Part shown: piece after piece, positions 1-64,000 of the stretch
Layout: each line of letters starts with the position of its first letter
Numbering within the stretch: the first letter of the stretch is position 1
Assembly: GCA_029859645.1 (NCBI GenBank)
Contig: JAOUCS010000002.1
Coordinates: forward strand, 1 to 64,000
Direction: 5' to 3'
DNA from: Lysobacterales bacterium
GTDB lineage: Bacteria > Pseudomonadota > Gammaproteobacteria > Xanthomonadales > SZUA-36
Length of the DNA stretch: 64,000 bases
Notes under the pieces: model-generated
Database searches by the model: none
Told to the model about the DNA's origin: nothing
What the model saw: only the letters and a program-made list of their open reading frames with translations
Made by a program: the position numbers and the translations under genes

Positions 1-325
1 TGGAGTAAAATCCAAGAATCAGGCTGACGGTCACAACGCCGCCAAAGCCGGTCAGATTGGCCAGCCAGCGGCTGTACTTGCCCCGGGACAATTTCCTCAG
101 AGCAGTCACCGCGTTGGATCTGGCGTGCCGCCCGATCACCAGTTCCGCCATCAGCGCCGGGTAAGCCAGGCAAAAAGCCAGCACCAGGTAGACCAGTACG
201 AAGGCGGCGCCCCCATTAGCAGCAGTAATGGTTGGAAAACCCCATATGTTGCCGAGGCCCACCGCCGACCCGGCAGCGGCGAAGACAAAACCGGTTTTTG
301 TTGCGAATTGTTCCCTGGACGCCAT
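1..325 (-). CDS. Neurotransmitter:sodium symporter (NSS/SNF) family transporter, N-terminal part
   Basis: The first 108 codons of a minus-strand gene that runs off the left edge. The translation begins MASREQFATKTGFVFAAAGS and continues with VGLGNIWGFP and NGGAAFVLVYLV, the unwound TM1 and TM2 signature of LeuT/MhsT-type sodium-coupled amino-acid transporters, which sit in the inner membrane. The ATG at 325-323 is the only good start: an in-frame TAA lies a short way upstream and no strong ribosome site is visible. It is divergent from the aminopeptidase gene at 470, with about 145 bases between them. Substrate cannot be told from this fragment. Family assignment is firm; about three quarters of the protein is missing. 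Confidence 0.88.
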   Translation of the reverse strand, partial: MASREQFATKTGFVFAAAGSAVGLGNIWGFPTITAANGGAAFVLVYLVLAFCLAYPALMAELVIGRHARSNAVTALRKLSRGKYSRWLANLTGFGGVVTVSLILGFYS

Positions 326-469
326 TGGGGCACTATACAGATATTGGCAGCAGAGCCAACAGGGTTATGCTGGAACAGCAGTGCAAAACGCCTGCCCTGT
401 TCTATACTGATCGAGACCCGGCTGCAGCCACGCCTTTTTTTACAAAAACAAATCAAACAAGGATTAACC

Positions 470-3193
470 ATGATTTCTTCCCCCTTCCTGCGTTACTTGC
501 CGGTTGCCCTCGCCACCACCGTTTTCCTGGCAGGCTGTTCAGAATCGGCGCCACCCACGATGGAGCCTGTTGCCAAAGAAGTGGTTGCAGCCAGCCCGGG
601 TGAAGCGCCCGTTGGCCAATTGGATCGGTCCGTTGTGCCCGGACACTACCGGTTGGAGATACGCGTTGATCCCAGCCAGGACGATTTTTCGGGGGTTACG
701 GAAATTGACGTCACGCTGAACGAACCGCGCGACCAGTTATGGTTGCATGGCAAAGGGCTGCAGGTCAGCAGTGCATGGTTGACGGACGCTTCCGGAAACC
801 GCGTTGAAGCAAGCTATGAGCAAAAACTGGAGTCCGGGGTCGCTCTCGTTTCCCTGGCCAGGGTAGTAGAAGCCGGCGATGCTACGCTTCATTTCGAGTA
901 CACGGCGCCGTTCAACCTCACCACCGAGGCGCTGTTCAAAGCGGTGCGTGACGGTAAATCCTACGCGGTGACGCAGTTTCAGCCGATCTCCGCGCGCCAG
1001 GTGTTTCCGGGTTTTGATGAGCCGGGCTTCAAGGTGCCTTTTGACGTCAGCCTGGTAACTCGGGCCGGTGACGTGGCTGTTACCAACACGCCCGAAGCAT
1101 CAGTGGAGACCCTGGCGGATGGTTTTGTGCGCCACCGGTTTGAGACTTCCCGGCCATTACCCACGTACCTGGTTGCGATTGCCGTTGGGCCCTATGACGT
1201 GGCTGAGTATGGAATGATCCCAGCCAATTCCATCCGTGACCGGGAACTGCCTTTAAGAGGAATTGTGGCCAGTGGCCAGGCTGAAAAGGCGCGCTACGCC
1301 ATCGAGCACACCAGTGGTTTGTTGACCGTACTCGAAGAATACTTCGGCACGCCTTATCCGTATAAGAAATTGGACCTGATTGCCGTGCCAAAAAGTTTTG
1401 GTGGCGCCATGGAGAATGTCGGGGCCATAACTTACGACGAATACCTGTTATTGATGGATGAGCAGTCCGCGCTAGACCAGCGGCGCGCCTATGCCGCTGT
1501 CCATGCCCATGAACTGGCCCATATGTGGTTCGGCGACCTGGTCACACCGGACTGGTGGACCGACATCTGGCTGAATGAATCCTTTGCTACCTGGATGATG
1601 TATAAAACGGCCAATGCATACTGGCCGCAGGGAGAATTCGACCGGCAGACGTTAAAGGGCGCGCTGGGCGCAATGGGTAATGATTCGCTGGCTGCCGCCC
1701 GGGAAATCCGGGAACCGATCGATCACAACGACAGGATCTCGGGCGCATTTGATGGTATCACCTACCAGAAAGGCGGCGGTGTTCTGGCGATGCTGGAACG
1801 CTATATCGGCGAAGAAGGCTTTCAGAAGGGGATCCGGGTACATATGGAACGTCACGCAGACGGTTCTGCCAACGCAGATGACTTCATCGCCTCGGTGGCT
1901 GAAGGTTCAGGGGTCGGTGAAATCGAAGCGGCTTTCAAGTCGTTCATAGAGCAACCGGGTGTTCCGCTGGTTTCGGCCGAAGTCGTTTGTGAGAACGGTC
2001 AAAACCCGACATTGGAAGTCAGCCAGGCCCGTTATGCACCGCTGGGTTCTGGTATCGATCCGGAAAACAGCGAATGGCTTATCCCGATGTGTGTCAGTTA
2101 CGACACAGACAGCGGCCGCCAGAGCACCTGCGCGATGTTGCGGGAAAGCCATCAGACCGTTCAACTGGAATCGGACAACTGCCCCAGTCAATTGCACCCC
2201 AATGCAGACGGGGCGGGTTACTACCGGTTTACGATGCAGCCAAGCTGGCTGGACGGACTGGTTGAGGGTGCATCAGACCTCTCCGCCTCGGAGGCTTTGG
2301 CTTTGACAGACAGCCTCGATGCATCCTTCAGAGCCGGTACGGTGCCGGCCGGCAGCTTTGTTGCCGGCATGTCCATGCTGCTGGGCCATCCGGACTGGGA
2401 CGTCGCCGAAATGGCGATGGATAAACTCGAGGGCATCAGCGATATCATCGATGATAAGGACCTGGAGCGCGTATTACCGGCACTCGGAAACATGGTAAGG
2501 CCCCGATTCGAAAGCCTGGAAAACGCCACTGACGAGGGTTCGATTCTTCTGAGAAAACGAATGCAGCGATTCCTGATCGTGGTTGCTAAGGATCCTGAAA
2601 TGAGAAGGGTCCTTGCACAACGTGCTTCTGCACGCATTGGACTGGACGGCGAAGCAGACCCCACCGCAATTTCGGTCGAAGAAATGGAAACAGCTTTCAG
2701 CGTAGGGGTACAGGATTTCGGTGAGCCGTTTTTCGATTTGCTGATGGAACAGGGCCTGACCTCGGATGATCCGGCGTTTCGCAACGCCGCATTTGGCGCT
2801 CTGGCCCGGACAGAAGATCCTGTGTTGTCCGGGAAACTCCAGGCTTCCATCCTGGCGGAAAAATTCCAGGGAACAGAGCCTTTTGGAATCATCTTCAGGC
2901 AAATGGCCCGCAACGCCACGACCGAGCTGACTTACCAATGGATGAAAGAGAATGACGAAGCCATTTTCGAACTCATTCCGCTTTCCTACCGTGGCAACGT
3001 GGTGCCGGCTTTCGGCAGTTTTTTCTGCAGTCTTGAAAAAGCAGACGAATGGCAGGCGTTCATAGAATCACGGGCAGAAGCGATGCCGGGCTACGAGCGA
3101 GACCTGGCGCAGGCAGTGGAAAGCGTCCGCTTGTGTGCTGCATTGAAGGACGCCCGGGGCGAAGATCTGCTAGCTGCCCTGCTGGCGCAGTAG
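470..3193 (+). CDS. M1 family metallopeptidase (aminopeptidase N-like), lipoprotein
   Basis: 907 residues. Zinc aminopeptidase of the M1 (gluzincin) family that trims N-terminal residues from peptides. Visible motifs are GAMEN at 312-316 (exopeptidase motif), HELAH at 347-351 with the second glutamate ligand E370 in NESFATW, and the transition-state tyrosine Y432 in GITYQKGG. The N-terminus is a lipoprotein signal with lipobox L20-A21-G22-C23, so the enzyme is probably membrane-anchored facing the periplasm or outside. The residue after Cys is Ser, which does not suggest inner-membrane retention. The open frame extends upstream to 125, but the ATG at 470 follows AAGGA (459-463) at good spacing and starts the signal peptide. 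About 500 residues after the catalytic domain form the usual helical C-terminal part. Exact substrate range is unknown. Confidence 0.93.
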   Translation: MISSPFLRYLPVALATTVFLAGCSESAPPTMEPVAKEVVAASPGEAPVGQLDRSVVPGHYRLEIRVDPSQDDFSGVTEIDVTLNEPRDQLWLHGKGLQVSSAWLTDASGNRVEASYEQKLESGVALVSLARVVEAGDATLHFEYTAPFNLTTEALFKAVRDGKSYAVTQFQPISARQVFPGFDEPGFKVPFDVSLVTRAGDVAVTNTPEASVETLADGFVRHRFETSRPLPTYLVAIAVGPYDVAEYGMIPANSIRDRELPLRGIVASGQAEKARYAIEHTSGLLTVLEEYFGTPYPYKKLDLIAVPKSFGGAMENVGAITYDEYLLLMDEQSALDQRRAYAAVHAHELAHMWFGDLVTPDWWTDIWLNESFATWMMYKTANAYWPQGEFDRQTLKGALGAMGNDSLAAAREIREPIDHNDRISGAFDGITYQKGGGVLAMLERYIGEEGFQKGIRVHMERHADGSANADDFIASVAEGSGVGEIEAAFKSFIEQPGVPLVSAEVVCENGQNPTLEVSQARYAPLGSGIDPENSEWLIPMCVSYDTDSGRQSTCAMLRESHQTVQLESDNCPSQLHPNADGAGYYRFTMQPSWLDGLVEGASDLSASEALALTDSLDASFRAGTVPAGSFVAGMSMLLGHPDWDVAEMAMDKLEGISDIIDDKDLERVLPALGNMVRPRFESLENATDEGSILLRKRMQRFLIVVAKDPEMRRVLAQRASARIGLDGEADPTAISVEEMETAFSVGVQDFGEPFFDLLMEQGLTSDDPAFRNAAFGALARTEDPVLSGKLQASILAEKFQGTEPFGIIFRQMARNATTELTYQWMKENDEAIFELIPLSYRGNVVPAFGSFFCSLEKADEWQAFIESRAEAMPGYERDLAQAVESVRLCAALKDARGEDLLAALLAQ

Positions 3194-3351
3194 CGCGTGG
3201 CATCAGGAGGCCCTTTATATTGCGGTCAAATAGGAATTCCCTCAGTATTTATTTCCATCTGTCCGGATGGTTACAGCTGCATGATCGATTGGAAACCATC
3301 TTGACAGGTAAGTAAAAAATCAAGTTCCCAAAAGCCTTGGAGACACAAATC

Positions 3352-6300
3352 ATGATTGGAAAGCTTCGTCATCCCCTCGCGTATTCATTATTGCTGGTTG
3401 TTATTTCAATCTGTTCTCCGTGCGGCGTAGACCATGCTGAAGCCCAGTCAGTTCCAGATGCTGTCATTCCGGTTGGAGATGGCCCCTATGCTCTGGACCT
3501 GACTTCCGACGGACGATTTGCGGTCATTTCCCTGCTGTTCCCGCCGGAAGATGAAGACCCCAACGTGATAAGGGTGGACCTCGAGAACGAGGTCGTGGCA
3601 GATACGTATCGATACGGACGCAGGCTGATCCGTATTGCGACTGTGAATCCGGACCTCCTGGCCGCTGCCAGCAGCTCTGCTATTCCTGTAGTCATGGTCA
3701 ATGGCGATGTCGACCGATTGACCGTTGTCAATCTCGATACGGGTCAGGAAATTGATCAGATTAAATCCGGCCAGAATCCGAGCAACGTAGAAATCGTGCA
3801 ATCTGGCGGGGCCCCTCTGATAGGCAATGCGAGCAATCTCGCCATCATGACCAATGGAACCGGGGGCAGCCTTTCGTTCATCGACCTTGATCAATTGACT
3901 GCCATTGGCGAAGCTGACGTTGGCGACGATCCCCGCGATGTGGGAATTGAACCCGGAGGCCGTTATCTTTTCGTCGTCTTGCGTGCGGACCAGGCCGTGG
4001 CGGTTCTTGACCTGCAAGCCCTGAATAGCTCTGTAACCCAGGCAACGGGCACTCCTGGCAAGGTCAAAAGTGATCCGAGCCCTTACGAGGTTTCGCGCGT
4101 TGGCGTTGGTAAGGACCCCGCCACGATTCAGATTTCACCCGATGGATCACTGGCAATCGTAGCGAACCTGACAAACAATTCTATTTCCATTCTGGATATC
4201 ACGAACCCCCGTTCCCCGAGAATTGTCCGCAACCCGAAGACCAACAGCCTGCAGATTCCCGTTGGGGTCCAGCCATCATCCATTGCGATTTCGCCCGACA
4301 ACACCAGGGCATATATCGCCAACGCAGGCAGCAATTGGATCACCGTGGTGGATCTTGTCAGGCCGGAAGTATTGGGCATCGTAAAGATTCAGCGACCCGA
4401 CGCGGCGGTCGCTTCCTCTGCTGCGGCAGTCAAGGTGTCAAAGGATGGGAGTCAACTCATCGTGGCGGAGGGTGGCAATGGCGCAAATCTGCTGGTTTAT
4501 TCCATAGAGAACCTGGTACTCGAACCCCTTCCCGAAGTTGACATACCGGATGAGCCGGGCACCACAACGCTGCTTGAAAGGGCAGAAGATGAAGCCTGTG
4601 GATTTTATACAGCCGGACTTACCCTGCAAGAAGGCGCCGAAGAGGGATTATGGGGAATGGAGGTGCTTACCACGGCCGGTAACCGGCTTCTCGAGGGGGG
4701 ATTGAACCTGGGGGGCGCGTTTGAAGAAGATGCCAAAAACCCGGGATTCGGCGCATTTAACATAGCGAACGAAGGGAACGAGAATCAAATCGTATCGATC
4801 ACCATCGACGCAACGGCCTTACCGACGGAGGGTTTCTCACCGGAGAACCTGGGTGTATCCGTTCAAATAGTCGACGCCGCCAGGAATCCCGTGACGGAGG
4901 AGGTGCAGGGAAGTGATCGTGTAGAACTTGAAGCCGAGCTGGAGCCCGGCTTTTATATTGTCCGGATCAAGAGCGTGTCGGGGTCACCGCGCGGGACGTT
5001 CCTGATGAGTCTTCTCACTCAGTTCGTCGACCGGCCCGGCGGGGGATTCCAGGGCGGGGCCAATGTGGGTGGATTTATAACCAGGAGGTCAAACGGAGAC
5101 TCGACAACCGCTTTCGCGGGTTTTTGCCTCTCGCAGAGCCAGGATGTCGTGATCCGGACCGAGGCCCAGACCACCAGGGGCCCGAAAGGCTCCGGGCCGT
5201 TGATCCTGACCCTTCGGAACCGACAAAAAGAAGCCGTCCAGGTGGTCAGTAATTCCCGGCCGAATCCACCACCGCCCGATCCACCGCCTGCGCCCTCGCT
5301 GGCAGGTCTCAGAATAGATTTGTATGTCGATGACGACGCCGGCCCAAATGGAACCGGCTCTTCAAGTCGTCCATTCCGCAGCATTACCGAGGCAGTTGGA
5401 AAGGCTGCCGGTAGAGGGGATGTCATCCTGGTAAGACCGGGAACCTATTCGCCGAGCCTGACAGGAGAAGTGCTGCCGATCGGAAGCCGCGGGCCGGGCC
5501 TGAATGGAATTCCGCAAGGCGTAACGCTGATCGGAAGTGGGTCGTCGGTTACCATCATCGATGCTGAAAACGGCCTCAGGAGCGGATCTCCCGTGAATGC
5601 GATGGGGGTTGGTTCCAGTAATGTGCGGATTGCCGGATTTACCGTCAGGGGTTCCTCCGCAGTTGGCCTGTTCGTTCTCAATGCCGACAACGTACAGATC
5701 GATCACAACTACTTTGAAGGCAACGGCCGGTTCGGAGTGGGCGCGCAGGGCACGGGCGGGCTCACCATCAGTGACAATGTTGCCGTTGCCAACAATGAAA
5801 CGGGAATTTCGGTTGCCGCCACTCGCAAGATTTCAGTCTCCGGTTCTGCTACGGGCTGCCCTTCGGCTTTTGGAGCCTGCATCATCAGGAACATAGCCAA
5901 CGGTCACGCGCGGGACGGCATCTTGCTGACGACAGGCGGCGACTACCACATCCTGAACAACACGGCGCTCAACAACGGGATTGCCGGAATCGAGGTCAAC
6001 AACCGCAACAATGTCGCACCATTGAATTCCACCGTGCGGGGTAACCTGACCGCGAATAACGGCGGAATCCTGTTTCCGTTTGCCGGCAACGGTATCCTGA
6101 TTACCGAATTCGCGCATGCCGATGTGTTGAGCGACAACCAGGCGGACAACAACCGTCCGGGCGGTATTGCGGTTTTCGAGGATTCGTCTGCCACGCTCGT
6201 GCAATCAAATATTGTCAGCAACAGCAAGCAAAATGGGCTGGTTGTTCAAAAACGCTCTGCGGTGCAAACGATCTCGCAAAACCAGGTTGTCAACAGCGGG

Positions 6301-6999
6301 CTTTCGGGAATTTTCATTGACAACAGTTCAGCGGTTGACACCATCGCCAATAATCTGGTCAACGACAACGGAAGCTGTACTGAGTGTACCGCTGCCAAGG
6401 GAGGGCTTGCCATTCTTGGGGACTCTACCGTCGGCTCGGTTCATATGAACAGTTTCGATAACAACAGCCTGGGCATGCAGATTGCCACCAACTCATCAGC
6501 CGACTCCATTACCGAATCCTCGTTCGATCAAAATGAAACGGGGGGGGTGCTGGTCCGCGCTGGTTCCAGCATTCCGAACTTTTCGTCCAACTCGGTGCTG
6601 GGTAATGGTGGCCTGTCCGCGATCTCGATCGATGATTCCGACGGCATGATCAGCCTGACCGAAGTATCGTCCACCGACGGCACCGGTGTCAGTGTGTACT
6701 CAGCCTCCGATCTGATCATCGAGGACAGCATAGTCTCAGATTCACCGCTGGACGGGATTGCTGTTTATGCCGGTTCACAGCTCATGCTCAAATCGGTGGA
6801 CGTACTGGATAATGGTTCTTCAGGCGTACTCACCGCCGGTGAGGGCACTACCGCTTCGATCGCAGACAGTGAAATCAAAGGCAACCAGGGCTACGGGCTG
6901 AACGCGCAAGGTGAGTCGAGCATCACTTGCAGTGGCTCTACGGTCGTTTCGGGCAACTCGCCCGGCCAGACTCTGGGGAATGTCCAGGGATGTAATTGA
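3352..6999 (+). CDS. Secreted YVTN-type beta-propeller / right-handed beta-helix protein
   Basis: 1215 residues. Start ATG at 3352 is preceded by GGAG (3339-3342); an in-frame TTG at 3337 overlaps that ribosome site and is rejected. A Sec signal peptide (about residues 1-32) is followed by seven-bladed-propeller-like repeats (about 35-400, with phrases such as GDDPRDVGIEPGGRYLFV and PDGSLAIVANLTNNSISILD). Next come a beta-sandwich-like middle region (about 410-635), a proline-rich linker (about 638-652), a DUF1565-type opening (LYVDDDAGPNGTG from about residue 657) and a long parallel beta-helix rich in N-x-x-G turns to the C-terminus. Beta-helix proteins of this kind usually bind or cut polysaccharides or act as surface adhesins. 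No catalytic residues are recognisable, so function is left open. No C-terminal sorting tag was identified. Confidence 0.85.
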   Translation: MIGKLRHPLAYSLLLVVISICSPCGVDHAEAQSVPDAVIPVGDGPYALDLTSDGRFAVISLLFPPEDEDPNVIRVDLENEVVADTYRYGRRLIRIATVNPDLLAAASSSAIPVVMVNGDVDRLTVVNLDTGQEIDQIKSGQNPSNVEIVQSGGAPLIGNASNLAIMTNGTGGSLSFIDLDQLTAIGEADVGDDPRDVGIEPGGRYLFVVLRADQAVAVLDLQALNSSVTQATGTPGKVKSDPSPYEVSRVGVGKDPATIQISPDGSLAIVANLTNNSISILDITNPRSPRIVRNPKTNSLQIPVGVQPSSIAISPDNTRAYIANAGSNWITVVDLVRPEVLGIVKIQRPDAAVASSAAAVKVSKDGSQLIVAEGGNGANLLVYSIENLVLEPLPEVDIPDEPGTTTLLERAEDEACGFYTAGLTLQEGAEEGLWGMEVLTTAGNRLLEGGLNLGGAFEEDAKNPGFGAFNIANEGNENQIVSITIDATALPTEGFSPENLGVSVQIVDAARNPVTEEVQGSDRVELEAELEPGFYIVRIKSVSGSPRGTFLMSLLTQFVDRPGGGFQGGANVGGFITRRSNGDSTTAFAGFCLSQSQDVVIRTEAQTTRGPKGSGPLILTLRNRQKEAVQVVSNSRPNPPPPDPPPAPSLAGLRIDLYVDDDAGPNGTGSSSRPFRSITEAVGKAAGRGDVILVRPGTYSPSLTGEVLPIGSRGPGLNGIPQGVTLIGSGSSVTIIDAENGLRSGSPVNAMGVGSSNVRIAGFTVRGSSAVGLFVLNADNVQIDHNYFEGNGRFGVGAQGTGGLTISDNVAVANNETGISVAATRKISVSGSATGCPSAFGACIIRNIANGHARDGILLTTGGDYHILNNTALNNGIAGIEVNNRNNVAPLNSTVRGNLTANNGGILFPFAGNGILITEFAHADVLSDNQADNNRPGGIAVFEDSSATLVQSNIVSNSKQNGLVVQKRSAVQTISQNQVVNSGLSGIFIDNSSAVDTIANNLVNDNGSCTECTAAKGGLAILGDSTVGSVHMNSFDNNSLGMQIATNSSADSITESSFDQNETGGVLVRAGSSIPNFSSNSVLGNGGLSAISIDDSDGMISLTEVSSTDGTGVSVYSASDLIIEDSIVSDSPLDGIAVYAGSQLMLKSVDVLDNGSSGVLTAGEGTTASIADSEIKGNQGYGLNAQGESSITCSGSTVVSGNSPGQTLGNVQGCN

Positions 7000-7038
7000 G
7001 GCCAGCCATCGGCCCGGATGTTGTCCGGGCCGATGGAG

Positions 7039-7947
7039 TCATCTCTTTAATTTGCGCGCCAGGAAAACAACATTTTTTTCCAGATAACCCCATCCAGAAT
7101 CTGAGTAGCAAACCACAAATCGCTCGGAGAAACCGGCGCGGCCGAGATCTGCCAGCAGATCCATGCCGAAATCGTAGTAACTGAGCACGCCCCCGGCGGA
7201 CAGGGGGTCGCCGTGGTAACACGGCTCGACGAGATGTTCGATGGTGCCGTCATCCTTGACGATCGCCCGGACCAGAGTCTCCTTCCTGAAGTTGAAAGGC
7301 ACACTGATCAGCAACTGGCCACCTTTGACGAGAACCCGATGAAACTCACTGAGTGCTTTGCGGTAGTCCGGCACATGCTCGAGCACATCGAAACACAGTA
7401 TGGCCTCCAGGCTGTGGTTCTCGAAGCTCAGTTGAGTAATATCTTCATGCCTGACCGGCCCGGAATGCATCTCAACCACTTCGCCCGGTCCTGCTTCCGG
7501 CAGAAACTCGCTGGATACGAGCAAAGGGAGGCGGGATTCAAGCCTCTGGCAGACAGGCGACAGAGCCTCGGTGAGGTACACTCGATCCTCGCTGAAAGGC
7601 ATGCATACAGCCTCGTACAGATGTAGACAGCCACGCCAGCGGTTGATCATGCCACACTGCGGGCACTTGAGGGTTTCACGCCAGTTGACGGGACTTCCAT
7701 CGTTGGGCTGCTCGATGTCGAAATCGACACTGATCCCACACACAGCGCACTGGCCATGCAGAATGTCGGCAGAGCCTGGACCGCCTGTAGCTGCAACCGG
7801 GTGGGTCTGAAAGAACATGTTCAGCGCATCCACGTCGTCAGTCGCAAAAAAAGGCTCAGGCATGGCGGGTGGACGGGCACAAACATGCATTCGCCGCCAG
7901 TTGCGGTAGGCGCGCTTGAGTGGTTCAAAGTCCATCCGTGAGGACAT
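7039..7947 (-). CDS. SAM-dependent methyltransferase with N-terminal zinc-finger-like cysteines
   Basis: 302 residues. The N-terminal half has two cysteine pairs (CAVC and CPQC followed by GMINRWRG) spaced like a zinc ribbon or treble clef. The C-terminal half is a class I methyltransferase of the Methyltransf_11 type, shown by LCFDVLEHVPDYRKALSEFH and VLVKGGQLLISVPF. The substrate is unknown; relatives often lie in glycan or cell-surface loci, but the neighbours here give no such hint. Two starts are possible: ATG at 7947 touches the GGAG ribosome site directly, and ATG at 7935 (four codons in) has a 12-base spacer. The true start may be the second. It converges on the secreted beta-helix gene. 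Confidence 0.82.
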   Translation of the reverse strand: MSSRMDFEPLKRAYRNWRRMHVCARPPAMPEPFFATDDVDALNMFFQTHPVAATGGPGSADILHGQCAVCGISVDFDIEQPNDGSPVNWRETLKCPQCGMINRWRGCLHLYEAVCMPFSEDRVYLTEALSPVCQRLESRLPLLVSSEFLPEAGPGEVVEMHSGPVRHEDITQLSFENHSLEAILCFDVLEHVPDYRKALSEFHRVLVKGGQLLISVPFNFRKETLVRAIVKDDGTIEHLVEPCYHGDPLSAGGVLSYYDFGMDLLADLGRAGFSERFVVCYSDSGWGYLEKNVVFLARKLKR

Positions 7948-8047
7948 CTCCTGATCAATGTGAATGCCGGTAACACATCTGCAACTTTGCGAGAGGGCTC
8001 CGGATGGCTAATTTTAAACCAATACTTAAGTGTGCGAGTTACGGCGT

Positions 8048-8075
8048 AAAAAAACCCCGCACCGAGCGGGGTTTT
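8048..8075 (-). terminator. Rho-independent terminator of groES-groL
   Basis: Stem CCCCGC (8055-8060) and GCGGGG (8066-8071) with loop ACCGA, flanked by seven A on the left and four T on the right. Read on the minus strand it is a GC hairpin followed by a run of U, the right place and orientation to end the groL transcript. It lies downstream of the REP-like repeat, so the groL message would include that repeat. Confidence 0.8.
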
Positions 8076-8077
8076 GA

Positions 8078-8155
8078 AAAAAGGGGGTCAGGTTAACTTT
8101 CTGACCCCCCGATCTCGAGAGCAGGGCGTCAGAAAGTTAACCTGACCCCCTTTTT
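8078..8155. repeat. Long inverted repeat, REP/RAYT-like palindromic element
   Basis: Two perfect 28-base arms, 8078-8105 and 8128-8155, lie in inverse orientation with a 22-base spacer. The left arm region is also a hairpin by itself: GGGGGTCAG (8083-8091) pairs with CTGACCCCC (8101-8109) around the core GTTAACTTT. Hairpins built from a GGGGTCAG-type stem recall REP sequences mobilised by REP-associated tyrosine transposases (RAYTs); that link is inference. No transposase gene is present in the window. It sits between the groL stop codon (8173) and the terminator (8048-8075). Confidence 0.72.
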
Positions 8156-8172
8156 GCCCTTTTTGGGCAGCT

Positions 8173-9825
<1,653 letters not shown>

Positions 9826-9858
9826 TCAAAATTGCAAATTCGTTGATCGGGAGGCCGT

Positions 9859-10149
9859 TCAGCCCTCGATGATGGCCATGATGTCGTCTTCGCGCATGAC
9901 GAGCAGTTCCTCGCCATCCACTTTGACTTCAGTGCCTGAATATTTACCAAACAGCACGGTGTCACCGGTTTTTACATCCAGCCCACGCTGATCACCATTG
10001 TCGAGCACCTTGCCATTACCTACAGCCAGGATTTCGCCACGGATTGGCTTCTCTGCCGCATTGTCGGGAATCACGATTCCCCCGGCGGACATTTTTTCTT
10101 CCTCGACGCGTTTTACGATAACGCGGTCATGCAAAGGACGAAGTTTCAT
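9859..10149 (-). CDS. groS: 10 kDa co-chaperonin GroES
   Basis: 96 residues starting [19 protein letters not shown]. It forms the heptameric lid of the GroEL chamber. The mobile loop (about residues 16-32, [19 protein letters not shown]) is visible, as is the C-terminal core ending DIMAIIEG. An upstream in-frame TTG would add five residues, but GGGAGA just before the ATG at 10149 and the family N-terminus decide for the shorter form. It is the first gene of the operon, with a leader of about 110 bases below the sigma-32 type promoter. Confidence 0.97.
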
Positions 10150-10266
10150 TTCAGAATCTCCCAAAATTTACAAACATATCTAGTGGTTAAGCCAGCGGGC
10201 AACACCTGCCGGCAAAATTAAGTGTCTGTCTATGGCCATCAGCCATAAGTACAGCCTGCGTGCCAA

Positions 10267-10293
10267 ATGGGGTTGGAAAATTTTCATTTCAAG
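10267..10293 (-). promoter_or_regulatory. Sigma-32 (RpoH) heat-shock promoter of groES-groL
   Basis: On the minus strand the sequence reads CTTGAAA (10293-10287), 14 bases, then CCCCAT (10272-10267), an essentially perfect match to the RpoH consensus of gammaproteobacteria. It points toward groES, whose ATG is at 10149. No CIRCE inverted repeat (HrcA operator) was seen in the 10150-10361 interval, so control by RpoH alone is the simplest reading. Confidence 0.88.
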
Positions 10294-10361
10294 GGATGGG
10301 GCGATAATGTTCAATAAATAGTCAGGGGGCGCACCGGGCATCATGTAGAATTCGCGCACCG

Positions 10362-12710
10362 ATGTCCTCTTCCGCCATCCAACTCAACGACCCCCAAAAG
10401 GCGGCCGTTCTGCACATGAAAAGCCCCTTGCTGGTCGTGGCCGGCGCCGGTAGCGGCAAGACCCGGGTCATCATCGAAAAAATCGTGCACCTGGTGAGGG
10501 ATCGCGGGCTGCCTGGTGCACGCATCGCTGCGATTACATTTACCAACAAGGCCGCACGGGAGATGAAAGAACGGCTGGCGAGACGCCTGGGCAAAGAAAA
10601 GGCGGCCGAAATCACCGTTTCCACTTTTCATTCCCTGGGTTGGAAAATCCTCAGGTCACACCACGAAGAGCTTGGATATCGCCCCGGTATCAGCATCCTG
10701 GATGAAACGGACAGCCAGACCGTGGTTCGGGATTTGCTGCCGGAAGGCACGGCACCGGACAGTGTCAAGCTGGCCCGCGCTCAGGTATCCCGCTGGAAAA
10801 ACCAGGCATTGGGTTCGGTGGACATCGATTGCGCTGCCGGCAGCGGCGGTGAGCAGGCAATCTGGAGTCTCTACCAGCGGTACGAAGAACACCTGAAAAA
10901 TCTGAATGCTGTCGATTTCGACGATCTCATCCTGCAGCCATTGCGCGCCCTTCAGCAGCAGGAGATTCGCCTGAAATGGCAGCAGGAAATCCGCTACCTG
11001 CTGGTCGACGAGTACCAGGACACCAACGAAACCCAGTACCAGATGCTGCGCCTGCTAGCCGGGGACGAAGGCCGCCTGACCGCGGTGGGCGACGATGATC
11101 AATCGATCTATGGCTGGCGGGGTGCGCAACCGGAGAATCTGCAGCAACTGGCCAAGGACTATCCGCAGCTCGAAATCATCAAGCTGGAACAGAATTACCG
11201 GTCCTGCGGAACGGTTCTGAAGGCGGCCAATGCGCTGATCGCCAACAACCCGCGCAACATCGAGAAACGGCTTTGGAGTCGGTTACACGAAGGTGAGGCA
11301 ATTCGGGTCATCCCTTGTGAAAACGAGCTTGAGGAAGCCGGCATGATCGCTGCCGAGATCCTGCACCGCCAGTATACTAACCACGTCGGCTGGGGTGATT
11401 TCGCGGTGCTGTACCGCGGCAATCACCAGTCCCGGGTGCTGGAGCAAGCTCTGCGCGAGCAGCGGATACCCTATCACCTTTCCGGCGGCACTTCGTTTTT
11501 CGAGCGGACCGAAATCAAGGACCTGATGTGTTATTTGCGCCTGGCGGTCAACCCCGATGACAACACCGCCTTCATGCGCATCGTCAATACGCCGAGGCGT
11601 GACATCGGGGTGATGTCACGGAGCATCATTGCACAGCTCGCCGGGCGCAGGCACATCAGCCTGTTCGCAGCGGCGCAGCGATCGGCTTGCCGGGAAGCAC
11701 TGAAGCCACGCAGTGCCGACAGCCTTCGGGCATTCTGCAAACTGATCATCGCGACAGGCGACCGGGGAGAGCGTTCCGATCCGGTCGAAGCCGCCCGCCA
11801 CCTGGTTAAAGCCATCAACTATGAACACTGGGTTCGTGATCAGACCGATAATCCGGTGCTGGCCGAGCGCAGGATGGAAAACGTCCGGGAACTGCTGGCC
11901 TGGCTGTCGCGCCTGCGAGAAGAGAGTTCGGACCAGGGCCTGATTGACCTGATGGGAAGGTTATCCCTGTTGACCAGTCTCGACCGGGACAAGGAGCCGG
12001 GCCAGGAAGTGCGATTGATGACCCTGCATGGCTCCAAGGGCCTGGAGTTTCCCCACGTGTTCGTGGCGGGGGTGGAAGAGGAACTGTTGCCGCATCGCAA
12101 CAGTATCGAGGAAAAAGGCGAACAGGAAGAACGGCGCCTGATGTACGTCGGCCTCACTCGGGCCAGGCAGTCGCTGACGCTGAGTTTTGCAAAGCAGCGG
12201 AGACGGTACGGTGAGGTTGTTGGCTGTGATCCCTCGCGGTTCCTGCAGGAGTTACCGCAGGAACTGGTGGAGTGGCAGGGAGAAGACCAGGAAATCGACC
12301 ATGAAAAGGCCAGGGAACGGGTTTCCAGTCATCTCGATAGACTGAGGGATATGTTTGGCTGTTTCCTGCTGACGTGCCTTATTGGATTCAACGCTGAGCT
12401 CTCAGCAGATGTTCCGGCTTCACAGAGAGCCGAGGTCGATCACCTGATTCGTTATCTTGAAACCAGTGATTGTGAAATGGTCCGCAACGGCAAATCATAT
12501 TCAGGTGAAGACGGCGTGCAGCATGTCAGGCGCAAATATGATTATTTCAGGAAAAAAATCTCGAGCACCGAAGAATTTATCAGCTACTCGGCAAGCAAGA
12601 GCACGATGAGTGGAAAACCCTATACCATTCAATGCCCGGGAGCTGATCCGGTAGCCAGTTCAGAGTGGTTGCTGCAGGAGCTTGCGGCATTCCGTGGCCG
12701 GCAGAACTGA
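10362..12710 (+). CDS. rep: ATP-dependent DNA helicase Rep fused to a C-terminal DUF5329 domain
   Basis: 782 residues, about 110 more than usual Rep. Residues 1-663 are a complete UvrD/Rep superfamily 1 helicase (3'-5' DNA unwinding at replication forks): Walker A GAGSGKT, DEYQDTN (Walker B), GDDDQSIYGWRGA, LEQNYRS, the late TLHGSKGLEFPHVF and GLTRARQSL. The helicase ends as Rep does (QGEDQEIDHEKARERVSSHLDRLRD). Without a stop codon the frame enters a hydrophobic stretch starting M664 (ATG at 12351), MFGCFLLTCLIGFNAELSA, which looks like a signal peptide. It is followed by a DUF5329-like domain (EVDHLIRYLETSDCEMVRNG, SSTEEFISYSASKSTMSG, SEWLLQELAAFRG). The last 119 residues are the size of a free DUF5329 protein. 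This is either a true fusion or a recent loss of the rep stop codon. The start ATG has no clear ribosome site. It is divergent from groES. Confidence 0.9.
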   Translation: MSSSAIQLNDPQKAAVLHMKSPLLVVAGAGSGKTRVIIEKIVHLVRDRGLPGARIAAITFTNKAAREMKERLARRLGKEKAAEITVSTFHSLGWKILRSHHEELGYRPGISILDETDSQTVVRDLLPEGTAPDSVKLARAQVSRWKNQALGSVDIDCAAGSGGEQAIWSLYQRYEEHLKNLNAVDFDDLILQPLRALQQQEIRLKWQQEIRYLLVDEYQDTNETQYQMLRLLAGDEGRLTAVGDDDQSIYGWRGAQPENLQQLAKDYPQLEIIKLEQNYRSCGTVLKAANALIANNPRNIEKRLWSRLHEGEAIRVIPCENELEEAGMIAAEILHRQYTNHVGWGDFAVLYRGNHQSRVLEQALREQRIPYHLSGGTSFFERTEIKDLMCYLRLAVNPDDNTAFMRIVNTPRRDIGVMSRSIIAQLAGRRHISLFAAAQRSACREALKPRSADSLRAFCKLIIATGDRGERSDPVEAARHLVKAINYEHWVRDQTDNPVLAERRMENVRELLAWLSRLREESSDQGLIDLMGRLSLLTSLDRDKEPGQEVRLMTLHGSKGLEFPHVFVAGVEEELLPHRNSIEEKGEQEERRLMYVGLTRARQSLTLSFAKQRRRYGEVVGCDPSRFLQELPQELVEWQGEDQEIDHEKARERVSSHLDRLRDMFGCFLLTCLIGFNAELSADVPASQRAEVDHLIRYLETSDCEMVRNGKSYSGEDGVQHVRRKYDYFRKKISSTEEFISYSASKSTMSGKPYTIQCPGADPVASSEWLLQELAAFRGRQN

Positions 12711-12734
12711 TGCATTTTTAATCCATTCCGGGTC

Positions 12735-13259
12735 CTACAGATAGGGGGCGTCATCAGGGTCGTTCTCGGTCTCGACGCTGGCGCTGGGGGGTAGCTTGGC
12801 CATTTCCTGCCGCAGCATCTCGACGTGTTCGGACTCCTCGTCCCTGAGCTCAGCGAACAGTGTTCTGACTTCAGAGTCGGTGATTCCCGGCAAGGCCCCG
12901 TCGTAAAAATCGTAGGCCTTCTGCTCAGCGAGAAGTCCAACCTCGAACGCCTGGACCGTTGACATGCCGCGGCGCGGCGCTCCCGTTTCCGGGGCCTCGA
13001 CATCGTAGAGGTCGTCCAGTTTCAGCTTCATGGGGGTCTTGCCAAACAGTTCCATGCGTCGCTCGAGCAGCTCGGTTCCGTGCTTGGCCTCGTTCTCGGC
13101 CATCGAGGCGAAGAAAGCTCCCGCATCATATCGGCTGCCGCTGCGTCCGAGCTGAGAGGCGAACAATTTGTAGCGCTGGTGCGCTTCCTCCTCGATCAGA
13201 ATCGCGAGATCAAGGGCATCCATAAGGCTGAGCTTGGAAAGGTCAAGACTGGTAGACAT
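12735..13259 (-). CDS. Ferritin-like / rubrerythrin-type diiron protein
   Basis: 174 residues forming a helical ferritin-like fold. Metal-binding style motifs are EEEAHQRYKLFA near the N-terminus, AENEAKHGTELLERR, then EVGLLAEQKAYDFYDGAL and LRDEESEHVEMLRQE, giving the paired E...ExxH pattern of diiron four-helix bundles. It lacks the C-terminal rubredoxin domain of true rubrerythrins. Likely role is iron or peroxide handling in the cytosol, by family analogy. It lies 24 bases beyond the end of the rep fusion gene, convergent with it. Upstream, on the same strand, is the DksA-like gene, 124 bases away. Confidence 0.85.
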   Translation of the reverse strand: MSTSLDLSKLSLMDALDLAILIEEEAHQRYKLFASQLGRSGSRYDAGAFFASMAENEAKHGTELLERRMELFGKTPMKLKLDDLYDVEAPETGAPRRGMSTVQAFEVGLLAEQKAYDFYDGALPGITDSEVRTLFAELRDEESEHVEMLRQEMAKLPPSASVETENDPDDAPYL

Positions 13260-13383
13260 GGAATTACACTCCGCAGCGGCTTTTGAAACGGCTCAAGTAT
13301 AACATCGCGAAGCGCATTCGCGAGACATTACGGGGTCTGATGCCGGGTCATTTTGGCGCCATCTGAAGAGATGTTTTTCGAGT

Positions 13384-13722
13384 TCAGGCCTCGCCGGCCT
13401 CTGCACATCGAATACAAAGTGAAACGGCAGGATCAACGTTCAGCCGAGCTGGCGCAATTTCATCACCGCATTCCTGGCAGTAGCCATATTCGTCATGTTC
13501 AATTCGCCTGAGTGCCGCCTCGATCTGCAGCAGTTTTTGCCGCCTGCGGCGGCCCGTTTCCTTCGACATGGCCTGAGCCTGCAAGGCATCCATTCTCGAA
13601 AGCCTGCCCACGCGTGTCTGGTCCAGCTCGATGGTCTGTTCCGCCTGGTCGCCAGTTTCCTGTGCCGTCAGCAAGGTTTCCCTGAGCTCAATCAGCGCTT
13701 TTTTGTGGTCTGAGTACGACAT
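13384..13722 (-). CDS. DksA/TraR family C4-type zinc-finger regulator
   Basis: 112 residues. A coiled-coil N-terminal part (ELDQTRVGRLSRMDALQAQA) is followed by a four-cysteine zinc finger, CQECG ... CIRC, in the C-terminal 35 residues. Proteins of this type insert into the RNA polymerase secondary channel. This one is shorter than E. coli DksA (151 residues) and carries the TraR/YbiI-like layout, so it should be called DksA-like rather than DksA. It is divergent from the ECF sigma gene at 13798, with 75 bases between. Confidence 0.88.
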   Translation of the reverse strand: MSYSDHKKALIELRETLLTAQETGDQAEQTIELDQTRVGRLSRMDALQAQAMSKETGRRRRQKLLQIEAALRRIEHDEYGYCQECGDEIAPARLNVDPAVSLCIRCAEAGEA

Positions 13723-13760
13723 GGTCTGCTCATATTAGCGCGATTGATCAATAGCTGTTT

Positions 13761-13785
13761 GTAACCTTTTCCTGCTTACTGCGTT
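13761..13785 (+). promoter_or_regulatory. Predicted ECF-sigma autoregulatory promoter
   Basis: GTAAC (13761-13765, within TGTAACC) and CGTT (13782-13785) are separated by 16 bases, the layout of many ECF promoters. The -10 element lies only 12 bases before the ATG of the sigma gene at 13798, so the message would be nearly leaderless; there is no room for a normal ribosome site apart from the weak GATGGG touching the ATG. It suggests the sigma factor drives its own operon. Confidence 0.55.
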
Positions 13786-13797
13786 TAAGCTGATGGG

Positions 13798-14286
13798 ATG
13801 AGCAGAAAATTCAATAAATGGGTCAAGGCGTACCAGGACCAGGCGTGGACTCTGGCCCGTTACCTGCTCAAGGACCCGGCGGAAGCCGAGGACGCCTGCC
13901 AGGAGGCTTTTGTGAAGCTTTGGAAAAACCAGGACTCGATTGATCCGGACAAGGTAAAACCCTGGCTGATGAAGGTCACCCGCAACGGCTGCCTGGACCG
14001 CTTGCGACGCAGGCACCCAACCGAGGAACTGCAGGAATGGCACGAACCAAACACCGTCGCCGGTCCGATGCAGGGAATGCACCAGACCGAGCTGGGATCG
14101 TGGTTGAGAAACACCATCAACAACCTTAAGGAGCCGTACCGCTCCCTGGTGGTGCTCAGGGACGTACACCAGCACAGCTATGAAGAGGTCGCAGCGGTGC
14201 TCGAATTGAACATGCCGCAGGTAAAAACATACCTGCACAGGGCAAGAAAACAGTTGCGTGAGCAACTGGCCGAGGTAAGACCATGA
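13798..14286 (+). CDS. RNA polymerase ECF-type sigma factor
   Basis: 162 residues. Region 2 (WVKAYQDQAWTLARYLLKDP, EDACQEAFVKLWKN, KPWLMKVTRNGCLDRLRRR) and region 4 (LKEPYRSLVVLRDVHQHSYE, EVAAVLELNMPQVKTYLHRA) are both clear, with a short linker and no region 1 or 3, as in group 4 sigma factors. It directs RNA polymerase to a small stress or envelope regulon. The stop overlaps the next gene's start (ATGA, 14283-14286), so the sigma factor and the putative anti-sigma are translationally coupled. A self-type promoter lies at 13761-13785. Confidence 0.92.
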   Translation: MSRKFNKWVKAYQDQAWTLARYLLKDPAEAEDACQEAFVKLWKNQDSIDPDKVKPWLMKVTRNGCLDRLRRRHPTEELQEWHEPNTVAGPMQGMHQTELGSWLRNTINNLKEPYRSLVVLRDVHQHSYEEVAAVLELNMPQVKTYLHRARKQLREQLAEVRP

Positions 14287-14714
14287 ACAGAGATGACAAA
14301 TCATTGGACGCGCAAATGGAGCACCTGCTGAACCAGCTGGAAATCGAGAAAGCGCCGGCCAGCCTGACGCGCCGTTTGCGACAGATTCCGCGGGAACACC
14401 CCGAGCACAAACCACGGCTGCCGTGGTTGTTTCCAGGTCCCTTGCCAAAGTGGGCGATGGCCCCGGCATTAGCAGCGGTGCCTTTGATCCTGGTAGCTGT
14501 AGTGATGATGCAGCCGCGCCAACCGTCACCGGCGCAAGTTGAACAGGCGCGACAGGACCTGGCCGTCGCGTTCGCCTACCTCGACAAGGCAGGTCTGCGA
14601 ACGGGAAACCGCATTCAATCCATTCTCGGTAGCGAGTTGCGTCACAGCGTCAAGGACCCGCTATCCGAACATATTCCATTCACTGAACAATCTTTACAGG
14701 AGGAAAACTCGTGA
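14283..14714 (+). CDS. Putative membrane anti-sigma factor
   Basis: 143 residues, starting MNRDDKSLDAQMEHLLNQLE. An acidic or helical cytosolic N-terminus (1-55) is followed by one transmembrane segment (about 58-79, WAMAPALAAVPLILVAVVMM) and a periplasmic tail of about 60 residues. This topology and its position directly after, and overlapping, an ECF sigma gene suggest it holds the sigma factor at the membrane. No ZAS zinc motif (HxxxCxxC) is present, so it belongs to no well-known anti-sigma class that I can name. It ends overlapping the GTG start of the next gene. Confidence 0.65.
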   Translation: MNRDDKSLDAQMEHLLNQLEIEKAPASLTRRLRQIPREHPEHKPRLPWLFPGPLPKWAMAPALAAVPLILVAVVMMQPRQPSPAQVEQARQDLAVAFAYLDKAGLRTGNRIQSILGSELRHSVKDPLSEHIPFTEQSLQEENS

Positions 14715-15277
14715 AAACTTCAATCTTCAGGAAAATCCTGACCGTGTGCGCAACGCTGCTGATCAGCCTGCCCGCCATGGCCCAGGAAGATAGCCTCAAG
14801 GACTTTCCCGGCTATGTCGACTTTGGTCAGCTGAGCACCATATTCGGTGAGCCCAGCGTACAGATCTCCGTTGGCGAGTCATTGCTGGGCCTCGTCGGTT
14901 CACTGAGCGCCAGCGAGGACCCGGAGGCGGCTGAATTGTTCAACCGGCTCAACGGTGTTCGCGTCAATGTTTTTGAAACCACTGCAATGCCCAGTGGTGC
15001 GATTGACCTGGTCAAGGATACGTCCTCCCAGCTCAGCGCACTGGGTTGGGAGCCGGTGGTTACCGTCAACTCCCAGGACGAGCAGGTGCGGATCTTCATG
15101 ATGATCAACAACGGCCAGGTCGAGGGTATTACCGTGATGGCTGTCGAAGAGACCGAAGCGGTGTTCGTCAACGTGATCGGCAGCATCAGCCCGGATGAGC
15201 TGGGCAAGGTCATGAATAACTTTGATATCGATATCAACGGTGATGACAGTGATCATGATGAAGATGACGCAGGCTGA
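14711..15277 (+). CDS. DUF4252 domain protein, secreted
   Basis: 188 residues with a Sec signal peptide (MKTSIFRKILTVCATLLISL then PAMAQ, cleavage near residue 25). The body matches the DUF4252 pattern: VQISVGESLLGLVG, LNGVRVNVFET, LGWEPVVTVN, VRIFMMIN, VEGITVMAVEETEAVFVNVIGSI. The GTG start at 14711 overlaps the previous stop and follows a strong AGGAGG. The tail is rich in Asp and Asn (DIDINGDDSDHDEDDAG). Function of the family is unknown. It is third in the ECF operon and probably a regulon output in the periplasm. Confidence 0.82.
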   Translation: MKTSIFRKILTVCATLLISLPAMAQEDSLKDFPGYVDFGQLSTIFGEPSVQISVGESLLGLVGSLSASEDPEAAELFNRLNGVRVNVFETTAMPSGAIDLVKDTSSQLSALGWEPVVTVNSQDEQVRIFMMINNGQVEGITVMAVEETEAVFVNVIGSISPDELGKVMNNFDIDINGDDSDHDEDDAG

Positions 15278-15284
15278 AGGGCGA

Positions 15285-15848
15285 ATGTCGTCCGGCCTGC
15301 TGGCCCGTTGGTTCATGGCTGGGGCCATGGCCCTCTCGCTGACGGCCTGCGGACTGACCGCGCCCCGCAGCAGCGAAGGCTATGCTGACCTCGAATCCCT
15401 GGGTGTGCGCGATACGGATACGGTCATGACACTATCGATCGGACCGGCCCTGCTGCGCTTTGCCGCCAGCCACATGGACGACGAGCCGGAAACCCGCGAA
15501 CTGCTCAGGAGCCTGGATGGGATCCGCATCAGGATTTATGAAATCAATGGTGATGCCAGACGGGTCGCGACGCGGATCAATGCGATGAGCGGGAACCTGC
15601 AGCAAGACGGTTGGGAGCCGGTACTGCTGATCCGGGGGGACGATGAGGCCACCCACATGCTGATCCGGGTGGTGGATCAACAAATCTGCGGTATGACCGT
15701 CCTGGTCTCAGACGGTGATTCGGAAGCCGTCGTCATTAACCTGATGGGGGAGATCAAGCCGCAGCAATTCAGCGACGTCATGGTCGCGCTTGACGTCGAG
15801 GCGCCGGGGGTCGAGAACGTCAAGGTTGCGGAGGCAGAAGAGACCTGA
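15285..15848 (+). CDS. DUF4252 domain lipoprotein
   Basis: 187 residues, paralogous to the preceding protein (LRSLDGIRIRIYEIN, DGWEPVLLIRGDDEATHMLIR, CGMTVLVSDGDSEAVVINLMG). The signal ends in a lipobox L19-T20-A21-C22, so this copy is lipid-anchored whereas its neighbour is soluble. The frame is open from 15222, inside the previous gene, but the ATG at 15285 has AAGGG just upstream and begins a sensible signal peptide. The two DUF4252 genes are seven bases apart. Function unknown; the soluble plus anchored pair under an ECF promoter suggests an envelope sensor or effector pair. Confidence 0.82.
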   Translation: MSSGLLARWFMAGAMALSLTACGLTAPRSSEGYADLESLGVRDTDTVMTLSIGPALLRFAASHMDDEPETRELLRSLDGIRIRIYEINGDARRVATRINAMSGNLQQDGWEPVLLIRGDDEATHMLIRVVDQQICGMTVLVSDGDSEAVVINLMGEIKPQQFSDVMVALDVEAPGVENVKVAEAEET

Positions 15849-16130
15849 TCAGGGGTCGTCGCGCACGATCACCGTGTCGGCGACCGGGATCACTTCATCG
15901 GCCGGCAATTCCGCCCTCTGTGCGTGCTCCAGGATCGCGTCCTCGTCCTCTGCCTGGTAGATGCACACCGTTCCCAGCGTCCCGTCTTCTTCGTTCAGTA
16001 CATAGGACCGGATCCACTTGACCTGGTCGGGCATTTCCTCGTCGCTGATCTGTCTTGAAACCGCCGCAGCGTTCTCAAGGTCCTCTGCGGTTCGCCAACC
16101 GCCCCGGCGTAAAATCACGAAAGTCTGCAT
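15849..16130 (-). CDS. DUF4242 small protein
   Basis: 93 residues, a ferredoxin-fold type DUF4242 protein (MQTFVILRRGGWRTAEDLEN, VKWIRSYVLNEEDGTLGTVC, IYQAEDEDAILEHAQRAELP). One studied DUF4242 protein from Streptomyces binds nickel; whether this one does is unknown. It starts after a near-perfect ribosome site (AAGGAGGTGA, seen on the minus strand just before the ATG), which suggests strong expression. Its stop abuts the end of the DUF4252 lipoprotein gene. Confidence 0.8.
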   Translation of the reverse strand: MQTFVILRRGGWRTAEDLENAAAVSRQISDEEMPDQVKWIRSYVLNEEDGTLGTVCIYQAEDEDAILEHAQRAELPADEVIPVADTVIVRDDP

Positions 16131-16221
16131 CTGTCACCTCCTTTGCAACAAGCTTGCAATAAGCTTAAGCATAAGAGAAAAAAAGATTGAATAATACAGG
16201 TGCGCCCTCCAAACTTTCGGC

Positions 16222-16647
16222 ATGCGATTTCTCACCCTGTTGTTGACGTTAATCATCTGCGCTGCCTGTATGGCAGACGGTCCTTACGTTGAGCTCAAAG
16301 GTGAGCGCTTCAGCGTTGAGCTGGCGCAAACTCAGCAAAAGCAGGCGCTGGGCCTGATGTTCCGCGAATCGATGCCGCAAGACCATGGCATGCTGTTTCT
16401 GTTTCCGGTCGAGGCCATGCGCAGTTTCTGGATGAAGAACACGAAGATTCCGCTCGATATATTCTATTTCGACGCGGACCTTAAACTGGTCAGCGTTTCG
16501 GAAAACACCCCGCCCTGCAGGTCGCAGAGGTGCCCAGGGTATCCGAGCACCGGCCCGGCCAAGTACGTGCTGGAGCTCAATGCCGGCAAAGCGGCCGAGC
16601 TGGGCGTGCAGCCGGGTGATCAACTGCAGCTTTACCTGGAGCACTAA
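16222..16647 (+). CDS. DUF192 family exported protein
   Basis: 141 residues. A hydrophobic signal (MRFLTLLLTLIICAACMADG) is followed by a DUF192 domain: VELAQTQQKQALGLMFRES, GMLFLFPVEAMRSFWMKNTK, PLDIFYFDADLKLVSVSENT, GPAKYVLELNAGKAAELGV. The Cys at 16 could be a lipid site, but the residue at -3 is Cys rather than Leu/Val, so a normal cleaved signal is equally likely. Function of the family is not established. It is divergent from the DUF4242 gene. Confidence 0.85.
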   Translation: MRFLTLLLTLIICAACMADGPYVELKGERFSVELAQTQQKQALGLMFRESMPQDHGMLFLFPVEAMRSFWMKNTKIPLDIFYFDADLKLVSVSENTPPCRSQRCPGYPSTGPAKYVLELNAGKAAELGVQPGDQLQLYLEH

Positions 16648-16700
16648 TTCATTTGAGTTTGGTGCCAACGCAAGGACTGATTGGCATTCCGCTGTCCATG

Positions 16701-16730
16701 TTGACCACGTGACTGGTCGTATGGTTATAT
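16701..16730 (+). promoter_or_regulatory. Possible sigma-70 promoter for the DUF1508 gene
   Basis: TTGACC (16701-16706), 18 bases, then TTATAT (16725-16730), about 30 bases before the ATG at 16761. The match is fair and the spacing acceptable; this is a suggestion only. Confidence 0.35.
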
Positions 16731-16760
16731 TTCATTTCACTTGATTTGGGAGAGTAAACA

Positions 16761-17090
16761 ATGGCTGGAAAATTCGTCGTATTCAAAGGTAAAGACGGGC
16801 AGGACTATTTCAGGCTCAAGGCCGGTAATGGCGAAGTGATCCTGTCCAGCGAGGGTTACAAGTCCAAGAGTTCCTGCGCCAACGGAATCGAGTCGGTTCG
16901 TAAAAATTCGCAGGACGAAAACCGTTTCGAAGTTAAAACCGCCAAAGACGGCAGAGAATATTTTATCCTCAAGGCCGGTAATGGACAGGAGATCGGCCGC
17001 AGCCAGATGTACAAATCCGGCAGCGGTTGCCGCAACGGAATGAAATCGGTCGCCCGCAACGCTGCTGACGCAGTGGTTGTCGAGGAGTAG
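16761..17090 (+). CDS. DUF1508 (YegP family) tandem-repeat protein
   Basis: 109 residues made of two copies of a roughly 48-residue DUF1508 unit: (GKFVVFKGKDGQDYFRLKAG, GYKSKSSCANGIESVRKN) and (NRFEVKTAKDGREYFILKAG, MYKSGSGCRNGMKSVARN). This is the same two-repeat build as E. coli YegP. Good ribosome site GGGAG upstream. The biochemical role is unknown. The end overlaps the TTG start of the phosphoesterase gene by 14 bases. Confidence 0.9.
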   Translation: MAGKFVVFKGKDGQDYFRLKAGNGEVILSSEGYKSKSSCANGIESVRKNSQDENRFEVKTAKDGREYFILKAGNGQEIGRSQMYKSGSGCRNGMKSVARNAADAVVVEE

Positions 17091-17868
17091 CTTCGTAAAA
17101 GTTCTGCAGCTAAGCGACTGCCACGTTTCGGCCGATCCTGAAGCAGACTACCGCGGACAGAACGCAGACCGGAACCTGGCAGGCTTGCTGCTCTCCATGC
17201 GTACCCAGGACCCTGACCTGGTGCTGCTGACGGGAGATGTCAGCGAGGATGCCAGTGCGGCATCCTATGCCCGCGTAGCTGTCCGGCTGGGCACCATTGG
17301 TGCGCCTGTGCTGGCGCTACCGGGAAACCACGACAACCCCGGGGTCATGAAAAATCACTTCCCCACGGGCCCCTGGGCGGGTCCCCGAACCTTTCAGCTG
17401 GGCAGCTGGCTGATGGTGGCGCTGGATTCGACTGCGCCAGGTAAAATTTCAGGGTGTTTAGGCCAGCAGACGCTCGAGCAATTCGACTCCAGTATGCGCG
17501 GTAGCGATGCAGAGCACATCCTGGTGGCCTTGCATCATCAGCCGGTTCCGGTCAATGCGCCGTGGATTGACCGTTATGCGTTGGAGGAGCCGGCAAGATT
17601 TCTGAATTACATCGATCGCGAAAACAGGGTGCGAGCGGTTGTCTGGGGGCATGTGCACCATGCCTTCAGCACAGAGCGAAATGGCGTGGCATATTTGGGC
17701 GCACCGTCCAGCGTTGCCAATAGCCTGCCCCTGACGCAAAAATTCACTCTGGACCTGGCAGGGCCTTCCTGCCGTTGGCTGAAACTCGGTGATGACGGGT
17801 CGGTGCAGACCGGTATTTTGCGCCCCTGTCAGTCCTCGACCGGCAGAACCAGCCACAAAATCAGGTAG
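17077..17868 (+). CDS. Calcineurin-like metallophosphoesterase (CpdA-like)
   Basis: 263 residues. Dimetal phosphoesterase motifs in order are DCH (D14, H16), GDVSED (D54), GNHD (N84, H85), LHHQPV and GHVHH near 190. The closest match by layout is the cyclic-nucleotide phosphodiesterase CpdA/Icc, which splits cAMP; the substrate here is inferred. No ATG lies near the N-terminus. The best start is TTG at 17077 inside the end of the DUF1508 gene, which implies coupled translation. The GAGGAG at 17082-17087 lies after it, so the exact start is uncertain. The last 40 bases overlap the convergent PspC-like gene. Confidence 0.8.
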   Translation: MSRSSFVKVLQLSDCHVSADPEADYRGQNADRNLAGLLLSMRTQDPDLVLLTGDVSEDASAASYARVAVRLGTIGAPVLALPGNHDNPGVMKNHFPTGPWAGPRTFQLGSWLMVALDSTAPGKISGCLGQQTLEQFDSSMRGSDAEHILVALHHQPVPVNAPWIDRYALEEPARFLNYIDRENRVRAVVWGHVHHAFSTERNGVAYLGAPSSVANSLPLTQKFTLDLAGPSCRWLKLGDDGSVQTGILRPCQSSTGRTSHKIR

Positions 17869-18026
17869 ACGAGGATACCGGGAAAAGCGGCAGAGCAAAT
17901 GGATAACAGCGTGTAGGCAACCCGTGTGCCGGTGACAGACCAGCCAAAATGCCGGGCGATACCCGCACAGACACCGCCGATCATGGCATTGCCGCGTGCA
18001 CGCTTGATGCCGCCTCTGCTACTCAT
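17829..18026 (-). CDS. PspC-domain small membrane protein
   Basis: 65 residues, almost exactly one PspC domain: an N-terminal arginine-rich patch, MIGGVCAGIARHFGW, then a hydrophobic segment (VAYTLLSICSAAFPGILVYL ILWLVLP). PspC domains occur in the phage-shock membrane-stress system, but no pspA or pspB is present here. Overlaps the 3' end of the convergent phosphoesterase gene by 40 bases. Confidence 0.85.
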   Translation of the reverse strand: MSSRGGIKRARGNAMIGGVCAGIARHFGWSVTGTRVAYTLLSICSAAFPGILVYLILWLVLPVED

Positions 18027-18074
18027 TCTACCGCGTCACGCATGGATTGCATGGCAACAAGAATACCCCAAAAT

Positions 18075-18254
18075 TCAGATTTCTATCATTTCAAAATCTT
18101 CTTTTCCCGCACCACAGTCGGGGCAGACCCAGTATTCAGGCACATCTTCCCAGCGAGTTCCGGGCGCCAGCCCTTCTTCGGGCGCACCTTTTTCTTCCTC
18201 GTATATCCAGCCGCAGATGATACACATCCAGTTTTTGTATTCGGTTTCGTTCAA
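18075..18254 (-). CDS. Rubredoxin
   Basis: 59 residues, an iron-only electron carrier in the cytosol. The four iron ligands are C11 and C14 (CIICG) and C44 and C47 (CPDCG), with the conserved WIYEEEKG and GTRWEDVPEYWVCP. The start is TTG at 18254, chosen because AAGGTGA lies seven bases upstream and an in-frame stop sits just beyond; no ATG precedes the first cysteine pair except one immediately before C11. It is divergent from hemL with 52 bases between, an arrangement seen in other gammaproteobacteria. Confidence 0.92.
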   Translation of the reverse strand: MNETEYKNWMCIICGWIYEEEKGAPEEGLAPGTRWEDVPEYWVCPDCGAGKEDFEMIEI

Positions 18255-18306
18255 TTTCTTTCACCTTGCCGTAAAAAAGTAGCGTAGTTTGCCATACAAT
18301 ACGCCG

Positions 18307-19587
18307 ATGAACAGCAGCAAAGAACTGATTTCCCGGGCCCGTCTGCACATTCCAGGCGGTGTGAATTCTCCCGTCCGTGCTTTCAATGGTGTCGGTGGCG
18401 ACCCCGTTTTCTTCGAAAGAGCCGAAGGGGCTTGCATGTACGATGTCGAGGGCCGGGCTTACATTGACTATGTCGGCTCCTGGGGGCCCATGATCACGGG
18501 CCATGCGCATCCGGAGATCATTAGCGCGGTACAGGAGGCGGCATCAAAAGGGCTCAGCTTCGGCGCACCGTGCCCGGCCGAGGTGGATATGGCCGAGCGC
18601 TTGTGTGACATCGTGCCGGGAATGGACATGGTGCGAATGGTCAATTCAGGCACCGAGGCCACCATGAGCGCCATTCGTGTCGCCCGCGCGGCCACTGGTC
18701 GCGATCTCATCATCAAGTTCGAAGGCTGCTATCACGGACATGCCGACAGTTTCCTGGTGAAGGCCGGCAGTGGCGCACTGACGCTCGGCGTTCCAACTTC
18801 TCCAGGGGTGCCGCCGGCAGTGGCGGACCTGACCCTCACGTTGCCGTACAACGACCTGGCGGCAGTGACGGACTGCCTGGCCGGGCAGGGTAGTGAAGTC
18901 GCTGCCATCATCGTCGAGCCGGTCGCCGGCAATATGAACTGTATTCCGCCGGTACCTGGATACCTTGAAGGTTTGCGGTCAGCCTGCGACCAATACGGCT
19001 GCCTGTTGATCTTCGATGAGGTCATGACCGGTTTCCGGGTCGCGCTGGAAGGTGCCCAGGGGCTATATGGCATAACGCCGGACCTCTCCACATTTGGCAA
19101 AGTCATCGGTGGCGGCATGCCGGTTGGCGCGTTCGGTGGCAAGAAGAAGTTCATGGAGCAGGTTGCGCCGAGCGGGCCGGTGTACCAGGCGGGCACACTT
19201 TCCGGTAATCCTGTTGCGATGGCCGCAGGGCTGGCAAACCTGAACCTGATCACCCGGCAAGGGTTTTTCGAAGAACTGACGCTTAAAACCAAACGACTGG
19301 TTGACGGCATCCAGCGGGCTGCCGAGCAGGCGGGGGTTCCGTTCAGGACAACCCGGGTGGGCGGCATGTTTGGCCTGTTCTTTACCGAAGCCGAACAGGT
19401 GGTCAATTTCGCAGAAGCGGGCCAGTGCGATATAGAGGCTTTCAAGACTTTTTATCACGGCATGCTGGACCGGGGGGTCTACCTGGCGCCGTCCGCCTAT
19501 GAAGCCGGCTTCATTTCATCCGCGCACACAGACGAGCACATCGCCGCCACCATTGCCGCCGCCCGGGAAGCGTTCAGCGAGCTTTGA
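18307..19587 (+). CDS. hemL: Glutamate-1-semialdehyde 2,1-aminomutase
   Basis: 426 residues, same length as the E. coli enzyme. A PLP enzyme converting glutamate-1-semialdehyde to 5-aminolevulinate in the C5 haem pathway. The family N-terminus ([18 protein letters not shown]), the PLP region [18 protein letters not shown] and the Schiff-base lysine K265 in [13 protein letters not shown] are all present. An in-frame TTG upstream (18289) is not needed. The stop overlaps the convergent acyltransferase gene by 14 bases. Confidence 0.97.
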
Positions 19588-20731
19588 CCTGCCGATAGCT
19601 TTTGAGCCGGTAAAATGGTCGTTCCACCAGGAAGTAGCTGAGGCTTGCAACCATGACAACGCTGACGGTGGCAAGGGGAAAGGTCATCCAGTGAGGCCAG
19701 TCCGTGTAATTCTCCCCGGCCATTAGTTGCAATTGTCGCATGACCACGAAGTGCCACAGATACAGGCTGTAGGAAATCAGGCCAAGAAAGTAGATGGGCC
19801 GGTTGGCGAGCAGCAACGTTCCGATTCGCGATCCCCAGTAGAGACTCAGCACAGCAATGGAAAGAGGCAGGCCCAGCACCAGTGGCGCGACAACCATTCC
19901 CCAGTGCCCAAGCCAGTAGTCTGCACCGGCGGACAGCACCACGTTCCACAGCCAGAACGCCGGTAGCAGCAGGCCCAGCAGGAACATTAAGTCCAGCACC
20001 CATGCGGCAGGGCGCGGCCGTTCATGAACCGCAGCATTCTGCACCACCAGTGCTGCTGTAGCCCCCAGCAGAAACTCGGCAAGGTTACCCGGTAACTGAG
20101 AGGCCGCCAGAAAAGCCTGTGCGCTGCCCGCAGTGCCAAAATGCGCCCCGGCCCAGGCCCGGTAAAGCACGCTGATCAAAAGCCCGCCAAGCAGTATGGG
20201 AATCCAGCGCCGAGGGTTCAGGAAGGGTGCGAGTAGAGGCAATAGCAAGTAAAAACCCATTTCCACTGGCAGGGTCCACCAGATGCCGACCAGCGGCCGT
20301 ACGGGTTCCCAGCCGATATTGAAGAACATCACCAGGTGCGCCAGGAATTCGGAAATGCCAAGCGACTGCCAGACTGTGAACCAGCTACCGACAGCCAGGA
20401 TAATGAACAGCTGGGCATAGTAGGCGGGAAAAACCCGCAGAAACCGCCGCCTGAAATAAGGTTTCAGCGGTGGCAGGGGCTGCCGTTCGAGGGCTGCACG
20501 GGCGAAGGGCAGGCTCAGTAAAAACCCGCTGAGAACGAAGAAAAAATCCACGCCGACGAAACCGAATCCCAACGGAAACTGCAATGCCTTGCCGATCAGT
20601 GGCACGGCGAGATCCAGCCGGATGCCCGGGTGCAGTACTTCGTAGTGATAGAGAAAGACCAGGAAAGCGGCTACACCGCGCAGGCCCGTCAGCGCCGCTA
20701 TGTATTGCCGATCCCCTTGGGGTGTCACCAT
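19574..20731 (-). CDS. Acyltransferase 3 (AT3/OafA-type) membrane protein
   Basis: 385 residues with about ten hydrophobic segments. The family signature is clear at the N-terminus: [20 protein letters not shown] (the catalytic-type histidine), then [12 protein letters not shown] and [12 protein letters not shown], with [13 protein letters not shown] near the end. AT3 proteins move acyl groups onto surface glycans or small molecules across the inner membrane. No SGNH domain is attached. It is 12 bases downstream of the SDR gene and likely co-transcribed. Acceptor unknown. Confidence 0.9.
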
Positions 20732-20743
20732 GGTGACGGGCTG

Positions 20744-21571
20744 TTAACCATCCAGGAAAAGATCCTTCATCAGGGCCACGCCGGGTTTTACAGAGTAGGA
20801 TGAAAAGTCCTTGACCCCGGTACCACGAAGCACGTCCTCGTCCAGGTAAAAGTTGCCGGTGCAGATGCGGGCGTTTTGGCAGAGGATTGCGTGAGCGGCA
20901 TCGGCCATGATCGCTTCGGTGCGGCAATTATCGGGGCTGATCGCGCCGTCCAGCATGTTCAGCGCCGCGGTCGCGATGACGGTCCTGGGCCACAAAGCAT
21001 TGAATGCAATGCCATCCTTGCGAAACTCCTCCGCCATACCCAGCACACACATGCTCATGCCGTACTTGGCCATGGTGTAAGCGACATGGTCGCGAAACCA
21101 GTGTGCCTTCATATTCAGGGGCGGAGACAGGTTCAGCACATGGGGATTGTCGGAATTCTTCAGGTGGGGAATACAGGCCCTTGACATCAGGTAAGTGCCG
21201 CGAACATTGGTACTAAACATCAGGTCATAACGTTTGACCGGCAATTCCAGAGTTCCTTGCAGCATGATCGCACTGGCGTTGTTGACCAGTACGTCCAGCT
21301 TGCCGAATCGGTCGATCGTAGCGGACACCGCCTGATCAATGGACTCTTCATCCCTGACGTCCATCCGGATAGCCAGGCCTTGTCCACCTGCCGCCTCGAT
21401 TTCTTCGACAGTGGTGTGAATAGTGCCGGGCAGAACCGGATGCTTTCGGTCCGTCTTGGCAGCAATGGCAACATGGGCGCCGTCCCGTGCCGCCCGCAGT
21501 GCAATAGCTTTGCCAATTCCCCTGGAACCACCGGTTATCAGCAGAGTTTTTCCGGCCAGACTTGACCCCAT
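20744..21571 (-). CDS. Short-chain dehydrogenase/reductase, HSDL2-like
   Basis: 275 residues. NAD(P)-binding TGGSRGIG (residues 13-20), NNAS (97-100), and catalytic S149, Y165 and K169 (AYTMAKYG). The stretch NPHVLNLSPPLNMKAHWFRD and CVLGMAEEFRKDGIAFNALWP is typical of the N-terminal domain of HSDL2, a lipid or sterol-type dehydrogenase; the SCP2 domain of animal HSDL2 is absent. Starts after AAAGGAG at good spacing. First gene of a two-gene unit with the acyltransferase. Confidence 0.9.
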   Translation of the reverse strand: MGSSLAGKTLLITGGSRGIGKAIALRAARDGAHVAIAAKTDRKHPVLPGTIHTTVEEIEAAGGQGLAIRMDVRDEESIDQAVSATIDRFGKLDVLVNNASAIMLQGTLELPVKRYDLMFSTNVRGTYLMSRACIPHLKNSDNPHVLNLSPPLNMKAHWFRDHVAYTMAKYGMSMCVLGMAEEFRKDGIAFNALWPRTVIATAALNMLDGAISPDNCRTEAIMADAAHAILCQNARICTGNFYLDEDVLRGTGVKDFSSYSVKPGVALMKDLFLDG

Positions 21572-21656
21572 GTCCCAACTCCTTTCAAATCAAACCCGTA
21601 TTATAACGGGCAGTCGGTCTTTACATCGGGTCCTTTGAATTCCCGGGGGTTATGGT

Positions 21657-23645
21657 TTGGATACAAGCTGGACACAGGAACTGCTGAGTTGGCTAAACGC
21701 CCACCCGGGCTGGGGTTTTGCCATCGTGTTCCTGGTCGCATTATTTGAGTCACTGGTCCTGGTTGGCATCCTGTTACCGGGGATTGTCATCCTGTTCGGT
21801 GTGGGAACACTGATCGGTCTGGGTATCCTGGAGTTGCTGCCTATCTGGCTGGCGGCAACGACCGGAGCATTCATCGGTGATTTCCTGAGTTACCTGTTGG
21901 GGCACCGGTTCAAAGCGCACCTGCTGGATATCTGGCCGTTTTCGCGCTACCCCGCGCTGATGGAGAGGGGCACCCGTTTTTTTCATGCACACGGCGCGAA
22001 AAGTGTCGTAGCCGGTCGGTTTATCGGTCCATTACGCCCGATTATCCCGGCGGTTGCCGGGATGATGGGCATGAAGCCTGGCAGGTTTATCGCCGTGGAT
22101 GTTCCGGCCTGTATCACGTGGGCGCCCTCGTTCCTGTTGCCCGGTTTGTTATTCGGGGCCTCGCTCGAAGTGGCGTCCGAATACACCGGCAGGCTCACCG
22201 TCATGCTGGTCATCCTGGTTGTCATTCTTTGGATGACCTGGTGGTTGATCCGGCTGGTTTACGAACCCCTTGCGACCCGGTCTGCTCGCTGGATGCGGCA
22301 TGGCATCCGCTGGAGCCGGCGCCATCCGGTTCTGGGCCGGGTTGCCGGTCCGGTTCTCGATCCCACCCGTGGAGAAACCCTTTCTGTCACGATGATGGGC
22401 GTGCTGCTGGTGTTCGTATTCTGGGGCCTGCTGATGCTGCTGTTCCTGTCGCCCTTTTCCTCTCAACCTGAAACGCTGGACCAGGCCGTGATGAACCTGG
22501 CTCTGGCTTTGCGAAACCACCTGGCTGACCCGGTGATGGTCTCCATTTCACAACTGTCGCGATGGCCGGTTTCGGTTTTCTCCGCCGTCGCCCTGCTGCT
22601 TTGGCTGCTGGGCGCCGGGCGCAGAAATGCGGCTAAACACTGGGTGATCGCCATTGGCGGCGGTGCTCTGCTTCACCTCCTTTTGTCGTGGAGTCTACGC
22701 ACAACGCCGCAAGTGCTGGAAATGACTGTTCCCGCCCTGCAAGGCCCCAGTGCGGCGATGAGCCTGCCTACCGTGGTACTGATGTTTTTCGCGATCATGG
22801 AGGCAGGTGAGCTGCCTCGCAAACACCGGCAGTGGCCATACCTGGTCGCGGCATTGCTACTGATCCTGCTGGCCCTGGCCCGGCTATACCTTGGGATGGA
22901 ATGGTTAAGCGGTGCACTGATGGGCCTGGTCAGCGGGCTCGCATGGACCGCGATCGTAGGAATCGCCTATCGGCAGCGAGCGGATCGACGGTTTTCCGGA
23001 GCGACCGCCAGCCTGATTTTTTACGGGTCTTTTCTCGCGCTGTTCTCGTGGCAGGTCAACGAGCACCTGGCCGAAGATCTGGTGGTGCTCAAATCGCCGA
23101 CCGTTCTGCAGGACATGGACCTGCAGGCATGGTGGGAGTCGGAATGGAGAGAACTCCCGATGGAGCGGACGAAACTGTCGTCTGTGGCTTCCCGCAGGTT
23201 CAATGCCCAGGTTGCGGTAGATCCGGAAGAGCTGTCCGGATTGTTGCAACAGAGTGGCTGGGAGCCTGTGCCGGACACGGATTGGCGTTGGATCATCCAG
23301 GCGCTGAATCCGAAACCCGACCAGGCGAGCCTGCCGCTACTGGGGCGCGCATTCCAGGGTCGTTCGGAGGCATTGATGCTGCAAAAAAACCTGGAAACGG
23401 AAGGGCGGCTTCTGACTATTCGCCTGTGGGATTCGGGTTTTCGGCTGTTGCCCGGCCAACAGGTGCTCTACCTTGGCCAGTTATCCGAGGAAGTGCTGGT
23501 CCAGCGCCTGGGGTTGTTCAGTTACTGGCGTTCGAGCCCGGTAGGCCCACACCGATTTGCACCGTTAAGGGAGCCGTTGTCGGAACTGCAACAAAAACGG
23601 GTCGATGACAGGCTGCTGCTGATCCGCTCAGTTCAGGCGGATTGA
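21657..23645 (+). CDS. DedA / PAP2-like / LssY-C membrane protein
   Basis: 662 residues. Residues 1-200 are a DedA-family domain (IVFLVALFESLVLVGILLPG, GAFIGDFLSYLLGHRF, VVAGRFIGPLRPIIPAVAG), linked to membrane lipid handling. Residues about 245-450 form a PAP2-type transmembrane domain whose catalytic motifs are lost: the PSGH site reads P364-S365-A366-A367, and the SRxxxxxHxxxD site reads A408-R409 with E415 and G419. Residues about 470-662 are an LssY_C-type domain. Start is TTG at 21657; an ATG at 21652 is out of frame. Phosphatase activity is unlikely. The end overlaps the convergent LON-domain gene by 13 bases. Confidence 0.87.
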   Translation: MDTSWTQELLSWLNAHPGWGFAIVFLVALFESLVLVGILLPGIVILFGVGTLIGLGILELLPIWLAATTGAFIGDFLSYLLGHRFKAHLLDIWPFSRYPALMERGTRFFHAHGAKSVVAGRFIGPLRPIIPAVAGMMGMKPGRFIAVDVPACITWAPSFLLPGLLFGASLEVASEYTGRLTVMLVILVVILWMTWWLIRLVYEPLATRSARWMRHGIRWSRRHPVLGRVAGPVLDPTRGETLSVTMMGVLLVFVFWGLLMLLFLSPFSSQPETLDQAVMNLALALRNHLADPVMVSISQLSRWPVSVFSAVALLLWLLGAGRRNAAKHWVIAIGGGALLHLLLSWSLRTTPQVLEMTVPALQGPSAAMSLPTVVLMFFAIMEAGELPRKHRQWPYLVAALLLILLALARLYLGMEWLSGALMGLVSGLAWTAIVGIAYRQRADRRFSGATASLIFYGSFLALFSWQVNEHLAEDLVVLKSPTVLQDMDLQAWWESEWRELPMERTKLSSVASRRFNAQVAVDPEELSGLLQQSGWEPVPDTDWRWIIQALNPKPDQASLPLLGRAFQGRSEALMLQKNLETEGRLLTIRLWDSGFRLLPGQQVLYLGQLSEEVLVQRLGLFSYWRSSPVGPHRFAPLREPLSELQQKRVDDRLLLIRSVQAD

Positions 23646-24217
23646 AATCGGGGCATGATATCAAGCAGGTTCTGCAATCGTTCGACCGGGTCGGACATCT
23701 CCAGCAGGTGCTGTTTCTCGATGCTTGCCAGCGGCAGCAGTTCGGACAAGCGGTAGCCCAGCCAGGCGGCGTCCTGGAGCTTTTCAGGCGCGTAATCCGG
23801 GTACTGGTGCGAGACTTTCTCCATGAACCGGGCCAGCACGTCGCTCAGGACGGAATAAGCTTCGGGAACGGTTTGTTCAGGTGCCTCGGGTATAACGTTG
23901 ACCTGTGCCCTGAACAGGCCATCCTCCTGTTGCCACACATCTTCTGTTCTGAACCTGAGTACACCGGTGGCCGCAACGCCGAGAAGGCCATCTTCCAGCG
24001 TATACCAGTCGACGACATCGGCGTAGGTTCCCACCAGCGCTGTTTTGACGGGCGAAACCGCCTCCTCTCCATCCCGGATCAGGCAGACCCCAAAGCCCGT
24101 ATCGTTGCGGGCGCAGTCCCGCACCATGGTCAGGTAGCGCTGCTCGAAAATCCGCAATGGCAGGTAGCCGCCGGGGAACAGCACGGTTCGAAGTGGGAAA
24201 AGCGGGATTTCAATCAT
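23633..24217 (-). CDS. LON N-terminal substrate-binding domain protein
   Basis: 194 residues: MIEIPLFPLRTVLFPGGYLP LRIFEQRYLTMVRDC is the hallmark start of stand-alone LON substrate-binding-domain proteins. No ATPase or protease domain follows. The ATG at 24217 overlaps the mpl stop (within ATGATTGA), giving a coupled start; an upstream in-frame start at 24274 lies deep in mpl and is rejected. Role unknown; presumably binds peptides or protein substrates. Last gene of the adk-mpl unit. Confidence 0.86.
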   Translation of the reverse strand: MIEIPLFPLRTVLFPGGYLPLRIFEQRYLTMVRDCARNDTGFGVCLIRDGEEAVSPVKTALVGTYADVVDWYTLEDGLLGVAATGVLRFRTEDVWQQEDGLFRAQVNVIPEAPEQTVPEAYSVLSDVLARFMEKVSHQYPDYAPEKLQDAAWLGYRLSELLPLASIEKQHLLEMSDPVERLQNLLDIMPRFQSA

Positions 24218-25577
24218 TTTCAGGTGCGGCAACAGACTGTGTAAACCTGGCAGGCGCAGAGTCAAAGCCGCCATTGCTCATGAATATCACGTGGTCACCC
24301 GGCTGCACAGCATCGAGCATTTGGGTCAACATGTCTTCACTGCGGGTCACCACGCGGCCACGGCCTTCCAGCGGCGCGAGGGTCTCCTGTGGGTCCCAGT
24401 CAATGCCATCGCCGGCCATCAGCCAGACCCGGTCGGCCGGCATCAGGGCAGGGCCCAGTTCACTGGCATGGACACCGGCGCGCATGGTATTGCTGCGTGG
24501 CTCGAGAGCAACCAGAACCCGTGCGTTGCCAACGCGTCGGCGCAATCCTTCCAGCGTCAATCGAATCGCTGTCGGGTGGTGTGCAAAATCATCATATACA
24601 TGGATACCTTTTGCATCGGCTATCAGCTCCATGCGTCTCTTGACACCCTTGAACGATGCCAGGGCATCGACGGCCGTTCGCGGGTCGACTCCGGCCGCCA
24701 CCGCAGAGGCCACTGCCGCACAGGCGTTCATGGCGTTATGGCGCCCATAATGGGACCAGGCCAGATTTCCGATTTGCTGGTCCCGGAAACGGAATGCCAG
24801 TTCGCTGCCGTCCTGCTTGAGCATTTCGACCTGCCAGTCCTGCGCTTCCTCCATTGAGAACGTCTGCAGCTGACTCCAGCAACCTCTTTCCAGTACGGCT
24901 TCCAGCCGGGAGTCCTGGGCGTTGCTGATGATCGTTCCGTTACCGGGGATCGTTCTGACCAGGTGGTGGAACTGGGTTTGAATGGCCTTGAGATCCTCGT
25001 AAATATCGGCGTGATCAAACTCCAGATTATTGAGGATCAAGGTGGCCGGCCGGTAATGCACGAACTTTGCGCGCTTATCGAAGAAAGCCGTGTCATATTC
25101 ATCGGCCTCCACCACGAATAAGTCTTTCCCGTCCCGCGCGGACTGGCCAAAGTTTTCCGGTACGCCACCGATCAGGAAGCCCGGTTCAAGCCCGGCGGTT
25201 TCAAGAATCCAGGCAGCCATGCTGGCGGTGGTGGTTTTACCATGAGTGCCGGCAACGGCGATGACTGACTTGCCACGCAGGTAGTTTTCACCCAGCCATC
25301 GTGGGCCGGACGTGTATTCGATGCCGTTGTTGAGGACATATTCAATGGCAGGGTTGCCCCTGCTGAGGGCATTCCCGATTACGACGAGGTCGGGTGCCGG
25401 GTCCAGGTGGTCTGCCGAGTAACCTTCATACAATTCGATGCCCTCGGCGGCCAGTTGCGTGCTCATGGGAGGGTAAGTGTGCTGATCAGAACCGGAAACC
25501 CGGTGGCCGGCCCGTTTAGCCAGTAATGCCACCCCACCCATAAAGGTTCCGCAGGCTCCAAGAATGTGAATATGCAT
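24210..25577 (-). CDS. mpl: UDP-N-acetylmuramate:L-alanyl-gamma-D-glutamyl-meso-diaminopimelate ligase
   Basis: 455 residues. A Mur-ligase family enzyme that joins recycled murein tripeptide to UDP-MurNAc in the cytosol. The N-terminus MHIHILGACGTFMGGVALLA is characteristic of Mpl, distinct from MurC. The ATP site is G110-THGKTTT-117, and VVEADEYDTAFFDKRAKFVH, LEFDHADIY and VYDDFAHHPTAI follow. It is preceded after eight bases by the membrane-protein gene and followed with overlap by the LON-domain gene. Confidence 0.96.
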   Translation of the reverse strand: MHIHILGACGTFMGGVALLAKRAGHRVSGSDQHTYPPMSTQLAAEGIELYEGYSADHLDPAPDLVVIGNALSRGNPAIEYVLNNGIEYTSGPRWLGENYLRGKSVIAVAGTHGKTTTASMAAWILETAGLEPGFLIGGVPENFGQSARDGKDLFVVEADEYDTAFFDKRAKFVHYRPATLILNNLEFDHADIYEDLKAIQTQFHHLVRTIPGNGTIISNAQDSRLEAVLERGCWSQLQTFSMEEAQDWQVEMLKQDGSELAFRFRDQQIGNLAWSHYGRHNAMNACAAVASAVAAGVDPRTAVDALASFKGVKRRMELIADAKGIHVYDDFAHHPTAIRLTLEGLRRRVGNARVLVALEPRSNTMRAGVHASELGPALMPADRVWLMAGDGIDWDPQETLAPLEGRGRVVTRSEDMLTQMLDAVQPGDHVIFMSNGGFDSAPARFTQSVAAPEND

Positions 25578-25585
25578 AGCAGTGA

Positions 25586-26080
25586 CTATCCGAACAGGGT
25601 TCTAAGCGACATGAAAGTGACGGCAAATATCAGCACGGCCAGCAGCGCGCCGATTCCAAACTTGACCGACAGGGCATGGCGGTAAATATGCGCATCCACG
25701 AGCAGGCTCCAGCCGAACAGGACCAGGTACATAAGGGCAAGGTCAGGTTGTGGTTTACCCGGATCGACACGGCTGAGAATCAACAGCGACAGCAGCCCGA
25801 ATACAAACCCGGTACCGGCAAGGGCAGCCAGGGTTTGCGGCACGCGAGCCTGGAATTGACGCAGATTCAGTAGCAAGGCAACCATTCCGAACTGAAGGCC
25901 GATCGCTACCAGGCTGCGCGGTGCGCCATCGGAATCGCCCATGATCTGATCAGCGATGAAACCCTGGCTGATATAGGCAAGCGCCAGCGCAACAGCCAGC
26001 AGCCAGCCACCAGGCAGGTCCTGTGGCCCGGATCGCAAACGGAGCATATTAAGCAGCGTCGGGATAATATGGCCCGTCAT
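25586..26080 (-). CDS. Hypothetical inner-membrane protein
   Basis: 164 residues with four predicted transmembrane segments (LLAVALALAYISQGFI, LVAIGLQFGMVALLLNL, TLAALAGTGFVFGLLSLLIL, ALMYLVLFGWSLLVDAHIY) and a fifth near the C-terminus. I do not recognise the family. The frame runs far upstream, but GAGG seven bases before the ATG at 26080 and the hydrophobic profile fix the start; the longer version would overlay adk. It lies 28 bases after adk and 8 before mpl, so it is probably co-transcribed. Confidence 0.75.
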   Translation of the reverse strand: MTGHIIPTLLNMLRLRSGPQDLPGGWLLAVALALAYISQGFIADQIMGDSDGAPRSLVAIGLQFGMVALLLNLRQFQARVPQTLAALAGTGFVFGLLSLLILSRVDPGKPQPDLALMYLVLFGWSLLVDAHIYRHALSVKFGIGALLAVLIFAVTFMSLRTLFG

Positions 26081-26108
26081 TTGAGCCTCGTGGTTGCTGG
26101 CCGGCAGA

Positions 26109-26684
26109 TCAGGCCTCCGATCGCATCTGAAGAACGCCCTTGATACGCTGGAACACTTCCTCGATGGATCCTTCGCCCAGAACCCGGGAAAGTACACCTT
26201 TGCCGGCGTAGTAATCAACAACGGGGGCCGTTTGCGCCGCATAGACTTCCATCCGTTTGCGCACGGTCTCCTCCGTGTCATCACTGCGGCCTTCTTCCGC
26301 CGCACGTTTGGCGATGCGGGCAATAACCATCTCGACATCGACATCGATCTGGAGCGCCTCTTCGACAGGCTGCTCAAGGCGGTTGAGTAAATCATCAAGC
26401 GCCTCCGCCTGCACGAGATTGCGCGGGTAGCCGTCAAGGATAAAACCGCCACCTATGTCAGGCCGTGACAGGCGCTCTTCGATCAGTCCGAGCATGATTT
26501 CGTCAGAGACCAGTTCACCCCGATCCATCACGCCCTTGGCCTGCAAACCCAGTGCTGAACCGGCTTTAACGGCCGAACGCAAGAGTTCACCGGTGGATAT
26601 ATGAGGAAGGCCAAGTTCTTTCACCAGCAATGCCGCCTGGGTGCCTTTGCCGGATCCGGGGGCGCCGAGCAATACGATTCGCAT
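26109..26684 (-). CDS. adk: Adenylate kinase
   Basis: 191 residues. Interconverts ATP + AMP and 2 ADP. P-loop GAPGSGKGTQAALL at residues 7-20, GELLRSAV, the GFILDGYPRN motif and ETVRKRMEVY are conserved. The LID domain is short and lacks the zinc cysteines, so it is the short bacterial or eukaryotic AK1-like form rather than the 214-residue E. coli type. It is divergent from the PPi-phosphofructokinase gene (99 bases apart) and heads the operon with mpl. Confidence 0.96.
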   Translation of the reverse strand: MRIVLLGAPGSGKGTQAALLVKELGLPHISTGELLRSAVKAGSALGLQAKGVMDRGELVSDEIMLGLIEERLSRPDIGGGFILDGYPRNLVQAEALDDLLNRLEQPVEEALQIDVDVEMVIARIAKRAAEEGRSDDTEETVRKRMEVYAAQTAPVVDYYAGKGVLSRVLGEGSIEEVFQRIKGVLQMRSEA

Positions 26685-26783
26685 AAGGTGCTATCCGTCC
26701 ACTAGAATAAGGGGCTAACGCTAACCGCTCATAAACCGCAAGTCAATCTGACATTCTTGAGTACAGATGGGAGCCTCGAACAG

Positions 26784-28043
26784 ATGAAGAAAAATATCCT
26801 TTACGCGCAATCAGGTGGAGTAACACCGGTGATCAATGCTACAGCCTGTGGTGTGATCGAAACAGCCCGCAATCACCGCGATCAGATTGGCAAGGTCTAT
26901 GCGGGCAAAGATGGAATTATCGGTGTCCTCAAAGAGGAGTTGATCGATACTTCCAGGGAACGCAAGGCCAGTATCAGCGCGCTGCGGCACACGCCGGGTG
27001 GCGCATTCGGTTCCTGCCGCTACAAGCTGAAAAGCATCGATGAGAGCAAACGGGAATATGAGCGGCTGATCGAGGTTTTGCGCGCCCATAATATTGGCTA
27101 TTTTTTGTATAACGGTGGCGGCGATTCTTCTGATACGGCGCACAAGGTATCTCAGATAGGCAAGAAAATGGGTTTTCCGGTGCAATGCATCGGCGTGCCA
27201 AAAACCATCGATAACGATTTGCCCATCACTGATAACTGCCCGGGTTTCGGTTCGGTCGCCAAGTACATCGCGGTCTCGATCATGGAAGCGAGCCTGGACG
27301 TGGAGTCCATGGCGAGCAGTTCGACCAAGGTTTTCGTGCTGGAGGTCATGGGCCGGCATGCGGGCTGGATTGCCGCTGCCTCGGGGCTCGTTTCGCGGGA
27401 AGCAGGCGATCCACCGCACATCATCCTGTTCCCGGAAGTCCCCTTCAAACAGCGTGAATTTCTGAAGAAGGTCAAAACCTCGGTAGAGCAATACGGCTAT
27501 TGCTCAATCGTTGTTTCCGAGGGCGTGCGTGACAGCAAGGGCAAATTCCTGGCCGATGCGGGTACACGTGACGCATTTGGCCACGCCCAGCTGGGTGGCG
27601 TAGCCCCCGTGGTTGCCAACCTGGTGCGGGAAAAACTCGGCTACAAATACCATTGGGCGGTGTCCGATTATCTGCAAAGATCGGCCCGTCACCTGGCGTC
27701 ACGGGTCGATGTGGATCAGGCCTATGCCGTGGGTGAGGCAGCCGTCAAGTTTGCCATCGCCGGTAAATCGGGGGTTATGCCGGTTATCAAACGGACTTCA
27801 AACAATCCCTATCGCTGGAAAATCGAAGAAGCTCAGCTGAGCCGCATGGCCAACCGGGAAAAAATGATGCCCAAAAGCTATATCGCATCTGACGGAATGG
27901 GCATCACACCGGCGGCCAGGCGCTACCTGGCCCCCCTGATCCGTGGTGAAGACTATCCTCCCTATGACCGCGACGGCCTGCCCAAATATGTGAAGATGAG
28001 AAAAGTGCTGGCGCAGAAAAAACTGCCGGACTTCAAGGTTTAA
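26784..28043 (+). CDS. pfp: Pyrophosphate-dependent 6-phosphofructokinase
   Basis: 419 residues. Phosphorylates fructose-6-phosphate with PPi, reversibly, in glycolysis or gluconeogenesis. Two positions decide the phosphoryl donor: the loop reads GGGDS, with D114 where ATP enzymes have Gly, and PKTIDNDLP carries K140 where ATP enzymes have Gly; this pair marks PPi use. Further motifs are FGSVAKYIAVSIMEA and EVMGRHAGWIAA. The ATG at 26784 follows GGGAG; a TTG at 26757 would add nine residues and is less likely. Converges on the membrane pyrophosphatase gene through a shared terminator. Confidence 0.94.
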   Translation: MKKNILYAQSGGVTPVINATACGVIETARNHRDQIGKVYAGKDGIIGVLKEELIDTSRERKASISALRHTPGGAFGSCRYKLKSIDESKREYERLIEVLRAHNIGYFLYNGGGDSSDTAHKVSQIGKKMGFPVQCIGVPKTIDNDLPITDNCPGFGSVAKYIAVSIMEASLDVESMASSSTKVFVLEVMGRHAGWIAAASGLVSREAGDPPHIILFPEVPFKQREFLKKVKTSVEQYGYCSIVVSEGVRDSKGKFLADAGTRDAFGHAQLGGVAPVVANLVREKLGYKYHWAVSDYLQRSARHLASRVDVDQAYAVGEAAVKFAIAGKSGVMPVIKRTSNNPYRWKIEEAQLSRMANREKMMPKSYIASDGMGITPAARRYLAPLIRGEDYPPYDRDGLPKYVKMRKVLAQKKLPDFKV

Positions 28044-28085
28044 AGAGTCTCAAGCGCAACGGCTGCCGATCAGCACTGGAGAGTT

Positions 28086-28115
28086 AAAAAAACCCCGCCT
28101 TGAGCGGGGTTTTTT
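28086..28115. terminator. Bidirectional rho-independent terminator between pfp and hppA
   Basis: Stem CCCCGC (28093-28098) with GCGGGG (28104-28109), loop CTTGA, seven A before and six T after. It has U-runs on both strands and so can stop both converging genes. Nearly identical in stem to the groL terminator. Confidence 0.88.
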
Positions 28116-28131
28116 CGTAGTGAAGGATGGC

Positions 28132-30261
28132 TTAACCCAGCAAAACTCCGCCGTACTGAACGAAGAACGGTGCGAACACCAGGCTGAGAATAGCGGACAG
28201 CTTGATCAGGATATTCAGGGAAGGTCCTGAGGTGTCCTTCAGCGGATCACCGACTGTATCACCCACGACGGCTGCTTTGTGTTCTTCCGAGCCCTTGCCG
28301 CCCATGTTGCCCGCCTCGATGAATTTCTTGGCGTTGTCCCAGGCGCCACCGCTGTTGGAAGAGGCGATGGCCAGCACGCCGCCGGCAAACAGGGAGCCTG
28401 CCAGCAGGCCACCCACGGAGGAAACACCGAACAGGAATCCGGCCAGTATCGGGGTACCCATGATCAGGATGCCCGGCGGAATCATTTCGCGCAGCGCAGC
28501 CTTGGTGGAGATGGCCACGCAGGTAGCGTAATCAGGCTCGCCCGTACCTTCCATGATGCCCGGGATCGTACGGAACTGGCGACGGACTTCCTCGATCATG
28601 GCGAAGGCCGCCTTGCCGACGGATTTCATCGTCATGGCCGTGAACAGGAAAGGCAGAACCGCGCCAACGAAAGCGCTGGTGTATACCACCGGGTCCAGCA
28701 GACTCATGTTGATCGGCGAACCCTGCAGTTTTTCGGCAGCGGTAATGAACGCCGCGAACAGTGCCAGCGAGGTCAGGATGGCGGCGCCGATAGCGAAGCC
28801 TTTACCGATCGCAGCCGTGGTGTTGCCGGCCGAATCCAGGATATCGGTGCGGCGACGGACTTCTTTGTCCAGCCCCACCATTTCGGCAATACCGCCGGCG
28901 TTATCGGCAACGGGGCCGTATGCGTCGATGGTTAGCGCAATGACCAGCGTCCCGAGCATGCCCAGCGAAGCGATCGCCACGCCGTACATGCCGGCCAGTC
29001 CCCAGGAAATGAAGATGCTGATCGCGATGCACAAGTAAGGAAGCACGGTGGATTTGTACCCCAGCGCGAGGCCGTAGATGATGTTGGTGGCAACGCCCGT
29101 TTCGCAGGATTTCGCCAATTCCTGAACCGGTTTGTAAGCATCACCGGTGTAGTACCCGGTCAGCAGGCCCACGGCCAGTCCGGCAACCAGGCCGGAAAGG
29201 AAGCACCAGTAAACGCCCAGGTTGGTATAGACTTCACCACCCAGTTCGAAACTGGCGGGGATCAGAGCCTTGGTGAAAAAGAACATCACGATGGCCATCA
29301 GCACGCTGGAAATCACCAGCAGCTTCATCAGGGCCGGAGCCACGTCTTCTTCCTTCTTGACACCGACCAGCAGCTTGGTGACCAGGCTGACGGGGATACC
29401 CACGGCGCTGATCAGAATCGGAAAGAGCAGTGCGTTGGGGTCAGCGGCAAACACCACCGCGGAAATTACCATCGCGGCGCAGGTGCTCTCAGCGCAGGAC
29501 CCGAAGAGATCAGCGCCCATGCCGGCCACGTCGCCGACATTGTCGCCCACGTTATCGGCAATCACCGCCGGATTGCGTGGATCGTCTTCGGGAATGCCCT
29601 GTTCGACTTTGCCCACCAGGTCGGCGCCGACGTCGGCTGCCTTGGTGAAAATACCGCCGCCCACACGGGCGAACAATGCGATGGTGGAGCCACCCAGACC
29701 GAAGCCGGCTATCACTTCCATCAGTACGTGGTTGTTCTCCGGGCCAAGACCCGCCAGCAGCGTGCTCATCACCACGTAGATGATGACCATGCCCAGTACG
29801 GCCAGCCCCACCAGTGCAAAGCCCATCACCGCGCCGGAATTGATGGCGACATCAAAGGCATGAGAAATGTCCTTTTTGGCCGAAACCGTGGTCCGTGCGT
29901 TGCCCTGGGTGGCCACTTTCATACCGATGTAACCGGACGCAATGGAAATGGCCGCGCCGAACAGAAAGGCGATCGCTGTATAGATGCCTTCGCGTGTATC
30001 CGGCGTGTGCTTATCATCGATCAGCAGCGCGATAATGGCTGCGAACGCAATCATGAAAATGGTCAGGAACTTGTATTCCTGTTTGAGGAAAGCCATGGCG
30101 CCTTGCGCGATAGCTCCATGGATGAAGGTCAGACGTTTGGCGTCTTTTTCGTCCAGCCCCATGGTCAGCGGAACATTGGTCACCTTCTTCATGTAGACAA
30201 AGGCGATGACCAGGCCCAGCAATGACAGGACTGTGGAAATGATTATTGTGATTCCCGGCAT
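28132..30261 (-). CDS. hppA: K+-dependent ion-translocating inorganic pyrophosphatase
   Basis: 709 residues with about 16 transmembrane helices. Couples PPi hydrolysis to H+ (or Na+) pumping across the inner membrane. The catalytic loop [40 protein letters not shown] is intact. The motif GNTTAAIG (A483, G486) is the K+-dependent form; K+-independent enzymes have Lys and Thr there. I cannot separate H+ from Na+ transport by eye. Start ATG at 30261 follows GGAGT; an upstream in-frame start at 30315 adds a non-conserved 18 residues and is rejected. Confidence 0.95.
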
Positions 30262-30378
30262 TAGTTTTGCACTCCTAGCAATATCATTTTTTTCAAACCG
30301 CGCGCACTTTAACACAAACCGCTGCCGGCTTGATAAGCAAGACCCACAATAATGTCCTAAATCAATCTATTATCGCGG

Positions 30379-31401
30379 TTAATCCAACTGCAGGGCGGAC
30401 TTGAGCAGGCCCACCAGTTCGGGATAGGTATTCCGGTCCAGCAGATTCATCGCCTGGTGGCCTGATAGCTCTCTGACCAGTCGGGTGGCGGCGGTGGTGT
30501 TGGCGGCAGGGCCGGCCACCAGGTCAGCTTTCATGTGCTCGCCATAGGCGGTTTGCACACCCAGAACGGCGTACGGATCGGATGCGCACAGCAGCGTAAA
30601 ACGCGTCAGTTTACCCAGGCGATTAACCAGCGCAGCCCCGTTGTAGGGCTCAAGTGGTGAGGCGCCGGCTTCGACCACCAGGACATCGGCTTCGCAGGCC
30701 GCTATTCTGGAAAGTAACAGGTCGAGGGCCTGCCGGAATCGGCTCTCCGGACACACGGTGGAAGGCAGGCCGGCATCGACGAAGTCAAATACAGCAGAAG
30801 CCCCGGCGTCACGAAACTTCAGAATGTCCCGATAGCGGGCCGCCCCCGTGAGTTTTGCGGCCACCACATCGAGCCCCAGGTAACTGAGAGCGCGGATGAT
30901 CACCTGCCCGGAACTGGTTTTACCGGCAGACATGGAAGTCCCGATCAACAATATCACCGGGATGTCCAGCTCCTTGTGCGGTACCGGCAGCGCGAAGTCC
31001 TCCATCCCGAGCTTGTTACCTGCCCGGGTAACATGCCCAAGATATTCCAGGCGCATCAGGTCGGGAAGAAAGGGTGAGATCGAGGTGGCTTTACCCAGCA
31101 GGCCGGCCGGGGTCAGGGCATCCAGTTCACTACCCTCTGCCACCGCACGCCAGTCCCCTACACCCTCCAGTGTGGCCGCCCGCTGACCGAGGGCTCCGAC
31201 CATCAGGTCACCTCGAACCATTTCAGCGATCCGGCCGGTTTTCGTTTCGCATCGGTACAGTCGGTTGCGCTTGCCGGTGACACGACCGACCACGAAGTCA
31301 CCGGTGGCCCAGTCCGAGCGGTCCCACTTCAGGGTCTTGAACGGCACCGTCCACAAATCCGAAGTGCGGGTGACAGTGGAGAAAAAGTAGTGCGATCTCA
31401 T
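30379..31401 (-). CDS. DUF1611 family P-loop protein (DgcN-like)
   Basis: 340 residues. DUF1611 layout: an N-terminal Rossmann-like region and a C-terminal nucleotide-binding domain with Walker A GTSMSAGKTSSGQV, then VVAAKLTGAARYRDILKFRD AG. Some DUF1611 proteins (DgcN) act in D-glutamate catabolism in marine bacteria through N-acylation; assigning that here is inference. The ATG overlaps the stop of the upstream M20 peptidase gene (ATGA), so the two are coupled. No DgcA-type partner enzyme is present in the window. Confidence 0.82.
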   Translation of the reverse strand: MRSHYFFSTVTRTSDLWTVPFKTLKWDRSDWATGDFVVGRVTGKRNRLYRCETKTGRIAEMVRGDLMVGALGQRAATLEGVGDWRAVAEGSELDALTPAGLLGKATSISPFLPDLMRLEYLGHVTRAGNKLGMEDFALPVPHKELDIPVILLIGTSMSAGKTSSGQVIIRALSYLGLDVVAAKLTGAARYRDILKFRDAGASAVFDFVDAGLPSTVCPESRFRQALDLLLSRIAACEADVLVVEAGASPLEPYNGAALVNRLGKLTRFTLLCASDPYAVLGVQTAYGEHMKADLVAGPAANTTAATRLVRELSGHQAMNLLDRNTYPELVGLLKSALQLD

Positions 31402-32591
31402 GGCGTGAGTCCGTTGGTTTCCAGTGGCGGTGACATCAGCAACAGCGTGAGCAGAGCCGCATGTTCAAGAGTCGGCCCCAGCCGCAGGTGTTCATGCCGG
31501 GCATGGGCGCCATCGCCGACTGCGCCGAGCCCGTCCAGGGTGGCGGTGTAGAGGCTTGTGAAGTTGCCATCGGAGCCGCCACCGGCAAGCCCTTCATCCA
31601 GTTCCATTCCCAGCTGGTCCCCCAGGGATTGCGCCAGGCGCCAAAGCTGCCGGTTTGCCGGCGTACGTTCCATTGCGGGACGCCCAAAACCTCCCTCGAT
31701 CAACAAGGCCGTCCCCTCGGTTACGGGTTGCAGGCTGCGAATTTCTGCCTCCACCCACTCGCCGTCTTCCCTGGTCTCTACCCGCACATCAACGACCGCC
31801 TGGCTTTCAGGAGCCACGACGTTGGGACGGAGCCCGCCATCGATAGTGCCAACGTTTACAGTGATGCCCCGGTCAAAATCATTCAGTGCAAACAGGGTCT
31901 GGATCACGTGGGAAAGTTCCAGGATCGCGCTGGCGCCGGCTCCGGGGTCGAGCCCGGCATGCGCTGCTTCGCCCCGGACAGTGACGGTATAGCGGGCAAT
32001 ACCCTTGCGCGCAGTTTTCAATTTCCCGCCAGGCCCCAATGAGGGTTCCAGCACGAGAACGCGATCCATGTGCGGCGCCAGCGACTCGATGTAGCGCCGG
32101 CTTTCCCGGCTTCCCACTTCTTCGTCCGAATTCAGAAAGACATGCGGCACGACCTGTGGCTGTATATTGAAATGCTGAAGGGTTTCGATCGCCATCAGCA
32201 CCAGGGCGACGCCGGCTTTCATATCGTAAACGCCCGGTCCGCGCACGATGTCACCTTCATGCTCAAAGGGCATTTCCGCCAGCGTACCGAGCGGCCAGAC
32301 GGTATCGTAGTGTCCCAGCAGTAACTGTGCCGGTTTTGAATGCCTGCGATCGGCAGGCCGGGCATGAAGCATGCCGCCACTGTTATGGCCAGGGATACGT
32401 TTGACCTGATAGTCCAGGCGTTCAAATCCGGCGGCAATGATTTCCCGGATTTCCCGTTGGGAGGAAGGTACGTCGGAAGGAGATTCTGCTTCGGTCATCG
32501 TGCGCAGCAGGTCGACCAGCTGCGCACGCCTGCTTTGCAAGTGTTCAAGCACGTCGCTGGCTCTGGCTGCGGGTCTGGCGTTATTGTTCAT
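31398..32591 (-). CDS. M20 family metallopeptidase (carboxypeptidase G2-like)
   Basis: 397 residues. Dizinc peptidase motifs: LLLGHYDTVWPLG (H and catalytic D), GPGVYDMKAG (bridging D), NSDEEVGS (catalytic EE), VLEPS and the late GDGAHARHEH. The dimerisation domain sits in the middle (about 190-305). It resembles glutamate carboxypeptidase or CPG2-type enzymes that remove C-terminal acidic residues. No signal peptide, so cytosolic. It is three bases downstream of the flavin reductase-like gene and overlaps DUF1611. Confidence 0.9.
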   Translation of the reverse strand: MNNNARPAARASDVLEHLQSRRAQLVDLLRTMTEAESPSDVPSSQREIREIIAAGFERLDYQVKRIPGHNSGGMLHARPADRRHSKPAQLLLGHYDTVWPLGTLAEMPFEHEGDIVRGPGVYDMKAGVALVLMAIETLQHFNIQPQVVPHVFLNSDEEVGSRESRRYIESLAPHMDRVLVLEPSLGPGGKLKTARKGIARYTVTVRGEAAHAGLDPGAGASAILELSHVIQTLFALNDFDRGITVNVGTIDGGLRPNVVAPESQAVVDVRVETREDGEWVEAEIRSLQPVTEGTALLIEGGFGRPAMERTPANRQLWRLAQSLGDQLGMELDEGLAGGGSDGNFTSLYTATLDGLGAVGDGAHARHEHLRLGPTLEHAALLTLLLMSPPLETNGLTP

Positions 32592-32594
32592 TGC

Positions 32595-33206
32595 CTATTT
32601 CGCCATTCCTGCCGGAAACGGGAAAGACAGGCTGTCGCTGACAGAGGCAAATCGACCGGGATGCAGGTACGCCAGCAAAGGCGCCTCGTGAATCCTCGCC
32701 TGGTCATCAACCTCATCATCACGCGCTGCATCTTCCGCTACCCGGGCAGCCACGACACGGCCGACGATCAGGCTGTTGACGCCAAAATCGTCGACAAATC
32801 GATCCAGCTCACACTCCAGAAACAGGTAGGCCCCGCTCAGCAGAACACCGTCCACCCGGGTGGATGGGAACACCGGCAAGGCCTTTACTGCCGGTTTTTC
32901 GTCCTGCGAGAAGCGTGGCGAAGCGGCCAGGCTGGTCAGCACCAGCTGTTCCGGCCTGGGAAAGGAAACCGTGAACACGCCGTCCCGCTTGATATTCGAA
33001 TACGTGTGATGCCTGGGGGTACAGACGAAGCCGAAGTAATTCTCCCAACCCATCGGCATGGCCATGTGCTTCGGCGCCAGGTCGTGGTTCCCATCCGGTT
33101 CCAGGGTCCCGACCAGCACCAGGGGAGCGACCCAGAAAAAGCGGTCCCAGATAGGTTGCTCGGTGTCCAGTTCAATCAGCCGTTGGTTTTCTGCCGGGCT
33201 CTGCAT
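32595..33206 (-). CDS. Flavin reductase-like / FMN-binding split-barrel protein
   Basis: 203 residues of the DIM6/NTAB flavin reductase fold: VAPLVLVGTLEPDGNHDLAP KHMAMPMGWENYFGFVCTPR and TVSFPRPEQLVLTSLAASPR, with an ECELDRFVDDFG segment. Members reduce or bind FMN; the electron acceptor here is unknown. It is the first gene of a tightly packed three-gene unit with the M20 peptidase and DUF1611, and is divergent from dsbD with about 200 bases between. Confidence 0.83.
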   Translation of the reverse strand: MQSPAENQRLIELDTEQPIWDRFFWVAPLVLVGTLEPDGNHDLAPKHMAMPMGWENYFGFVCTPRHHTYSNIKRDGVFTVSFPRPEQLVLTSLAASPRFSQDEKPAVKALPVFPSTRVDGVLLSGAYLFLECELDRFVDDFGVNSLIVGRVVAARVAEDAARDDEVDDQARIHEAPLLAYLHPGRFASVSDSLSFPFPAGMAK

Positions 33207-33407
33207 AGTGAAACCTCCCGCCGCGAGGCGATGCCATTCCCCCAGTATCCACGCTACGCCCGCGCGGGCAGGAGCGCCATGATCTGGGGCAAGAACCGAT
33301 TTTTCGGCGTTTTACAGGCCTTTCCGGTAGAATCCGGTGATTGAACAATCGCCTGAATTCCGGGTCTACTGTGCGGCGATCAGGCAGGCAAAACAATCAG
33401 TTATTTC

Positions 33408-35675
33408 ATGAAACAAAAAATAGTCATCGGTTTAAGCGTGATCCTGGGCTTGGTGTTTGCGCCACTGGCGGACGCTATCGAATTCGACGAGGTCCGGAAT
33501 TTCGAGGACGTGTTCGTCATTTCGGGAGAAGCATCAGGCCGTGACCGGCTGCTGGTCAGCTGGGACATAGCTGACGATTATTACCTCTACAACAACAAGT
33601 TCCTGCGCTTCGCAGCGGCCACTGAAGGCGTGGTGCTGGGAGAGCCAGTGATCCCCCGGGGTGAGATCAAGTTCGACGACCTGCTGGGGGAAGAGGTGGA
33701 GAAATACCATGCTGAGCTCACCGTGGTGTTGCCGCTCGATTCCGTGTCCCCGGATCTCGACTCCATTGACCTGAAAGTGCGTTCACAGGGCTGCCTGGAG
33801 AATGAACTGTGTTACCCGCCAACCCAGCAACTGCTGACCATCAAGCTGCCCGCGGCCGAAGCTGTGCCTCAGTCAGAACCGGCGGGAGGTTTGCTGTCCG
33901 GCCTGGGTAAGGCAGCGGAATTGCCACTGCAGGACCCGCAGGCCGCGTTGCAACCGGAGCAGGCGTTCATCTACGAGTCGATTGGGTTCAGTGCGGATGC
34001 GGCGCTGGTCCGTTTCACGGCGCAGCCAGGCTATTACCTGTACACGGACAAATTCGAGTTTAAGGTTACCGGCGGCGACGGCTTCGAGTTGCAGTCCGTT
34101 GAGAGACCTGCCGGGGTGACCAAGGATGACCCGGAGTTTGGTCCCGTTCCTGTCTATTACGGCCAGGTGGAAATACCACTGCGGTTCAACCGGCCGGCGG
34201 GTGAAGCTCAGGACATCACGCTGGAAGCGCGCTTCCAGGGGTGTCGGGATGGCGATATCTGTTATCCGCCGATGAAACGCTCGGTGACCTTCCAGATGCC
34301 GGCGGCCGAACAGGCAATCGAGCGGACAGTGACGGCGAAATCACGTGCTAAGGAAGCCGCGCCCATTTCGGAGCAGGATAAGCTGGCGACACTGCTCACC
34401 AGCCACCCGGCTCGCGCTATTGCAGCCTTTTTTGTGGCAGGATTGTTACTGGCTTTCACGCCCTGCGTCTTCCCGATGGTGCCGATCCTGTCCGGGATCA
34501 TTGTTGGTCAGGGTGATCGGCTGACCACGCTGCGTGCGTTCTGGTTATCGCTGGTCTACGTGCTCGCCATGGCCGTAACCTACACCGTGGCCGGTGTGCT
34601 GGCGGGCCTGTTCGGACAGAACCTGCAGGCGGTTTTCCAGAACCCCTGGATCATCAGTGGATTTGTCGCTGTTTTTGTCGTCCTGGCGTTTTCAATGTTC
34701 GGGTTTTTCGAGTTGCAGCTTCCAGGCAGACTGCAGACCCGCCTGGCAGAGGCGAGTAATCAGCAACAGGGCGGACAGCTCTGGGGCGTTGCTGTCATGG
34801 GATTTCTTTCTGCCTTGATCGTCGGTCCCTGCGTGGCGCCGCCGCTGATGGCCGCCCTGATTGTCATCGGCTCTTCCGGTGATGCGGTGCTCGGCGGGGT
34901 GGCTTTGTTCTCGCTTGCCATGGGTATGGGTTTACCGCTGATTATTTTCGGGGTTTCCGCCGGAAAACTGGTGCCCAGGGCCGGCGCGTGGATGGACGCT
35001 ATCAAAGCGGTGTTTGGTGTAGGCATGCTGGCGCTGGCCATCTGGATGCTCGAGCGGATTCTGCCGGGTGGCCTGATTATGCTGCTGTGGGGTGTGCTGG
35101 CAGTCAGTTGCGGGATTTACCTGGGGGCAATGGACCGGCTCGAGGCGGGGGTTTCCGGTTGGAGGAGGCTCTGGAAGTCTCTCGGGATCGTCCTGCTTGT
35201 GCTGGGCATTACCGAAATCGTGGGTGCTGCCGCGGGTGGTGATTATTGGTTGCGGCCGCTCAGCGGCCTTAAAACCGGGTCAGTGTCTGAAGCCGCGCAG
35301 GAACATAGCGAGTTTGCCAGGATCAAATCCCTCGACGATCTGGAATCGGCGCTTGCCGGATCGCGTGCAAAACAGCGACCGGCCATGCTGGATTTCTATG
35401 CAGACTGGTGTGTGGAATGTAAGCGCATGGAACGCAATACCTTCCCCGAGCCCCGGGTCCGGGCAGAGTTTGAGCGTTTTGACCTGCTGCAGGCAGATGT
35501 CACGGCCAATGATGATGTGGACCAGGCACTGATGCAGCAATTTGGCATCATCGGCCCGCCCGCCATTCTCTTTTTTGACTCGCGTGGTGAAGAAATGAAA
35601 GCCTATCGCCTGGTGGGATATTTCGAGGCGGATGAATTCGCCGCACACCTGCAAAAGGTTTTGTCCGCCCGGTGA
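33408..35675 (+). CDS. dsbD: Thiol:disulfide interchange protein DsbD with duplicated alpha domain
   Basis: 755 residues versus 565 in E. coli. Passes electrons from cytosolic thioredoxin to periplasmic thiols. A signal peptide (1-22) is followed by two DsbD-alpha domains, each with its own redox pair: C129/C135 (GCLENELCYPP) and C279/C285 (GCRDGDICYPP). Then comes the transmembrane beta domain (about 325-600) with LAFTPCVFPMVPIL and VGPCVAPPLMAAL. Last is a C-terminal thioredoxin-like gamma domain with C668-V-E-C671. The extra length is accounted for by the second alpha domain. The TlpA-like gene overlaps its stop. Confidence 0.94.
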   Translation: MKQKIVIGLSVILGLVFAPLADAIEFDEVRNFEDVFVISGEASGRDRLLVSWDIADDYYLYNNKFLRFAAATEGVVLGEPVIPRGEIKFDDLLGEEVEKYHAELTVVLPLDSVSPDLDSIDLKVRSQGCLENELCYPPTQQLLTIKLPAAEAVPQSEPAGGLLSGLGKAAELPLQDPQAALQPEQAFIYESIGFSADAALVRFTAQPGYYLYTDKFEFKVTGGDGFELQSVERPAGVTKDDPEFGPVPVYYGQVEIPLRFNRPAGEAQDITLEARFQGCRDGDICYPPMKRSVTFQMPAAEQAIERTVTAKSRAKEAAPISEQDKLATLLTSHPARAIAAFFVAGLLLAFTPCVFPMVPILSGIIVGQGDRLTTLRAFWLSLVYVLAMAVTYTVAGVLAGLFGQNLQAVFQNPWIISGFVAVFVVLAFSMFGFFELQLPGRLQTRLAEASNQQQGGQLWGVAVMGFLSALIVGPCVAPPLMAALIVIGSSGDAVLGGVALFSLAMGMGLPLIIFGVSAGKLVPRAGAWMDAIKAVFGVGMLALAIWMLERILPGGLIMLLWGVLAVSCGIYLGAMDRLEAGVSGWRRLWKSLGIVLLVLGITEIVGAAAGGDYWLRPLSGLKTGSVSEAAQEHSEFARIKSLDDLESALAGSRAKQRPAMLDFYADWCVECKRMERNTFPEPRVRAEFERFDLLQADVTANDDVDQALMQQFGIIGPPAILFFDSRGEEMKAYRLVGYFEADEFAAHLQKVLSAR

Positions 35676-36226
35676 ACCGCACCGTCCTGGTCATGGCCCT
35701 GGTGGCGGTATTGGCAGCCAGCGGTGGTTACTTCCTGGCCAGGTCGCTGTCTGACCCTGGGGATTCCTGGTCCGCCACAGACCCGCTGCCGTCAACAGAC
35801 GATCTGATCGGAAAGCGGCGGCCAGACTTTACCCTTCGGACCCTGGAAGGAACACACCTCTCAGCCTCTGATCTGGATGGCAGGGTGTGGTTGCTGAACT
35901 TCTGGGCCACGTGGTGCAAACCCTGTGTCGAGGAAATGCCGATGCTGGACAGATTGCACCTGGAGCAGGCGGACAAGGGCGTGAAAATCATCGGCGTCGC
36001 CCTCGATGACGAGACGCGCGCCCGGCAGTTCGCCAACGACCTGGCAATCAGCTACCCAATCCTGGTCGGCCAGACGGACGTGGTGCTGACGGGGCGTCGC
36101 TATGGTAACTCGACAGGCTTGCTGCCCTTCAGTGTGCTGGTCGATGCACAGGGCATGATCCGTTGGGCGAAGCTGGGCGCGCTGGATCCGGCAGAACTGT
36201 CTGAACACCTTGAAATGTTAAAATAA
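35672..36226 (+). CDS. TlpA/ResA-like membrane-anchored thioredoxin-fold protein
   Basis: 184 residues. An N-terminal anchor (VLVMALVAVLAASGGYFLA) is followed by a TlpA-type domain with the active site WATWCKPCVEEMP, the GVALDDE segment and the cis-proline region GLLPFSVLVD. Likely a periplasmic thiol reductase fed by DsbD. The GTG start at 35672 overlaps the dsbD stop, so the two are translationally coupled. Confidence 0.9.
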   Translation: MNRTVLVMALVAVLAASGGYFLARSLSDPGDSWSATDPLPSTDDLIGKRRPDFTLRTLEGTHLSASDLDGRVWLLNFWATWCKPCVEEMPMLDRLHLEQADKGVKIIGVALDDETRARQFANDLAISYPILVGQTDVVLTGRRYGNSTGLLPFSVLVDAQGMIRWAKLGALDPAELSEHLEMLK

Positions 36227-36327
36227 CGTATAGAAAAATCGCTTAAGATGCAGCCATTTGCATCGATCTCGTGGACAAGTGAAGTAATATCGGGCAAAAT
36301 GCCAATCTCTGACCAAGGCAAATACCG

Positions 36328-36768
36328 ATGGCAAGCATTCTTGTTCTGAACGGCCCCAACCTGAACCTGCTGGGCAGCAGGGAACCCGGACAATATGGTC
36401 ACCGGACCCTGGAAGAGATCATGGAAGACCTGGCACGATTTGCCGGCGCCTGCGGTCATGAACTGCAGCATGTCCAGGAAAACAGCGAAGGCGTTCTGGT
36501 TGACGCCATCCACAAAGCCGCCAATGAGCAGGTGGATTACATTATTTTCAACCCAGCCGGCTACACCCATACCAGTGTCGCCTTGAGAGATGCCCTGCTG
36601 GCCGTGCGGATTCCTTTCGTGGAGGTCCATCTTTCCGCGGTTGCGGCCCGCGAATCCTTTCGGCAGGTTTCCTATTTTTCAGACATCGCGATGGGCGTGA
36701 TCCAGGGCTTCCGCGGTGAAAGCTACATGCTGGCGATGCAGGCCATCATCAATCATATCGAACCCTGA
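36328..36768 (+). CDS. aroQ: 3-dehydroquinate dehydratase, type II
   Basis: 146 residues. Third step of the shikimate pathway. Family motifs: [21 protein letters not shown] at the N-terminus (with the catalytic tyrosine), [30 protein letters not shown] and [16 protein letters not shown]. It precedes accB by 41 bases; aroQ-accB-accC is a common gammaproteobacterial order. Confidence 0.97.
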
Positions 36769-36809
36769 TCATAAAGTGCCGGGCGCATGCCACGGCAGGA
36801 GCAGCAAGC

Positions 36810-37292
36810 GTGGATATCAGAAAGATAAAAAAACTCATCGAGTTGCTGGAGGAGTCCAGCCTCAATGAAATTGAAATCGTGGAAGGTGAGGAGTCTGTTC
36901 GCCTGAGCCGCGGCAGCGCCGGCAGCATGGCCATGACGCCACCCGCCATGAATCCCGGCGTGCAGGCCGCTGCCTGGTCAGCGCCAACACCTGCAGCCGC
37001 AGCTGTTGCGGCGCCGGTCGAGACCGCAGCAGCGGCAGAAGAGCCGGCTGTGCCGGAGGGCGAACTGGTACGTGCGCCGATGGTGGGTACTTTTTATGCC
37101 GCGTCCAGCCCCGAAATCGATCCATTTGTTTCGCTGGGTCAGCAAGTGAAGGAAGGTGAGACCATGTGCATCATCGAAGCGATGAAGATGTTCAACCAGA
37201 TCGAAGCTGAGGCATCGGGCACTGTCGTAGCAATCCTCGTCGAAAACGGCCAGCCCGTTGAGTTCGACCAACCCCTTTTCGTCATAAGGTAA
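36810..37292 (+). CDS. accB: Acetyl-CoA carboxylase biotin carboxyl carrier protein
   Basis: 160 residues. The C-terminal biotinyl domain carries EAMKM with the biotinylated K126 and the thumb loop region [20 protein letters not shown]. An Ala/Pro-rich linker (about 45-80) joins it to the N-terminal helix ([21 protein letters not shown]). Starts with GTG at 36810. It carries carboxybiotin between AccC and the transferase in fatty-acid synthesis. Ten bases before accC. Confidence 0.97.
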
Positions 37293-37302
37293 GAGCCCCG
37301 TC

Positions 37303-38658
37303 ATGGCTGTTCTTGAAAAAATCGTCATCGCAAACCGCGGTGAAATCGCACTGCGCATCCTGCGGGCCTGTCATGCCATGGGGATCAAGACGGTCGCGCT
37401 TCATTCGACGGTAGACCGGAACCTCAAACACGTTGCCATGGCCGACGAGTCCGTATGCATCGGTCCTGCCGCGGCCACGGACAGTTACCTGAATGTTCCG
37501 GCGATCATTGCGGCGACCGAGGTTACCGATGCGGTGGCCATTCACCCGGGCTATGGATTCCTGGCGGAAAATGCAGATTTTGCCGAACGGGCTGAGCAGA
37601 GCGGTTTCATCTTTATCGGCCCGCGGCCTGAGACTATTCGCTTGATGGGTGACAAGGTATCGGCGATCAAGGCGATGAGGGAAGCTGGAGTACCCTGTGT
37701 GCCCGGCTCGGATGGGCCGCTGTCCGAAGACTCACAGGAATGCGCCAGGATTGCCCGCGAGGTGGGCTACCCGGTAATTATCAAGGCTTCGGCCGGCGGT
37801 GGCGGGCGTGGTATGCGGGTGGTCAATACCGAGGCGCATCTGCATAACGCTTTGCAATTGACCCGCCAGGAAGCGGCTACGGCCTTTGGCGACCCGACGG
37901 TTTACCTCGAAAAATTCCTCGAGAACCCGCGGCATATCGAAATCCAGGTAGTTGCCGACGAGCACGGTAACGCCATTCACTTGGGGGAGCGGGACTGTTC
38001 CAGTCAGCGCCGCCATCAGAAAGTCATCGAAGAGGCTCCCGCGCCGGGAATCACTCCCGAGCAGCGTCACGAAATCGGCATGTCCTGCGTGGAAGCGTGT
38101 AAGCGGATTGGCTACCGGGGTGCAGGCACCTTTGAGTTTCTTTACGACAACGGCCGATTCTACTTTATCGAAATGAATACGAGAATCCAGGTGGAACACC
38201 CGGTGACAGAGCGGATTACCGGTGTGGACCTGGTGCGTGAACAGATCCTTGTCGCTGCCGGCCTGCCTTTATCCCATACGCAGGATGAAATCAGTATCCG
38301 GGGCCATGCCATCGAGTGCCGAATCAACGCTGAGGACCCCGTTACGTTCATGCCGTCACCCGGTCTGGTCGAAGGGTTTCATGCGCCAGGAGGACCCGGA
38401 ATCCGGACCGAAACCCATATCTATGACGGCTACCGGGTGCCGCCCAATTACGATTCGATGATCGGTAAAATCATAGCGCATGGCGAAGACCGTGAAATGG
38501 CTATCGCCAGGATGCGTGTCGCGCTGGATGAAATGGTGCTCAACGGCATCAAGTCCAATGTGCCCCTGCATAAGTGGTTCCTGTGGGACCGGGGTTTCCT
38601 CAAAGGCGGATTCAATATCCACTACCTGGAAAAACGTATCGAAGAGCGTAACGGCTAG
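37303..38658 (+). CDS. accC: Acetyl-CoA carboxylase biotin carboxylase
   Basis: 451 residues, standard length. ATP-grasp enzyme that carboxylates the biotin on AccB. Seen: [36 protein letters not shown], the glycine-rich ATP loop [34 protein letters not shown], and [16 protein letters not shown]. Nothing unusual. Confidence 0.98.
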
Positions 38659-38669
38659 AGGCGCTTCCG

Positions 38670-39572
38670 ATGGGCTGGACTGAGATCAGTATCAGCGTCG
38701 CGAGAGATGACGTCGTTCTGGCTGAAGAGGCGCTTGAACAACTCGGGGCGCTGGCCATCACCCTGCTGGATGATGAGGACAACCCGGTTTTGGAACCGGG
38801 CCCCGGCGCTACCCCCCTGTGGCCTTCGGTGCTGGTTCGCGGATTGTTTGCAGCAGGCCTGAAAAGCGAGCCGGTTCTGGCGGCGCTCAACAGGCTGCCA
38901 GGCGGTGACCGCCCTGAAAATATTCGATGGCATGAATTGCAGGAGCAGGACTGGGAGAGGGCCTGGATGGACCGTTTCCAGCCGATGAAATTCGGGGAGC
39001 GCCTGTGGATCGTGCCCGGTGGCATGAGCATTCCCCACGATCCCGACAATATCGAGATTCAGCTTGATCCCGGCCTTGCTTTCGGCAGCGGCACTCATCC
39101 AACCACGGCTCTCTGCCTGGAATGGCTGGATCGCCAGGACGTAACGGATTCGACGGTGATCGATTATGGCTGCGGTTCCGGCATCCTGGGCATAGCTGCT
39201 GCACTTAAAGGCGCTGCAAAAGTGATCTGCGTGGATAATGATCCGCAGGCCCTGCAAGCCACGACTGACAACGCAGCCAGAAACGGTGTAGATAACCTGG
39301 TCAGTTGTCACTTGCCCGATTCGGTGTGTGACCAGCAGGTTGACGTGGTACTGGCCAATATACTGGCGGCGCCGCTTATCAGCCTGGCACCACGCTTGGC
39401 GGGTTTTTTGCTCCCCCGGGGGCGGCTGGCCCTGTCGGGCATTCTGCGGGACCAGTCGCAAAGCGTGGGCCTTGCCTATGATCAGCTGTTGGAACAAGTA
39501 AGTACCCGACACCGTGAAGAGTGGGTCCTGATGGAAGGCAGGCGTGCAAAAAACGCTATTGACAGGCCATGA
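38670..39572 (+). CDS. prmA: Ribosomal protein L11 methyltransferase
   Basis: 300 residues. Trimethylates ribosomal protein L11. N-terminal substrate domain (MGWTEISISVARDDVVLAEE ALEQLGALAITLLDDEDNP) and the catalytic DPGLAFGSGTHPTTALCLEW, then the SAM motif DYGCGSGILGIAAALKGA and VDVVLANILAAPLISLAP. Follows accC by 11 bases; accC-prmA order is common. Stop overlaps the next start (ATGA). Confidence 0.96.
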   Translation: MGWTEISISVARDDVVLAEEALEQLGALAITLLDDEDNPVLEPGPGATPLWPSVLVRGLFAAGLKSEPVLAALNRLPGGDRPENIRWHELQEQDWERAWMDRFQPMKFGERLWIVPGGMSIPHDPDNIEIQLDPGLAFGSGTHPTTALCLEWLDRQDVTDSTVIDYGCGSGILGIAAALKGAAKVICVDNDPQALQATTDNAARNGVDNLVSCHLPDSVCDQQVDVVLANILAAPLISLAPRLAGFLLPRGRLALSGILRDQSQSVGLAYDQLLEQVSTRHREEWVLMEGRRAKNAIDRP

Positions 39573-40480
39573 CGCAACACACCAGGTTCGCAGGTCAATG
39601 GAGTGATTTTCTGGTTTACGTGCTGCTTCCCTGTTTATCGATCCTGGTTCCCGCCTCTTTTTCGAGATCGATCCTGCGACGAATTTCAGGCTGGGAGGGG
39701 TTGTTGGCGGCGGACGCAGAGCTGGCCTTCAGTTGTGCTGATAAATACCTGGACCTCGAAGACGAAGCAGCCTGGAAGCGACGCTGGAAACAGGTTGAGT
39801 TGCTGGATGTCCGTGACCTGTTCATGTTGCTTTCAGGGCGTTCAAAGTCCGTTTTGGCGGAAATCGAAATGCCCCGGAATCTGGCCATCGTCCGCAACCG
39901 GGTGATGGTAGGGATGCATTGGGGCCCGGCCATTTCCATTCTGAAATTGCTGGCGAACGAGGGAATGGAGCCGACGTTCCCCTATCGTCCACCGGATTCC
40001 GGGCTGCTGCGCCGCAGGCCTTTCTACTATCTGTTCAGCCGCCTCGCTGCGGCCTACCTGTCAAAAACACTGGGTGACCGAGCCGTCGAAACCGGCGGCG
40101 CGGGCAGAGTGTTGCAGCAACTGCTGAGTGTGCCGGGAAGCATATGTGTACTGATGGATGCGCCGGCTCAGAAGGGCAGGCAGGCCATGGTGCATGAACT
40201 GTTGGGTACTCCAGCGATGTTCAATGTCGGCTTTCCAGCCATGTTCATTGAGCAGGGCAAGGAGTATGTCCTTTATGCGATGAACCTGGCCGATGACGGC
40301 ACGGTGAAGAAGAAACTCGAAATCCAGGGTCCTTTCAATGCCACTGAAATCACAGACTACCTGGGCAACTACGCACGGTTTCTCGAAAAACACCTGTCGA
40401 TGGACTCTGCACAGTGGCGAATCTGGCGTGCTGAGCACCAGGTCTGGACAGAGTCATCCCAAGCAGGTGGTTACCAATAA
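39569..40480 (+). CDS. Lipid A acyltransferase-like (LPLAT superfamily) protein
   Basis: 303 residues. Overall layout of LpxL/HtrB-type acyltransferases: a hydrophobic N-terminus ([18 protein letters not shown]), then [15 protein letters not shown], a later [21 protein letters not shown] and [20 protein letters not shown]. The usual HX4(D/E) acyltransferase motif is not intact: after the His in MHWGPAIS the acidic residue is missing. It may act on a different substrate or be a diverged member. Its start is coupled to prmA, and its end overlaps the convergent ppa gene by 10 bases. Confidence 0.7.
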
Positions 40481-41022
40481 TCCGGTTTGACTGGCAGGGC
40501 ATTGTAGCGGTCGATTGAATCCAGGATTTCCTGCCGGGCAGCTTCCGCGCCTTCCCAGCCCTTTATATCGACCCATTTGCCGGTTTCGAGATCCTTGTAG
40601 TGATCGAAAAAATGCGAAATCTGCATGCGCAGAAGCTCATCCACGTGCTCGAGTTCAACCACATCCCTGTACAGTCCGGTCACATCTTCGGTCGGTACAG
40701 CCAGGATCTTGGCATCTTCACCCGACTCATCCTCCATCCGCAGCAGTCCGACCGGGCGGCAGGTCACGACCGCGCCATAGTTGATGGGTACAGGCATCAC
40801 GACCATGACGTCGGTGGGATCGCCGTCTCCACAGAGCGTATGAGGGATGTAGCCGTAATTGCAGGGATAATGCATGGCTGTCTTCAGCATTCGATCGAGA
40901 AACAGTGCGCCCGATTCCTTGTCGACCTCGTACTTGACGGCCGGGCTGTGCATCGGAATCTCAATGATCACGTTGATGTCGTTCGGGACATCTCTTCCGA
41001 CCGGTACCCTTTGCAGGCTCAT
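40471..41022 (-). CDS. ppa: Inorganic pyrophosphatase (family I, soluble)
   Basis: 183 residues. Hydrolyses PPi to phosphate in the cytosol. Conserved: [44 protein letters not shown] (metal-binding Asp cluster), and [19 protein letters not shown]. Present together with a membrane pyrophosphatase and a PPi-using PFK in the same window. Divergent from iadA (about 90 bases). Confidence 0.96.
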
Positions 41023-41112
41023 TTCGACTCCAAATAACGTTTGGTAAGCAGCATATTATACCTTTAAACTGTCGTGTTACTTCTGCCAGCACTGCCCGGG
41101 AATGAACTCAAG

Positions 41113-42276
41113 ATGCTAACCCTGATCAAGAACGCAAACCTGTTTGCGCCTGAATCGCTTGGAATCGGTTACCTGGTGCTGGGCGGAGGAAAAATCCTGC
41201 ATGTCGGCAAAGGGAAGCCCACCGTGGACAACCACCTGGTCAGCGACAACGTCGACCTGCAAGGCGCCACCGTCAGCCCCGGCCTGATCGATTGTCATGT
41301 TCACGTGACGGGGGGTGGTGGTGAAGACGGCTTTTCGACCCAGGCGCCACCGGTGCCCCTGACCGGTTTCACGCGCCATGGTGTAACTTCCGTGGTGGGT
41401 TTGCTGGGAACCGATGATGAAACACGGACCACGGCCAACCTGCTTGCCCGGACCCGGGCGCTGCGGGAAGAAGGCCTTTCCGCCTGGTGCTGGACCGGAG
41501 GCTATCACCTGCCTCTCACGACGCTGACCGGCTCAGTTCGCAGCGACATTGTTCATATTGATTGCGTGATTGGTGCGGGCGAAGTCGCAATCAGCGATCA
41601 CCGGTCCAGCCAGCCCGGTTTTGATGAACTTGCCCGGCTGGCGTCTGAAGTGCACGTGGCGGGTTTGCTGAGCAAGAAAGCCGGCGTTCTGCATTTGCAC
41701 CTGGGTGACGGCCCCCGGGGTCTTTTCATGGTGCGCCAGTTGCTCGCTGACACGGAATTGCCACCCCGGGTATTTCATCCCACGCATGTCAATCGCCGCA
41801 AGGAATTGTTTGAAGAAGCCTGCGACCTGAGTCTTGGCCATTCGGTGATCGATGTGACGGCATTCCCGGTAGAGGAAGGCGAGAATGCCTGGTCCGCGCC
41901 TGATGCCTGGGAGCGTTTCCATGAAAAGGGCTGTCCGGCGGGCAATCTGACCATCAGCACGGATGGTGGCGGTTGCCTGCCCCATTTCGATGACAACGGC
42001 GAAATGGTGAAAATGGAATTTGCGACTTCGGCAGGCTTGCCGGGTACTTTGCGCGAACTGGTATCCAGGGGGCATCCGCTGGACGCAGTATTGCCCTGCA
42101 TGACCAGCAACGTGGCGCAGTTACTGCGCCTGCGTGACAAGGGCCGGCTGGTGGCTGGAGCTGATGCAGACCTGGTCTGCTTCGACAGCGGCCATCGCGT
42201 GAGGCATGTCATGGCGGGCGGGCGCTGGATGATCCAGGATGGAACGCCCGTGGCCAGCGGGACCTTTGAAGCCTGA
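41113..42276 (+). CDS. iadA: Isoaspartyl (beta-aspartyl) dipeptidase
   Basis: 387 residues, close to the 390 of E. coli IadA. A dimetal amidohydrolase that splits beta-aspartyl dipeptides, such as the beta-Asp-Arg released from cyanophycin. Motifs: PGLIDCHVHVTGGGGEDGFS, GVTSVVGLLGTD, SAWCWTGGYHLP, AISDHRSSQPGFDEL, HLGDG, FHPTHVNR and ISTDGGGCLPHFDDNGEM. At the bridging-ligand site E. coli has carboxylated Lys162; here the aligned residue is E157 (GAGEVAISDHRS). Start ATG at 41113; a GTG at 41074 would add a non-conserved tail. It is the first gene of the cyanophycin locus. Confidence 0.92.
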   Translation: MLTLIKNANLFAPESLGIGYLVLGGGKILHVGKGKPTVDNHLVSDNVDLQGATVSPGLIDCHVHVTGGGGEDGFSTQAPPVPLTGFTRHGVTSVVGLLGTDDETRTTANLLARTRALREEGLSAWCWTGGYHLPLTTLTGSVRSDIVHIDCVIGAGEVAISDHRSSQPGFDELARLASEVHVAGLLSKKAGVLHLHLGDGPRGLFMVRQLLADTELPPRVFHPTHVNRRKELFEEACDLSLGHSVIDVTAFPVEEGENAWSAPDAWERFHEKGCPAGNLTISTDGGGCLPHFDDNGEMVKMEFATSAGLPGTLRELVSRGHPLDAVLPCMTSNVAQLLRLRDKGRLVAGADADLVCFDSGHRVRHVMAGGRWMIQDGTPVASGTFEA

Positions 42277-42317
42277 GGACGATACTGAACCAACCACAGA
42301 TTACGGATACATTCGAA

Positions 42318-43136
42318 ATGCCGGCAACACCTGATAACACCATTGAAAGAGGCTACATCATTCCGATTGGCGGAGCCGAAGGAAAGAAAGGGAAAAGGCC
42401 CTCCATTCTGAATCGCTTTGTCCAGCTTTGCGGTGGCAATGACGCTCGTATCATGGTCATTCCCACGGCGTCTCTTCTCAACGAAACCGGTCCGTTGTAC
42501 CAGGCTCTTTTCAAAGAGATGGGTGCCGAATCCATGTGCGTTCCGATAGAAAAGCGTGACGAATGTTTCAATGAGGAGACCTTGCGCATACTGGACGGAG
42601 CAACCGGAATTTTCATTACCGGGGGAAACCAGCTGCGCCTCTCCACCATTCTCGGCGGTACCCCGGTAGCCCGTCGTATCCGCAAGTTGAATGCGAAAGG
42701 CGTCCACGTGGCTGGCACTTCTGCCGGGGCAGCCATCGTTTCCGAGCACATGATCGCGGGTGGACGCAGTGGTTCCTCGCCACGGGAGAGCGGGGTTGAG
42801 TTGGCCCCCGGGTTGGGGCTGACCAATCGCGTGATCGTGGATCAGCATTTCAACCAGCGTCAGCGCATGGGGCGCCTGCTGGCGGCCCTGTCGTTCAACC
42901 CCTTTGCCTGTGGCCTGGGCATCGATGAAAACACGGCGGCATTCATTGCACCTGACGGCCGCATGGAAGTCGTCGGCCGGGGAACAGTGACCGTGGTCGA
43001 TCCTTCAGATTTGCGGCATTCTTCGATGAGCTATGTCCGCCGCGCAGAGGCGGTCACGCTGATCGGTCTGAAGCTGCACGTGCTGGCTGAAGGCGCACAC
43101 TTCAACGTGGAAACCCGGGAAGCCACGCTGGACTGA
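42318..43136 (+). CDS. cphB: Cyanophycinase
   Basis: 272 residues. S51-type serine exopeptidase that cuts cyanophycin (multi-L-arginyl-poly-aspartate) into beta-Asp-Arg dipeptides. The nucleophile is S135 in VAGTSAGAAIVSEHMIAGG; also seen are GIFITGGNQLRLS, GLGLTNRVIVDQHFNQRQRM and GLGIDENTAAF. No signal peptide, so it acts on intracellular granules. It follows iadA by 41 bases and precedes cphA by 76. Confidence 0.94.
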   Translation: MPATPDNTIERGYIIPIGGAEGKKGKRPSILNRFVQLCGGNDARIMVIPTASLLNETGPLYQALFKEMGAESMCVPIEKRDECFNEETLRILDGATGIFITGGNQLRLSTILGGTPVARRIRKLNAKGVHVAGTSAGAAIVSEHMIAGGRSGSSPRESGVELAPGLGLTNRVIVDQHFNQRQRMGRLLAALSFNPFACGLGIDENTAAFIAPDGRMEVVGRGTVTVVDPSDLRHSSMSYVRRAEAVTLIGLKLHVLAEGAHFNVETREATLD

Positions 43137-43212
43137 ATAAAATTCTTTTTGGCGGATAACGGGGTCCGGCGTTAAGATGCCCTGACCGCTTTCAATTGCA
43201 GGTCCTTGTCCT

Positions 43213-46020
43213 ATGAAAATCCTGGCCACCAATGTTTATGTCGGCCCCAGCCTTTACGCGCACTTTCCGGTTATTCGTCACCAGGTTGACATTGGTGCTC
43301 TTGAAGACTGGCCCTCGGTCCGCCTGGGCCCGGAATTCATTGATAACCTGGTTGAAGCGCTTCCCGGCCTTGCCAACCACGGCTGCTCCTATGGCGAGCC
43401 GGGCGGTTTTCTTCGGCGACTGAGGGAAGACGAGGGCACCTGGATTGCCCATATCTGGGAGCACGCGGCGATTGAATTGCAAAATATGGCCGGTTCGGAT
43501 GTTTCTTTCGGCAAGACCCGCAGTATCGGACCACCCGGGCAGTACAACATGGTGTTCGAATACAAGCAGAAAGAAGTCGGCCTGGAAGCGGGCCGAATTG
43601 CCCGGCAATTGCTGCTGAAGCTGCTACCGGAAGAACTCAAAGGCGAGTTCGAGCGAGAAATAGAAAGCGATTTTGATTTCGAAGAAGAGCGGGACGGCTT
43701 TATCCGGTTCGCCCAGAGAAAAGAACTCGGACCCAGTACGGCATCCCTGGTAAAAGCAGCACAGGAAAGAGAAATTCCTTTCCTCCGTCTCAACAAGTAT
43801 TCACTGGTCCAGTTCGGGCATGGAAAGTACCAGCAGCGCATCCAGGCCACGATCACCAGCAAGACGCCGCATATCGCCGTGGAGATTTCCTGCGACAAGG
43901 AAGATACCCATAACCTGCTGCGTGATCTGGGGCTGCCGGTGCCGCAGCAGAGGCTGGTTTATTCGGAGCGGGATGCCGCTCGTGGCGCCGCCCGGATCGG
44001 ATTTCCGGTCGTTGTCAAGCCGCTGGACGCCAATCATGGCCGCGGCGTATCCATCAACCTGGTGGACGAAGACCAGGTCAAAACGGCCTACGGCGTGGCT
44101 CGCGAAAATGCGCGTGGGCGTAGCGTGTTGGTGGAGAGTTTTATCGAGGGAATGGACCACCGAATGCTGGTAGTGAACGATGAGCTGGTCGCGGTGGCCA
44201 AGCGCGTACCCGGCCATGTCGTGGGAGACGGCAAACGCAGCATTGAACAGCTGATCGATATCGTCAACGAGGACCCACGGCGAGGTATCGGTCATGAGAA
44301 AGTACTGACGCGGCTGGAACTTGATCACCAGGCCGAGCGCCTGATGAAAAAAGACGGTTTCGACAAGGACACCGTACTAGACGAGGGTAAAGTGTTTTAC
44401 CTGCGCTCCACAGCCAATCTCTCGACCGGTGGCACCGCCATCGACATGACCGACGTGGTGCACCCGGACAACCGGGAAATGGCCGTCAGGGCGGTGCAGG
44501 CCGTTGGGCTGGATGTCGGTGGCGTTGATTTCCTGACTACTGACATTACCCGGTCCTACAAGGAAATCGGAGGCGCCATCGTCGAGGTGAATGCCGCACC
44601 CGGTTTCCGGATGCACGTGGCGCCTTCCGAAGGCGAGGCCCGTGATGTATCCGGCAAAGTCATGGATATGCTCTTTCCACCGGGCAGCCCCCGCCGCATT
44701 CCGGTGGCCAGCATTACCGGTACCAACGGTAAAACCACCACGTCCAGAATGCTGGGGCATATCCTGAAAACAGCCGGTCACACAGTGGGAATGACCTCTA
44801 CTGACGGCGTCTATATCGACGGCCGTCTGTCGGTCAAAGGGGATATGACCGGACCGGCCTCAGCACATATCGTTTTGCGTGATCCTACGGTCGATGTCGC
44901 TGTGCTGGAAACAGCCCGGGGTGGATTGCTTCGTTCCGGCCTGGGCTATCGCCGCTGTGACGTGTCAGCCTGCCTCAACGTGGCTTCCGATCACCTGGGT
45001 CTGAAAGGCATCGACACGCTGGAACAACTGGCCGAATTGAAGCGGATACCAATCGAGGTCGCCCGAGACACGGCTATCCTGAACGCCGATGATGAGCATT
45101 GTCTGCGGATGGCTGATTACACGGATGCCGAACATGTCTGTTACGTGACGATGAATCCCGCCCATGCGCTGGTCAAGGAGCATATCCGGGTCGGTGGACG
45201 GGCCGTAGTCCTGGAGCAGGGTATCGGTGGCGATATGATCACTTTGTACGACAACGGTACGCACTTTCAGTTGTTATGGACCCACCTGATTCCTGCCACG
45301 ATGGAGGGCAAAGCAACTCACAATGTTCAGAATGCCATGTTCGCGGCAGGGCTGGCATTCAGCATGGGTAAGTCACTGGAAGACATCAGGCACGGACTAC
45401 AGACCTTTAACTCGACGATTTTCCAGGCGCCGGGCCGGATGAATGTTTTCGACGAACTGCCTTTCCGGGTCATCCTGGACTATGGCCACAATGCGGCGGC
45501 CATTGCCAGTATCAGCCAACTCGTCAGCCGACTCGAAGTCGGAGGCAAGCGAATTTGTGTACTGGCGGCTCCCGGCGATCGCCGTGATGAAGACATCCGG
45601 GCAATCGCCGCGGCGGCAGCAGGACATTTTGATCATTACATTTGCAAGGCAGACGATAATCGGCGGGGGCGCGGACCGGACGAAGTCCCCGAAATGCTGA
45701 GAACCGAACTCAGAGAACAGGGCGTCAAGAAACGCCGGATCAGCGTCATTCCGGATGAAGTGGATGCCATCAACGAATCATTGAATTTGGCTCGCGAAGG
45801 AGATCTGGTGGTTATTTTTGGCGACAATATCGAGCGCTGCTGGAAACAGGTCGCCGGCCATCAGATCGATGAAGGCGAGGGGGCAGATTCCGTTCCGGAA
45901 CATAACGTTCAGAGTTTCGTCGAGGAAGATCCGGAGGCGTTTACGCTGGATCCCGGCTCGGAACTGATCAAGGACGAGCGAGGCGTCCGGATCGCCCGGA
46001 TCGACGAGGAATCGGACTAG
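43213..46020 (+). CDS. cphA: Cyanophycin synthetase
   Basis: 935 residues, somewhat longer than the usual 870-900. It alternately adds Asp and Arg to build cyanophycin. An N domain (1-160) contains HIWEHAAIELQNMAG (H80, E83, H84). The ATP-grasp domain (about 165-480) has K269 in VVVKPLDANHGRGVSINL and IVEVNAAPGFRMH. The Mur-ligase-like domain (about 490-870) has G503-TNGKTTTSRM, VAVLETARGGLLRSGLGYR and VILDYGHNAAAI. An acidic C-terminal extension (about 875-935) has no clear homology by eye. Nine bases before the cphA paralogue. Confidence 0.95.
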   Translation: MKILATNVYVGPSLYAHFPVIRHQVDIGALEDWPSVRLGPEFIDNLVEALPGLANHGCSYGEPGGFLRRLREDEGTWIAHIWEHAAIELQNMAGSDVSFGKTRSIGPPGQYNMVFEYKQKEVGLEAGRIARQLLLKLLPEELKGEFEREIESDFDFEEERDGFIRFAQRKELGPSTASLVKAAQEREIPFLRLNKYSLVQFGHGKYQQRIQATITSKTPHIAVEISCDKEDTHNLLRDLGLPVPQQRLVYSERDAARGAARIGFPVVVKPLDANHGRGVSINLVDEDQVKTAYGVARENARGRSVLVESFIEGMDHRMLVVNDELVAVAKRVPGHVVGDGKRSIEQLIDIVNEDPRRGIGHEKVLTRLELDHQAERLMKKDGFDKDTVLDEGKVFYLRSTANLSTGGTAIDMTDVVHPDNREMAVRAVQAVGLDVGGVDFLTTDITRSYKEIGGAIVEVNAAPGFRMHVAPSEGEARDVSGKVMDMLFPPGSPRRIPVASITGTNGKTTTSRMLGHILKTAGHTVGMTSTDGVYIDGRLSVKGDMTGPASAHIVLRDPTVDVAVLETARGGLLRSGLGYRRCDVSACLNVASDHLGLKGIDTLEQLAELKRIPIEVARDTAILNADDEHCLRMADYTDAEHVCYVTMNPAHALVKEHIRVGGRAVVLEQGIGGDMITLYDNGTHFQLLWTHLIPATMEGKATHNVQNAMFAAGLAFSMGKSLEDIRHGLQTFNSTIFQAPGRMNVFDELPFRVILDYGHNAAAIASISQLVSRLEVGGKRICVLAAPGDRRDEDIRAIAAAAAGHFDHYICKADDNRRGRGPDEVPEMLRTELREQGVKKRRISVIPDEVDAINESLNLAREGDLVVIFGDNIERCWKQVAGHQIDEGEGADSVPEHNVQSFVEEDPEAFTLDPGSELIKDERGVRIARIDEESD

Positions 46021-46029
46021 GCTGGCCGC

Positions 46030-47739
46030 ATGCGATTTGAACTGAAAGACAGCAGGCGGCTAACCGGTTCCAACCTGTATTGGGAACGCCCCAGCGCCAT
46101 CATCGATGTTGCCATCGACGGATCACCTCAGGAAATCATAGCCGCCTGGGAAAAAGCGGTTCGGCAGCTGCTCGACCCGGTCGGCTATTCTGAGCAGGCC
46201 AGCTGTTATCGCGTGTATGACGGTGGCGCAAGCCTGCTGATCTCAGCACCGATTGATGTGTTGTACTCCATGTGTGAATTGAACGAGACAGCCTGGGCTA
46301 CAGCCGTTGCTGCACAGACAGGCGACAGCCCACCGGACCCGCTGGAAGAAATACCAAGGCTGGTGCGCCTGTTTGATGAGGAACGTAATCCGTCCCTGTT
46401 GGCCTTGCAGGCTGCCGCGCATCGACACGCCGTGCCCTTTCTCTGGGATGACGACGAGGTCTCGCTGGGTTACGGTCGGTCTGTCCGGATCTGGTCGCCC
46501 AATAACCTGCCTGCTCCCTATGAGATCGATTGGTCGGACTTTGAAAGCATACCGCTGGCGATGGTAACGGGAACCAATGGCAAATCCACCACCGTTCGAA
46601 TGACGGCCGCGATCATGACGGCAGCGGGCTATAACGCGGGTCTCACTTCTACCGATTTCATACGGGTCGGTGAACGGGTGATTGATACCGGAGATTACTC
46701 GGGTACCGGCGGGGCCCGCATGCTGATGCGCCAGAAAGATGTTGAGATGGCGGTACTGGAAGTAGCGCGAGGTGGTTTATTGCGCCGCGGGCTAGGCGTG
46801 GAAAGGGCCGATGTGGCCGTTGTTACCAACGTTGCCGCCGACCATCTGGGCGACTATGGCATCAACTCGGTGCCTGAATTGATTCCGGCCAAGTTCATTG
46901 TCAGCAAAGCCCTGCACGGCAAAGCCCCGCTGGTGGTGAATGCGGATGACGAGGGTGTCGTTGAGTATGCTTCGATTCTTGACAAGGTAAAAATCTGGTT
47001 CAGCCTGGATTCTGAAAACCCTGTGCTCCTGGCAGCGAGGAGCGCCGGAGGCGCAGTCTGTTATTTGGATAACGGCTGGATCATGTTTGCGAACGGCGCT
47101 GATGCCCGACAGCTGGCGAACGTTGACGAGATTCCTGCCACCTTGAGTGGCAGGGTGCGATACAACATCTCCAACGCCATGGCGGCATGCTGTATCGCAC
47201 TGTCATTGGGTTTGCCAGACAAAGCCATTCGCAACGGCCTGGCGGTCTTCCGGGGTGACGAGCATGATAACCCGGGGCGGGGTAACTGGTTCGAGCATGA
47301 AACGGATGGTGGAACGATTAATATCCTGGTGGATTTTGCGCATAACGAACATGGTATGAATGCGTTGGCAGACGCCATCAGGCAGGTACCGGCAGAGCGG
47401 ATTATCCTGTTGATGGGTCAGGCCGGTGACCGGCCGGACAAAGACATCGCGGACCTGGTCAGAGCCGCCTGCAGTGTCCGGCCGGGCCAGTTGCTGGTGG
47501 CCGAGCTGCCGGGTTACGAGCGGGGCCGATCGACCGGTGAAGTGCCCGAACTGATTCGGCAGGAAGCCATTCGCTCTGGCATACCTGCAGATGTCATCGA
47601 GTTGTTTCCAGCCCCGCGCGAGGCTACATCCGAGGCGCTTGACCGTGCAAGGCCGGGTGATTTGATCGTGTTGCTGGCGTTGACACAAAGGGCGGAAGCC
47701 CTGGCGCTGGTGCATGAATTTCTTGAGGACCGGGCCTGA
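46030..47739 (+). CDS. CphA paralogue lacking the ATP-grasp domain (CphA'-like Mur ligase)
   Basis: 569 residues. The C-terminal two thirds are a Mur-ligase domain closely resembling that of CphA: G181[10 protein letters not shown], [47 protein letters not shown]. The N-terminal 175 residues are a diverged CphA-type N domain; the segment [21 protein letters not shown] corresponds to IPFLRLNKYSLVQFGHGKYQ in CphA, and then the Mur domain begins, so the ATP-grasp domain is missing. Paralogues like this beside cphA have been noted in other proteobacteria (called CphA'). It may add one amino acid only, or modify the polymer; activity is not known to me. Four bases before tdk. Confidence 0.85.
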
Positions 47740-47743
47740 GATC

Positions 47744-48400
47744 ATGGCCAAGCTGTACTTTTATTATTCGGCCATGAACGCCGGCAAGACCACTCTCCTG
47801 CTGCAGTCTGCCCACAACTACCGCGAACGCGGCATGAACGCTTTGTTATTCACGCCAGCGATGGATGATCGCTACCAGGTTGGAGTGATCAAATCCCGCA
47901 TCGGTCTGGAAGCAGATGCAGTCGCGTTCAAAGTAGACGACGATCTGTTTGAATTCGTCAAGCAGGAACTCGAGGAGCGCAATGTTCATTGCGTGCTGGT
48001 GGATGAATCACAGTTCCTGACCCGCGACCAGGTCTTTGAGCTGACGGAAGTCGTAGACCGACTGTCGATACCGGTACTGTGTTTTGGCCTGCGGACAGAT
48101 TTTCAGGGCGAGCTGTTTGAAGGCAGCCGCTACCTGCTGGCCTGGGCCGATCAGCTGGAAGAACTGAAAACCATCTGCCATACAGGCACGAAGGCGACCA
48201 TGGTCGTGCGCGTCGATGATGAAGGTTATGCGCTTCGCGAGGGTTCACAGGTTCAGATTGGCGGGAATGAACGATATGTCTCCGTCAGCAGAAAGGAATT
48301 CAAGAATGTCTTTTTTGCGGGCAAAAAGATCCGCATGGTCGATCCGTTTGAAAGCTCGGGGGACGGAGATTCTGAGCCGATGGAAGAGCTGCTAAAATAG
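47744..48400 (+). CDS. tdk: Thymidine kinase, zinc site lost
   Basis: 218 residues. Salvages thymidine to dTMP with ATP. Strong match to E. coli Tdk: [20 protein letters not shown] (P-loop), [34 protein letters not shown] and [11 protein letters not shown]. The structural zinc cluster is gone: only C145 of the four E. coli ligands remains; the others are T147, S182 and E185. The C-terminus is also diverged (acidic tail). ATG at 47744 chosen over an upstream frame extension inside cphA'. It is last in the cyanophycin gene run, perhaps only by read-through. Confidence 0.93.
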
Positions 48401-48430
48401 CGCGTACTGGAAACCCGGAATACCATCGAC

Positions 48431-48631
48431 ATGCGGTTCCTCATCGTCCTTATCATCATTGCATTACTCGCGTTCAAATTCTGGCCGGAACAACCCATAC
48501 CAACAGCAGAAGAGAGCTTCATCGGTCCTCAAATCGAGTCATTGAAAAAGGCGGAACAGGTTGAAGACCAGTACATGGAAGCCCTGGACCGGGCGAATCA
48601 ACAGATCGAAAAAGACTCGGATGGTGGCTGA
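48431..48631 (+). CDS. Small single-pass membrane protein, unknown
   Basis: 66 residues. One transmembrane helix (MRFLIVLIIIALLAFKFWPE) is followed by a short acidic or coiled-coil tail (SFIGPQIESLKKAEQVEDQY MEALDRANQQIEKDSDGG). I do not recognise a family. It is 30 bases downstream of tdk in the same direction and converges on mutM. Its bitopic helix plus charged tail looks like a genuine small protein rather than a chance frame. Confidence 0.6.
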   Translation: MRFLIVLIIIALLAFKFWPEQPIPTAEESFIGPQIESLKKAEQVEDQYMEALDRANQQIEKDSDGG

Positions 48632-48649
48632 CGGCCGGTCGCTGGCATC

Positions 48650-49465
48650 TCAGCGCTGACACACGGCACAGTAATAACTCGATCGCTGGCCAATGACTTT
48701 TCTTTTCAAGGGCGCCTGGCATTGAAAGCATGGTTGCCCCGCTCTTTCGTAAACCAGCAGTTCCTGGGCGAAATAGCCGGGCTTGCCATCTGAATTGAGG
48801 AAGTCCCTCAGCGTGGTGCCGCCGTGACGGATAGCTCGGCTCAGCACATCCTGAATCGCTGCCGCCAGCGCCTCGTAGCGAGCGATTGAAATGCGCCCGG
48901 CAGCACGCCGGGGGTGGATACCGGCCATGAACAGCGCCTCCGAAGCGTAAATATTGCCAACACCCACGACGATTTTTCCATCCATGATGAAATTTTTGAC
49001 CGGCCCTTTCCGGCCCCTGGAGTTTTTCCACAGGTGAGCACCGGAAAACTCTGCAGACAGGGGCTCCGGCCCCAGGTGTCGCAACAAGGGATGGTTTTCA
49101 GCGGGTTCGGTCCACCAGGCAAAAGCGCCGAATCGGCGCGGATCATTGAAGCGAACACATTTTCCGGTTTCGAGCAGCAGGTCAAAATGATCGTGTTTGA
49201 GCGGTGCTTCATGTGCATCACAGATGCGCAGGGAGCCGGACATGCCCAGGTGAATCAGCAGGCCGCCTGATGCCTGTACACCGATCAGCAGGTACTTGGC
49301 GCGCCGCCGGCAATGGCTTACGCGTTGACCCTCGGCTTGCAATACGTCGTCCGTCACGGGCCAGCGCAAACTGCGATTGCGCAATATCACTTGCTGGATG
49401 ACGTGGCCGGACAGGGTGGGCTCGACGCCTCGCAGCGTGGTTTCGACTTCTGGCAGCTCAGGCAT
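48650..49465 (-). CDS. mutM: Formamidopyrimidine-DNA glycosylase
   Basis: 271 residues. Removes 8-oxoguanine and opened purines from DNA. Mature N-terminus MPELPEVETTLRGV with the catalytic Pro2/Glu3. Also seen: HLGMSGSLRI, FNDPRRFGAFAWW, VGVGNIYASEALFMAGIHPRR, and a C-terminal zinc finger CFQC...YYCAVC with QR at the end. The frame is open 17 codons upstream, but the family start is at 49465. Nothing odd otherwise. Confidence 0.97.
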   Translation of the reverse strand: MPELPEVETTLRGVEPTLSGHVIQQVILRNRSLRWPVTDDVLQAEGQRVSHCRRRAKYLLIGVQASGGLLIHLGMSGSLRICDAHEAPLKHDHFDLLLETGKCVRFNDPRRFGAFAWWTEPAENHPLLRHLGPEPLSAEFSGAHLWKNSRGRKGPVKNFIMDGKIVVGVGNIYASEALFMAGIHPRRAAGRISIARYEALAAAIQDVLSRAIRHGGTTLRDFLNSDGKPGYFAQELLVYERAGQPCFQCQAPLKRKVIGQRSSYYCAVCQR

Positions 49466-49578
49466 TGGTAAGGCTGCGCTTCCCTGCTCCGGCAACTTTG
49501 CTGTCGAAGGCGGCACTCAGTTGCGCTGATGGCATCAGCCGCTGACTTCGCCAATCGGCTATATAGAGCGGCGTAAAC

Positions 49579-49603
49579 AAAAAAACCCGCCGTGATGGCG
49601 GGT
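49579..49603 (-). terminator. Terminator of rpmB-rpmG
   Basis: Stem ACCCGCC (49585-49591) with GGCGGGT (49597-49603), loop GTGAT, and a run of seven A at 49579-49585 that becomes U on the minus-strand transcript. It lies 26 bases after the rpmG stop. Confidence 0.85.
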
Positions 49604-49628
49604 TCAGTAGTTTGACAAGAAACATTTG

Positions 49629-49796
49629 TTATTTGATCTTTGCTTCTTTGTACATCACATGCTTGCGAACGACGGGATCGTACTTTTTGATCTCCATCTT
49701 TCCCGGGGTGTTCTTCTTGTTTTTGTCGGTGGTATAGAAGTGTCCGGTACCCGCTGATGAAACCAGGCGGATTTTATCTCTTGCGCTCTTGGCCAT
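49629..49796 (-). CDS. rpmG: 50S ribosomal protein L33
   Basis: 55 residues beginning [20 protein letters not shown] and ending MYKEAKIK, the standard L33 of gammaproteobacteria. The cysteine pairs found in zinc-binding L33 forms are absent (zinc-free C- type). It sits 15 bases downstream of rpmB, the usual arrangement. Confidence 0.96.
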
Positions 49797-49811
49797 TGTT
49801 CAAATCCTCCT

Positions 49812-50048
49812 TTATACCTTTTCGCCGCGTGACCGCAGGTCAGCGAGGACAACATCGATGCCTTTCTTGTCGATGATGCGCAGCCCCTTCGTGGATACGC
49901 GAAGTTTCACCCAACGATTTTCACTTTCCACCCAGAACCGGTGGCTGTGAAGGTTAGGCAGAAAACGTCGCTTGCTCTTGATGTTCGAGTGCGACACGTT
50001 GTTTCCGGTTATAGGTCTTTTTCCGGTGACCTGGCAAACTCGTGACAT
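49812..50048 (-). CDS. rpmB: 50S ribosomal protein L28
   Basis: 78 residues. Family sequence throughout: [52 protein letters not shown]. The N-terminal cysteine is single rather than the CxxC pair, so this is the zinc-free form. Upstream partner of rpmG; divergent-free, with radC next on the same strand 94 bases upstream. Confidence 0.97.
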
Positions 50049-50142
50049 GGGGCTTCCCGTAAAAACGTTGCAAAAATCAGCCGCACTTTATAACCCATGG
50101 CGAATGAATATGCAAGCAACTTGTAGCATATCACGCCGCGGG

Positions 50143-50799
50143 TCAGAGCATTCCGCGGGCGGCCATTGAGACCGGCGTACCATCGCCCACGACGAAATGA
50201 TCCAGCAGCCGGATATCCAGCAATGCAAGCGCATCCTTGAGGCGCCGGGTGATGGCCTGGTCCGCCAGGCTGGGTTCGCTGATGCCCGAGGGGTGGTTGT
50301 GCGCCACGATAAGAGCGGCGGCGCCATGGCGCAGCGCTTTCTCAGCGACCACGCGCGGGTATACCGTAGCGCCGTCAATGGTGCCGTAAAATAACTCTTC
50401 AAATGCGATGACGCGATGGCGCGTGTCGAGAAAGAGGCAGGCAAACACTTCGTTTGGATGGTCTCGAAGAACGCTTTTCAGGTACTGTTCGGTGACTTCC
50501 GGGCTTTCCATCGGTCCGCTCCTGATCAGTGATTCACGCAGATGGCGCCGTGCCAATTCGAGCACGGCCAGCAATTTTGCCGATTTGGCCGGCCCGAGGC
50601 CCTGCTGGTGCTCAAGGTCCCTGCGACCGGCCTGCAACAATCCCCGCAGGCCTCCAAATACGCGCAACAGCCGGTCGGCCAGCTCAATAACCGGGATTTT
50701 TTCGGTGCCGGTACCCAGAAACAGGGCCAGCAGTTCGACATCAGTCAACGAAGACAGGCCACTTTTTGCCAATTTTTCGCGAGGCAGGATGCTGCTCAT
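50143..50799 (-). CDS. radC: RadC family (JAB/MPN domain) protein
   Basis: 218 residues. N-terminal helix-hairpin-helix region (PREKLAKSGLSSLTDVELLALFLGTGTEKIPVIELA) and a C-terminal MPN/JAB metal-binding domain with the E...HxH...SxxD pattern, EELFYGTIDGATVYPRVV then AHNHPSGISEPSLAD. Usually annotated as a DNA repair protein, although the repair role is disputed. The frame extends far upstream, but ATG at 50799 is the family start. Divergent from coaBC. Confidence 0.93.
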   Translation of the reverse strand: MSSILPREKLAKSGLSSLTDVELLALFLGTGTEKIPVIELADRLLRVFGGLRGLLQAGRRDLEHQQGLGPAKSAKLLAVLELARRHLRESLIRSGPMESPEVTEQYLKSVLRDHPNEVFACLFLDTRHRVIAFEELFYGTIDGATVYPRVVAEKALRHGAAALIVAHNHPSGISEPSLADQAITRRLKDALALLDIRLLDHFVVGDGTPVSMAARGML

Positions 50800-50897
50800 G
50801 ACATAATTATCAGGTTGTAGTCTTGCTGCGGTTACGGAAAAATCACCCGAGGAGATGTAAGCTAATAGCCTTGGAAAATCTCCTGGAGTGCGATGCA

Positions 50898-52136
50898 ATG
50901 AGCGGCAAACGAATAGTGCTGGGTGTGACCGGCGGAATTGCCGCCTACAAAGCGGTAGAGCTTGTACGGCGACTCCGGGAAACCGGTGCGGAAGTACGGG
51001 TCGTGATGACCACGGGGGCAAGGGCCTTTGTGACGCCGCTGACTTTTCAGGCGGTTTCAGGTCAACCGGTTCACACGGAACTGCTCGATGAATCTGCCGA
51101 GGCTGGCATGGGACACATAGAGCTTGCGCGGTGGGCTGACCAGGTGGTGGTTGCACCGGCCACGGCTCACTTCATGGCCCAGCTTGCCCACGGACTCGCA
51201 CCGGACCTGCTTTCGACGCTCTGCCTGGCGTCGGCCGCGCCGGTACTGTTGGCGCCGGCAATGAATCAACAGATGTGGGACAATCCGGCCACCCGGGCCA
51301 ACTGTCAAGTCCTCAGTGATCGCGGTATCACGCTGGCGGGACCAGCGAGCGGCAGCCAGGCCTGCGGCGACACGGGGCCCGGCCGAATGCTGGAGCCCAT
51401 TGAAATAGTGCAACGGCTCGGCGTGTCCGGGACAGGTTGCTTGCAGGGCCGTGTCGTGGTCGTGACCGCCGGCCCCACTTTTGAAGATATTGATCCTGTG
51501 CGATTTATTGGCAACCGCTCCTCGGGCAAAATGGGGTTTGCCGTGGCTGAAGCTGCGTTAGCTGCCGGCGCCAGGGTCCATTTGGTGGCGGGACCTGTCA
51601 ATCTCCGAACGCCTGCCGGGGTGGAACGGGCCGATGTTCGTGGCGCGGTTGAAATGCGCGACGTCGCGCTGGCTCTTGCGGCTGGAGCAGACCTTTTTAT
51701 CAGCGTTGCCGCGGTCGCTGACTATACGCCGGCTAAACCTGAGCGACAGAAAATTAAAAAAGGCCCGCCGCGGCAAACATTGGACCTGGAAAGCACCCCT
51801 GATATCGTTGCGGAAGTTGCGGCCATGGAAGAGGGCCCGCTGACGGTCGGGTTTGCTGCTGAAACCGAAAACCTGAGACAGCATGCCCGGGATAAGCTTT
51901 CACGCAAAAGGCTTGATATGATTGCAGCCAACCGGGTGGGGCTGGATGGTTCCGGTTTTGAAAGTGAAATGAATGAAATAGTGATCCTGACACCCGAAGG
52001 TGAGACAGACCTGGGAAAAGGAAACAAGCGAGATCTCGCACGCCTGCTGGTCGAAGAAGCTGCCAGGAGGCTCAAAGGAAAGGACGACATTGAAAGCTGT
52101 ACAGCTCAAAATACTCGACCCGCGACTCGGAACTGA
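50898..52136 (+). CDS. coaBC: Bifunctional phosphopantothenoylcysteine decarboxylase/synthase
   Basis: 412 residues. Two steps of coenzyme A synthesis. The N-terminal flavoprotein CoaC half has [20 protein letters not shown], the catalytic histidine in [11 protein letters not shown] and [15 protein letters not shown]. The CoaB half has [29 protein letters not shown], a KIKKG motif and [12 protein letters not shown]. Start ATG at 50898 follows GGAG (50885-50888). The 3' end overlaps dut by 47 bases in another frame. Confidence 0.96.
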
Positions 52137-52545
52137 GTTCCCCCTCCCGGACTATGCGACTGATGGGTCTGCGGGCATGGATCTGAGGGCCTGCCTTGAT
52201 GAGACCATCGAGATCGCCCCGCGTGAAACACGGCTGGTTCCAACCGGTTTTGCGATGCACATGAAAGATTCCGGTCTCGCAGCGGTGCTTCTGCCCCGGT
52301 CCGGTCTCGGCCACAAACATGGCATTGTGCTCGGAAACCTGGTTGGCCTGATCGACAGTGATTACCAGGGGCAGGTGTTCGTCTCCTGCTGGAACCGGTC
52401 CGAGTCGCCGTTTGTCATAGAGCCTGGAGCGCGCATCGCACAGATGGTTTTCGTGCCGGTGGTCCAGGCACAATGGAATATCGTGGACGATTTCGACACT
52501 TCAGACCGCGGTGGCGGCGGATTCGGCCACACAGGACAATCGTAA
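52090..52545 (+). CDS. dut: Deoxyuridine 5'-triphosphate nucleotidohydrolase
   Basis: 151 residues, same length as E. coli Dut. Splits dUTP to dUMP and PPi. All five dUTPase motifs are visible: [51 protein letters not shown] and the C-terminal [12 protein letters not shown] arm. Start is TTG at 52090 with AGGA just before it, inside the end of coaBC; the frame further upstream is coaBC in another frame and is rejected. Confidence 0.95.
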
Positions 52546-52558
52546 AGGACTGCGATCT

Positions 52559-55057
52559 ATGAATCTTACAGAAAAACTGGGGGGATTGACCCGCATTTCG
52601 ACCCAAAAGCGAGTCAGCAATGTGTTGATCCTGGCGCTTGGATTGCTTGGACTGATGATCATAGGTACGGCTATTTGGCTGTCGTTCACCGATTGGCGTC
52701 ATTCAGGTCTCAGATCCAGTGCAGAATCCGAAAGCCGGCAGGCCATCGAAGACCTGGCTGTTCCGGTCAAGTCACTCAAGCGGATCATGAATGATGAACA
52801 GGTGCAAATCCTGGCGCTGCGCGCTCTGAAAGATGAGCATAAGCTGGCTGATCTGAGAGCATACCTGGGAGGGCGACTCACCGAGCTGGCGGATGTTCAG
52901 GTTTTCGGATCGGACCTTTCTGCAGTCAGGCCGGCGGAACTGGGTCCGAACGGTTATGCCCTGTTTGAACTGCTTTCATCGACGCTGGAAAATAACCAGG
53001 GATTGATGCAGATACACAATGTGCTGCAACCGCCCAGGCTGTTTGACGCAGCCGTCATCAATCAGGAGGGTGAAGCAAAGGGTGTGATCGTGTTGGCCCT
53101 GGAACCTGTATACCTGCTGAAAGGATTCAACCCCGAGATCGGGTCGGTCGGCATCATCAGGCTGACGCAAAACAATGGGAGGCAACCTGCGAGCCTGCTT
53201 GCGGAATGGGGTGACCCTGATTTACTTGGGGAAGTACCGACTAAAACCCTGATAGCCGGCACCCTGTTCAGGCTCGAGACCCCCTTACAGATGCATGTCG
53301 GGCTGATTGGGACCGGTATGGCGTTATTGATCATTGTTGCGGGCCTGTTTTGCCTGCTGGCATCCGGACTGCTTTATCGCAGTAACAAAAAGTGGCTGCA
53401 GGAAGACGCCGGTAACGGGACCAAGACCCGCTCCATGGTGGAACCCCCTGTCGTAACGGCTGAGGCGCAGCCTGAGCCCCGTCCTGAACCCGCGCCCCTC
53501 AGGCCGACGCCTGAACCGGAAGAAAAGATTGCGGATCCAGCTCAGCAGCGAGCGAAACCTGAACCGGCGGACGAGGACTTTGCCGAGCAGGCATCCGATC
53601 CAGAGATTGATGTCCCGCCGCCGATGCGGCTTCAATACGATATTGCCGAGAGAAGAAAATTGAGAGAGGCCAAACACACCCCCGTCGAACTGACGCCGGA
53701 AATCTTTCGTGCCTATGATATCCGCGGCGTGATTGACAAGACACTGGATTCGGGCATCGCAAAAAATGTCGGCCAGGTCGTCGGCACGCTCGCACTTGAA
53801 AAAAATGCTGGCCCCGTGGTAGTGGCGCGTGACGGCAGGCTGTCGGGGCCGTACTTGATGGAAGGAATGATCGAAGGCATCGTTTCCACCGGCTGCGATG
53901 TGCTGGACATCGGTGCGGTGCCGACCGGGGTTCTCTATTACGCTGCCCATGAAATGGCCGCCGGCTCCGGCGTGATGATCACCGGTAGCCACAATCCTCC
54001 TGATTATAACGGTTTCAAGATCATGATCGCCGGCGATACCTTATACGGCGACGCGATCAGTGCTTTTTACGAACGAATCCGGGTGCGTGATCTGAAAATT
54101 GGCGAGGGCGAGGTCAGGCGGCAGGACGTCGTTCCGGATTACATCAAGCGGATTGCTGACGACGTCTCGGTGGAACGCGAGCTTAAAGTCGTTATTGACT
54201 GTGGCAACGGCATCGGTGCAGTGTGCGCTGCCGACGCGTTGCGTGCCCTGGGAGTGGAAGTTTTGCCTTTGTTCGATGAAGTAGACGGCACATTTCCGAA
54301 TCACCACCCTGACCCAAGTGACCCGGAGAACCTGGTGGACCTGATTGAATCAGTTCGCTTGATGGATGCAGACCTGGGTCTGGCTTTTGATGGCGATGCC
54401 GACCGGCTGGGAGTGGTTACACTGGCCGGTAATATCATCTATCCCGACCGGGTGATGATGTTGCTGGCATTGGATGTTTTGGATAGAAATCCGGGAGCGA
54501 CCATCATTTACGATGTGAAATGCACCAGTCACCTGCCCAGGGTCATCAAGGAGGCTGGCGGTAATCCGGTCATGTACAAGACCGGTCATTCTCTGATCAA
54601 GGCCAGGATGAAGGAAATCGGATCGCCGTTCGCCGGTGAAATGAGTGGGCATTTCTTCTTTGGCGAACGCTGGTATGGCGTCGACGATGGAATCTATGCC
54701 GCGGCCAGGCTACTGGAAATCCTGGGCAGCACCGAGGCCCCGCCGGAAGCGATACTCAACGCATTGCCGACCAGTTTCAGCACGCCGGAACTGAAGGTGC
54801 AGATGAAGGAGGGCGAAAACCATGCCTTTGTCGAGGCGTTCAAGCAATCTGCCCAGTTCGAAGGGGCGAACATCAGCACCATCGACGGGCTCAGGGCCGA
54901 TTTTGATGATGGCTGGGGGCTGGTCCGGGCTTCCAATACCACACCCATCCTGGTGGTGCGTTTCGATGCCGAGACCGAGGAAGCGCTGGTCCGCATCAAG
55001 GCCGCCTTCCGGTCCAAAATGCTGGAAGTCAATCCGTCACTTGAACTCAATTTTTAA
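52559..55057 (+). CDS. algC: Phosphomannomutase/phosphoglucomutase with membrane-anchored N-terminal sensor-like region
   Basis: 832 residues. The C-terminal 460 residues form a complete alpha-phosphohexomutase: FRAYDIRGVIDKTL, the phosphoserine S477 in MITGSHNPPDYNGFKIM, DGDADRLGVV (metal) and GEMSGHFFFGERWYG (sugar). It makes mannose-1-P or glucose-1-P for surface polysaccharides. Residues 1-370 hold one transmembrane helix (about 24-44), about 200 extracytoplasmic residues, a second helix (about 258-280) and a proline/glutamate-rich cytosolic linker. The ATG at 52559 follows AAGGA. Long AlgC forms like this occur in some gammaproteobacteria. The argB gene that often follows in Pseudomonas is absent. 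Confidence 0.9.
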   Translation: MNLTEKLGGLTRISTQKRVSNVLILALGLLGLMIIGTAIWLSFTDWRHSGLRSSAESESRQAIEDLAVPVKSLKRIMNDEQVQILALRALKDEHKLADLRAYLGGRLTELADVQVFGSDLSAVRPAELGPNGYALFELLSSTLENNQGLMQIHNVLQPPRLFDAAVINQEGEAKGVIVLALEPVYLLKGFNPEIGSVGIIRLTQNNGRQPASLLAEWGDPDLLGEVPTKTLIAGTLFRLETPLQMHVGLIGTGMALLIIVAGLFCLLASGLLYRSNKKWLQEDAGNGTKTRSMVEPPVVTAEAQPEPRPEPAPLRPTPEPEEKIADPAQQRAKPEPADEDFAEQASDPEIDVPPPMRLQYDIAERRKLREAKHTPVELTPEIFRAYDIRGVIDKTLDSGIAKNVGQVVGTLALEKNAGPVVVARDGRLSGPYLMEGMIEGIVSTGCDVLDIGAVPTGVLYYAAHEMAAGSGVMITGSHNPPDYNGFKIMIAGDTLYGDAISAFYERIRVRDLKIGEGEVRRQDVVPDYIKRIADDVSVERELKVVIDCGNGIGAVCAADALRALGVEVLPLFDEVDGTFPNHHPDPSDPENLVDLIESVRLMDADLGLAFDGDADRLGVVTLAGNIIYPDRVMMLLALDVLDRNPGATIIYDVKCTSHLPRVIKEAGGNPVMYKTGHSLIKARMKEIGSPFAGEMSGHFFFGERWYGVDDGIYAAARLLEILGSTEAPPEAILNALPTSFSTPELKVQMKEGENHAFVEAFKQSAQFEGANISTIDGLRADFDDGWGLVRASNTTPILVVRFDAETEEALVRIKAAFRSKMLEVNPSLELNF

Positions 55058-55088
55058 CCGAATGTCATCCGGAGCGAGTAATTGCCCT

Positions 55089-55520
55089 ATGAAACTGCAG
55101 CGCTATTGCCACATTTTTATCACCTGTCTTCTGATAGCCTCTTTACCGGTCCACGCGGAAGGTATCCCCGTTGAACCCGGTCTCTGGAAAATGACTTCCA
55201 CGGTAACCATGCCCATGCTGCCTCAGCCCCGCGTTACGACGATGACCGAATGCATGACCAAGTCCGAGATATCGATGGACGAGGTAGGGGGCGGGGACAT
55301 GGACCCCAATTGCAGTTTCGAGATGTCACAAGTGGACGGTAATACCATGAAGTGGACGGTTGACTGTCCCGTCGAGGGTGGCACATCGCACGGCGAATGG
55401 CAGGCCACATCCGGGGGCGATACGGTGACCGGTGAAGGCCTGCTGACGGTTTCTTTCCAGGGCCAGTCGATGGACATGACCATGTCCTGGCAGGGCGAAC
55501 GCATCGGCGAGTGCCCCTGA
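55089..55520 (+). CDS. DUF3617 family periplasmic protein
   Basis: 143 residues. Signal peptide (MKLQRYCHIFITCLLIASLP VHA) followed by the DUF3617 pattern: PGLWKMTSTVTMPMLPQPRV TTMTECMTKSEI, CSFEMSQVDGNTMKWTVDCP and GEGLLTVSFQGQSMDMTMSW. The paired cysteines and T-x-x-x-C pattern are conserved in this family of small secreted proteins of unknown function. It is 31 bases after algC and converges on gshA. Confidence 0.85.
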   Translation: MKLQRYCHIFITCLLIASLPVHAEGIPVEPGLWKMTSTVTMPMLPQPRVTTMTECMTKSEISMDEVGGGDMDPNCSFEMSQVDGNTMKWTVDCPVEGGTSHGEWQATSGGDTVTGEGLLTVSFQGQSMDMTMSWQGERIGECP

Positions 55521-55528
55521 AGCCTGAG

Positions 55529-56896
55529 TCAGTAGGCACACTCCGTGAACACCGGGTCGACGGATTGCCCCCATTCACCATGAAAAAGCGCGAGCTTGCG
55601 CTCTGCCGGGGTGATTCCACGCTCAGCGACTTCCTGCAAAGGGGTCAGAAAGCCTGTTTCGTTGTCACCCGCAGCGTTGAGACGCGCCCTCGCTGCCAGG
55701 CCGGATCTGGCCAGTTCAATGACGTCAAGCGCAATTTCCTGCACCGTGCGCCCCTGCACGGAAGCTTTCAATCCCAGTTTCGGAACTTCCTCGCGTAATC
55801 TGAGCCGTTCCTCCATGCTCCAGTCGCGGGCAATCTCCCAGGCAGCGTCCAGCGAGGGCTGATGATAAAGCAGACCTGCCCAGATCGCCGGCAAGGCGCA
55901 AAGCCTTCCCCAGGGACCGCCATCGGCGCCGCGCATTTCAAGAAACTTTTTGAGCCTGACTTCGGGAAACGCCGTGGTCAAATGATCTTCCCAGTCTTTC
56001 AACCTAGGGAGTTCGCCGGGCAATATGGGAAGCTTTCCTTCGAGAAAGTCACGGAATGAAAGTCCGGAGGCGTCCAGGTATTGGCCACCCCTGTAGACAA
56101 AGTACATCGGCACGTCGAGCATGTAGTCGGTATATTTTTCAAAACCCATGTCACCATCGAAGACCCACGGCAGCATGCCGGTGCGGTCCGGATCGGTATC
56201 TTCCCAGACATGTGAACGATAGCTCACGTAGCCGTTGGGTTTGCCATCGGTAAACGGGGAGTTGGCGAACAGCGCTGTCGCAATGGGTTGCAGCGCCAGT
56301 GAAGCCCGGAACTTTTGCACCATGTCGGCTTCAGAGCTGAAATCGAGGTTGACCTGGACCGTGCAGGTGCGGGCCATCATGTCCTGCCCGAGAGTGCCTA
56401 CCCGGTTCATGTAATCACGCATGATGCGATAACGGGCCTTGGGCATCCACTCCATTTCGTTGCGTGTCCATTTGGGCTGGAAGCCCATGCCCAGGAAGGC
56501 GATTCCCAGGGGTTCCGAAACGGCCCGCACCTGCTTCAGATGCATGTTCACCTCGGTGCAGGTCTGGTGGATATTATCCAGCAGGGCTCCCGAGAGCTCC
56601 AGTTGGCCGCCCGGTTCAAGCGTTATGGAGGCGCCAGTGTCATCCAGCAGAGCAATGGGTAATCCATCTTCCAACACCGGCTGCCAGCCAAACCGCTCTG
56701 CCAGGCCTGTGAGAAGGGACCTTATGCCACGCTCGCCCTCATAGGGAAGGGGCCGCAGGTCATCCAGCGTATAGCCGAATTTTTCATGTTCCGTACCGAG
56801 CATCCAGTCTGATTCTGGTTTACAACCGCTTGCAAGATAAGCCACCAGTTCATCCCGGGAGGATACGGTATTCCTGTCCTTAGCCGAATCGGTCAA
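55529..56896 (-). CDS. gshA: Glutamate-cysteine ligase (plant/alphaproteobacterial type)
   Basis: 455 residues. First step of glutathione synthesis. It belongs to the GCS2/plant-type family, not to the E. coli GshA type: MLGTEHEKFGYTLDDLRPLPYEG, ASITLEPGGQLELSGA, MGFQPKWTRNEMEWMPKARY, and the ARTCTVQVNLDFSSE and VDPVFTECAY C-terminus. No gshB is in the window. Divergent from the oligopeptide transporter operon. Confidence 0.94.
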   Translation of the reverse strand: MTDSAKDRNTVSSRDELVAYLASGCKPESDWMLGTEHEKFGYTLDDLRPLPYEGERGIRSLLTGLAERFGWQPVLEDGLPIALLDDTGASITLEPGGQLELSGALLDNIHQTCTEVNMHLKQVRAVSEPLGIAFLGMGFQPKWTRNEMEWMPKARYRIMRDYMNRVGTLGQDMMARTCTVQVNLDFSSEADMVQKFRASLALQPIATALFANSPFTDGKPNGYVSYRSHVWEDTDPDRTGMLPWVFDGDMGFEKYTDYMLDVPMYFVYRGGQYLDASGLSFRDFLEGKLPILPGELPRLKDWEDHLTTAFPEVRLKKFLEMRGADGGPWGRLCALPAIWAGLLYHQPSLDAAWEIARDWSMEERLRLREEVPKLGLKASVQGRTVQEIALDVIELARSGLAARARLNAAGDNETGFLTPLQEVAERGITPAERKLALFHGEWGQSVDPVFTECAY

Positions 56897-57016
56897 CGAA
56901 GTGCTCCAATCAGTTCGCGTGAAATTAACATGCCGGATAATAATATAAATTGGAAAGCCGCGGCTGATTGCCTAGGATACACGCAGGAACCGGGACGAAA
57001 CAGGCTGAATGACCAA

Positions 57017-58594
57017 ATGCACTCCCCTTTAAAGCGCTTTTGCGCCGTCATCTTGGCCGGCCTGGCAGTGGTCGTGGCAGCGCCCGTTCTGCACGCCTCA
57101 GAAATCCTTAGAGGCCTCGGTCCGGAGCCTGATTCGATTCACATTCACCAGGCCCAGGGCCTGGCTGCGGTGAACCTGTTGCGTGACCTGCGCGAAGGAC
57201 TGGTCACGTTTGACGAGCGCGGTGACCTGGTTCCCGGCCAGGCTGGCAGCTGGGAAATTCTTGACGATGGCAAGCGCTATCGGTTTACTTTGCGCGAGAA
57301 TGCCCGCTGGTCCAATGGCGATTCCGTGAATGCGGAAGATTTTGTCCGGGCCTGGCATCGGGCGTTCACACCGGAGACGGCCGCCGCCACCGCAGGATTG
57401 CTCAAGGATGTGGTCAATGCCTCCGAAGTGCTCAAGGGTGTGGCGGATGTTGGTTCCCTTGGAATCAAGGCCGTCGCAGCCAATGTGCTGGATGTTACCC
57501 TGGCCGAACCGGCACCCTGGATACTCGAAATCCTGGCTCATCCCGTGAGCTACCCGTTGCACTCTTCCGGTATGGATGATCCTCTGCGGGCACCGGTCAA
57601 TGGTCCGTTCCTGCTGGTTGACTGGACACCGCGAGCCAGCATTAAACTGACCAGGAACCCTCATTTTCACTCAACGGACTCCATGCAGGTGGATTCGATC
57701 GAGTACTTTCCCATTGAAGAGCCCGCAGCGGAGCTGTCTCGTTATAGGGCAGGCGAGTTGCACATTACCGAGACCATACCTGCAGGCCGCTTCAAGTGGC
57801 TGGAAAGCAACAAGAAAGAAGATCTGCGAGTGTATCCTTACCTCGGTACATTCTGGCTTGGATTTAATCTCCGGGATTCCACGCTGGGTTATTCCACCGA
57901 GCTCAGGCAGGCACTTTCCCTTGCTATCAACCGTGAGATTCTGGTGAAAACGGTGCTTGGGGCGGGCGAACTGCCGGGCTGGAGTGTCGTGCCTCCGGGA
58001 ATCACCGGTTATGAACCCGCCCGGATGGAACAGTCTGAGTGGAGCCAGCAGCAGCGGGAACAAGAGGCAGTCCGTCTGTTTGAGGCTTCCGGCCTGGGGC
58101 GCGACGAGCCGCTGTTGCTGGAGTTGCGATACAACACGTCAGGTATTCACCGCCGGGTTGCGGTCGCGGTGGCCGCGATGTGGAAGCAAGTGCTGGGTGT
58201 GAACGCCGAACTTATCAATGAAGAATGGAAGGTCTTTATCAACAACCGTAGCATGGGTGTCGTCACTCAGGTTTTCAGGGGGGGTTGGATTGCAGATTAT
58301 GCCGACCCTTCCAGCTTCCTGGACTTGTTTCTGGGCGACAATAGCATGAACTATAATTTTTACAGGGGCGCAGACTTTGACATGCTGATGAAATCTGCAG
58401 CGGTTGCTTCCGGTCGGTCAAGGATGGAACTTTTACAGCAGGCTGAGGCCCGGTTAATGCAGGACATGCCGATCATACCGCTTTATTATTATGTATCGCG
58501 GCATCTCGTGCGGCCGGAAATCAGCGGTTTCGCGGAAAATGTCCGTGATGTTCACCTTTCCCGTTACCTGGGTGTGAAATCGGAGAGTCCTTGA
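57017..58594 (+). CDS. oppA: Oligopeptide ABC transporter substrate-binding protein (OppA-like), copy 1
   Basis: 525 residues. A Sec signal peptide (MHSPLKRFCAVILAGLAVVV ending VLHA) and an SBP_bac_5 fold: GLGPEPDSIHIHQAQGLAAV, LREGLVTFDERGDLVPGQAG, FTLRENARWSNGDSVNAEDFVRAWHR. It captures peptides in the periplasm for OppBCDF. The frame is open from 56930; the ATG at 57017 starts the signal peptide, but the ribosome site is weak, so the start is moderately sure. It overlaps the next substrate-binding gene. Confidence 0.9.
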   Translation: MHSPLKRFCAVILAGLAVVVAAPVLHASEILRGLGPEPDSIHIHQAQGLAAVNLLRDLREGLVTFDERGDLVPGQAGSWEILDDGKRYRFTLRENARWSNGDSVNAEDFVRAWHRAFTPETAAATAGLLKDVVNASEVLKGVADVGSLGIKAVAANVLDVTLAEPAPWILEILAHPVSYPLHSSGMDDPLRAPVNGPFLLVDWTPRASIKLTRNPHFHSTDSMQVDSIEYFPIEEPAAELSRYRAGELHITETIPAGRFKWLESNKKEDLRVYPYLGTFWLGFNLRDSTLGYSTELRQALSLAINREILVKTVLGAGELPGWSVVPPGITGYEPARMEQSEWSQQQREQEAVRLFEASGLGRDEPLLLELRYNTSGIHRRVAVAVAAMWKQVLGVNAELINEEWKVFINNRSMGVVTQVFRGGWIADYADPSSFLDLFLGDNSMNYNFYRGADFDMLMKSAAVASGRSRMELLQQAEARLMQDMPIIPLYYYVSRHLVRPEISGFAENVRDVHLSRYLGVKSESP

Positions 58595-60306
58595 GTTCGA
58601 TGTTTGCAAGAAGTTGCTCGGTTCTGTGCTGTGTGATGGCACTCTCCGCCTGTGGTGATGGGCAAAATGACTTTGGCCGCCCGCAAGGCAAACGAGCTCA
58701 ACCGGTTCAGCTCGTGCTATTGGAAGACGGCCGGCCCGCTCCCGAAGTGCTGGCAGAAGAACAGGTCGTATACCGTGGCAATGGTGAAGAGCCGGAGACA
58801 CTGGACCCACATTTGGCCCAGGGCGTGCCGGCAACGCGCATTCTGCGCGATCTTTTCGAAGGGCTGACGGCGGAGTCTGCGGCTGGCGACCTGGTGCCTG
58901 GCGCTGCTTTGCGCTGGAATATTTCGCGCGATGCCCGAACCTATACGTTTTACCTTCGACGTGACCTGGTCTGGTCGAATGGCGACCCGCTGAGGGCGGA
59001 CGATTTCGTTTATGGTCTGCAACGGGCGATTGATCCGGAGACCAACTCCAGTGCAGCCAGGACCCTGCTGCCGATCCTCAATGCGCGGGAAGTCCTGGCC
59101 GGTGAATTACCGGTGGAGGAGCTGGGAATTTCGCTGCTCGATGAGTTCACAATGCAAATCACCCTGACCGGTCCGACACCTTATTTTCTGGGCTTGCTCG
59201 CCAGCCCCGTTGCTTTCCCGGTACATAAAGGCAATGTTGAGGCCCTGGGTGACCAGTTTTCAAAGCCCGGTAACCTCATCTCCAATGGGGCATTCGTGCT
59301 CACTGAATGGACGCCCAGGGTCAGCATCGTGCTGGAGAAAAACCCCAGGTACCGGCAAGCAGAGACAACGCTGATCGAGCGAGTGGTTTACACACCGACA
59401 GAAGACCGGGCCGCCGAGGTCAAGCAGTTCCGGTCGGGGGCGCTCGACTGGACCAACGAAGTACCCAACAACCAGTTCAAATGGCTGCAGGCCAACTACC
59501 CGGACGAACTCGTCACCAGTCCCTGGATGGGTTCTTACTTTTTGGGTTTCAACCTGACCCAGGAGCCTTTCATCGACAATCCATCCCTGCGGATGGCTCT
59601 GATCCTGTCCGTCGACCGTCAGATCATCACGGAGAAAGTGACGCAATTCGGTGAGAAACCTTCTTTTGCGCTGGTGCCTCCGGGGATTGACGGTTACGTG
59701 CCGTTCTCACCGGAATACGCCGACTGGGCCCAGGAGGAAAGGGATCACGAAGCGCGCCGCCTGTATGAGCAGGCGGGTTATTCTGAAGAAAATCCGCTAC
59801 GCGTGGAAATTCGCTACAACACCAGTGACAACAACAAGAAAATTGCACTCGCTGTAGCTTCCATGTGGAAGCAGGCGCTGGGGGTCAATGCCACCCTGGT
59901 CAATGAAGAGTTCAGGGTGTTTCTGCAGAACCGCGAGCAGAAACTGGTAACGCAGGTTTTCAGTGCCGGCTGGATCAGTGATTACAATGACCCCTACAGT
60001 TTCCTCGAAATGTTCCGTACGGGGCATGGACGTAATGATTACGGTTACAGCAACGAAACCTTTGATGCCCTGCTCGATGAAGTGGGCACCGAACGCGTTC
60101 GGGCCCGCCGGGAACGCCTTATGTTCGAGGCGGAGCGGGTGCTGATGTCCGACCACGTCATCATTCCGATTTTCACTTATGTCACCAAGAGGCTTGTCAA
60201 TCCGCATCTCAAAGGATGGCAGAATAACGTCATGGATCATCATCCGACCCAAACCATGTTCAAGTTGAAGTCAAGCGAAATGTCCTCAGCGGAGAAAAAC
60301 CCTTGA
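58591..60306 (+). CDS. oppA: Oligopeptide ABC transporter substrate-binding lipoprotein (OppA-like), copy 2
   Basis: 571 residues. Second SBP_bac_5 protein in the same operon, clearly paralogous (GNGEEPETLDPHLAQGVPAT, FYLRRDLVWSNGDPLRADDFVYGL). Unlike copy 1 it has a lipobox (L-S-A-C), so it is probably anchored to a membrane. TTG start at 58591 overlaps the previous stop; ATG at 58600 is the alternative, both giving the same signal. A lipoprotein/soluble pair may give different peptide ranges. Confidence 0.9.
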   Translation: MSSMFARSCSVLCCVMALSACGDGQNDFGRPQGKRAQPVQLVLLEDGRPAPEVLAEEQVVYRGNGEEPETLDPHLAQGVPATRILRDLFEGLTAESAAGDLVPGAALRWNISRDARTYTFYLRRDLVWSNGDPLRADDFVYGLQRAIDPETNSSAARTLLPILNAREVLAGELPVEELGISLLDEFTMQITLTGPTPYFLGLLASPVAFPVHKGNVEALGDQFSKPGNLISNGAFVLTEWTPRVSIVLEKNPRYRQAETTLIERVVYTPTEDRAAEVKQFRSGALDWTNEVPNNQFKWLQANYPDELVTSPWMGSYFLGFNLTQEPFIDNPSLRMALILSVDRQIITEKVTQFGEKPSFALVPPGIDGYVPFSPEYADWAQEERDHEARRLYEQAGYSEENPLRVEIRYNTSDNNKKIALAVASMWKQALGVNATLVNEEFRVFLQNREQKLVTQVFSAGWISDYNDPYSFLEMFRTGHGRNDYGYSNETFDALLDEVGTERVRARRERLMFEAERVLMSDHVIIPIFTYVTKRLVNPHLKGWQNNVMDHHPTQTMFKLKSSEMSSAEKNP

Positions 60307-61247
60307 AACAGGCGGGTGTTTTTCGACATGCTGCGGTTCGCCTGCTGGGACTGATACCCACCCTGCTGGTGTTGATTACCATCGCTTTTTTCCTGATCCG
60401 GATTGCGCCGGGTGGGCCATTTGATGCCGAAAAAGTTCTGCCGCCTGAAATCAGAGCCAACCTTGACGCGAACTACCACCTGGATGAACCCTTACTGCAG
60501 CAATATTTTCGCTACCTGGGCCAGATTGTAACCGGGGATTTTGGTCCGTCCTTTCAGTACAAGGACTGGACCGTCAATGAACTGATCGCCCGGGGATTTC
60601 CGGTTTCCGCAACAATAGGCGGCCTGGCGATGGCGCTGGCATTTGTGCTGGGTACCTTGATCGGCACTTTTGCCGCGTTGAAGCAAAATTCAGTGATCGA
60701 TTATTCCGTGATGGGTGTTGCCATGTTGGGAATATCGATCCCCAATTTCGTTGTCGCACCCTTGTTGATTCTCGGTACGGCAGTCTATGCGGGGTGGTTG
60801 CCGGCAGGAGGCTGGGACTGGTCCTGGCAGCGAATGGTGCTGCCGGTCGTGACACTGGCATTGCCGGTGGTGGCGTATATTGCCCGACTGACCCGTGGCA
60901 GCATGATCGAGGTTCTGCACAGTAATTACATTCGTACAGCCCGCGCCAAGGGCCTGCCCGAGCGGCAGGTGATTCGCAGGCATGCGTTCAAGCCGGCCAT
61001 TCTGCCGGTCATTTCCTACATGGGACCCGCAACGGCCGCATTGATTACCGGTTCTGTGGTCATTGAACGGATCTATTCGATTCCGGGGCTGGGCAGTTAT
61101 TTTGTCCAGGGCGCCCTTAATCGGGATTACACGCTGGTGCTCGGAGTGGTGATTTTTTACGGGATCGTCATTGTCGTGCTGAACTTTATCGTTGACCTGC
61201 TATATGCCTGGCTGAATCCCAGGATCAGATATGACGAGGCGCAATGA
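60303..61247 (+). CDS. oppB: Oligopeptide ABC transporter permease OppB-like
   Basis: 314 residues with six transmembrane helices and the permease motif near the EAA loop (RTARAKGLPERQVIRRHAFKPAILPVISYMGP). Forms the channel with OppC. The start overlaps the previous stop (ATGA-type), and OppC overlaps its own stop. Typical length. Confidence 0.93.
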   Translation: MKQAGVFRHAAVRLLGLIPTLLVLITIAFFLIRIAPGGPFDAEKVLPPEIRANLDANYHLDEPLLQQYFRYLGQIVTGDFGPSFQYKDWTVNELIARGFPVSATIGGLAMALAFVLGTLIGTFAALKQNSVIDYSVMGVAMLGISIPNFVVAPLLILGTAVYAGWLPAGGWDWSWQRMVLPVVTLALPVVAYIARLTRGSMIEVLHSNYIRTARAKGLPERQVIRRHAFKPAILPVISYMGPATAALITGSVVIERIYSIPGLGSYFVQGALNRDYTLVLGVVIFYGIVIVVLNFIVDLLYAWLNPRIRYDEAQ

Positions 61248-62176
61248 AGCCTGAAGCAGAAACCAAGGGCCTCGACCTGACTGTCGAAGATCCGTTCGCG
61301 GAAGTGTTCGTCGAAAAGGACGTGCGGGGCCGCTCCCTGTGGCTCGATGCCTGGCAGAGGATGCTGAAAAACAAGGCTGCGGTGGTCAGCGGCGTGATCA
61401 TGCTGGTCATGGTTCTGATGGTCATTTTTGGACCCATGCTGTTGCCCTGGGAGCCGGACTATACAGACTGGGACAATACGGCATCTCCACCCAGCATGGA
61501 GACGCGGCATTGGTTCGGCACCGACGCGGTGGGCCGGGACATCCTGGTCCGAACGCTTGAAGGTGGCAGAATCTCCCTGCTGGTCGGCCTGGTGGCTACC
61601 CTGGTCAGCTTGGTCATTGGCGTCAGTTACGGTGCGGTGGCCGGCTATTACGGCGGCATGACGGATCGCGTCATGATGCGCGTTGTGGATATCATCTACG
61701 CGCTGCCTTTCATGTTTTTCGTGATCCTGCTGATGGTCGTTTTCGGGCGCAACATCGTGCTGATTTTTGTGGCGATCGGTGCCGTTAACTGGCTGGATAT
61801 GGCGAGAATCGTTCGTGGTCAGACCCTCAGTCTCAAGAACACCGAATTCGTTGAGGCAGCGCGAGCCTGTGGCGTGGATCACCGGGCGATTATCCTGCGC
61901 CACATCATTCCCAACCTGCTGGGTGTTGTCATGGTCTATGTAACACTGACCATTCCGCAGGTCATCCTGGTGGAGTCTTTCCTCAGTTTCCTGGGACTCG
62001 GTGTGCAGGAGCCCATGAGTTCCTGGGGCGCGCTGGTCAATGACGGTGCACAGGACATGGAGTCTGCACCCTGGACGCTGGTTTTTCCGGCAGCCTTTCT
62101 AACCGTTACGCTCTACTGCTTCAACTATATCGGGGATGGCATGCGTGATGCGCTTGATCCCAAGGACCACCTGTAA
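61244..62176 (+). CDS. oppC: Oligopeptide ABC transporter permease OppC-like
   Basis: 310 residues, with an N-terminal cytosolic extension typical of OppC followed by transmembrane helices and the EAA motif (FVEAARACGVDHRAIILRHIIPNLLGVV). The first transmembrane region includes WFGTDAVGRDILVRTLEGGR, the OppC/DppC signature. Overlaps OppB and abuts OppD by one base. Confidence 0.93.
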   Translation: MKPEAETKGLDLTVEDPFAEVFVEKDVRGRSLWLDAWQRMLKNKAAVVSGVIMLVMVLMVIFGPMLLPWEPDYTDWDNTASPPSMETRHWFGTDAVGRDILVRTLEGGRISLLVGLVATLVSLVIGVSYGAVAGYYGGMTDRVMMRVVDIIYALPFMFFVILLMVVFGRNIVLIFVAIGAVNWLDMARIVRGQTLSLKNTEFVEAARACGVDHRAIILRHIIPNLLGVVMVYVTLTIPQVILVESFLSFLGLGVQEPMSSWGALVNDGAQDMESAPWTLVFPAAFLTVTLYCFNYIGDGMRDALDPKDHL

Positions 62177-63156
62177 TGCCGTTGCTCAGTATTTCCAATC
62201 TCGAGGTGGAGTTTGAAACCGCGGAAGGCGTGGTCAAGGCTGTTAACGGCATGACGTTTGATGTTTTTGAAGGGGAAACGCTGGCCATCGTCGGTGAGTC
62301 GGGCGCCGGAAAAAGCCAGTTGGTGCTGTCGTTCATGGGGTTGCTGGCGGAGAACGGCTCCGTCTCCGGCGAGGCGAAATTCCGGGGCGAGGACCTGCTG
62401 CAGATGAAGCCCAGGGAACTCAACCGCATCCGTGGCCGCCATATAGCCATGATTTTCCAGGATCCCATGACGTCGCTGAATCCGTTCCTCAGCATTGAGA
62501 AGCAGATGACCGAAGTGGTCAGGCATCACCAGGGTTTGAGCCGGGAAGAAGCCCGTGCGCACGCCGTGGAAATGCTCCGGGCCGTGAGAATCCCGGACCC
62601 GGAGGAACGGATCAAGCAATATCCCCATGAATATTCGGGGGGTATGCGTCAGCGCGTGATGATCGCCATTGGCCTTCTATGCGCGCCCGAGTTGCTGATT
62701 GCAGACGAACCGAGCACGGCGCTGGATGTCACGGTCCAGGCCCAGATCACCGAACTGGTCGGCGAGTTGCGCAAAAAAACGAAGATGGCGCTGGTGCTGA
62801 TCACGCATGATTTGGCCGCAGTGGCCGAGATTTCAGACCGCATCATCGTGATGTATGCGGGTGAAGCCGTCGAGACGGGTACGGTTGACGAGATTTTCTA
62901 CAGCCCCCAGCATCCTTATACCCGGGGGTTGATAGCCTCGGTTCCGCGGCTGGACAGGATTTCAGATGATGAGCTCCAGGCGATACCCGGCAATCCTCCC
63001 AATTTGCTGGAGCTTCCCATCGGCTGCAACTTCCGCGACCGCTGCAGTGAGGCTACGGAACAATGTCTGGAGAGACCGCCTGTCTGGCGGGCAACGAGTG
63101 GCAGGACCAGCCGCTGTTTCCAGGGCATTGAAGGTGGAGAGATCGTGAATGAATAA
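62176..63156 (+). CDS. oppD: Oligopeptide ABC transporter ATPase OppD-like
   Basis: 326 residues. Walker A GESGAGKSQLVLSF, Q-loop FQDPMTSLNPF, signature SGGMRQRVMIAIGL, Walker B LLIADEPSTALDVT and the H-loop LITHDLAAV. The C-terminal oligo_HPY region (cysteine cluster C...C....C......C, near NFRDRCSEATEQCLERPPVW) is the usual peptide-transporter extension. Hydrolyses ATP with OppF. Confidence 0.94.
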   Translation: MPLLSISNLEVEFETAEGVVKAVNGMTFDVFEGETLAIVGESGAGKSQLVLSFMGLLAENGSVSGEAKFRGEDLLQMKPRELNRIRGRHIAMIFQDPMTSLNPFLSIEKQMTEVVRHHQGLSREEARAHAVEMLRAVRIPDPEERIKQYPHEYSGGMRQRVMIAIGLLCAPELLIADEPSTALDVTVQAQITELVGELRKKTKMALVLITHDLAAVAEISDRIIVMYAGEAVETGTVDEIFYSPQHPYTRGLIASVPRLDRISDDELQAIPGNPPNLLELPIGCNFRDRCSEATEQCLERPPVWRATSGRTSRCFQGIEGGEIVNE

Positions 63157-64000
63157 ACCCGTGCTGAGAGTCCAGGACCTGGCGGTGACCTTCACGAGTT
63201 ACACCGGTAATCTGTTTCAGCGCCGCCAGCGGCAGCTCAGGGCTGTCGACGGGATCAATTTCGAGCTGAACCCGGGTGAAACGCTGGGCATCGTCGGAGA
63301 GTCCGGTTCCGGAAAATCAACGCTGGCCAGGGCGATTCTCGGCCTGATTGCACCCGGACGTGGACGCGTCATGTGGAATGGCGAAGAGCTGACCGGGCTG
63401 GACGAGGAAGCGCTCAGGCAGAAGCGCAAGGAGTTACAGATTGTCTTTCAGGACCCCGTGGCGTCGCTCGATCCGCGGATGACGGCGGGCGACATCATAG
63501 CGGAACCTCTCTGGACCTTTTATCCCAACATGGAGCGTCTGCAGGTCGAGGAACGAACCCGTGGCATGATGAAGGTGGTCGGCCTGTTGCCTAACCAGAT
63601 CAATCGCTACCCCCACGAATTCTCTGGAGGGCAGTGCCAGCGTATCGGCATTGCACGCTCGCTCGTGCTGAACCCGAAGTTGTTGATCTGCGATGAGCCG
63701 GTCAGTGCGCTCGACGTATCCATCCAGGCGCAGATCATTAACCTGCTCAAGGACCTGCAGAATAAGCTCGGCCTGGCGTTGATTTTTATTGCACATGATT
63801 TATCCGTGGTCCGGCATATCAGTGACCGCGTCATGGTCATGTACATGGGCCAGGCGATGGAAGTCTCCGACAAAACCAAGCTTTACCGTCGGCCGCTTCA
63901 TCCTTACACCAATGCGCTGATGAAATCGGTGCCGGTGCCCGATCCGAAACTGGCGGCGGCTGCCCGCCAGGACAGCTGGCTGACGGGTGACATGCCATCA
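63149..64000 (+). CDS. oppF: Oligopeptide ABC transporter ATPase OppF-like, partial
   Basis: 284 codons seen; the frame has no stop and runs off the right edge. Walker A GESGSGKSTLARAILGL, Q-loop FQDPVASLDPRM, signature FSGGQCQRIGIARSLVLNPK, Walker B LLICDEPVSALDVSIQAQII, H-loop IAHDLSVVRHISDRVMVMYMG. The start ATG at 63149 overlaps oppD. Completes the OppABCDF-type complex. Confidence 0.93.
   Translation, partial: MNKPVLRVQDLAVTFTSYTGNLFQRRQRQLRAVDGINFELNPGETLGIVGESGSGKSTLARAILGLIAPGRGRVMWNGEELTGLDEEALRQKRKELQIVFQDPVASLDPRMTAGDIIAEPLWTFYPNMERLQVEERTRGMMKVVGLLPNQINRYPHEFSGGQCQRIGIARSLVLNPKLLICDEPVSALDVSIQAQIINLLKDLQNKLGLALIFIAHDLSVVRHISDRVMVMYMGQAMEVSDKTKLYRRPLHPYTNALMKSVPVPDPKLAAAARQDSWLTGDMPS

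Follow-up and report, generated by a model that had tools for sequence, protein, structure and literature searches.

The locus described here raises the question of whether the Rep DNA helicase, a cytosolic enzyme, and DUF5329, usually an exported protein, are truly joined in one protein and, if so, how two genes became one. In the window, by which we mean the whole 64,000-nucleotide stretch of DNA analysed, which comes from an uncultured relative of Xanthomonas, the plus-strand frame at 10362-12710 is open over 782 codons and encodes Rep and DUF5329 with no stop codon between them.

A single frame for Rep and DUF5329

The frame comprises the following main segments:

10362..12359, + strand: Rep DNA helicase portion, residues 1-666, SF1A UvrD/Rep family, ending ...LDRLRDMFG (TIGR01074; identities to G003 and G009)
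12408..12707, + strand: mature DUF5329 domain, residues 683-782, with the Pfam match at 12420-12695 (PF17263; AlphaFold2)
12708..12710, + strand: TGA stop codon closing the fused frame (sequence)

Pfam matches to UvrD-helicase (residues 8-268), UvrD_C (273-611) and DUF5329 (687-778) all lie in the single 782-residue protein. The DUF5329 match scored 104.7 bits within the fusion and 109.3 bits alone, passing the PF17263 gathering cut-off of 27 bits. The NCBIfam model for Rep, TIGR01074, matched residues 7-664 over model positions 1-666 of 668 and thus over its full length, with 858.5 bits. This is below the model's curated NCBI cut-off of 951.45, and the Rep assignment is therefore by best match rather than as a certified equivalog. 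The same protein scored 638 bits with the PcrA model and 548 with the UvrD model, placing Rep ahead by 220 and 310 bits, respectively. Based on the nearly complete coverage of TIGR01074 and its distance from PcrA and UvrD, the Rep portion is complete. The motifs GAGSGKT (Walker A), DEYQDTN, GDDDQSIYGWRGA and VGLTRA are legible in it, and it is 88% identical to the N-terminal part and 81% to the C-terminal part of the rep product of G003, and 76% identical to that of G009. The two nearly invariant cysteines of DUF5329 are likewise present, as C41 and C95 in the numbering of the domain segment, corresponding to residues 704 and 758 of the fused protein (alignment A1). The first-pass annotation, which proposed that a complete Rep and a complete DUF5329 are joined in frame, was thus correct on this point.

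Each gene occurs in one copy, with no second rep or DUF5329 in the genome; the next Rep-like match there is a 725-codon frame, 39% identical, that we took as UvrD. AlphaFold2 modelled both domains as folded, with pLDDT values below 50 for linker residues 661-682; the model of the DUF5329 segment (residues 664-782) had a mean pLDDT of 89.7. The DUF5329 fold had no convincing match in the PDB (best Foldseek E 0.56) and no solved relative by sequence, and a search of the literature library used here returned no paper on DUF5329.

At the rep start codon, ATG 10362, there is practically no Shine-Dalgarno sequence in 10340-10361 (duplex of 0.2 kcal/mol). To judge from these nucleotides, rep initiation may be leaderless or may occur from another start.

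The locus in related genomes

Two conserved flanks allowed the locus to be compared among genomes:

8173..10149, - strand: groEL and groES, conserved left flank (synteny table)
13798..14714, + strand: ECF sigma factor gene and the following gene (putative anti-sigma), conserved right flank (synteny tables)

In G009, which belongs to another genus of the same family, the syntenic position is occupied by rep ending in TGA, a 20-nt gap and a separate DUF5329 gene, with groESL to the left and the ECF-sigma operon to the right as in the window. This DUF5329 gene starts with ATG and encodes a 24-residue signal peptide, MTLTRTGFATLILTVLFFGVSALA, followed by DVPAGQR. The sister of the window genome is G003 (support of 0.998 in a small tree of two flanking proteins), in which rep has its own stop codon and no DUF5329 follows; the contig breaks on the rep side. 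The expectation of separate genes in relatives was thereby borne out. The first-pass annotation had held that relatives with a stop codon ahead of DUF5329 would speak against the fusion. Such relatives exist, but they mark the fusion as derived rather than disproving it.

In G003, a gene for a short-chain dehydrogenase (SDR; L113:6299-7261, - strand) lies 76 nt past rep, in the place expected for DUF5329, and its product has an apparent Sec signal peptide, MKFSIHYVLVLLVTFLFTATPHHVIA.

The remaining species of the genus differ again. Between the same flanks, G004 has kept DUF5329 without rep, G002 has neither gene, and in G001 a rep remnant of 99 codons is left, with DUF5329 absent. Some of the relatives' assemblies are incomplete; the losses in G001, G002 and G004 are seen between intact flanks. 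The comparison points to an unstable locus: each of the four further species in the genus is missing rep, DUF5329 or both here. The two genes are dispensable in the genus, and a fusion of them would therefore be tolerable.

The remnant in G001 (L049:1275-1574) is an intact frame in which rep residues 204-267 are joined to the rep C-terminal end (...LDKLREMFS) by a large internal deletion. The window has a rubrerythrin-like gene at 12735-13259 (- strand), between the fusion and a DksA/TraR-type gene; no such gene was detected at the corresponding position in G001-G004 or G009.

The junction and the lost stop codon

Codon-by-codon comparison and alignment defined two features at the joint:

12360..12362, + strand: TGT (Cys667), site of the stop loss, aligned with the TGA of G003 rep (codon-by-codon comparison)
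12360..12407, + strand: DUF5329 signal-peptide remnant that retains the hydrophobic core and the presumed cleavage site but lacks the original start codon and the charged head (hydropathy; alignment to the signal peptides of free DUF5329 proteins)

The rep gene of G003 ends CTC GAC AAG CTA AGG GAC ATG TTC GGC TGA, and the window reads CTC GAT AGA CTG AGG GAT ATG TTT GGC TGT TTC CTG CTG at the same place. Because the G003 frame ends ...LDKLRDMFG-TGA, residues M664, F665 and G666 of the window protein are Rep's own last residues. This alignment places the true junction between G666 and C667, at 12359/12360. The suspected loss of the rep stop codon is confirmed by the TGA of G003 standing opposite the window's TGT. 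M664, encoded by ATG 12351 and previously taken as the natural gene boundary and the DUF5329 start, is instead a Rep codon that is conserved in G003. Similarly, the 119 residues counted from it, which had been considered the exact size of a free DUF5329 protein, are a coincidence of the position of Rep's methionine: the signal peptide so obtained would have 19 residues vs 24 in G004 and G009.

Counting from the GGC codon to the first mature residue of DUF5329, an aspartate, G009 has 98 nt and the window 48, so that the junction of the window is 50 nt shorter. The window retains 16 signal-peptide residues, CFLLTCLIGFNAELSA, and from 12360 up to the mature DUF5329 domain there is no canonical start codon in frame. 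A TGA-to-TGT substitution as the sole event was rejected on these grounds, the lack of a DUF5329 start downstream of 12360 and the shortened junction; substitution alone is insufficient because it would leave DUF5329 without its ancestral start.

The fused frame might also be an assembly or consensus error, the real genome having a rep stop and a complete DUF5329 start. The genome is a draft assembly of 255 contigs and the species is represented here by this one genome, both of which favour such an error. However, the artefact would need to be in frame and to cut cleanly at the rep stop, and the junction contains no homopolymer. Misassembly driven by repeats is unlikely since no exact repeat of more than 11 bases was found around the junction within the window and the region is single-copy in the genome. 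Overall, we consider an error improbable. Judged from the alignments, the junction is not a chance arrangement: the nearest relative has its stop at exactly that codon, and among the matches listed no other genome of the order or class showed both domains in one frame.

Rarity of the fusion

No frame besides that of the window combined Rep and DUF5329 among the matches listed, best first, from searches of the order (398 genomes) and the class (369 genomes). Given this sorting, another full fusion would be expected high in the lists. A fusion conserved across relatives was accordingly rejected. Among the loci whose gene order was examined, adjacent rep and DUF5329 genes were seen only in G009. 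A scan of the genome contigs yielded eight DUF5329 loci, at most 58% identical. Of 11 DUF5329 matches with long open frames that were inspected, 10 appear to be spurious extensions upstream in high-GC sequence and one, in G042, is probably a genuine but different fusion. Judged by its sequence, the frame in the window looks like a genuine fusion between two known families, confined to one lineage, and nothing points to a new function.

Selection and composition

In the comparison of the window with G003, the first 599 rep codons gave a pN/pS of 0.116 and the last 109 gave 0.161. Relative to G009, the pN of rep was 0.166 for the window and 0.156 for G003, and that of mature DUF5329 was 0.296 for the window and 0.299 for G004. 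These values weakly suggest that neither half is decaying, with no excess amino-acid change on the window branch; the pN comparison is weak evidence because synonymous sites are near saturation. The third-position GC of the DUF5329 segment (12351-12707) was 0.54, as compared to 0.72 for rep (0.64-0.79 in rep windows of the same size) and likewise higher values in neighbouring genes. In G004 and G009, the third-position GC of DUF5329 was 0.67 and 0.85, respectively. The low value in the window, drawn from 119 codons only, could reflect relaxed selection. The data are compatible either with a recent fusion or with continued selection on the two halves.

Products of the fused frame

The usual stand-alone form of DUF5329, with its own N-terminal signal peptide, is not what the window encodes, although this form is not a Pfam criterion. 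Placed in the middle of a protein, a hydrophobic stretch with the strength of a signal peptide should direct export poorly. One further feature bears on export:

12344..12353, + strand: possible internal DUF5329 start, GAGGG 2 nt ahead of ATG 12351, suboptimal spacing (anti-SD duplex of -6.1 kcal/mol)

Initiation here would yield MFGCFLLTCLIGFNAELSA followed by DVPAS..., that is, a free exported DUF5329 with a 19-residue signal peptide, made beside the fusion protein. This proposal concerns the products made and is therefore compatible with the fusion origin. Indeed, the duplex at ATG 12351 is stronger than those at the DUF5329 starts of G009 (-3.2 kcal/mol) and G004 (-1.9 for ATG, -5.8 for GTG), and the hydrophobic core of the window (KD11 of 2.48) is inside the range of the free relatives. 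However, the spacing of only 2-3 nt is short, and the head of the product, MFG, is uncharged, whereas the N-termini of free DUF5329 proteins (31 further proteins aligned in A1, and others) are signal-peptide-like and nearly all have at least one positive charge in the head. Moreover, G003 has a similar AAGGG-AC-ATG inside rep, where it codes for RDM and starts nothing useful, which argues against the GAGGG being an adaptation. A free product is thus possible, but we hold it to be the less probable outcome.

Alternatively, the signal-peptide core could serve as an internal signal anchor, with Rep cytosolic at the inner membrane and DUF5329 in, or cleaved into, the periplasm. The hydrophobic stretch and the cleavage-like site AELSA-D are kept, with basic residues ahead of them; the DUF5329 domain retains its two cysteines, and the linker is modelled at low confidence between two folded domains. 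Yet the core has just ~10-11 strongly hydrophobic residues, typical of a Sec signal peptide rather than an anchor, an internal signal behind 666 residues would be expected to perform poorly, and no relative shares the arrangement. We therefore regard a membrane-tethered helicase as quite unlikely. Its fullest form, in which a captured signal peptide holds the helicase at the inner membrane with DUF5329 in the periplasm and so couples replication-fork clearance to an envelope protein, is more doubtful still.

Origin and significance

We consider it likely that the frame arose by lineage-specific gene fusion through a short deletion or indel, that its main product is a 782-residue Rep-DUF5329 protein with active Rep and impaired DUF5329 export, and that it is a tolerated accident. 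In the ancestor, rep would have lain close to a gene for a free, exported DUF5329, the pair being flanked by groESL and the ECF-sigma operon. Once the branch to the window genome had separated from G003, a short deletion or indel on it would have removed the rep stop, the spacer, the DUF5329 start and the first signal-peptide residues, joining the frames. The exact ends of the deletion cannot be read from the window and G009, and the immediate ancestor is not among the genomes compared. The main product would be Rep with a C-terminal tail formed by a hydrophobic stretch of ~16 residues and the DUF5329 domain. Rep itself has most likely kept its ATP-driven motor activity as a helicase. Efficient export of DUF5329 has most likely been lost, save for any product of weak internal initiation at ATG 12351. 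The dispensability of both genes in the genus would have allowed the accident to be tolerated. In this account, the open frame, the separate genes of G009, the stop codon of G003, the shorter junction and the recurrent losses are observed, and the deletion mechanism, the localisation and the activity are inferred.

At this locus, the birth of a fused gene from a cytosolic and an exported protein can be traced cleanly: one genus and its neighbour together show the separate arrangement, a sister species that has the stop codon, and several other ways in which the genes were lost. The pattern suggests a one-lineage accident at a locus where both genes are often lost, not a new kind of machine. 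For annotators, it is a caution that a single-lineage fusion is no proof of functional coupling, and it provides a test case of a secretion signal landing midway in a cytosolic enzyme.

Comparison with known systems

The Rep of E. coli (673 aa) is the same complete SF1A helicase, and that of the window is likewise single and accompanied by a UvrD-like helicase. The window protein differs in its 116 additional C-terminal residues and in the lineage's tail, RDMFG vs KRGK in E. coli. The E. coli Rep-DnaB contact lies within the last 33 residues, and N-terminal fluorescent fusions of that Rep were reported to be nearer to wild type than C-terminal fusions (PMC6614839). By analogy, the C-terminal addition could weaken the replisome contact.

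With the free exported DUF5329 proteins of Gammaproteobacteria, the window shares the full-length domain, the invariant RNG, H, K, S and Y, and the two nearly invariant cysteine columns. Nearly every free protein examined has an N-terminal signal peptide of its own, ~20-24 residues long; in the window, Rep stands in front and the head is missing. The protein of G042 (L084:2960-5236, - strand), a probably genuine fusion of Peptidase_S15, PepX_C and DUF5329, resembles that of the window in that DUF5329 forms the C-terminal end of a longer chain. It differs in its partner, apparently an exported hydrolase that has a signal-peptide-like N-terminus of its own and is joined to DUF5329 through a proline-rich linker; the DUF5329 domain there would thus stay outside the cytosol.
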